A program made the translations under genes and the position numbers. From contig JAFGCU010000115.1 in NCBI GenBank assembly GCA_016932475.1, positions 1 through 32,526 of the forward strand: 32,526 bases of DNA. The letters are read 5' to 3'. Origin of the DNA: Anaerolineales bacterium. Lineage in GTDB: Bacteria > Chloroflexota > Anaerolineae > Anaerolineales > RBG-16-64-43. Under the pieces are notes generated by a model that ran no database searches, was not told the origin of the DNA, and saw only the letters and a program-made list of their open reading frames with translations. Shown here in pieces: positions 1-32,526 of the stretch (its first letter is position 1; each line of letters opens with the position of its first letter).

Positions 1-131
1 AGGGATGGGGGGAGCGATCTCGGGGGGAGGGGAACCGGGAAGGCTGCCCGGCAACGATAAATAACCGGCAGGAGTGCACCTTCCAGGTGCGACGTTCTAA
101 ACCATGCCCCGTCGCGATCGTAAACGGGGCC

Positions 132-149
132 ACCACCTTTGGCGGTGGT
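132..149 (-). terminator. weak hairpin downstream of the PfkB-type kinase gene
   Basis: Just past the end of the kinase gene, six bases (accacc) at 132-137 can pair with ggtggt at 144-149. On the minus strand no run of T follows, so this is at best a weak or factor-assisted terminator. Nothing else is visible in bases 1-152. Confidence 0.25.
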
Positions 150-152
150 AAT

Positions 153-1373
153 TTATTTGCTGCGGGATACATCCAAAGGACCCGACCACATCCCGGCGGA
201 TCCATCCCGCTTCCACCCCGGTTCATGGATCGAAAACGGGAGCTGCTCCCAGCCTGCCTGCACCCGCTTGCGGGTCTCGTCCCATGTCCGCAGGCCGCTC
301 AGCGAATCGGCTGCTTCCACATTGCACGCCCCGACCGCCACCGCCATGGTGAGCGCCTCCTCAAGCGAGGTGCGGCGCAGCAGGCCGGCGAGGAATCCGG
401 AGATGGTCGAATCACCCGAGCCGGTCGTTCCGACAACCCCGACCCGGTAGCATGGAATCCACCGTTCGCAGCCGGCCCAGCCGCTCCCGGGGTCCGGCTG
501 TGCGCGGCCCATCGATCTCAGCCTGTCCTCCGCCGCCGTTCGAATGTACACACCCCGGGAACCGAGCTTGATGACGACGATCCGGACTCCCATATCCATC
601 AACTCACTGCTCAGATCCTCGAGCAATTGCGGCGTTGCCTGTTCCACGATATCGCCCCGCGCCGTCATTTGCAGGAACCCCTCACGGCGCAGGGTGAACA
701 GAAGTTCATCCAAACTCGGCAAAAAGACGTCCACATACGGCAGCACGGATTGATAAATCGGCCGCCAGTCGGTCTGCCCGCTCTCGGCGTTCGGATCGGG
801 GAGCGACATATCGAGCGAAGTCGTGGCGCCGGCTTCTTTCGCGGTTCGCATCACCCGAGTAAAATCCCGACCTCCGTCATGGAACATCCGCTTTAATGCC
901 GGGGGATATCCGAAATGAAACAGATCCGTTTCTTCCACAATTTTAAAATCAATATCTTCCGGCCCGAATGTGTCGTTTTCCCCCGTGCAATGGAGGAAGA
1001 TCCGATCGGTTGTCCGGTTGCTGATGATGATACTGTAGGAGGTGACGCCGCCTTGCGGATCGGTGATCAGCCCGTCGGCCAGACCGCTCCCCCTGCCTTT
1101 TACGATCCGCTTCAGGATGTCCCCGTACGGGTCGGCGCCCAGTTTGGCGATCAGATGAACGGGGATCCCGAGGTGGTGAAGCGCCAAACCGGTGTTGGAG
1201 ACCGGGCCGCCGCCTGAGAACCGGGCTGCCCCGATCTGCAGCAGCGCGCCCGGTTTAAGCAGCGATGGCAGATCCCGCCCAGCCAATGGTTCAAAATCCG
1301 GGAGGATATCCAGGCAGATGTGTCCCGCAACAACCGCATGCATGTATGGCGCCATAACCGATTTCGTTACCAC
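153..1373 (-). CDS. PfkB-family carbohydrate kinase
   Basis: This is probably a cytoplasmic sugar or nucleoside kinase of the PfkB/ribokinase family, which moves the gamma-phosphate of ATP to a hydroxyl of a small substrate. The N-terminal half has the family's Gly-rich start (AARFSGGGPVSNTG, about residues 49-62). The C-terminal signature GTTGSGDS lies at residues 315-322, with Asp321 as the expected catalytic base; the second G of the usual GAGD is kept and the A is replaced by S. At about 406 residues it is longer than a typical 300-350 residue member. A GTG start at 1373 has no good ribosome site, and the in-frame ATG at 1355 is an alternative, so the N-terminus is unsure. The DUF3592 gene lies 33 bp upstream on the same strand. 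The substrate cannot be read from the sequence. Confidence 0.85.
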   Translation of the reverse strand: MVTKSVMAPYMHAVVAGHICLDILPDFEPLAGRDLPSLLKPGALLQIGAARFSGGGPVSNTGLALHHLGIPVHLIAKLGADPYGDILKRIVKGRGSGLADGLITDPQGGVTSYSIIISNRTTDRIFLHCTGENDTFGPEDIDFKIVEETDLFHFGYPPALKRMFHDGGRDFTRVMRTAKEAGATTSLDMSLPDPNAESGQTDWRPIYQSVLPYVDVFLPSLDELLFTLRREGFLQMTARGDIVEQATPQLLEDLSSELMDMGVRIVVIKLGSRGVYIRTAAEDRLRSMGRAQPDPGSGWAGCERWIPCYRVGVVGTTGSGDSTISGFLAGLLRRTSLEEALTMAVAVGACNVEAADSLSGLRTWDETRKRVQAGWEQLPFSIHEPGWKRDGSAGMWSGPLDVSRSK

Positions 1374-1406
1374 TCTCTTAAACGCCCCGTTTGGAATTGG
1401 TCGAAT

Positions 1407-2300
1407 CTACCGGATGATGCCGAGCAGGCTCAGGATCCAATACCCGCCGAGCAGGAGGGCGGCCACCCAGGCAAGAATGTACAACATGGTTTTTTGTTTG
1501 CCTTCGCCGGTGATCCACTGGCCGGATAGTCCATCGACATCGAGCGGGTAGCTCACAGAGATGGCGTCCACCAGGGTGGATCGGTCGGGGTTGGAAGGCA
1601 GGTAAAGAGCGGGTTCGGTCTCTTCGTCCCCCAGCCGGTCGCTCGGGAAAGCCTTGGCCTTCCCGTCCGCGACGGCCCCCATGCTGGTCTGAATCTCATA
1701 GGCATATTCGAGGATCGGCACGCCGTTGACGGTGGTGTTGGTCGGCCGGGTGGAGGTGATGCGCGCATCGGCAACCTTGCCGTGGCGCAGGAGGATCACC
1801 TGCCGCAGGCCTCCGATCGCGGCCGAGAGGAACAATGCCCCGCCCACGGCCGGGAAGATCAAGACGAACAGGACCCAGGGCGAAAACATCGATGTCCGGG
1901 CTCCCTCGATCCGGGAAATATACGGGGCGTCCGGAACGTACTCGACGGGGACCGAGCTTCCGTTCGACCAACGCCGTCCGGTGGAAAAACTGCGGCCGGT
2001 CATTTTTTCTTCGCGGCGGGTGGTGAAGGAGTAAACGTATTCATACACGGTAACGTCGTTCTCCGTCGCGTTCGACTCCACAACCCGGGTGACCCGCCCC
2101 TCGGCGGTATCGTGGGAGAGCGCCAGGCGGACATCTTCCAGCGGACGGTAGCCGCGGGTGAAGATGATCGAAAACACCAACCCCATGATCATGAAGAGGG
2201 CGCCGAAGCCGCCGGTTGTCCCGAGCATCGCGGCACAGATAATCGGGAGCGGAACCGGCCGGGGTGGCGGGGCAAGTCTGCGAATGCGGTTGGAAAGCAT
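1407..2300 (-). CDS. membrane protein with two DUF3592-like domains
   Basis: The predicted product is 297 residues with membrane segments at about 18-47, 140-163 and 271-294. The two extracytoplasmic stretches between them resemble each other. Each has a 'GRV/ARIT' strand, a 'YEYVYSF' or 'EYAYEIQ' strand, and a 'V.Y.P..P..S' or 'LYLPSNPDRS' strand followed by a hydrophobic helix. This is the pattern of DUF3592, here in tandem. The ATG at 2300 was chosen because GGAG lies a few bases upstream; the reading frame stays open up to 2408 but that part has no better start. The function of DUF3592 proteins is unknown. The gene may be co-transcribed with the kinase that follows it. Confidence 0.75.
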   Translation of the reverse strand: MLSNRIRRLAPPPRPVPLPIICAAMLGTTGGFGALFMIMGLVFSIIFTRGYRPLEDVRLALSHDTAEGRVTRVVESNATENDVTVYEYVYSFTTRREEKMTGRSFSTGRRWSNGSSVPVEYVPDAPYISRIEGARTSMFSPWVLFVLIFPAVGGALFLSAAIGGLRQVILLRHGKVADARITSTRPTNTTVNGVPILEYAYEIQTSMGAVADGKAKAFPSDRLGDEETEPALYLPSNPDRSTLVDAISVSYPLDVDGLSGQWITGEGKQKTMLYILAWVAALLLGGYWILSLLGIIR

Positions 2301-2571
2301 TTTCTCTCCGTAATTATCGGGTGTGGTTACTTCTGCAACGAAAGAAACATGAGCCGTGAACGCAACGCATTTCCCGGATATTTTACCCGAATGGGAACCG
2401 GCGCACATGCGTTTTTTTTACTGCGGCATTCGCCGATATGGGGCGAGCAGACGAATGGGCCGTATCGCCGCTTTTTTCAGACCGTTTTGTTACTGTCCGG
2501 CGGCATGGATCAGGTCTACGTCTCTGCTGATTTCCGGTCTTACGATGAGTCGGGCGAATGGTAATAATTGC

Positions 2572-2925
2572 TCAATTGCCTCCACTCAGGCAGCGGTTTC
2601 TTTGATACCCTTTCCGCCGGCGACCAGAAATGATATTGCGTGTCTCCGGGCACGCCTGTGGAACATTTTTGCGCGCCAGGGCTGGATGTTTCGATGAAAA
2701 ATCCACTCCGGCAGCATGAAGCCCCCGGCCTGCAAAATAATTATCGTACGGAAGACCGGTCCCCGATCCCAAATCCAAAACGCGCCCGCCCTCGGGCAAT
2801 CCCTGGAGGAACAGATCCAAAAATTCCGTCTCCATGGGTTGCAGGGCGGGATTCGCGCGAAATGCTTTGTCATAATCATCCGCTTCGAATCCGGCCCGGA
2901 CGACTTCTCGCATTGTTTTTACCAT
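2572..2925 (-). pseudogene. truncated class I SAM-dependent methyltransferase
   Basis: The first 90 or so residues look like the N-terminal part of a small-molecule methyltransferase. They include motif I (VLDLGSGTGLPYDNY) and the next strand (GVDFSSKHPALARKNVPQA). After that the family normally continues for another 100-150 residues with the second half of the Rossmann fold. Here the sequence changes character (CPETRNIISGRRRKGYQRN) and stops at 117 residues. Neither of the other two frames downstream restores a methyltransferase-like sequence, so a deletion or replacement fits better than a single frameshift. The 270 bp from here to the DUF3592 gene contain no recognisable gene. It is probably a remnant. 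Confidence 0.55.
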
Positions 2926-2998
2926 TCCCGCTCACTCGCAGGCTCCCGCTGATGGATATTTGGGAAAAGGAAGCCGGATATCAATCCGCCTCTCCCGA

Positions 2999-3469
2999 TC
3001 ATTCGGCTTTGCGATACGCGGTCCATTCCCAAGATTCGTCATCGGAATTTTTAGCCGTACCGGCGATAGTATCGGAATCGATGAAATCTCCGATATAGAT
3101 CGCGAATCCATTATTCATGCTCATGGTCAATTGCGATCCAACCAGTTTCCACGTGTCGTTTTCAGGCGTGTTGTCGTTCGGGTGGAAGGTTTGCAGCCGC
3201 CGGCCTTCAAGAAAAATGATATCGTATTCCCGGCGACCGTCCTCGGGGGCGTCATAGAGAAGCGTCCAGCGGGTGCCAATTAATTCTTCGGCCGTTGGAA
3301 ACGCCGATTTGCTCTGCGTCGGGGTGTCGGTTGGTACCGGTGTATTGGATGCCGTCGCGGCGGGGGTATGCGCGGGAGGCTGCCAAAGGCCCTGGATAAA
3401 TGCGCAATTAATCAGGATAAACCCGAAAGCGATAAACACCATCTTGTGTAAGCGTCGTATAGCCGGCAA
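2999..3469 (-). CDS. membrane-anchored beta-rich protein of unknown function
   Basis: The product is about 156 residues. It has a hydrophobic N-terminal segment (VFIAFGFILINC), a Thr/Pro-rich linker (TPVPTDTPTQ), and a C-terminal domain starting LIGTRWTLLYDAP with the pattern GTAKNSDDESWEWTAYRKAE at its end. That pattern resembles small lipocalin-like or META-like beta-barrels, but no family is certain. I chose the TTG at 3469 because a perfect AGGAGG lies four bases upstream; a longer frame reaching 3601 would overlap the Nudix gene and has no such signal. Cys at the end of the hydrophobic segment follows Asn, which is unusual for a lipobox, so an uncleaved signal anchor is more likely. It follows the Nudix gene by 20 bp, suggesting one transcript. 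Confidence 0.65.
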   Translation of the reverse strand: MPAIRRLHKMVFIAFGFILINCAFIQGLWQPPAHTPAATASNTPVPTDTPTQSKSAFPTAEELIGTRWTLLYDAPEDGRREYDIIFLEGRRLQTFHPNDNTPENDTWKLVGSQLTMSMNNGFAIYIGDFIDSDTIAGTAKNSDDESWEWTAYRKAE

Positions 3470-3489
3470 TGGTCCTCCTTTTTGTTTTT

Positions 3490-3972
3490 TCAACTCCCGT
3501 TTTTTTCCTTCATGGCATCCGGACGCTGGGCGACCAATTCCAGCAGCCCGTTCGGATACAGGATCGCTCGGCCTTCGGCAAATTCCGACAACGGCTTCCA
3601 CATGGCTGGGAACTGCTCATTGTTGTCTCTTATGCCTATGGCTGATTTTTGACCGTACATGGCCCGTTCGGCAAAATCCGCCTCGAAGATAAATACAATT
3701 TCGTGCCCGGGCCTGCCCTGGTACGTGAAGATGTTCTCCAACATTCCGATCTGCCTCAGGTTGATGAGCGCAACGCCGAGTTCCTCCATCATCTCGCGCC
3801 GGACGGCTTGGTCGGCGCGCTCGCCGAATTCGATCCCGCCTCCCAGCGGCCGGTAGAAGGTCTCCCCTTTCACGATATCCCGGGCCTCAAAGACAAAAAT
3901 ATCGCCGCTCCGGCGGACGATGCATATGGCAATGGGACGAATGGTCTCATTATTCACAAGAACCTCCGGCAT
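3490..3972 (-). CDS. Nudix hydrolase
   Basis: This 160-residue protein carries a complete Nudix box, G-x5-E-x7-REUxEExGU, at residues 45-67 (starts GGIEFGE, ends REMMEELGV). The conserved glutamates bind the divalent metal used to cleave a nucleoside diphosphate linked to another group. Length and single-domain layout match the family. The start at 3972 has only a weak GGG upstream. The gene sits between the LysE exporter (48 bp upstream) and the anchored beta-rich protein (20 bp downstream), all on the minus strand, so they may share a transcript. The substrate cannot be predicted. Confidence 0.9.
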   Translation of the reverse strand: MPEVLVNNETIRPIAICIVRRSGDIFVFEARDIVKGETFYRPLGGGIEFGERADQAVRREMMEELGVALINLRQIGMLENIFTYQGRPGHEIVFIFEADFAERAMYGQKSAIGIRDNNEQFPAMWKPLSEFAEGRAILYPNGLLELVAQRPDAMKEKNGS

Positions 3973-4020
3973 CCCGGCAATCAGATGTCTCGAAGCTCCA
4001 AATGCTCCGGCGGCGCATCC

Positions 4021-4635
4021 CTAGTTTTCCGTCGCCGCAAGCTTTACGGCGAGTACGGAGAATATCACTGCAAAGGACCGTTTGGTCCAAAGCAAAACCT
4101 TTGAGGAACCGGACAGGTAGGTGCTGACTGCGCTTGCCAGGATCCCGTATAGGATGAAGATCACCAGCGTCATGACAATGAACACCACACTCAATCGGAT
4201 CATCTGGACGATCTGGGATTCACCCGCCGTCGACATGAAAAGCGGCAGGAAGGCGAAAAAGAAAACCGTCAACTTGGGGTTCAGCAGGTTAACCAGGATC
4301 CCCTTCGTGATGATTTTTACGTCATTCTTCTCCTGTGGGCGGGTTTTAAAAGCGGTGCTTCCACTGTCCCGCCACATGGACCAGGCCAAATACAGGAGAT
4401 ACAGTGAACCGATCAGCCGGATAATTATGAATACCTGCGCGCTCAGGTGCCAAATAGCAGATAATCCCAAAATGCTCGCAAACATATGCGGGAGAATGCC
4501 AAGCGTGCATCCGATGGCAGCGGCAATTCCAGCCCGGGTTCGCAGCGCAAGGCCGGTTGTGACCGTGTACATGACCCCTGCTCCCGGCATGAGTACAACG
4601 ACGAGTGAAGTGATGAAAAATTCGGTACTTATCAT
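4021..4635 (-). CDS. LysE/RhtB-family amino acid exporter
   Basis: The product of 204 residues is strongly hydrophobic with about six membrane helices. It has the family's N-terminal motif around 'VVVLMPGAGVMYTVTTGLALRTR', with the conserved Pro-Gly in the first helix and Gly-rich second helix, and the cytoplasmic-loop motif 'GILVNLLNPKLTVFFFAFLP'. LysE proteins export amino acids or related metabolites by proton exchange. The ATG at 4635 was chosen because GGAG lies five bases upstream; the frame is open to 4674 but without a ribosome site. It heads a possible three-gene transcript with the Nudix hydrolase and the small anchored protein. Confidence 0.9.
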   Translation of the reverse strand: MISTEFFITSLVVVLMPGAGVMYTVTTGLALRTRAGIAAAIGCTLGILPHMFASILGLSAIWHLSAQVFIIIRLIGSLYLLYLAWSMWRDSGSTAFKTRPQEKNDVKIITKGILVNLLNPKLTVFFFAFLPLFMSTAGESQIVQMIRLSVVFIVMTLVIFILYGILASAVSTYLSGSSKVLLWTKRSFAVIFSVLAVKLAATEN

Positions 4636-4698
4636 GTCCGCTCCATGTGGACCAATATTCTTCCTAAATGTCATCCTTCCGGCAAGGGCCGAAAATGA

Positions 4699-5865
4699 TC
4701 ATGATGATTTCCACTGCTTCAATCTTCGCATCGCCTCTTTCACCCGCTCGTTCGGCGTCGCGAGCGATATCCGCACGTAGCCTTCCCCCTCCCCGCCGAA
4801 GAAGGTGCCGGGGGCGAAGCAGACGCCGGTCTGATCCAGAACCGAATCCGCAAACGATTCGGCGGTGAACCCCTTGGGGACGGGAGCCCAGATGTACAAC
4901 GAGGCTCTCGGAGAATCGCACTTGATCCCGATATCCGCCAGTCCGGACAGGATCCGGTCGCGGCGTCCGGCATACACGGCGTTGCGCGCGGCAAGCCAGT
5001 CCTGATCCCCGCGGAGCGCCGCCTCGCCCGCCGCGGTGATGGCGGGGAAGATCCCCGAATCGATGTTGCTTTTTACCTTGCGCACGGCCAGGACCGCCTC
5101 TGCGTTCCCGGACACAAATCCCAGCCGCCAGCCGGCCATGTTGTAGGTTTTGGAAACCGAGCTGAATTCCACCGCATACTCGCGAGCGCCCGCGGGTTCA
5201 AGGATGCTCACAGGCCGGTATCCGTCGTAGGCGACACCGCAATAGGCGGCGTCGTGGCAGAGGAGAATATGATGGCGGCGCGCAAGTTCAATCGCCCGCT
5301 CGTAAAAATCCCGCCCGGCCACGGCGGCGGTCGGATTGTTCGGATAGTTGAGCCACAGTATCCGCGCCCGGCGCAGGATCTCCGGCGGGATGGAATCCAA
5401 ATCCGGGAGAAAAGCCTTTTCCCGCCGGAGCGGAAGCGGATACACCTCGGCGCGCGCCCATTCCGCCGCCACACGGTATACCGGGTAACCCGGATCCGGA
5501 ACCAGGGCGATATCCCCCTCCTGCAACAGCGCCTGCGTCAGGTGAAAGATCCCCTCCTTGGAACCGAGGAGCGCGGTGATCTCCCGCTTCGGATCAAGCG
5601 CCACATCAAACCGCGATCCATAATACTCCGCCACGGCCGCCAGTAGCGAGGGGGTCCCATAGCCGAAGGCCGGGTAGCCGTGCGTTCCCGTATCGCGGAC
5701 GGCTTTTTCCGCCGCGGCAAGAATGTGCTCCGCAGGCAGCATATCCGGCGAGCCGATATCCATACGGATGACGTCGACTCCGCGCGCCTTAAGGGCGGCG
5801 AGCTTTTCGGCCATCCGGGCAAATGGATATGGTTTCAGGTTTTCCACACGGCGGGAGAGATGCAT
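4699..5865 (-). CDS. class I/II aminotransferase, LL-diaminopimelate aminotransferase-like
   Basis: This 388-residue PLP enzyme has the fold-type I landmarks: YPNNPT at 174-179, the pyridine-nitrogen Asp in HDAAY (Asp205), the Schiff-base Lys in SSVSKTYNMAGWRLGF (Lys239) and the phosphate-binding Arg247. The N-terminus (RRVENLKPYPFARM, then DVIRMDIGSPDMLP) is typical of the group that holds LL-diaminopimelate aminotransferases and related alanine/aspartate enzymes. LL-diaminopimelate aminotransferase makes LL-diaminopimelate from tetrahydrodipicolinate and glutamate in lysine synthesis and is common in Chloroflexota. The specific substrate is an inference. The LysE exporter gene lies 63 bp downstream, which would suit export of lysine-type amino acids, though this link is only suggestive. 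Confidence 0.85.
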   Translation of the reverse strand: MHLSRRVENLKPYPFARMAEKLAALKARGVDVIRMDIGSPDMLPAEHILAAAEKAVRDTGTHGYPAFGYGTPSLLAAVAEYYGSRFDVALDPKREITALLGSKEGIFHLTQALLQEGDIALVPDPGYPVYRVAAEWARAEVYPLPLRREKAFLPDLDSIPPEILRRARILWLNYPNNPTAAVAGRDFYERAIELARRHHILLCHDAAYCGVAYDGYRPVSILEPAGAREYAVEFSSVSKTYNMAGWRLGFVSGNAEAVLAVRKVKSNIDSGIFPAITAAGEAALRGDQDWLAARNAVYAGRRDRILSGLADIGIKCDSPRASLYIWAPVPKGFTAESFADSVLDQTGVCFAPGTFFGGEGEGYVRISLATPNERVKEAMRRLKQWKSS

Positions 5866-5975
5866 TTAGGCTGCATCCTTGATGAATAAGCTGGTCGAGT
5901 TGGACCGGGCGGAGCGAGAACCGTATCGCCGCCCTGTCTCAAGCGGTCTCGATCCGCCGGTAAAAAAAACGCGGG

Positions 5976-7166
5976 CTACCCCGGTCCCGCCACGACGTCG
6001 CCGGTGCCGGGCTCGACCGCTTTCTCAATAATTGGTTGTTCGACGTTTGGAGGTAACTCCGGCGGCGGATCATCCGCCCGGCGGACGGTTTCGAGCGCGG
6101 TGATCGCCACTTCCAACATTGGACGGTCCGGTTCACGGGTTGTCAGCCGCTGGGTCCACACCCCGGGCGCGGCCAGGATCCGCGCGAGGGTTTTGTTCTT
6201 AACCATCGCGGAGAATTTCAGGTACTCGTATCCGAACGCAACCAGGACCGGGATCCCGGCCAGGCGCGTAAGCAGCTTCCATCCGAACGGCATCGACCCG
6301 GTGAACGAGAAAAGGATCACCGCCAGCACGCCGATCGCGATGAGAAACGAGGTGCCGCAGCGCGGGTGTTCCTTTGGGAACGCTTCGGCCGTCTCGGGCG
6401 TAAGCACAACCCCGGCCTCGTACGCGGCGACGGTTTTATGTTCGGCGCCGTGGTACGCGAACACGCGCGCAATTTCCGGTATCCGGCCGACCCACACCAG
6501 GTAGAGGATCAACAGGACAAGGCGGATCACACCCTCGGAAAGGTTGCCCGCCATCGCCGGCAGCCAGTCCGGGAGCGCCGGGGTTCGGGCGATGGTTTCG
6601 GCCGCCAGCGGCGCCGCGTTGACGGTCGCATCGGCCGCTTCGGCTGCCGTTCCAAGCAGGCTCTCGATCCCCTGCCCGGCCGCCGCCGGCAGGAGGAAAA
6701 ACACGCCGACGAGGATCGCCAGCGCGAGAAGAATCGTCGCGACCCACTCTTTTTGGGTGATCGGCTCTTCGCCCTGCGCCTGCGCGGAAAACTCGAGGCT
6801 TTGCCAGCCGAGCCCGAGCGTATCCCAGAGCAGCAGGATGCCGCGCAGAACGGGGATTTTCGCGATCCGGCTCTGGTAAATGCCGCCAAGCGGTTTAATC
6901 ATGGTTTGGATGGTTCCGTCAGGCCGGCGGACGGCGACCGCCATATTTCTCTTGCCGCGCATCATCACGCCCTCCACAACCGCCTGTCCGCCGTAGGAGA
7001 AAGAGTCCTTCGCCGAGCGGGAGGAAACACTGAGCGTGACCAAGCAAGCCGCGAAGCGACGAAGCCACCTCCAGCCGCTATTCGAAAACCGGGAAAAGCT
7101 TCGCTCGGCCTTAGCAGGCCGGCTCGCCATAACCTGTTTATCTTTTTCCGTTGATTTATTTATCAT
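5976..7166 (-). CDS. DUF1385 (YqhQ-like) membrane protein
   Basis: The conserved part begins at SYGGQAVVEGVMMRG (about residues 57-71) and includes the family motifs HGAEHK (about 239-244) and HPRCGTSF (about 267-274), with membrane helices near 142-161, 212-226, 274-288 and 300-312. DUF1385 proteins are widely conserved multi-pass membrane proteins of unknown biochemical role; the His/Glu/Cys residues suggest metal binding. The ATG at 7166 starts one base after the stop of the M20 peptidase gene, so translation may be coupled; a second ATG at 7130 is possible. The roughly 50 residues before the conserved domain are Ser/Arg-rich and look like translated repeat DNA. The C-terminal tail (PPPELPPNVEQP) is probably disordered. 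Confidence 0.85.
   Translation of the reverse strand: MINKSTEKDKQVMASRPAKAERSFSRFSNSGWRWLRRFAACLVTLSVSSRSAKDSFSYGGQAVVEGVMMRGKRNMAVAVRRPDGTIQTMIKPLGGIYQSRIAKIPVLRGILLLWDTLGLGWQSLEFSAQAQGEEPITQKEWVATILLALAILVGVFFLLPAAAGQGIESLLGTAAEAADATVNAAPLAAETIARTPALPDWLPAMAGNLSEGVIRLVLLILYLVWVGRIPEIARVFAYHGAEHKTVAAYEAGVVLTPETAEAFPKEHPRCGTSFLIAIGVLAVILFSFTGSMPFGWKLLTRLAGIPVLVAFGYEYLKFSAMVKNKTLARILAAPGVWTQRLTTREPDRPMLEVAITALETVRRADDPPPELPPNVEQPIIEKAVEPGTGDVVAGPG
7020..7130 (-). repeat. repeat-like DNA inside the 5' end of the YqhQ-like gene
   Basis: On the minus strand this stretch contains GGAGGTGGCTTCGTCGCTTC followed by GCGGCTTGCTTGGTCACG. It is close to a dispersed intergenic repeat I recall from many environmental bacterial genomes (type ...GGAGATTGCTTCGTCGCTTC, then GCTCCTCGCAATGACG). 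It sits between the start codon and the conserved domain of the YqhQ-like gene and is read in frame. Identity as a repeat is from memory and not from a second copy in this window. Confidence 0.4.
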
Positions 7167-7167
7167 G

Positions 7168-8535
7168 TCACTTCGCAAGCTCATAGAAGAACCGGATGTA
7201 GGCTTCCACTCCGCGCCAGAGCGTGGGCAAATGCAATTTTTCATTCGGCGCATGCAGGTTGTCGTCCGGCAGGCTGATGCCCATCATGATCGACTCGCGT
7301 CCGAGGATATCCTGGATCCACGAGACGACCGGAACGCTGCCGCCCTCGCGCGCGAACACCGGACGCACGCCGAAGGCAGCCTCGAGCGCGCGGATCGCGG
7401 CCTGCATCGCGGGCGTATCGCGGCGGACTATCCCCGCCGGGCTGCCGGCCAGATCGATCACGTCCCATTTGACCCAGGCCGGCGCGCGCTGGCGGAGGTA
7501 TTCCTCCAACTGCTCCTTCACCCGTTCGGGCTTCTGGTCCGGCACCAGGCGCATGGAAAGCTTGGCCATCGCCCGCGCCGGAAGAACGGTTTTGGATCCT
7601 TCGCCGGTAAACCCGCAAAGCAGCCCGTTCACTTCCAGGGTCGGACGCGCGCCGATCCGTTCGACGATGGTGTAGCCCTCTTCGCCGATGACGCCCAGAG
7701 CGGTGGCCTGGGCGATGAAATCCTTTTCCGTCCACGGCACCCGCGCGAGCTCCGCGCGTTCGTCGGGCTCAATCGGCAGCACGTCATCGTAGAAGTGCGG
7801 AAGCGTCACCCGCCCCTGCGGATCGTGCATCCCCGCGATCAGCTCGGCCAGGACCTGCCCGGCGTTTGGAATGGCGCCGCCGAACAATCCGGAATGCAGG
7901 TCGTGCTCCGCCGTCTCCACCCGTAATTCAAAATACGCCAGCCCGCGCAGCCCGTAGACGATCGTGGGCAGTTCCGGGCTGAGGATGAGCGTGTCGCAAT
8001 TGAGCACCGCGTCGCAGCTCAGCAGCTGCCGGTGTTTTTTCAGCGCGTCGGCCAGATGGGGAGACCCGACCTCCTCCTCGCCCTCGAACAGCACCTTTAC
8101 GGATACCGGCAGCGAATCCGTCGCGAGGATGGATTCGAGCGCGGCCAGGTACGCCATCAGCGGGCCCTTCATGTCGGATGCGCCGCGGGCATAAAGGTTT
8201 TCCCCGCGCACGGTCGGGGAATACGGCGGCGTTACCCATTCCTCGAGGGGCTCGGCCGGCTGAACGTCGTAATGGCCGTACAGCAGCACCACCGGCGTCT
8301 TCGGGTCGGGATGCATGCGCGCGGCGTACACGATCTGAGGTCCGTCCATCGGCAGCAGGCGCGCCTCAAAACCGAGTTTCAGCAGCCGGTAGAGCAGCCA
8401 TTCCGCCGCGCGCTGGGTTTCCGCCGTGTATTCGGAAAAGGTCGAGACGCTCGGGATCTGCAGCAGTTCCTGCAGGTCGCGCAGAAAACGGTCCCGGTTG
8501 TTTTGCGCAAATGCGATCGCTTTTTCCATTGTCAT
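7168..8535 (-). CDS. M20-family dipeptidase / metallopeptidase
   Basis: This 455-residue enzyme matches the M20 peptidases that remove amino acids from short peptides with two zinc ions. Metal and catalytic residues are all present: His88 and Asp90 in YGHYDVQP, the bridging Asp121 in GASDMKG, Glu154-Glu155 in EGEEEVGS, Asp181 in NCDT, and the C-terminal His in HAPNEKLHLP. The lid (dimerisation) domain lies between about 195 and 360. No signal peptide is seen, so it should be cytoplasmic. It most resembles the carnosinase/CNDP-like subgroup. The YqhQ-like gene starts immediately after its stop, and the SH3-type gene ends 7 bp upstream, so the three genes may form a transcript. Confidence 0.92.
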   Translation of the reverse strand: MTMEKAIAFAQNNRDRFLRDLQELLQIPSVSTFSEYTAETQRAAEWLLYRLLKLGFEARLLPMDGPQIVYAARMHPDPKTPVVLLYGHYDVQPAEPLEEWVTPPYSPTVRGENLYARGASDMKGPLMAYLAALESILATDSLPVSVKVLFEGEEEVGSPHLADALKKHRQLLSCDAVLNCDTLILSPELPTIVYGLRGLAYFELRVETAEHDLHSGLFGGAIPNAGQVLAELIAGMHDPQGRVTLPHFYDDVLPIEPDERAELARVPWTEKDFIAQATALGVIGEEGYTIVERIGARPTLEVNGLLCGFTGEGSKTVLPARAMAKLSMRLVPDQKPERVKEQLEEYLRQRAPAWVKWDVIDLAGSPAGIVRRDTPAMQAAIRALEAAFGVRPVFAREGGSVPVVSWIQDILGRESIMMGISLPDDNLHAPNEKLHLPTLWRGVEAYIRFFYELAK

Positions 8536-8542
8536 ACGCCGT

Positions 8543-9202
8543 CTACCTCCGGCCGACCATGGCCGAAAGAATTATCCCGAATGTGCCGATGGTGAGCAGG
8601 GTCAGAATGATCATCGCCGGCGGCAATCCCCGGCCGGTTCTGCCGGTCACCGCCGGCGGCAGGGTGATCGTCGGTGCCGGCGTCGCGGGCGTGAAGGTCG
8701 GCAGTCTGGTGGGAAGCACCGAGGAAAACTGCGCGGCGAAGGTCGGATCGATCGTCGGCTGGTTCTTGGGAACGGCGGTCGGCGGCGGATTTACAATCGG
8801 AAGATCCACCGCGCCGTAGTGCAGGATGATAAAATCCGCATTGACCCACGCCATGCCGCCCGGCGCCGAAGCATACAGAATCTGGATCCACAGGCCGGCT
8901 TTGGATTGGCCGAGCGCTTTGCATGTTTCCCCCATCACCAGAATTCCGACGATGTCGTAATCCGAGGCGTTCGGTCCGGAGCGCAGGTTGACCTGGTCGA
9001 CATTGCCTTTGCAGCATTCGACATACGGCGGTTCCAGTTCATCCCCGCCGGTTCCCTGAGCCTGGACCGCGTTTGGAAGAAGAAAGAGGATTCCCATTCC
9101 AAGGCATGCGGTCAGAACCTGCCGCAGAAGGGATGCCAGCCGGCGTGTGATGCGCCATTCCGTACTCGAAAAAAAAATATTCCGCTTCTTCATGCGTTTC
9201 AT
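8543..9202 (-). CDS. secreted SH3-type protein with C-terminal membrane helix
   Basis: The product is 219 residues. A long basic N-terminus leads to a signal-peptide-like helix (about 28-48, ending NAVQAQ). A bacterial SH3-type domain follows at about 66-128 (VNLRSGPNASDYDIVGIL ... GLWIQILY ... MAWVNADFI). A Pro/Thr-rich linker (about 136-190) leads to a C-terminal hydrophobic helix (about 195-216) and a basic tail. This layout suggests an extracytoplasmic SH3 domain held at the membrane, likely binding cell-envelope polymer; the ligand is unknown. The start is uncertain: ATG codons at 9202 and 9193 lack a strong ribosome site. A run of nine T (9169-9177 on the opposite strand as A) lies in codons 9-12, which could cause slippage. 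Confidence 0.75.
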   Translation of the reverse strand: MKRMKKRNIFFSSTEWRITRRLASLLRQVLTACLGMGILFLLPNAVQAQGTGGDELEPPYVECCKGNVDQVNLRSGPNASDYDIVGILVMGETCKALGQSKAGLWIQILYASAPGGMAWVNADFIILHYGAVDLPIVNPPPTAVPKNQPTIDPTFAAQFSSVLPTRLPTFTPATPAPTITLPPAVTGRTGRGLPPAMIILTLLTIGTFGIILSAMVGRR

Positions 9203-9264
9203 GGATACTGCCGCACCCTATCTCCGCCCTCATGCCTTGTCAGCGGTTCCACGCAGGCTGAGGG

Positions 9265-9270
9265 TATAAT
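9265..9270 (+). promoter_or_regulatory. -10 box TATAAT upstream of the zinc-ribbon gene
   Basis: A perfect TATAAT lies 30 bp before the ATG at 9300. No good -35 box is found at 16-18 bp spacing, so this is a partial promoter match. The GGAG at about 9289-9292 is the likely ribosome site. Confidence 0.45.
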
Positions 9271-9299
9271 GGATTCACCCCGCAAACCGGAGTGACGGC

Positions 9300-9770
9300 A
9301 TGCCTTCTGGCGAGAGCATTCTTCCCGGTCCGTATATCCAGCTTGCCACCGCGCTCGGCGGCGCGATCCTCGCCGCAACCTGGCTCAGCCTGATCCTCTG
9401 GACGGCGCGAGACGTCCGCGCCCGCTCGGACGACCGCCTGGCGCAGATCCTCGCCGTCACGGCCGTCGCACTGCTCACAATCCCGGGGCTGTTTCTGTAT
9501 CTCCTCCTGCGCCCTTCGCGGACGCTCGAGGAAGAGTATCAAGCCAGCTTGGAAGAAGAAGCGTTGATCGCCACGCTCGCCGGCCGCCTAACCTGCCCAG
9601 GTTGCGGACGGCAAGTGGAACAAGACTGGCGGATCTGCCCGGCCTGTTCGACCGTCCTGCGCAAAGCCTGCACCGATTGCGGGCGGATGCTCGATCTCAC
9701 CTGGAACGTGTGCCCGTATTGCGGAACCGCCACCGCCGCCATGGAAACCGAATCGGCTGCGGACGCTTGA
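9300..9770 (+). CDS. membrane protein with double zinc ribbon
   Basis: The product is 156 residues with two membrane helices (about 15-36 and 48-70) and a cytoplasmic tail. The tail holds four CxxC pairs: Cys99/102, Cys113/116, Cys124/127 and Cys138/141. Each adjacent pair of CxxC motifs would bind one zinc ion, forming two zinc ribbons of the DZANK type. Such domains usually mediate protein or nucleic-acid contacts; the target is unknown. It is one of only two plus-strand genes here. A -10 box and a GGAG lie upstream and an intrinsic terminator follows, so it is a one-gene unit. Confidence 0.85.
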   Translation: MPSGESILPGPYIQLATALGGAILAATWLSLILWTARDVRARSDDRLAQILAVTAVALLTIPGLFLYLLLRPSRTLEEEYQASLEEEALIATLAGRLTCPGCGRQVEQDWRICPACSTVLRKACTDCGRMLDLTWNVCPYCGTATAAMETESAADA

Positions 9771-9786
9771 TTCATACATCGGCAAA

Positions 9787-9818
9787 GGGGCGAGGGAATG
9801 CCTCGCCCCGGTTTTTTT
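9787..9818 (+). terminator. intrinsic terminator after the zinc-ribbon gene
   Basis: Perfect 8-bp stem ggggcgag (9787-9794) with ctcgcccc (9802-9809), then GG and seven T (9812-9818). It lies 17 bp after the stop codon of the plus-strand gene. On the minus strand no T run follows, so it is probably not the enolase terminator. Confidence 0.85.
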
Positions 9819-9827
9819 ACAATCGGC

Positions 9828-11371
<1,544 letters not shown>

Positions 11372-11463
11372 ATCAAGATCATTCCCGTCTGTCATCGTTT
11401 ATAATTCTCCTCTCGTTACAGCCACGCCGAATACCATCTTGGCCGCACACAGGAAGGCGCCCG

Positions 11464-12216
11464 GTGCCGATCGCCCGAATCATCATCCCCGTCCCCATGC
11501 CGGATTTTCTCTACCGGAGTCTGAAAAGCTTACGCGACCAATTTCGAAAATCGGAGCCGCCGAAACCGGCCACCGCCATCCGCGGGCCGAACCTCGAAGG
11601 CGACCGGGACATCGAATGGACGTGGGTAAGCGCCAATATGCCCGCCGGGCCGGGCCGCGCACTCGATTTCGGGACGGGTGAAAGCAGCCTGGCCCTGGAA
11701 GCCGCCCTGCGCGGATACCGCGTGACCAGCATCGACCTGACCTCCAAAACCCGCTTCTTCGCGCATCCAAACGTACGCTACCTTCAAACGGATTTGCTGA
11801 ATATGCGCCTTGCAAAGGAATCGCTCGATCTGGTCATCAACTGCTCGACGGTCGAACATGTCGGGCTGCCGGGCCGTTACGGGGTTTCGGAAAAGCGCCC
11901 GGACGGAGACCTTGAGGCGATGCAAATCCTGCGCAAGGCCATGAAGCGCGGCGGGAAAATGCTGTTGACAATCCCGGTAGGAATAGACCAGGTATTCGAT
12001 CCGCTCTGCCGTGTTTATGGAAAGAAGCGCCTCCCGAACCTGATCACGGGCTTTTCCATATTAAAGGAAGAATACTGGCGCAAGCGGGGAACCAATCTAT
12101 GGACCCCTTGCTCCCGTGCGGAAGCCCTCGCGTTCCAGGCCAGCGCCGGATCGTGGAATTATCTGGAAAACATATACGCATTGGGGTGCCTGGTCCTGAA
12201 AAAATCCGGCCAGTAA
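11464..12216 (+). CDS. DUF268-like class I SAM methyltransferase
   Basis: The product is 250 residues with a Rossmann-type methyltransferase core: motif I RALDFGTGES (about 65-74), the acidic end of strand 2 at VTSIDL (Asp91), and the motif IV region LVINCSTVEHVG. The following stretch 'GRYGVSEKRPDGDLEAM' and the later 'PVGIDQVFDPLCRVYG' are typical of the DUF268-type methyltransferases, often found with surface-glycan genes. The GTG at 11464 was chosen because AGGAAGG lies about six bases upstream; the in-frame ATG at 11497 has none. An open frame extends to 11233 but runs through a palindromic repeat, so that part is not coding. The acceptor is unknown. Confidence 0.8.
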   Translation: MPIARIIIPVPMPDFLYRSLKSLRDQFRKSEPPKPATAIRGPNLEGDRDIEWTWVSANMPAGPGRALDFGTGESSLALEAALRGYRVTSIDLTSKTRFFAHPNVRYLQTDLLNMRLAKESLDLVINCSTVEHVGLPGRYGVSEKRPDGDLEAMQILRKAMKRGGKMLLTIPVGIDQVFDPLCRVYGKKRLPNLITGFSILKEEYWRKRGTNLWTPCSRAEALAFQASAGSWNYLENIYALGCLVLKKSGQ

Positions 12217-12231
12217 AAAAAGACCGATTAT

Positions 12232-12311
12232 CCGCCAAGACACAAAGATGCAAAAAAGTGTTCCTTTGTGTCTTGGTGTCTTCGCGTCTTGGTGTCTTCG
12301 TGTCTTGGTGG
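12232..12311. repeat. palindromic and tandem repeat (CCAAGACAC type)
   Basis: A left arm cgccaagacacaaag (12233-12247) pairs with ctttgtgtcttggtg (12264-12278) at 14 of 15 bases. The right arm is then repeated with small changes (gtcttggtgtcttcg units) up to gtgtcttggtgg at 12300-12311, which also pairs with the left end. The element lies between the converging methyltransferase and alpha-galactosidase genes, so it could also act as a crude transcription barrier. Confidence 0.75.
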
Positions 12312-12352
12312 TTAAATTATTTTATTTTCAAATTACCGAATCGATAAAGTTA

Positions 12353-13516
12353 TTATCCTTTAATTTTCAATAAAATCGTCTCATGCGGCTGAACGCGCCG
12401 AACCATCTCCTTGGTGAAATCGGCGAGGTCTTCCCCAGCCCAGATATCGCGCGCGAGTTTCGGTTCATCCGACAGGCCGATATCGCCCGCCAGGAGATGC
12501 ACGTCCTCGCCCCGTGATCCGCGGTTAAGGAGCGCTACGGCGGTGGCGCCATCCGCCAGCGGCTTGGCCCAGATTTCGCAGGCGCCAAACCGTTTCATGC
12601 GGCGGGCGGGCTTGCCGAGCGGGTCCTGATTGACCGCCAGGACTTCGCGGTTGAGGAGCAGCGCCGCCGTATCCGGCTCCAGCCTGCGCAGGTCGCAGCC
12701 GATCATCAGCGGCGAGCAGGCCATGCACCACATCGACATGTGGGTCTGGTATTCGATCGGCGACATGCCCGCTCCGGAGATCTGCCCCCTGCCCTTGAGG
12801 CCGACGACGAGCATATCAAGGTCGTTCCAGCCGCCGGGTCCTCCAAATTCGGCCAGGTCGGCCGCCAGGTCGATCGACACATCCACGCCGATCGCGTAGG
12901 TATTCCAGGCAGCCATCCACAGGTTGACCCAGCTGTCGTACACGTCGCCCGACACGCGCCACATGTGCCCGCCGGCCTTCCGGCCCCACACGTGAGGCGA
13001 CCTCCCGCCCCACTCGCACAGTGAAAAGAGGAACTCGCGCCCGGTCCGGCGCAGGGCGTCGCCCATGCGGGTATAGCGTTCGATCGCCGTTGCCTGGTCT
13101 TCCGGCGCGTTGCAGTAATCGTATTTAAGGAAATCGATTCCCCACGATGCCCACAGGGCTGCGTCCTGCTCCTCGAAGCCGAGGCTGCCGGGATGCGATC
13201 CGCAGGTTTTTTCGGCGGCGTCGGAATAAATGCCGATCTTCAGCCCGCGCCCGTGGACGTGATCGGCGAGGGCTTTTATCCCGCTTGGAAACCGCTCCGG
13301 ATCTGGCACCAGCGCCCCCTGGCTGTCGCGCCCGCTTTTGCGCGACCAGCAGTCGTCGATGACGACGTATTCGTATCCGCAATCCTTCAACCCGGAGGAA
13401 ACCATCGCGTCCGCAGTTTCCCGGATCACTTTTTCATCAACCTTGTGGCCGAATTGGTTCCAGGAATTCCAGCCCATCGGGGGCGTTGACGCCGGCGGCT
13501 TCGATTCTACGCTCAT
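12353..13516 (-). CDS. GH27 alpha-galactosidase
   Basis: The 387-residue product matches glycoside hydrolase family 27, retaining enzymes that remove terminal alpha-galactose from oligosaccharides and galactomannan. The fold starts with TPPMGWNSWN (11-20) and has DDCW (54-57). The nucleophile is Asp133 in FLKYDYCN and the acid/base is Asp191 in VSGDVYDSW, by comparison with human alpha-galactosidase A. A C-terminal beta domain begins near 290. No signal peptide is seen, so it acts in the cytoplasm on imported oligosaccharides. The ATG at 13516 follows AGGAGG by four bases, better than the ATG at 13543, which lies too close to a -10 box. alpha-N-acetylgalactosaminidase activity is an alternative. 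Confidence 0.92.
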   Translation of the reverse strand: MSVESKPPASTPPMGWNSWNQFGHKVDEKVIRETADAMVSSGLKDCGYEYVVIDDCWSRKSGRDSQGALVPDPERFPSGIKALADHVHGRGLKIGIYSDAAEKTCGSHPGSLGFEEQDAALWASWGIDFLKYDYCNAPEDQATAIERYTRMGDALRRTGREFLFSLCEWGGRSPHVWGRKAGGHMWRVSGDVYDSWVNLWMAAWNTYAIGVDVSIDLAADLAEFGGPGGWNDLDMLVVGLKGRGQISGAGMSPIEYQTHMSMWCMACSPLMIGCDLRRLEPDTAALLLNREVLAVNQDPLGKPARRMKRFGACEIWAKPLADGATAVALLNRGSRGEDVHLLAGDIGLSDEPKLARDIWAGEDLADFTKEMVRRVQPHETILLKIKG

Positions 13517-13553
13517 TCGACCTCCTGGTTCGACGATTTCCATGCGCGGAATG

Positions 13554-13559
13554 ATTATA
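13554..13559 (-). promoter_or_regulatory. -10 box TATAAT upstream of the GH27 gene
   Basis: On the minus strand TATAAT lies 37 bp before the ATG at 13516. A transcript starting about 7 bp downstream would begin inside or before codon 1 of the longer alternative start, which supports the shorter one. The -35 region is weak. Confidence 0.45.
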
Positions 13560-13732
13560 CACGGGCGGTTTTAAAAAGACCGGCGCGATCGCAGTGGCGT
13601 TCTATCAGATCGCCCCCGCCTCCGCGCCGGATTTATGGGTCATCCTTGCGCGCCGGTTTGGTTCGTCAGGCCTGCGTGGCGCACCCATGCATGACCGGCG
13701 CGGTTTTCGGAACCGCGTCAGTCTGTTGTAAT

Positions 13733-15694
13733 TTATTCCCTTGCCGCTTCACAGGTAAACCATTCGACAGGCAGGCTGGCCGCCTCGCCCAACCCGTACC
13801 CAAACGGAAACAGCGGCGCCTGGCAGCCGGTCAGCCCGGCGGAGTTGTTGACGTTTATCGGCAATTGCGCGTTCGAGCGCGGCCAGGAATACGGAGTCCG
13901 GCCGGTGAAGGGATACCCGCCGAAAAGCACATCCGCCACCGCCGCGCCTTCCGAACCGGGCAGCCAGGCGGCCACCCATGCATCCGCAACCGGGTACTGG
14001 TCGTAAATCACCAGCGGCCTTCCGGAAATGATCACCACGATTAGTGTTTCCACCTTTGGCCGCATCCGCTCGATGATATCGATATCGTCCTGCGTCAATC
14101 GCAGGTCGGCCTTATCGCCGACACCTTCCGCGTAACTGGTTTCGCCGACCACCACGATCCCGACCGGCGCCTTCCCTGCAAGATCGGTAAACATGCCGGC
14201 GCTGCGGTACAGGATTTCGGTTCCGCCGCCCGCCCGAATCCGGATGCCGTCGAGTATGGTCGAGCCGACCACATCGTTGGTGTTGATTCCCTGCCAGCCG
14301 AGCGTCCAGCCGCCGGATTGCATCCCGGTGTTGTCTGCGGCGACTCCCGCGACCAGTATCGTGGATGCGTTCGGATCGACCGGGAGCGCGCCGGAGTCGT
14401 TCTTCAGGAGGACGAGCGACTCGCGTACCGCTTGCTCGGCCAGCGCGAGGTGGTCGCTCGAGCGGACGGCCGACCGGAACACCGGATCTGCGTACGGGTG
14501 GTCGAACAGGCCAAGCAGAAACTTGACCCGTAAAATGCGCGTCACCGCATCGTCGATCCGCTCCAGGGTGATGTCTTCGTTCTTGACCGCCTGATCGATG
14601 CTGCTGATGAAATTGGTGTATGAATCGGGGATCATCGCCATGTCGATTCCGGCGTTGATGGCCGTCACAACCGATTCATAATAATTGTCGGGTTGGATCT
14701 GGTTGATGCCGGCCCAGTCGGAGACGACGAATCCCTGAAAACCCAACTCGCCTTTCAAGACGCTTGTGATCAGGTAGCGGTGGGCGTGCATCTTCGTTCC
14801 GTTCCAGCTGCTGAACGAAACCATCACCGACATGGCTCCGGCGTCCACCGCAGCCTGGTATGGAGGGAGGTACAACGCCCGCAGGGTCTCTTCGTTGGCT
14901 TGCATATTCCCCTGATCGAGCATGTACCGGACTCCCTGATTGACCTGATTCGGAGAGCCCCAGAGCGTGCCCCCGTCGCCGAGGTAATGTTTGGCCGTGG
15001 CGAGGACCCCAAGCGTCTGCCCCGGCGCAGCGGCGGTCATTTCCGGAACCGACTGCAGTCCTTCGATATACGCGGCGCCGAGCGCCGATACAAGCCCGGT
15101 TTCCTCGCCGTACGCTTCATACGTCCGTCCCCAGCGGATATCCTGCGGTACGGCGATCACCGGCGCGAAATTCCAGTTAATCCCGGCGGCCAGCATTTCT
15201 TCCGCGGTCGCGCGGCCGATTGAGCGCATCAGTTCGATATCATTCGCCGCGCCAAGCCCGATGTTCTGCGGGAAAATCGTCGCGCCCTTCAGGTGGCCCA
15301 ACCCGTGGACCGCATCGATCCCGTATAGGATTGGTATCGCCAGCCGCGTGGTCAGCGCCTCGGCCTGGAATCCGTCGACCATGTCAATCCAGCCCGAAAG
15401 GGAATTTTCCAGGGGAATGCCGCTTCCGCCGGACAGGATCGACCCGAGGTAGTAGCGGTTGACGTCGCCGGGCAGGATGATATCGGTCGCCACCTGGGTC
15501 ATCTGGCCGATTTTTTCCTCGAGCGTCATCCGCCCAAGCAGGTCCGCCACCCGGGCTTCTACGTCACGGCTGGAATCCAGGTATGCCACCGTGCGCGGCG
15601 TCGGGGTGAAGGCCGGCGCCGTGACGGAGGCCGCCGGCGCGCAGCCTGCGAGCAGGAAGAAGAGTAGGAAAATAATCGTCAGCGACCGTTTCAT
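13733..15694 (-). CDS. GH3 beta-glycosidase lipoprotein
   Basis: This 653-residue protein has a lipoprotein signal ending LAGC (Cys18), followed by a TPTP-type linker, so it should be anchored to the outer face of the membrane. The body is a GH3 enzyme: a TIM-barrel domain (about 45-385) and an alpha/beta sandwich domain (about 420-640). The catalytic nucleophile is Asp326 in GFVVSDWAGI; KHYLGDGGT (235-243) is the conserved substrate-binding segment. GH3 enzymes with this SDW motif are mostly beta-glucosidases or exo-glucan hydrolases, and some cleave beta-xylosides or beta-mannosides. The start codon lies 32 bp after the stop of the ABC ATPase gene, so read-through from that operon is possible. 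The C-terminus is complete. Confidence 0.93.
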   Translation of the reverse strand: MKRSLTIIFLLFFLLAGCAPAASVTAPAFTPTPRTVAYLDSSRDVEARVADLLGRMTLEEKIGQMTQVATDIILPGDVNRYYLGSILSGGSGIPLENSLSGWIDMVDGFQAEALTTRLAIPILYGIDAVHGLGHLKGATIFPQNIGLGAANDIELMRSIGRATAEEMLAAGINWNFAPVIAVPQDIRWGRTYEAYGEETGLVSALGAAYIEGLQSVPEMTAAAPGQTLGVLATAKHYLGDGGTLWGSPNQVNQGVRYMLDQGNMQANEETLRALYLPPYQAAVDAGAMSVMVSFSSWNGTKMHAHRYLITSVLKGELGFQGFVVSDWAGINQIQPDNYYESVVTAINAGIDMAMIPDSYTNFISSIDQAVKNEDITLERIDDAVTRILRVKFLLGLFDHPYADPVFRSAVRSSDHLALAEQAVRESLVLLKNDSGALPVDPNASTILVAGVAADNTGMQSGGWTLGWQGINTNDVVGSTILDGIRIRAGGGTEILYRSAGMFTDLAGKAPVGIVVVGETSYAEGVGDKADLRLTQDDIDIIERMRPKVETLIVVIISGRPLVIYDQYPVADAWVAAWLPGSEGAAVADVLFGGYPFTGRTPYSWPRSNAQLPINVNNSAGLTGCQAPLFPFGYGLGEAASLPVEWFTCEAARE

Positions 15695-15726
15695 AAAGGA
15701 GTCCTATCCGCCCGAAGGCAAGGCGT

Positions 15727-16440
15727 TCATTTCTTTTTTTCCGGCGCGGTTAACATGCCGTCTTCCAGGGTCAGCACATGCTGGGCGTATTTGTCGACCA
15801 GCGGATCGTGGGAGGCCATAAGCAGCGTGATGTGAGTGGTATCCACCAGGTTGCGCAGGAAGCTGAGGATCTCATGTCCGGTCCTGCTGTCCAGTTCGCC
15901 GGTCGGCTCGTCGGCCAGGATCAGCCGGGCGTTGTTGGCCAGCGCGCGCGCAATCGCCACCCGCTGCTGCTGCCCGCCGGACAATTCGTACGGGCGGTGG
16001 TCGCGCCAGCGGGTGAGCCCCACCATCTCCAGGACCTCCATCGTCCGCTGGTGACTTTGCTGCGGATCGGAGCCCTGGATGCGCAGCAGCAGCTCGACGT
16101 TTTCATACGCGGAAAGCGTCGCCAGCAGTCCGAAGGATTGGAACACCAATCCGATTTGCTCCCGGCGCCAGATTGTGAGATCCTGTTCGCTCATCTCGGC
16201 CAGGTTGTGCCCGAGAACGCTCACCGATCCGGAGGTCGGGCTGTCCAGGCCGGCGAGAATGTTCAGGAGCGTGGTCTTGCCGCTGCCCGAACGGCCGCGC
16301 AGGACGACAAACTGGCCCGTCTTCACCTTCATCTCTATTCCCCGAAGCGCGGGAACGCCCTCCCCCGCCGCCCCGGACCGGCACGGATACACGCGCCAGA
16401 GATCTTTGGTTTCGATGGCCATCACGGCGGCAGGACTCAT
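15727..16440 (-). CDS. ABC transporter ATP-binding protein (MacB/LolD type)
   Basis: The 237-residue ATPase has Walker [10 protein letters not shown] (49-57), Q-loop region LVFQSFGLL (98-106), signature LSGGQQQR (153-160), Walker [13 protein letters not shown] (173-184) and the switch His211. The DEPTGELD extension is typical of the LolD/MacB/FtsE class that powers FtsX-type permeases. The ATG at 16440 overlaps the TGA of the upstream ATPase gene (ATGA), and GGAGG lies nearby, so translation is coupled. Its sequence differs clearly from the first ATPase, suggesting a heterodimer of ATPases serving one permease. Confidence 0.93.
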
Positions 16441-17522
16441 GCGCCTTCCTCCTTCCCGTCCCGGACGGTTTTCTTCCCGGGGCGGATGCGGTTCCACACG
16501 CGCAAGACCGCCTGCCAGGATCGCTCGGCGAGGTTCCATGGTTCGGGCGCATCATCCCAAACCGCAACAGTATCCGAAACCGACGGCTCCGCGGAACCGG
16601 CACCGGCCGCTTCCGCGGCGCCGGGATCGTGTTCCGGAGGGCGGATCAGGATCCCGCGCCGAGTTTCTTCGAGCTGCACCCGTCGCTGGATTTTATAGCG
16701 CTCCAGATGCTCGCGCGGGATCTGCAGCCGGCCCGCGGAATCCAGGACCAGGAGCTCCACCAGGTGATGCTCGCCGCCTTTCCCCGAGCCTCGGACCGGC
16801 TTGCGGACGGTCTCGCTTGCCAGTTTGCCGTCGCGCACGGCCACCACCCGGTCCACGCGGTCGGCGATGGTGGTGTCGTGGCTGACGATGACGATCGTCA
16901 GCTCGAGCATCTGATTGAGTTTGCGCAGCAGGGCGAAGATCGTCCGGGCGGTGGCGGTGTCCAGCTCGCCGGTGGGTTCGTCCGCCAGGAGCAGGCACGG
17001 CTGGTTGGACAGCGCAATGGCGATCGCCACGCGCTGCTGCTCGCCGCCGGAAAGCTCCTCCAGGCGGTGATGGGCGCGCTCTTCCAGCCCCACCATGCGC
17101 AGGAGTTCCGCCGGCCGCCGGCGCGCGGTATCGTCAAGCCGGCCGGAGATCATCAGCGGCAAGCCGACGTTTTCCAGCGCGGTCAGATACGGTATGAGGT
17201 TGCGCCCAGCCTGCTGCCAGACGAATCCGACCTTCTCCAGGCGGTAATGGTCGAGTTCGGCCCGGGTCATCAGTCCCAGTTCCCTGCCGTCGACAAACGC
17301 GCGTCCGCCGGTGGGCCGGTCCAGCCCGCCGAGGATGTTCAGGAGGGTGGATTTTCCGCTGCCGCTTGCGCCCACCACGCCGATCATCTCGCCCCGCGCC
17401 ACGGTTAGATCCAAACCCTGCAGCGCCTGGACTTCGGTCGACTTGGCGGAGGAACCGTGCGCCTCCGCGATACGGTAGATCTTGACCAGGTTTTCGCAAA
17501 GGATGAACGGTTCGGCGGCCAT
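16437..17522 (-). CDS. ABC transporter ATP-binding protein with AbrB-like C-terminal extension
   Basis: The ATPase domain spans about 1-240: Walker A GASGSGKST (51-59), Q-loop VWQQAGRNL (101-109), signature LSGGEQQR (157-164), Walker [13 protein letters not shown] (177-188) and His215. About 120 extra residues follow. Residues 254-295 (VELLVLDSAGRLQIPREHLE, then a short beta-rich stretch ending GILIRPPE) resemble the swapped-hairpin of SpoVT/AbrB-type proteins. Then comes an Ala/Glu-rich linker and a basic amphipathic tail (331-361). The start shares one base with the stop of the permease gene (TGATG), so it is translationally coupled. The added segment may be a regulatory or partner-binding domain; its role is not known. 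Confidence 0.9.
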   Translation of the reverse strand: MAAEPFILCENLVKIYRIAEAHGSSAKSTEVQALQGLDLTVARGEMIGVVGASGSGKSTLLNILGGLDRPTGGRAFVDGRELGLMTRAELDHYRLEKVGFVWQQAGRNLIPYLTALENVGLPLMISGRLDDTARRRPAELLRMVGLEERAHHRLEELSGGEQQRVAIAIALSNQPCLLLADEPTGELDTATARTIFALLRKLNQMLELTIVIVSHDTTIADRVDRVVAVRDGKLASETVRKPVRGSGKGGEHHLVELLVLDSAGRLQIPREHLERYKIQRRVQLEETRRGILIRPPEHDPGAAEAAGAGSAEPSVSDTVAVWDDAPEPWNLAERSWQAVLRVWNRIRPGKKTVRDGKEEGA

Positions 17523-20428
17523 CAGATCGCCTCCCCGAGCTTGATCGCCTGGAAGATCTTCATCCGCCCGAGCAGCGCCACCAGCACGCCGAGCGCCACC
17601 AGGAACAGCGCGGCCAGCAGGACGTATATTTCAAAAATCGACACCCAGGCGATTTCGATCTGAAACGGCGGATACAGCGCTTCGGTCGTCGCGCCCATCT
17701 TCAGGAACGGCACGAACAGGCGGCTTGCCGCCACCCCCAGCAGCGTCCCTACGCCCATCCCCAGCAGGATCAGCGACGCCAGTTCGGCCGCCAGCAGCTC
17801 GATCATCTGCCGGATCGAGAGGCCGATCGCGCGCAGCATGCCCATCTCGATGAAGCGGCGGCGGAACGAAAAGAGCGCATACAGCAGGAAACCCAGCGCG
17901 GTCATCAACGCGGACGCGAGGAACCCGGCCGACAGCAGGCCAAACAATCCCTGCCGTTCCGGGCGGCTCTGCTGGGCGAGAATGTTCTTCTGCGCGGAGG
18001 ACCATTCGTTGACGAAGGTGTTTAATCCGGTTTCCACCAGACGGGTCTGATCCGCTTTTTCATCCAGCATGATGCTGTACCCGCGGATCGCGTAAATCAC
18101 GTTCTCCGGATCGGTCTCGCGATCGGTCCGCATCCAGACCTCATGCGGGAATTCGGTGCCCGCCCGCAGGTAAAGCTCGTCCAGGTTGCCGACGAACAGC
18201 GTTCCAGTCTCCGCGTACCAGGTGGGGAACAGGTCGAAGGTGCCGACGATGGTGAGCTTGAGGACGATGGATTCCTGCGCGTTCGCCTTGGCGCTGATCG
18301 TGATCGGATCTCCGATCTGTAGTTTTTTATCCTCCATGAGGCTGCGGGGGATGAGGACTCCATCCGGCGAGGCGCCGAGCGCGTTCATCAGCGCGCCCAG
18401 GGATTCCGACGCGAAATCCGTTTGCCAGAAGGCGGCGGACGGGAAGGTCAGCCGGTCGATTCCGAGGAAGGTTCCTTCCACGGCGCCGTCGGAGAAAATC
18501 GTCGTGGCCCGGTAGCGCCCGACGCGGGTGGCGGCCGCCACGCCCGGAATGAACAGATGCTCCTCCACGGGCGGGAAGGTGTACACGGCTCCGGATGAGG
18601 TCGGCGAGACGGCCGTCGTCCCGGCTTCCTCGGCCGAAAGATCGGACCCGACCTGATAATACATTTGCTTTTCCAGCTGGCTGTCGAGGGTGCGGGCCAG
18701 CGAGGCGGTGAAGGCCGAGAGCCCGAGGGTCAGGATGAGGAGGATCAGTGGCGCGGTATAAAACGCCGGAGTCCGCGAGAGATAACGGGCCGCCATCAGC
18801 AACCCGACGTTTTTCGTCGCGCGCAGGACCCGGCTGATAAACACCATCACCAGCGGGATGACCCGCAGCGCCAATAGCGAGGCGGCGAAAATGCCGATTG
18901 CCGGGACCAGGAGGAGGAGCGGGTTCTGCAGCGGATTGGGTATGCCCTCGGCACCGCCCGCCGCCAGTTGATTCTGCCGGTGGAGAGTCCAAAACCCGTA
19001 GGCGGCCGGGATCAGCAGCAGGAGATCGATCCAATACCGCTGCCACCACGGTTTTTGGAGAATCCGCGCGCGCTCGCGTTTGTAGGAGAGGATCGTGTTC
19101 GCGGCGGCGCCCAGCGTCGGCGCCATGATCAGCGCCAGCAGGATCAGCGCGATCCCGAGCACGCCGTATCCGAGGACCGAGGAGGTCATCCCGATCCGCA
19201 GGCCGTCGGTTCCGCTGAAGTTCAGGAAGCTGTGCGCGCGGCCGATGGCATGCGCGATCCAGATCCCAAGCAGCGCTCCGCCGGTCAGCGCGACGATCGC
19301 CAGCAGGATTCCCTGCAACAGGGATATCCACGCCACCTGCAGGGTGCTCGCCCCGCGGCTGCGCAGCACGGCCATTTCAGAACGCTGCTCGCCGACAAAC
19401 AGGCCGGTCACAAGTCCGATAAACACGACGATCAACCCCAGGATCGGCACGCTGAAGGCGAACAGCAGGAAGGTGAGCGAGGGCGTGTTTTTCTGATAGC
19501 GGCCCAGCGCGTCCATCGGGGATTCGATGAGTTTGGTGGCGGGGAGGAGAATATCGACCCGCTGATTGACGGTTTCGATGCTGTCTCTCAGGGAGCCAAT
19601 GTCGGCGGCGAACAGGCGCGACCCGCTGAGCTGGATGTGCCACATGCTGCTGAAGAGCTCGTCCTCCACCACGCCGGCGACCGCGCCGGTGTAGGTCGCC
19701 TCATCCACCAGCAGCCAGGAGGAGGATTGTCCGTCCCAGAAGGGCGCCTCGGGATCCTTGGAGCGCCACAGGCCGACGATCGTCACCGGGATCTCGATAT
19801 TGTTGCGGCGCAGGAAATCCTGGTCCCCAACCTGCACGCCGGCTTCCAGCGCGAAGGTCTCGCTGACAAGCGCATCGACCGCGCCTTCGCCGAGCAGGGT
19901 GGACGGTTTGGGCGCCGATCCGTGAAGGATCTCGACCGCGTCTTCGAGCGGCGTTATGAAGGCGACCCGCACCGTGCCGAGAAAATAACCGTTGTCCGGA
20001 TTCTCAGGATCCTGCGGCGGGTACAGATAAAGAAAATCCGTGTGAAAGCGCCGGAATTCCTTCATCAGCGGCAATCCTGTCAGCCGGATGGCGTCGCTGG
20101 TGAGGTACTCGTCCACCTTGACCGCGTCCTCCCATTGCGGATTGCCCTTTCCGACCGCTTTCTGTTCATACGTGAACGCCATGGGCGCATAATCCACGGG
20201 CAGGGTTTTCAGCTGCTCCAAATTTCCGGAGAACAATTCCTCACGGAACAGGCGAAAGTAGATCGCATCGGCGTAGAGCGGCACGCTGAAGATAAAGCTG
20301 GAAGCGATCACCAGCCCGACCAGCGCGGCGGCGCCAAGCAGGCGCTGAGTAAGCAGCCGCTTGAGAGCGAAGCCCGTCGTGGTCCAGACCTGGCGGGCGG
20401 AGGCAAGAAGGCGGCGGAGAATGTTCAC
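17522..20428 (-). CDS. large FtsX-type ABC permease
   Basis: At 968 residues this permease carries two FtsX-type modules. A first helix (about 30-50) is followed by a large extracytoplasmic domain (about 55-315) and helices near 318-345, 365-390 and 418-442. Further helices occur near 465-480, 503-525 and 557-577, then a second extracytoplasmic domain (about 580-830) and three C-terminal helices. Such permeases act by mechanotransmission, moving lipids, lipoproteins, peptides or drugs rather than importing solutes. The GTG start overlaps the stop of the adaptor gene (GTGA). The operon order adaptor, permease, ATPase, ATPase resembles MacAB-like systems of monoderm bacteria. The substrate is not readable. 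Confidence 0.92.
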   Translation of the reverse strand: MNILRRLLASARQVWTTTGFALKRLLTQRLLGAAALVGLVIASSFIFSVPLYADAIYFRLFREELFSGNLEQLKTLPVDYAPMAFTYEQKAVGKGNPQWEDAVKVDEYLTSDAIRLTGLPLMKEFRRFHTDFLYLYPPQDPENPDNGYFLGTVRVAFITPLEDAVEILHGSAPKPSTLLGEGAVDALVSETFALEAGVQVGDQDFLRRNNIEIPVTIVGLWRSKDPEAPFWDGQSSSWLLVDEATYTGAVAGVVEDELFSSMWHIQLSGSRLFAADIGSLRDSIETVNQRVDILLPATKLIESPMDALGRYQKNTPSLTFLLFAFSVPILGLIVVFIGLVTGLFVGEQRSEMAVLRSRGASTLQVAWISLLQGILLAIVALTGGALLGIWIAHAIGRAHSFLNFSGTDGLRIGMTSSVLGYGVLGIALILLALIMAPTLGAAANTILSYKRERARILQKPWWQRYWIDLLLLIPAAYGFWTLHRQNQLAAGGAEGIPNPLQNPLLLLVPAIGIFAASLLALRVIPLVMVFISRVLRATKNVGLLMAARYLSRTPAFYTAPLILLILTLGLSAFTASLARTLDSQLEKQMYYQVGSDLSAEEAGTTAVSPTSSGAVYTFPPVEEHLFIPGVAAATRVGRYRATTIFSDGAVEGTFLGIDRLTFPSAAFWQTDFASESLGALMNALGASPDGVLIPRSLMEDKKLQIGDPITISAKANAQESIVLKLTIVGTFDLFPTWYAETGTLFVGNLDELYLRAGTEFPHEVWMRTDRETDPENVIYAIRGYSIMLDEKADQTRLVETGLNTFVNEWSSAQKNILAQQSRPERQGLFGLLSAGFLASALMTALGFLLYALFSFRRRFIEMGMLRAIGLSIRQMIELLAAELASLILLGMGVGTLLGVAASRLFVPFLKMGATTEALYPPFQIEIAWVSIFEIYVLLAALFLVALGVLVALLGRMKIFQAIKLGEAI

Positions 20429-21507
20429 AGCCCGATGACCACCTGCCCTTCCTTCAAGCCGGAGAGGATTTCCACTTTGTCCTGGGTTTGAACGCCGATC
20501 TCGATTTCAATCCGCTGCGGGCCGCTGCCGCTGTCGGAAATGACGAAGGTCCGGCCGCCCACCTGGTGGACCGCCGCCGGCGGCAGCCAGAGCACGCCTT
20601 TTTTATTGGCCAGCTCGATCATCACCGTCACTTTGTCGCCGGATTGGTAGGTCTCGAGCGAGGGCGCCTGATCGAGGACGACCCGCACGATAGAGTCGCT
20701 GCTGGGGCCCGTGCCATAGGGCGAGGGCAGTTCGGTCACTTTGCCGGTCAGTTGAATTTCCGGCCTGGCATCCAGCGTCACGCCGGCCGGCATCCCCTCG
20801 AACATCTGCTTGAACTGCTCGCCGGCCCGGGCCCGATCCGGAACGGCCACCACTTCCAGCTGCATGGGATCGCCGATCACGAACACGGTGGTGCCGGTGG
20901 TGACGACGCGCCCCGGCACGGTGACCGATACGATCAATCCGTCGACCGGCGCGTACACCCGCGCCAGATCCAGCTGGGCATCGATCGCATCCAGCGAGTT
21001 ATCGGCGTCGTCCAGGCCGTACTGGCTGAGCGTTTCCGCGAGCGCGATGCCGGCCAGTTCCACCTGCAATTCCTGGATCCGGATATCGTAGGCGGGTTTC
21101 CCCTCCGCCTTGTACTTGGCCAGCAGCTGCTTTTCGATCTCGAGCTGGATCTCCGCCTTGCGCACCGCCCGGCGGATCTCCACCGCGCGCTTCTCAAGTT
21201 CCTGCAGCTCGACCAGGTCCGCAAGCAGCTGCCCCTTGGTCACCAGTTCGTTCGGCTGAACGTATACGTGGGCCACATGCCCTTCCATGGCGAAGGTCAC
21301 ACTGCTGATCGCGACCGGTTCCACCTGGCCCGAGAGCCGGGCGTGGATGACGATGTCTCCGCGTTGCACGGTGTAGGTCGTTCGGACCGGGGTTGGGAGC
21401 GGGGTCGGAGTGGCCTGATCGCCGCCCGCGGCCTGGCTGCAGCCGGCAAGGATCAGGCTGATAACCGGGAGAAAGAACGGGGACCGCAAGGAACGTGGTT
21501 GCTTCAT
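20425..21507 (-). CDS. lipoprotein membrane-fusion (HlyD/MacA-like) adaptor
   Basis: The 360-residue product has a lipoprotein signal ending LAGC (Cys23) and a TPTPLPTP linker. It then shows the adaptor layout: a first beta/lipoyl segment (ARLSGQVEPVAISSVTFAMEG begins near 56), an alpha-helical hairpin with Glu/Lys/Leu-rich coiled coil (about 98-165), the second lipoyl half (VYAPVDGLIVSVTVPGR), a beta-barrel, and a membrane-proximal end (VEILSGLKEGQVVIGL). In Gram-negatives such proteins bridge to an outer-membrane channel; here the lipid anchor suggests an extracellular adaptor. GGAGG lies five bases before the ATG at 21507. It is the first gene of the four-gene ABC operon. Confidence 0.92.
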   Translation of the reverse strand: MKQPRSLRSPFFLPVISLILAGCSQAAGGDQATPTPLPTPVRTTYTVQRGDIVIHARLSGQVEPVAISSVTFAMEGHVAHVYVQPNELVTKGQLLADLVELQELEKRAVEIRRAVRKAEIQLEIEKQLLAKYKAEGKPAYDIRIQELQVELAGIALAETLSQYGLDDADNSLDAIDAQLDLARVYAPVDGLIVSVTVPGRVVTTGTTVFVIGDPMQLEVVAVPDRARAGEQFKQMFEGMPAGVTLDARPEIQLTGKVTELPSPYGTGPSSDSIVRVVLDQAPSLETYQSGDKVTVMIELANKKGVLWLPPAAVHQVGGRTFVISDSGSGPQRIEIEIGVQTQDKVEILSGLKEGQVVIGL

Positions 21508-21834
21508 CTTCGCCTCCGGAATGCGCCTGAATGCCGGCGTTTTCTGATTCGCCGGCCGTGAGGGCTCCGTCGAATGTTTTCGGCGGTTTTATTCCCGCGG
21601 CGGCGTTCGGCGGATCGGCCGTTTTACAAAAAACAAGAGCGGCCGGAAAGAGATCCGCCTCTTTTCCCGCCGCTCTAATACCTTCCGGTAGAATGGACAA
21701 TATTCCGGAGGGAGATACCGATATTCCGTGCCCGTTCTTCCCGGAAACCATTCTTTCCCGGATTTGAAAAGATTATATCCACATGCCGTTCCGGATGGGA
21801 TACTCTCACAGCAACTTCTCAGGTGGGTGGAGAT
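21508..21834. other. 327-bp gap between the ABC operon and the GH5 gene
   Basis: This stretch holds the terminator of the GH5 gene (21626-21676) and presumably the promoter of the ABC operon, which I could not pin down. No gene-like frame or repeat is visible. Confidence 0.5.
21626..21676 (-). terminator. intrinsic terminator of the GH5 gene
   Basis: On the minus strand AGAGCGGC (21676-21669) pairs perfectly with GCCGCTCT (21643-21636); an inner GGAAAAGAG / CTCTTTCC extends the stem with one bulged A. TGTTTTTTGT follows. It separates the GH5 gene from the ABC operon. Confidence 0.85.
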
Positions 21835-23169
21835 TCATAGAATCCGGACCTGCTGTACATGCGCGGCAATGACCGCCAGCGTGGTCTCGTCGATGTCGTA
21901 CACCGAATACCAGCCGGGAGTCTCATGGGGCGGATCGCCGATCCACGCGTAGCCCGGCCGGGCTTCCCCCGCCCAGACCCAGAAATTATCGCCCGCCGCC
22001 GGTCCGCCGGCCGCCATCGACGTGTAAACCCGGCCGAACATTTCCCGGTAGAATCGGTCGCGGTGCGTTGTTGGGGAGCCCGGATCGAAGATGTTCTGCA
22101 GCGGCATGTAATCCCGCGCCAGCCCGAATTCCTCCAAGACAAGCGGCTTCTTCATCGTTTTACAATCCCGTTCGGCGTTCGAAAAATACAGATGCGCATA
22201 TGCCATCGCGGAGGTGAAGGTCGCGGGATTTTGCGGCGTGTACCAGCCCCAGTTCTGCGGCCAGATGTGGATGGTGGCGTAATCGATATCGGGGCTGTTG
22301 TGGGTCGAGATAAAATTCTGGGTTCCGTCGGGCAGAGCCCCCTCCGAACCCGTGGTGACCATATGGTTGGAATCGAGCGATTTGATATACGCGGCCGTGT
22401 CGTAGACCCAGTCCAACGGGTAGTTCCGCGGTTCGTTGCCCAGCTCCCAGGAGAAGATGGCGGGGTCTTCGCGGTAGGGTTTTCCGGTGTACGGATTGAC
22501 GCGCTCGGTCAGCATCCGGATGTGATCGCGGTACCAGCCCTGGCACTCCCGGCAGTAATAGAACCGGGCGGAGTAGGTCATGTAATTATTCCAATCCCCC
22601 GGGTAGGGAATTTCCGTATTGTCGCGCCAGGAGACGTACTGCGCCATGCCCCCCGACCAGTGCCAGTAATTATTCAGCACCATTACGGCCTTCAGCCCGC
22701 GCTGGCCCATCTGGTCCAGGAGGTAGTCCAGGCCGTCGAGGACACTTTCGTCGTATACCCCGGGCGAAGTCATCAGCGCCGGAACCATGCGGTAGGGTTC
22801 GGTATTCGGCCCCTCGGAGGAAGCCATGATGCGCAGGTTCGTTATGCCGAGCGACTGCAGCCGGTCCAGTTCCTTCCGGAGCATCGTCCGGTTGCCGCCC
22901 GTGCCGTCGACGGCCAAGTTCATGGCCTGCCAGAAATTCGTGCCGACAAAATAATACGGCCGCCCCTCAAACAGAAAGCGTCCGTCGCGGGCAATGACAA
23001 ACTCCCCCGTCGCGGAGGAATCCAGTGTGGGCGAGGGCTGTATTTCGGGAGCGGCCGCGGATGGTGGACGGCCGATGCCGCCGGCTCCACCCAGCACGAA
23101 CCATCCCAGTGCGATCACCGCCAACAAGATCAGGGTTCCAGCGATGATCAGCCAATTTTTACGATTCAT
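21835..23169 (-). CDS. membrane-anchored GH5 (mannanase-like) glycoside hydrolase
   Basis: The 444-residue protein starts with a membrane anchor (about 6-27) and a Pro/Ser-rich linker (34-52), so the enzyme faces outward. The catalytic TIM barrel shows GH5 hallmarks: acid/base Glu246 in WELGNEPR, nucleophile Glu347 in LVLEEFGL, and YATIHIWPQNWGWY (297-310), whose His-x-Trp is typical of subfamily 7. GH5_7 contains endo-beta-1,4-mannanases, and the N-terminal 'FLFEGRPYYFVGTNFWQAMNL' fits that group. GGAGG lies three to four bases before the ATG. With the GH27 and GH3 genes it may help degrade galactomannan. Exact specificity is an inference. Confidence 0.9.
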   Translation of the reverse strand: MNRKNWLIIAGTLILLAVIALGWFVLGGAGGIGRPPSAAAPEIQPSPTLDSSATGEFVIARDGRFLFEGRPYYFVGTNFWQAMNLAVDGTGGNRTMLRKELDRLQSLGITNLRIMASSEGPNTEPYRMVPALMTSPGVYDESVLDGLDYLLDQMGQRGLKAVMVLNNYWHWSGGMAQYVSWRDNTEIPYPGDWNNYMTYSARFYYCRECQGWYRDHIRMLTERVNPYTGKPYREDPAIFSWELGNEPRNYPLDWVYDTAAYIKSLDSNHMVTTGSEGALPDGTQNFISTHNSPDIDYATIHIWPQNWGWYTPQNPATFTSAMAYAHLYFSNAERDCKTMKKPLVLEEFGLARDYMPLQNIFDPGSPTTHRDRFYREMFGRVYTSMAAGGPAAGDNFWVWAGEARPGYAWIGDPPHETPGWYSVYDIDETTLAVIAAHVQQVRIL

Positions 23170-23230
23170 TTTCCTCCAGGAAGAAGATCGGAAGAAATTA
23201 AATTAACATCTCCCTCACCCGGACTTCGGG

Positions 23231-23356
23231 TTGTAGGGGCGACCCATTGGGTCGCCCCTACAACGGTCGGGTCGCCCCTACAACGGTCGGGTCATCGGTC
23301 GGGTCGCCCCTACAACGGTCGGGTCCGCCCCTACATCGGTCGGGTCGCCACTACAG
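23231..23356. repeat. palindrome followed by 20-bp tandem repeats
   Basis: ttgtaggggcgaccca (23231-23246) and tgggtcgcccctacaa (23248-23263) form a perfect 16-bp inverted repeat with a single base between. Its right arm type is then repeated in tandem: units cggtcgggtcgcccctacaa at 23264-23283 and 23296-23315, a shortened unit at 23284-23295, and variants at 23316-23336 and 23337-23356. The array lies in the gap between the CPBP protease gene and the start of the GH5 gene. Confidence 0.9.
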
Positions 23357-23386
23357 GGGCCAGGTGGCCGGATGAGGGGGGATCCT

Positions 23387-24439
23387 TTATGAGTCTTGGA
23401 TCTGTTTCGTTGTGCTTGGTGCTTTTCCCTGATATTCCGCCAGAGTTTTAGTCAGCGATATTTTTCCGCGGGTGATTTTCACCCACAGGAAGATCAGGAT
23501 GCATCCTAGCAGCATCGCCGCAAGACCGATCAAGCCCCCTTCCGGGCCGAACGCGCCGCCGGTCATCCATTCCGGCCCGCCTTGCCGGATGGCGATGAAC
23601 CGCGCGGCGACCGGATCCAACCCGCTTACGGGAAAACCGAACACGTTCCCCTGGAAAAAATTCCAGGCGATGTGCAGGCCGATCGGCAGCGCGAGTTCGC
23701 CGGTCAGGATGTATCCCAAAGCCAGGAACACGCCCGCCGCCATCAGGTTCAGGATGCTCATGAAGGTGATGTTGGGATTGGCCGCATGGAGCAGGCCGAA
23801 GCATATCGATGAGAAAAAGGTCGCCGCGAAGATCGCCCCGGCCGCGCCGAAGCGAGTCCCCGTCATGCCCTCGGCCATGTTCTTCAACTGGTACCCGCGG
23901 CTGGAGAGTTCCTCCGAAATTCCTACGAGCACAAACATGACCAGCGGTATCAGGATGGCCAGCGGGAAAATCCCGCCGTCTTCGTTTGTCACCAGATAGC
24001 CTTCGACGGTGATCCATCCCGCGCCAAGTTCGAGGGCAAACACGCCGGCCATCAGCGCGGCACCCATCAGCAATCCGAATCCCAGATCCAGCCACCAGCG
24101 GGGGCTGAAGTGAAATCCGAAATCGCTGAATTTGCGTCGGTCCAGGAACCGTCCGGCCAGCCAGACACTTCCGAGGGTGATCAGAAAAGTGGTGAATTGC
24201 AGGATCAGAAGGATATCCGGCCGGTTCATCAGGTCCATAAGCGAGTCGGACGAACCAGGAATTTCCTGCGCCGGAAGCCATCCGGCCGCCACCGCCGCCA
24301 CCAGGAAGAAAATCGCAACGGCTACGCCGATCCCGATCTGCAGGCTCATCCATACGGAACCCTGGATCAGCAGTCTCCACAAAGCCCGCAGGCGCCGTTC
24401 TTTGGGATTCCATAACAGGGAAATGATTTTGTTGTCCAA
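23387..24439 (-). CDS. CPBP-family intramembrane glutamic protease-like protein
   Basis: The product is about 350 residues with roughly eight membrane helices. It has the CPBP (Abi/Rce1-like) motifs: EExxxR as EELSSR (Glu176, Glu177, Arg181), FxxxH as FGLLH (His218), and the second His region GLHIAWN (His256). These residues form the glutamic-protease site in Rce1. Bacterial members are linked to protein processing, signalling or bacteriocin self-immunity. A TTG at 24439 preceded by GGAG is preferred; an upstream TTG at 24502 would add 21 residues but has no ribosome site. The gene stands between two repeat arrays. The substrate is unknown. Confidence 0.88.
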   Translation of the reverse strand: MDNKIISLLWNPKERRLRALWRLLIQGSVWMSLQIGIGVAVAIFFLVAAVAAGWLPAQEIPGSSDSLMDLMNRPDILLILQFTTFLITLGSVWLAGRFLDRRKFSDFGFHFSPRWWLDLGFGLLMGAALMAGVFALELGAGWITVEGYLVTNEDGGIFPLAILIPLVMFVLVGISEELSSRGYQLKNMAEGMTGTRFGAAGAIFAATFFSSICFGLLHAANPNITFMSILNLMAAGVFLALGYILTGELALPIGLHIAWNFFQGNVFGFPVSGLDPVAARFIAIRQGGPEWMTGGAFGPEGGLIGLAAMLLGCILIFLWVKITRGKISLTKTLAEYQGKAPSTTKQIQDS

Positions 24440-24519
24440 GGGATTTTCTCCGAAAAACAGGCGGCGTCTCGAAATCGGCCGACGGAGCCCCAAATCCGAC
24501 AACCGCGCGGCCGTTTACA

Positions 24520-24837
24520 CTATTCTAACTTCTTTTTCAGCGTCCCAAGCAGTTCGGGGTCGAGCTGTTCCACCGCCGCTTTGCCGCCGTCGACGCGGAA
24601 CCGATCTCCGGTGCAAAGTCGATATCCGTGACCGAGGCGGTTCCCAGGACCGAGGCGGTTGCCAGGACCGAGGCGGTCACCACGACCGAGGCGGTCACCA
24701 CGACCGAGGCGGTCACCAGGACCGAGGCGGTTGCCAGAACCGACGCGTTCACCACGACCGACGCGGTCGCCAGGACCGAGGCGGTATTCGTGACCGACGC
24801 GGTTGCCAGGACCGCGTCGGTTTATTCCGTGCAGGAT
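24520..24837 (-). other. start-less reading frame through the minisatellite with a protein-like C-terminus
   Basis: On the minus strand one frame is open for 105 codons. It reads the 18-bp repeats as hexapeptides of the type LGRGDR / LGPGNR and then ends in a non-repetitive tail, FRVDGGKAAVEQL followed by DPELLGTLKKKLE and a TAG. The tail looks like a real helical C-terminus and has better codon character than the other frames. However, there is no ATG, GTG or TTG upstream of the repeats in this frame, and the frame begins inside the last codons of the glycosyltransferase gene. It may be the remnant of a gene whose front part was lost or overwritten by repeat growth. No function can be assigned. 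Confidence 0.3.
24631..24828. repeat. 18-bp minisatellite, 11 units
   Basis: Eleven units of exactly 18 bp lie head to tail, with consensus accgaggcggttgccagg or accgaggcggtcaccacg. The first six units (24631-24738) are nearly identical; units 7-11 drift (accgac instead of accgag, and altered ends), with the last unit only half matched. The unit has no stop codon in several frames on either strand, so long repetitive frames arise by chance. The array overlaps the stop codon of the glycosyltransferase gene at its right end and fills most of the 382-bp gap to the CPBP gene. Confidence 0.95.
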
Positions 24838-26633
24838 TTATAAAACAGGCCGTATACCGGCGCCGCCAGGTACAGGCTCGCCTGCCACAACAACAATCCG
24901 CCGATCAGGTAGGTCGTCGCCGAACGATCCGAGAGGATCAGCACCGCAATCCCCATCGCCAGGCAGGCCGCGCCGATCGCGGCTTCCCATTGAGTGGTGA
25001 AGAGCGCATTCAGGAGGGGAACCCTGCCCATTTTCTTGGGTGTGCGCAGGAAGGCCGCCCGGGATTGGAGCACAGCCCGGATGCTGGCCAGTGCGATCAC
25101 CCAGCCGACGCTGAACATGCCGTACATCGACCGGAAGGCCAGCCCCCAGGAAATCCGGAGCGCGTTGCGCAGCACCCAGCCGAAGCGCCAGATGTTGAGC
25201 GCCATGAAAACCGCCGAAAGCGTGATCAGCGGCACGGTTACCGGCGCGATCGTGAAATCGGCGGAGATCATTTTTATCACCGCCCCGGCCAGGAGAAAAA
25301 CCAGGAAGGCGACGTTGAACGCATCCGAAAACCATTGCAGGCATCCGGCCAGGTAGAAATAACGCTGCGCGGCGGTCAGGCGGTTGGCGGGATCAAGCAG
25401 GCGGGCCCACGGCATCAGCGCTTCCCAATGCTTGCGCAGAATCTGGATGTTGCCGAAGCACCAGCGGAAGCGCTGGCGCTTCAGACCGGCGAAGGTGCAC
25501 GGCATCAGCCCCTGCCCCATCGAGCGGTGGAAGTACTGCGAGGAATACCCGCGCTTGAGCACGCGCAGGCTGGCTTCGGCGTCTTCGGTGATGCACCACT
25601 CGTCCCAGCCGCCGATCTCCCGCAGGACGGCGGCGCGAATCAGCCCCATCGTGCCGGCGAAGATGATCGCGTTGCGTTCGTTGCGCACCGGCATCGGCAC
25701 TTCGAAGAAGTACTCGTAGCTGTGGTAGATCGCCTCCGCCCACGATCCCGGGACGTAATCCCGGTAATCCTGCGGAGCCTGGATGAAGGCGAGGTTCGGG
25801 TCGGTGAAGGCCGGGACGGTTTCGCGCAGAAAATCGGGATTGGCCCGGTAGTCCGCGTCCACGACGCCGATCAGTTCCGCCCGGGGATCGGTCTGCGACA
25901 GCGCGAAATTCAACGCGCCGGATTTGTACCCCGGCCAGTTTTCTATGTGAAAGAATTTATAACGGGAACCCAGTTCGCGGCAGAGCTCCCGGACCGGCTG
26001 CCAGGTTTTTTCCTCCGGGGTGTTGTTGTCCACAACCAGGACTTCGAAATCCGGATATTCGAGCGCCGCCAGCGCGCGTAGGGTTCCGGCGACGATCTCC
26101 GGCGGTTCGTCGTGAATGGGAAGGTGCAGCGATACCATCGGCTGGAAACCCGGCGCGGGTTGGATCCGGGTTACTTGGCGCGGCCAGTGCACGCGGCAGG
26201 TCACCTCGAGGTTTTCGAACATGTGGGTGAGGGCCAGGATGGTGGTGACGAACTGCAGGAAGATAAAGGTCATGATGACGAGGAACGAAAGCGGCGGGAG
26301 CGGGATTGAGAAGGCGACCGTGAAGCTGTACATCAGAAACAACGGGGTGACGAGGATGGTCGTCAACCAAGCCATTTGGCCGAGCGCATTCCAATCCTTG
26401 AACCGTCCGATCCAGATCAACCCGAGGAACACCGCCAATCCGGTAAAGGCAAATACCTCCACCGGGCGGCCGTATATGCCCAGCGCCAAGACGGATCCCG
26501 CCCCAAGGACGACGGTCATCCATCCGAGGGAAAGCAGCGGATGCCGACGCCTCAGCTGCGGGCCGAACAGCAGCGTGGCGGCAACGCTGATGACGAACCA
26601 GAAGGCGGATTGCATCAGAAGCCGAATGAGCAT
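24822..26633 (-). CDS. processive-type family 2 glycosyltransferase (cellulose/mannan synthase-like)
   Basis: The 603-residue membrane enzyme has N-terminal helices (about 5-24, 36-54, 58-76, 88-108 and 112-135), a cytoplasmic GT-A domain (about 160-400) and several C-terminal helices. Catalytic motifs are complete: DAD at 259-261 (VVDADYRANP), TED at 349-351 and QxxRW as QRFRW at 387-391. These are the marks of processive enzymes that build beta-linked polysaccharides and feed them through the membrane, such as cellulose, glucomannan or related synthases. The ATG at 26633 lies 7 bp after the stop of a small membrane protein gene, so the two are probably co-transcribed. The polymer made cannot be told; the nearby mannanase hints at mannan or glucan. 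Confidence 0.9.
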   Translation of the reverse strand: MLIRLLMQSAFWFVISVAATLLFGPQLRRRHPLLSLGWMTVVLGAGSVLALGIYGRPVEVFAFTGLAVFLGLIWIGRFKDWNALGQMAWLTTILVTPLFLMYSFTVAFSIPLPPLSFLVIMTFIFLQFVTTILALTHMFENLEVTCRVHWPRQVTRIQPAPGFQPMVSLHLPIHDEPPEIVAGTLRALAALEYPDFEVLVVDNNTPEEKTWQPVRELCRELGSRYKFFHIENWPGYKSGALNFALSQTDPRAELIGVVDADYRANPDFLRETVPAFTDPNLAFIQAPQDYRDYVPGSWAEAIYHSYEYFFEVPMPVRNERNAIIFAGTMGLIRAAVLREIGGWDEWCITEDAEASLRVLKRGYSSQYFHRSMGQGLMPCTFAGLKRQRFRWCFGNIQILRKHWEALMPWARLLDPANRLTAAQRYFYLAGCLQWFSDAFNVAFLVFLLAGAVIKMISADFTIAPVTVPLITLSAVFMALNIWRFGWVLRNALRISWGLAFRSMYGMFSVGWVIALASIRAVLQSRAAFLRTPKKMGRVPLLNALFTTQWEAAIGAACLAMGIAVLILSDRSATTYLIGGLLLWQASLYLAAPVYGLFYKSCTE

Positions 26634-26640
26634 GAACGCC

Positions 26641-27048
26641 CTACCCGATCCGTTCGAGAAATCGCATCGCCAGCGGAAGCGCCGCAAGCAGCATCAGGGC
26701 CGCCGCCGTCCACACGACCGCAATCCGAATCCATCCCGCGCGTCCGGGCCGGCGCAGCACGGCTATCCCGAGCGCCCATAGCATCGCCGGCGGCGCGAAT
26801 ACCAGGGTGCCAAGCCCGGCGGGCGCCAAACCGAGGAAGGCCGCAAATAGCAGGATGTATGCCGGCGTGAAGGTATGGATGTCCTCCGCGGGAAATGCCG
26901 CCGCCTGATTCCGGTTTTTAGGAACGCGCAGGATCGATCCGTTGCAATCCGAAAGGATGTAAACGTCGCGGTCCTCGCCTTCATATTTCAGAAAGGAGGC
27001 TTGTTCGGGCGATAATGATCCGCGCGGCTTGCGCGACAATTCAGCCAA
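26641..27048 (-). CDS. small membrane protein of unknown function
   Basis: The product is about 135 residues. The N-terminal 60 residues are polar (YEGEDRDVYILSDCNGSILRVPKN resembles a short beta unit), and three hydrophobic segments follow at about 62-77, 80-96 and 106-127. The frame uses a TTG start at 27048 with no close ribosome site, so the N-terminus is unsure. It sits 7 bp upstream of the glycosyltransferase gene on the same strand, which suggests a partner or accessory role in polysaccharide export; this is inferred from position only. Confidence 0.55.
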   Translation of the reverse strand: MAELSRKPRGSLSPEQASFLKYEGEDRDVYILSDCNGSILRVPKNRNQAAAFPAEDIHTFTPAYILLFAAFLGLAPAGLGTLVFAPPAMLWALGIAVLRRPGRAGWIRIAVVWTAAALMLLAALPLAMRFLERIG

Positions 27049-27151
27049 TGTGCCGTATCCGCCTCTCCTGTCGGCATGGAACGGACGCCAAGCCGGGCAT
27101 ATTCCCGGCGCTCGCGAAATTATAGCCCTGCCAATCCATATCGACTAACGA

Positions 27152-28111
27152 TCAATCCGGAATGTATCGAAAAACGAGGCTCGCATTCCCGCCGCTGTTG
27201 AAATCATCGGTGAAAGTCAACCATTGTCCGTCCCGGGAGAGAAAAATCTGGAAGTAATAGGATTGATCCCGCAGAACGGAAATCTCCGCCCGCTGCCAGG
27301 TCCGCCCGCCGTCTCCCGTGACCGCGAACCAGACGCTCCGGTCCAGAAGGTCGTACACGACAATCCCGTTCCGCTCATCCAAAAACCTCATCGCCGCCCG
27401 GGGGCCGTTTCCGGAAGGGACCAGGCGCTCCCCGGCGTTCAATCCCAAGGAGCGGGCCTCCCATATCTTTCCCCCGTCGGACGTCCTGTAGAGGTGTCCC
27501 TTCACATCCAGTACGTACCCGTCGTCCTCTGTCCGAAGCGCGATCGCCGCGATGTTTCCGGCGTCGACCGGGGAGGCCAGGGTCCGCCATGTGGCTCCGC
27601 CATCAACCGTGGCTTGCAGCTGGAAGGGGGAGGCCGACCATCCCGTTTGTGCATCCAAAAAACTTAGGTTCGGGCAGGCCGACGGGGCGACGGTTTTCCA
27701 GGTCCGGCCGCCGTCGACCGACAGTCGCGTTCCGCCGTTCCCGCAATGCCAGGCCACCCGCTCATCCGCAATTTCCAATCCGTGCCGGCAATGCAGCTCT
27801 CCGGACGCCCGGGTCCACGAAATGCCGCCGTCGCCGGTATAGCGGACATCGTCATCCGGACCGGCCGTCAGCCCGAATTCCGCGTTGTGAAACGCGGCCA
27901 CGGTCACCGGAAACACACGATAGGCCGGTCCAAGGTCGCCGAACAATTTTTCGGGCGGGATTTTTCCATACTCGATACTCCGGACCTGCTCCCAACGGCC
28001 TGGAGAGTGAAAAAAGGAGGTATCCCGCGGGAGTGGTACCGCGCACCCCCCAATTCCGGCGGCTGCCATGAAGGTAACGGCAAAGAGGAAAATTCCGATC
28101 CTTGATTTCAT
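27152..28111 (-). CDS. Ycf48-like beta-propeller lipoprotein
   Basis: The 319-residue product has a lipoprotein signal ending GIGGC (Cys23). It then carries repeated Asp-box/BNR units: TGDGGISW, SVDGGRTW, TVDGGATW, TSDGGKIW and TGDGGRTW, spaced about 40-60 residues apart. This gives a beta-propeller like that of Ycf48/HCF136 (photosystem II assembly) and of sialidases, but no sialidase Arg triad was identified. In non-phototrophs such proteins are secreted and mostly of unknown function. The ATG at 28111 was chosen because it begins the signal peptide; the open frame further upstream has no lipoprotein signal. No neighbouring gene clarifies its role. Confidence 0.85.
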   Translation of the reverse strand: MKSRIGIFLFAVTFMAAAGIGGCAVPLPRDTSFFHSPGRWEQVRSIEYGKIPPEKLFGDLGPAYRVFPVTVAAFHNAEFGLTAGPDDDVRYTGDGGISWTRASGELHCRHGLEIADERVAWHCGNGGTRLSVDGGRTWKTVAPSACPNLSFLDAQTGWSASPFQLQATVDGGATWRTLASPVDAGNIAAIALRTEDDGYVLDVKGHLYRTSDGGKIWEARSLGLNAGERLVPSGNGPRAAMRFLDERNGIVVYDLLDRSVWFAVTGDGGRTWQRAEISVLRDQSYYFQIFLSRDGQWLTFTDDFNSGGNASLVFRYIPD

Positions 28112-28318
28112 ACTTTTGCACTTTGCCCGGCGCAATACTCCGCCGGGTGATGAAACGGACCTGCCGCATGCCGGCCGCAAACATGGAAAAGCCAATCCGG
28201 GAACAAGGTGTTGGATTCACAGTAAGGAAATCGGCTCGTAAAAAAAATCCATGGAGAACGACAGAATTTCATTAGTATGTCCGCCGGCAAAACCCGCCAA
28301 TATTGTAGATAACAACGC

Positions 28319-29107
28319 CTATTCCAGCTCGAACATCGGTTCAGAACCCACTGAGCGGATAAGTTCCTCCGCTTTGTCCAATTGCCCGCGGCTGCCGCAG
28401 ACCGCCAGCCAGACGCTGCCCTCAGCCCCGCCGACCCCTCCCGCCGCGCACAGCTCCGCATCGGCGCCCGTCAGCAGGGCGATCGCATCCAGTTCGGTGA
28501 ACACCAGCCCGCCCGGCACCGGAAACAGCCGCGATCCCTTGGCGCCCGGCGAGTTCAACATCAGGGCCAGTCCGTCCAAATTGCCCGGGATGCGCTTTTC
28601 CAATCCGGCTGGGAGGATGATCCGGACCCGCCGCCCGGCCGCGGCCAGCACCGCCGCGCCGATCGTGCCGGCCTTCGGATGGCCGATGAGGATCGCCGCG
28701 CGCCGCGCGCACAGGTCGACGGCGTTCGCGCCCTTCAGGATCACATCCCCTTCTTTAAGCCCGTCGGCGACGTCGAAGATGGTTTTCCCCTTCTGCCAGA
28801 CCCCCTTTTCGAGAATGACATCTCCCGGAAACTCGCTTTCATCCGGCAGACGGCCGGCGCCGGTGGTCGGGCGCGCGGGCGGCAGGGTGATCCCGCGGAA
28901 AAACCGCCGCCGGGAAAAACCTTCCGCGCCGCCGTGCGCGGCCAGAATCTCCTCGGCCACATAGCCGTTGGTCGTTCCCGCCACGATCACCAGCGTCCCG
29001 GATTTCAGAACATCCCGGATTATGGGATGGGCGGCCATCGCTTTGGCGATCAGACGCTTGCCCGCCGCCGGGGTTATCGCGAATGTTTTCACCGCGCCAT
29101 TCTCCAT
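28319..29107 (-). CDS. conserved protein of unknown function
   Basis: The product is 262 residues with no signal or membrane helix. Glycine-rich loops recur: [20 protein letters not shown] (about 35-54), [12 protein letters not shown] (about 119-130) and [16 protein letters not shown] (about 138-153). The run of strands ending in Gly-rich turns followed by helices suggests an alpha/beta fold that binds a nucleotide, sugar phosphate or CoA, perhaps distantly like the NagB/RpiA/DeoR-C group, but I could not place it in a family. The ATG at 29107 follows GAGAGG by about seven bases; earlier ATG codons lack a site. The Ycf48-like gene lies 207 bp downstream. Confidence 0.7.
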
Positions 29108-29296
29108 CGCCGACCTCTCTCCGGGTTCCATGGATCCATGCCATCCACCCGGTTGTGTGGGATTGGATGCGAATTTCTTTCTACTTTTTTCCATTTTATC
29201 AGGAATCCGCCGCGATCTTTCCGCGCGCTTTCACCCTCGCGATTGAAAGCGTGAGATTTTCACCCTATGGAATGGAGTCGCAGCGGCGGATTAAAT

Positions 29297-29327
29297 GGAA
29301 ACCGGGAGAATGGATCTCCCGGTTTCC
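29297..29327 (-). terminator. strong hairpin after the four-helix membrane protein gene
   Basis: A perfect 13-bp stem, ggaaaccgggaga (29297-29309) with tctcccggtttcc (29315-29327), starts three bases after the stop of the minus-strand gene. Only ATTTAAT follows on the minus strand, so it may be a weak intrinsic terminator or a mRNA 3'-end stabiliser. Confidence 0.6.
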
Positions 29328-29329
29328 CT

Positions 29330-29740
29330 CTACATCGAACGCAGCAGGACCGCCAGGTACAACGAAGCGGCGGTCGCGAGGACTGTCAGATATGGAAGGA
29401 CCTTGTGTGAGAGGGAAACCGCCGTCCGGGCGGCTGGAGCGAGGTTCGCCATCCCGCCCGTGCCGAGAATGCTGACCAACCCCCCGCTGATAATCGCGGC
29501 GATGAATAACGCCATCGAGAGGATCACGGCCGCAAGGACCGCCGGTTGGATCGGCGTGGATTTATGGATCCAGTACACCGTTAGGACAAGAAGAACGACA
29601 TCGGCCAGCGCGATCAACTTGTGAACGGTCATGCGGAACGTATCGTACGGCTTTCCGGAACGGCTCACCCAAAAGCCGGTCAGGAAGATCAACAGGAACA
29701 GGATTCCTATGCCGATAATTCTCAACTGTGTGGTATTCAA
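29330..29740 (-). CDS. four-helix membrane protein, possible bis-histidine haem protein
   Basis: The product is 136 residues with four hydrophobic helices (about 5-25, 38-58, 66-90 and 112-132). Two helices start with His-Lys: TVHKLIALAD (helix 2) and SLSHKVLPYLT (helix 4). Paired His residues on neighbouring helices at the same depth are the usual ligands of b-type haem in small membrane cytochromes, so a quinone- or redox-linked role is possible. The start is a TTG at 29740 with GGAG five bases upstream. It follows the oxidoreductase gene by 27 bp in the TetR operon. Haem binding is inferred and the family was not recognised with certainty. Confidence 0.7.
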   Translation of the reverse strand: MNTTQLRIIGIGILFLLIFLTGFWVSRSGKPYDTFRMTVHKLIALADVVLLVLTVYWIHKSTPIQPAVLAAVILSMALFIAAIISGGLVSILGTGGMANLAPAARTAVSLSHKVLPYLTVLATAASLYLAVLLRSM

Positions 29741-29767
29741 ATTTTCTCCTTTTACTGATGGAAACGC

Positions 29768-30766
29768 CTACAGCAGATCCGGCGACAGCAGGACGATATT
29801 CCCGACCACCTGCCCGCTCTCCAGGCGTTCGTTGGCCCTGGCCGCCTCGAGGATCGGGTATTTCGAATCGAGAATCGGTTTGATTTTTCCTTCCTGGAGC
29901 AGCCGGAAGAGATCCGCCCAGTCTTCGAGAAACGGCCGCCGGTCCAACCGCGATATCCCGGTCGAATAATACTTGGCGGATTTTCCATCCGGCAGCAGGT
30001 TGTACAGCAAGGCGCGCCCCAGAACCGCCACGGTCCCCGCATAACTCATGGGATTTCCATAGCCGACCAGAACCCCGCCCCGCCTCAGAATGGAATAACC
30101 CCGCCGGAAGGAATCACCGGCCATTCCGTCGAAGACGGCGTCCAAGCCGTCCGGTTCCATATTCCGGATCGCTTCGACAAAATCCTCCGTACTGTAATCG
30201 ATCGGCTTGGCTCCGTATTCGGTCACCACAGCGTGCTTGTTCTTCGACGCCACACCGTACATGACCAGGCCAGCCAATCTGCCCAGCTGGAGAAAGGCCG
30301 TCCCGATCCCTCCGCTGGCGCCGATGATCAGTACTTTTGCCCCGCGCTTTACCCGCGCCCAGCGGTGCATCACCTGGTAGGCCACGAGGTAATTCATGAT
30401 CAGCGGGGCGACTTGCGCCGGATTTAATCCGGACGGAACCGGTATCAATTGATTCTCCGCAAGGTACACAAATTCCGCATATCCGCCGTACACGGTCAAC
30501 GCGGCCACGCGGTCACCGACGGCGGCCTTGCTCACTCCCCTGCCGACGGCATCCACTTCACCGACGATCGCATAACCGGGAGTGAACGGGGGATTCGGCA
30601 CGAACGGGGAGCGGCCGTAGCGCGCGGTGATGTCGGGCGCGCACACGGGCACGGCCAGCACCCTTACCCGCACCTGCCCGCCGGGCGGCGCCTTCAATTC
30701 CCTTTCCACAACCCGGAGGTTTTCCGGACCGCCTCGCCGGGCCACACTGAGGCTTTTATAGTTCAT
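29768..30766 (-). CDS. zinc-independent MDR-family quinone oxidoreductase
   Basis: This 332-residue enzyme belongs to the medium-chain dehydrogenase/reductase superfamily. It has the N-terminal GroES-like half (with PGYAIVGEV where zinc alcohol dehydrogenases have GHE, so the catalytic zinc is absent) and a Rossmann half with IIGASGGIGTAFLQLGRLAG (148-167). This pattern fits NADPH-quinone or enone reductases. Its ATG overlaps the stop of the TetR gene (ATGA), so translation is coupled. It is probably the enzyme that the regulator controls, acting on a quinone or electrophile. Confidence 0.9.
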   Translation of the reverse strand: MNYKSLSVARRGGPENLRVVERELKAPPGGQVRVRVLAVPVCAPDITARYGRSPFVPNPPFTPGYAIVGEVDAVGRGVSKAAVGDRVAALTVYGGYAEFVYLAENQLIPVPSGLNPAQVAPLIMNYLVAYQVMHRWARVKRGAKVLIIGASGGIGTAFLQLGRLAGLVMYGVASKNKHAVVTEYGAKPIDYSTEDFVEAIRNMEPDGLDAVFDGMAGDSFRRGYSILRRGGVLVGYGNPMSYAGTVAVLGRALLYNLLPDGKSAKYYSTGISRLDRRPFLEDWADLFRLLQEGKIKPILDSKYPILEAARANERLESGQVVGNIVLLSPDLL

Positions 30767-31380
30767 GGTTTTTTCTTTTTACCGCCCGTTCTTTGCGAGG
30801 CGCCTTTCTTTATTCCGTTCCAAAAGATTTCGAATCCCATTTGAATGTAGGCTTCCCGTTTCTCCGGGTCGGCCTGGGCACCGGCCAGATTCACCACCGC
30901 GATGATGTTTTGATAGAGCATGCCGCCGACCAATTCGAAGGGGTACGGTTTGATCCGATTTTCCTCCAGCCCCTTCTGAACCGCCGCAAAGTAGTATTGG
31001 AAAAATTTTTCGCTTTCCTTGGCGGTCTTTTCCCCGATGATTCGCGGATCCCTCACCTGCTGGGCATATTGATATTCGTCCATGTGCTCCAGGAACCATC
31101 GGATGGAGCCCTTCCAGATCGTTAGAAACGTTTTCCGGACCGGGAACGACGGAACCAGAAGGCTGTTTATGTATTGCGACTGATCCCGGCCGATGTCCAG
31201 GATCAATTCCTTGATCAGATCCTGTTTTGTCGGGAAATACAGGAAGAGGGTGCCGGCCGCGGTCCCCGCCTTCCGGGCGATCTCGGCGGTCGACGTGTTT
31301 TGGACCCCCCTTTCAACAAACAGCCTCAAGGCGGCATTCAGGAATTCGGTTCTTCTTTCCGGCCTGAGTTTTCGGACCAT
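30763..31380 (-). CDS. TetR-family transcriptional regulator
   Basis: The 205-residue protein starts with a TetR-type helix-turn-helix domain (about 8-54: FLNAALRLFVERGVQNTSTAEIARKAGTAAGTLFLYFPTKQDLI). The helical C-terminal domain would bind a small ligand. GAGG lies six to seven bases before the ATG. It is the first gene of an operon with the quinone oxidoreductase and the four-helix protein. A quasi-palindromic TetR-type operator overlaps its own promoter, so the regulator likely represses the whole operon until an inducer binds. The ligand is unknown. Confidence 0.93.
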   Translation of the reverse strand: MVRKLRPERRTEFLNAALRLFVERGVQNTSTAEIARKAGTAAGTLFLYFPTKQDLIKELILDIGRDQSQYINSLLVPSFPVRKTFLTIWKGSIRWFLEHMDEYQYAQQVRDPRIIGEKTAKESEKFFQYYFAAVQKGLEENRIKPYPFELVGGMLYQNIIAVVNLAGAQADPEKREAYIQMGFEIFWNGIKKGASQRTGGKKKKP

Positions 31381-31402
31381 TGGCTGCCTCTTTTTACTAT
31401 TT

Positions 31403-31420
31403 TGACTGACTACTCACTCA
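31403..31420. promoter_or_regulatory. putative TetR operator
   Basis: tgactgac (31403-31410), TA, ctcactca (31413-31420) form an inverted repeat matching at 6 of 8 positions. Such TGAGTGA/TCAGTCA elements are typical TetR-family sites. It covers the last base of the -10 box and the expected start point. Confidence 0.7.
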
Positions 31421-31447
31421 TTTTAGCAGATAGAAATAACCTGTCAA
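31420..31447 (-). promoter_or_regulatory. sigma-70-type promoter of the TetR operon
   Basis: On the minus strand a consensus TTGACA (31447-31442) and a TAAAAT (31425-31420, 5 of 6 bases) are 16 bp apart. The operator begins at the last base of the -10 box, and the TetR start codon lies about 40 bp downstream. Confidence 0.8.
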
Positions 31448-31725
31448 GTGTTCCAAAAAAGAATGCGCTTTGGGTCGTTGAAAGGCTCTTACGGGTGTGT
31501 GAAAAAAATATACTGGCGCAAGGTTATTTGGAATCGTGGAGATTCAAAACCTTGGGGGGCGGGTAAATCCGATTCCATTGCGAACCTGGCTCTCCCCCGC
31601 TCTGCGGAAGCCCAACTTTTCATAGATCACGGTAGTAAACGAGGACGAGTGTACGCTGATGGTCGAAAGGGTGGGTTGGCAAACCCGGCAATGCTTCACG
31701 GTTTGACGTAAAAATAATTTATTAG
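31448..31725. other. AT-richer stretch without a recognised gene
   Basis: Between the TetR promoter and the terminator no gene is clear. A plus-strand frame opening with GTG at 31448 runs for 87 codons but lacks a ribosome site, codon bias and any family likeness. The stretch may be decayed DNA; its composition is lower in GC than the genes on either side. Confidence 0.4.
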
Positions 31726-31754
31726 AAAAACACCCTTATTAAAAGGGTGTTTTT
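31726..31754. terminator. bidirectional intrinsic terminator
   Basis: A perfect 12-bp stem, aaaaacaccctt (31726-31737) with aagggtgttttt (31743-31754), has T runs on both strands. On the minus strand it lies about 70 bp after the stop of the YCII gene. Confidence 0.85.
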
Positions 31755-31822
31755 CCTTAGAAATCTTGTTTTCCGCATTTCCCCACTGGTAACTTTTCGT
31801 AATAATTCTTCTAATTCTCCGA

Positions 31823-32233
31823 TTATCGTGCCTTAATTTCCATTTCAAAAACCTTGGATTCAGCCTTCTCTGCATCGTTGAATTCGTACTCCTCCTGAAC
31901 TTGCCGAATCTCGATTACATCTTTTTCGCCCGCCGGACATTTCAGCGCCCAGGCAACGGCTTCTTCAAGCGATTTCACCCGGATGATCCAAAATCCGCCA
32001 AGAGTTTCTTTCATCTCCGGAAATGGGCCGTCGACCACTTTCGATTTTCCTCCGGAAAAAACGATCCGCGCCCCCATGGACGGCGGATGCAAACCCTCAC
32101 CGCTTAGCAGCACACCGGCTTTTTCAAGCGATTCATTGTATTTGGTCATTTCCGCTACCGCCTTGGGATCCGGCAGCGTGCCGGCTTTTGCCTTCTCATA
32201 CCCACCGGGGATCATCAGCATCATGAAACGCAT
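31823..32233 (-). CDS. YCII-related (DGPF-type) protein
   Basis: The 136-residue protein has the DGPF signature in VVDGPFPEMKETLGGFWII (about 67-85) and the YCII-type ferredoxin-like fold: an N-terminal strand MRFMMLMIPG and the later strand-helix pair WIIRVKSLEEAVAWALKCP. YCII-related proteins form small dimers with a conserved His/Asp pair; their function is mostly unknown, and many occur next to ECF sigma factors. No sigma factor gene is visible in this window. AAGGAG lies eight bases before the ATG. It is a single-gene unit, closed by the terminator at 31726-31754. Confidence 0.9.
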   Translation of the reverse strand: MRFMMLMIPGGYEKAKAGTLPDPKAVAEMTKYNESLEKAGVLLSGEGLHPPSMGARIVFSGGKSKVVDGPFPEMKETLGGFWIIRVKSLEEAVAWALKCPAGEKDVIEIRQVQEEYEFNDAEKAESKVFEMEIKAR

Positions 32234-32526
32234 CGTTTCAACTCCTTGCCGAATCTACTTCGGCTGACAAAATTTACGAGAGACTTTTTTCCGTTCCTCG
32301 CAGCACTTTTCCGTACTTTTGTTGATTTGAATTGTACGAATCTTTGGATTAACCGAATATGAGTATAAAGGGCCATATCCTAGATCCCCTCCAGTAAAGA
32401 GGAATTATTTCGGGCCCGTTTTTTAAGAATTATTCCTCATCAGTGCTGTCCAAAACAACCCTGAACGATTGAAATCCAGTTCAAGATTATCATAAAAATA
32501 GCCCTTTCGTCATCCACATCGGCGCC
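32234..32526. other. gene-free end of the window
   Basis: These 293 bases are AT-rich upstream sequence of the YCII gene. An imperfect inverted repeat (gaggaat near 32398 with attcctc near 32433) is visible. I could not identify a convincing promoter, gene or RNA. Confidence 0.4.

Follow-up and report, generated by a model that had tools for sequence, protein, structure and literature searches.

A start-less open frame behind a Chloroflexota glycosyltransferase gene very probably reflects a tandem REP array of an atypical RAYT-associated family

A minus-strand open frame that has no start codon, runs through an 18-bp repeat and ends in what looks like the end of a real protein raises the question of whether a gene, or something else, lies behind a glycosyltransferase gene of an Anaerolineales bacterium. 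The locus belongs to a stretch of 32,526 nucleotides (assembly GCA_016932475.1, contig JAFGCU010000115.1, positions 1 to 32,526), which is called the window here. Our analyses suggest that the feature is very probably a tandem REP array of an atypical RAYT-associated REP/REPIN family. This answer builds on what was observed of the array's anatomy, the dispersal of its core, the predicted hairpin, the linkage to a RAYT gene on contig C85 and the existence of parallel repeat families. The features of the locus are as follows.

24822..26687, minus strand: intact family 2 glycosyltransferase gene (Pfam PF13641; homologue in G003).
24793..24821, minus strand: inverted REP doublet, a REPIN-like hairpin, ACCGACGCGGT-CCTGGCA-ACCGCGTCGGT (doublet search, ssDNA folding).
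24631..24821, minus strand: eleven tandem REP cores of 11 bp, ACCGCSTCGGT, in 18-bp register (TRF, core scan, unit table).
24520..24837, minus strand: start-less open frame of 105 aa, judged a by-product of the stop-free 18-bp (6-codon) period (ORF reading, shuffles).
24520..24606, minus strand: tail DRFRVDGGKAAVEQLDPELLGTLKKKLE, closed by a stop codon, with coding-like codon use; probably what is left of the 3' end of a lost gene (coding score, homologue searches).
23387..24502, minus strand: downstream CPBP/Rce1-like membrane protease gene (Pfam PF02517).

The sequence-only reading had proposed that the frame encodes a protein of LG-x-G-[D/N]-R hexads, loosely recalling a beta-helix and reached by an unusual start or a frameshift, or else a gene that had lost its front to repeat growth. 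Its description of the frame was accurate. The frame is open over 105 codons and ends in ...DPELLGTLKKKLE; no ATG, GTG or TTG precedes the repeats or lies inside them, the first being a GTG at codon 89, in the tail; and the frame overlaps the end of the glycosyltransferase gene, whose stop codon occupies 24822-24824. The length of the open frame and the strong coding statistics of its tail would favour a real repeat protein with a genuine C-terminus, made from a rare start, by a frameshift out of the glycosyltransferase or from a front since lost as the repeats grew, but the start codon is absent before codon 89 and the openness of the frame is itself no evidence of a gene. The array (24631-24821) leaves four of six frames equally open, dinucleotide shuffles mostly leave three or four open, and simulated 11-unit arrays behave alike. 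An 18-bp period is divisible by three and most units contain no stops, so array frames stay open, and the reported frame is a by-product of that period.

The pattern of variation also argues against a protein. Across 51 units from six arrays, 10 of the 11 core positions are near-invariant and the spacers vary; at core position 6, alternation between G and C exchanges Leu and Val in the reported frame but has no effect on the residues of the T-A-S-V frame. Other arrays of the ACCGCSTCGGT repeat in the genome, at unrelated intergenic sites, have different flanks and different frames open or closed. The repeat is thus conserved as DNA and not as a hexapeptide. No Pfam domain was matched in the frame, and neither a homologue nor conservation of it was found among the 60 relatives and 396 class genomes searched. 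Together with the RAYT link described below, this recurrence and DNA-level conservation leave the hexad protein of the sequence-only reading unsupported, and we regard any version of a real repeat protein here as extremely improbable.

The glycosyltransferase gene is intact. Its product can be aligned as far as the C-terminal end of its homologue in G003, a genome of the same family (68% identity, query residues 4-620 of 621), and the G003 protein stops at the corresponding residue, with a different gene next and neither array nor tail behind it. The frame was also considered as a C-terminal extension of the glycosyltransferase, a candidate that was rejected since the G003 homologue stops there too and is followed by unrelated DNA. 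On the other side of the locus, a GGAG upstream of a TTG near 24440 suggests that this TTG may be the true start of the CPBP gene. Between that gene and the ORF at 21835-23169 lies a second repeat family (window positions 23230-23360), in which a hairpin, GTAGGGGCGACCC-ATT-GGGTCGCCCCTAC, is followed by several copies of GGTCGGGTCGCCCCTACAAC; it resembles a GTAG-tagged REP, and a hairpin of the same kind abuts the array on contig C5 (L025). Elsewhere in the window, an 8/16-bp tandem repeat (CTTGGTGT / GTCTTGGTGTCTTCGC) with 2.6 copies of the 16-mer at 96% occupies 12264-12310, near the end of the ORF at 12099-12347.

The non-repetitive tail is a separate matter. That the last 28 or so codons resemble a genuine gene end was borne out by their composition. 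Scored with a codon model built from the window's genes, the 28 codons at 24523-24606 reach a log-odds of +14.0 bits, a value attained by 27% of true in-frame segments, 0.8% of off-frame segments, 0.1% of antisense segments and none of 5000 dinucleotide shuffles. These figures favour a real gene that formerly separated the glycosyltransferase from the CPBP protease and of which the tail is the 3' remnant. This proposal is compatible with the REP array; the tail, however, comprises 28 codons only and its homologue searches came back empty. No homologue was found in 60 relatives or in 396 genomes of the class (overlapping sets, about 450 genomes in all), nor in Pfam, NCBIfam or plasmids, and the best PDB match was a weak EF-hand/lanmodulin alignment (E 0.065) that does not carry the EF-hand acidic pattern. 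The sequence-only reading had itself been staked on such homologues and on conservation of the frame in relatives; both were absent from these genomes, and the G003 locus holds neither array nor tail. We consider the chances of a gene remnant to be about even; the front of the lost gene would have been deleted or have decayed, possibly through insertion or growth of the array. The most economical reading of the frame as a whole is that such a remnant probably came to lie, by chance, in frame with one of the four open array frames.

The array itself spans 24630-24822 by TRF, with units matching at 81%. On the minus strand an inverted core, ACCGACGCGGT (24811-24821), comes first and is followed by ten direct copies of ACCGCSTCGGT, of which nine are exact and one differs at a single base; variable 7-nt spacers lie between the cores. 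The core scan observed 10 exact cores against 0.04 expected. The eleven exact 18-bp units reported earlier therefore need qualifying: the 18-bp array is real, but ten of its eleven cores are exact (nine minus, one inverted), the eleventh has one mismatch and the spacers vary. The inverted unit and the first direct unit (24793-24821) are predicted to fold as ssDNA at -14.7 kcal/mol (z -5.0), and the first base of this hairpin is the one immediately after the TAA stop codon of the glycosyltransferase gene. Such a position would suit a hairpin kept for terminating transcription or for protecting the glycosyltransferase mRNA at its 3' end; such a co-opted role would have a precedent, in that REPs affect gene expression in other bacteria (PMC8266576). 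No U-run follows the hairpin, however, the G003 homologue does without the array, and a search for an RNA element gave sub-threshold Rfam matches only. We therefore consider it unlikely that the hairpin is kept for this role, while it may plausibly have some secondary effect at the 3' end of that transcript.

The core is not confined to this locus. Pattern searches, from which all genome-wide statistics derive, found 55 exact copies of ACCGCGTCGGT in this genome against 3 for the reversed control. About 20 loci hold it as arrays, isolated copies or inverted doublets, and about 8 further matches, inside genes, look like chance; the extragenic position of the copies was judged by reading. A DNA search of the genome showed that the array recurs on contigs C85 (twice), C5, C82 and C48, and one inverted unit followed by direct units opens both C85 arrays and the C48 array as it does the array of the window. 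Inverted doublets such as AGACCGACGCGGTCTTAAGACCGCGTCGGTCT, the window doublet included, are predicted to form ssDNA hairpins with z values of -5 to -10. Three doublets (L035, L053 and L016, on contigs C6, C46 and C13) were seen to sit within longer, locus-specific palindromes whose flanks pair over 9, 11 and 5 further bases, as if the doublet had entered an existing hairpin or the flank had been copied inversely.

Doublets are also found in other genomes. Exact inverted doublets of the window core occur in 8 of 81 genomes, namely this one and seven relatives (G003, G005, G006, G019, G032, G044 and G056), against 0 for the reversed control. G001, of the same genus, carries doublets with an AGG/CCT core and, among the sites listed, no tandem array. 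The 18-bp-spaced pattern was detected in 6 of 396 class genomes, with 40 and 37 occurrences by strand here and at most 4 per strand elsewhere, and long 18-bp arrays were seen only in this one of the genomes searched. Based on this distribution, the long arrays probably represent a recent, lineage-specific expansion of doublets. The repeat shares with REPs and REPINs a short palindromic unit in many dispersed copies, inverted doublets that form hairpins and a RAYT gene flanked by the repeat. With regard to the GTAG/GGAG foot tetranucleotide, few doublets are preceded by GTAG and most have only ..AG before ACCG, which places the family outside the canonical GTAG REP definition.

The RAYT gene lies on another contig of this genome:

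Contig C85, L024:2132-2728, minus strand: RAYT ORF of 198 aa between two C85 arrays (NCBIfam and PDB matches).

Its product matches the REP-associated tyrosine transposase model NCBIfam NF047646 with E 3.5e-16 and 59 bits, which is below the curated 80-bit cut-off, and PDB 4er8 (TnpAREP) with E 6e-6. An HUH motif (NHFH) and a Tyr...NP motif with a catalytic-type Tyr are invariant in eight RAYT homologues; the C85 protein reads NHFH, FQ and YIHHNP, and its homologues mostly have YIHQNP. On these sequence grounds it is classed as a predicted nuclease of the HUH/Tyr type and a relative of TnpAREP. RAYT homologues from other Chloroflexota and from Bacteroidota have inverted doublets within about 100 bp or in the gene, and shuffled sequence gave none. 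The RAYT-linked doublets share one layout, RACC-N5-GGTY, a loop of mostly 7 nt and the inverse, and differ in the 5-bp core. This core is ACCCTAAAGGT in G032, Leptolinea sp. HRD-7 and another Chloroflexota MAG; ACCCGAAGGGT in another Chloroflexota MAG; ACCTGACAGGT in G001 and a Bacteroidota MAG; ACCTCCGAGGT in two genomes of the Anaerolineales order; and ACCTGTCAGGT beside the second RAYT of this genome, on contig C90. Of all the evidence that the window array is a REP array belonging to a RAYT system, this parallel in layout weighs most. The pairing is not one-to-one, because some doublet-bearing genomes (G003, G005, G006, G019 and G044) gave no close homologue of the C85 RAYT; in G056 a different RAYT has a window-core doublet about 830 bp downstream.

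The parallel families also bear on whether the array could instead bind a regulator, a partition protein or a nucleoid protein at clustered sites and be unrelated to transposition. An 11-bp core that is nearly palindromic, recurs every 18 bp and is conserved where the spacer varies is what such a cluster might look like, but RAYTs are flanked by this repeat and by parallel families with differing cores, inverted doublets are dispersed with locus-specific flanks, and no preference for promoter regions was noticed. We consider a binding-site cluster very unlikely.

Further repeats were observed in and around RAYT genes. Some RAYT genes contain REP doublets in the segment that separates the HUH motif from the Tyr motif, at L187:1696-1724, L105:2718-2746 and L197:1708-1736; with their AG/CT feet these doublets measure 33 bp, or 11 codons, and the reading frame continues through them. 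The RAYT of this genome at C5:33571 is preceded by a mixed ACCCTTAGGGT-type cluster (GGGACCCTTAGGGTCGGGGGAACC...), which belongs to another REP family and is located near 2640-2740 of L169 (G000 C5:31500-36000).

If the feature is a REP array, its history may be sketched as follows. The RAYT, as an HUH/Tyr single-strand nuclease, would bind and cut the ssDNA hairpin and so spread inverted doublets; we infer this cut-and-rejoin route from published work on TnpAREP (PMC8266576) and REPINs (PMC3116915). One doublet would have landed directly behind the stop codon of the glycosyltransferase gene, and one arm with its spacer (18 bp) would then have multiplied, through replication slippage or RAYT-mediated re-joining. 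Multiplication in direct orientation would yield one inverted unit and then ten direct ones. One of the open array frames would by chance run into an unrelated, coding-like remnant. A stronger proposal is that the RAYT builds arrays, adding single REP units directly, after the doublet, at a fixed 18-nt pitch. This is distinctly unlikely in our estimation; if it were true, each array would document repeated rounds of strand joining, and its multiple-of-three pitch would let arrays sit in or next to genes with frames unbroken.

What appeared to be an orphan minisatellite gene thus turns into a candidate mobile-repeat system. The layout of RACC-N5-GGTY, 7-nt loop and inverse links RAYTs and REPINs across Chloroflexota and Bacteroidota while the 5-bp core changes with each RAYT, and these changes provide a natural data set on how transposases recognise repeats. 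There is a warning for annotation as well, in that 18-bp REP arrays yield long stop-free frames.

A literal literature search for the cores returned unrelated matches only, as far as titles and abstract openings tell, and no description of 18-bp arrays that open with one inverted unit was found in the REP/RAYT literature compared. Several known systems are nevertheless related in form. The GTAG- and CGTC-tagged REP superfamilies are short palindromic extragenic repeats of many phyla, with RAYTs flanked by repeats (Di Nocera et al. 2013, PMC3733652). The present family has no consistent GTAG tag, and whereas CGTC REPs were reported without a RAYT partner, here CGTC lies inside the palindrome and is not an end tag, and a RAYT is flanked by the repeat. 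Among TnpAREP proteins, subclass 2.6 (RAYT group 5) is found mainly in Bacteroidetes, carries YIH[QN]NP and S-S after the core, and has genes with atypical secondary structures on either side, further copies of which lie at other sites of the genome; subclass 2.4 (RAYT group 4) includes in-frame REP insertions in RAYT genes (Quentin et al. 2018, PMC6006769). Compared by motifs alone, the C85 RAYT (NHFH, FQ, YIHHNP) departs from the subclass 2.6 consensus (NH[LIV]H, WQ, YIH[QN]NP), and it fits the exact consensus of neither 2.6 nor 2.4. Another parallel is Pseudomonas fluorescens SBW25, which has extragenic, dispersed inverted REP doublets, clusters beside RAYT genes and ordered tandem REP arrays (Bertels and Rainey 2011, PMC3116915). 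The SBW25 REP core is a 16-mer with doublet spacings of 71 or 110 bp, in contrast to an 11-bp core at 18-bp pitch here, and in its tandem arrays two REP types follow each other in turn, at 112/72 bp, whereas the arrays described here consist of one inverted and many direct units. Like the REPINs of SBW25, however, the doublets of this family are predicted to fold into hairpins, are dispersed and extragenic, and form clusters adjoining a RAYT gene.
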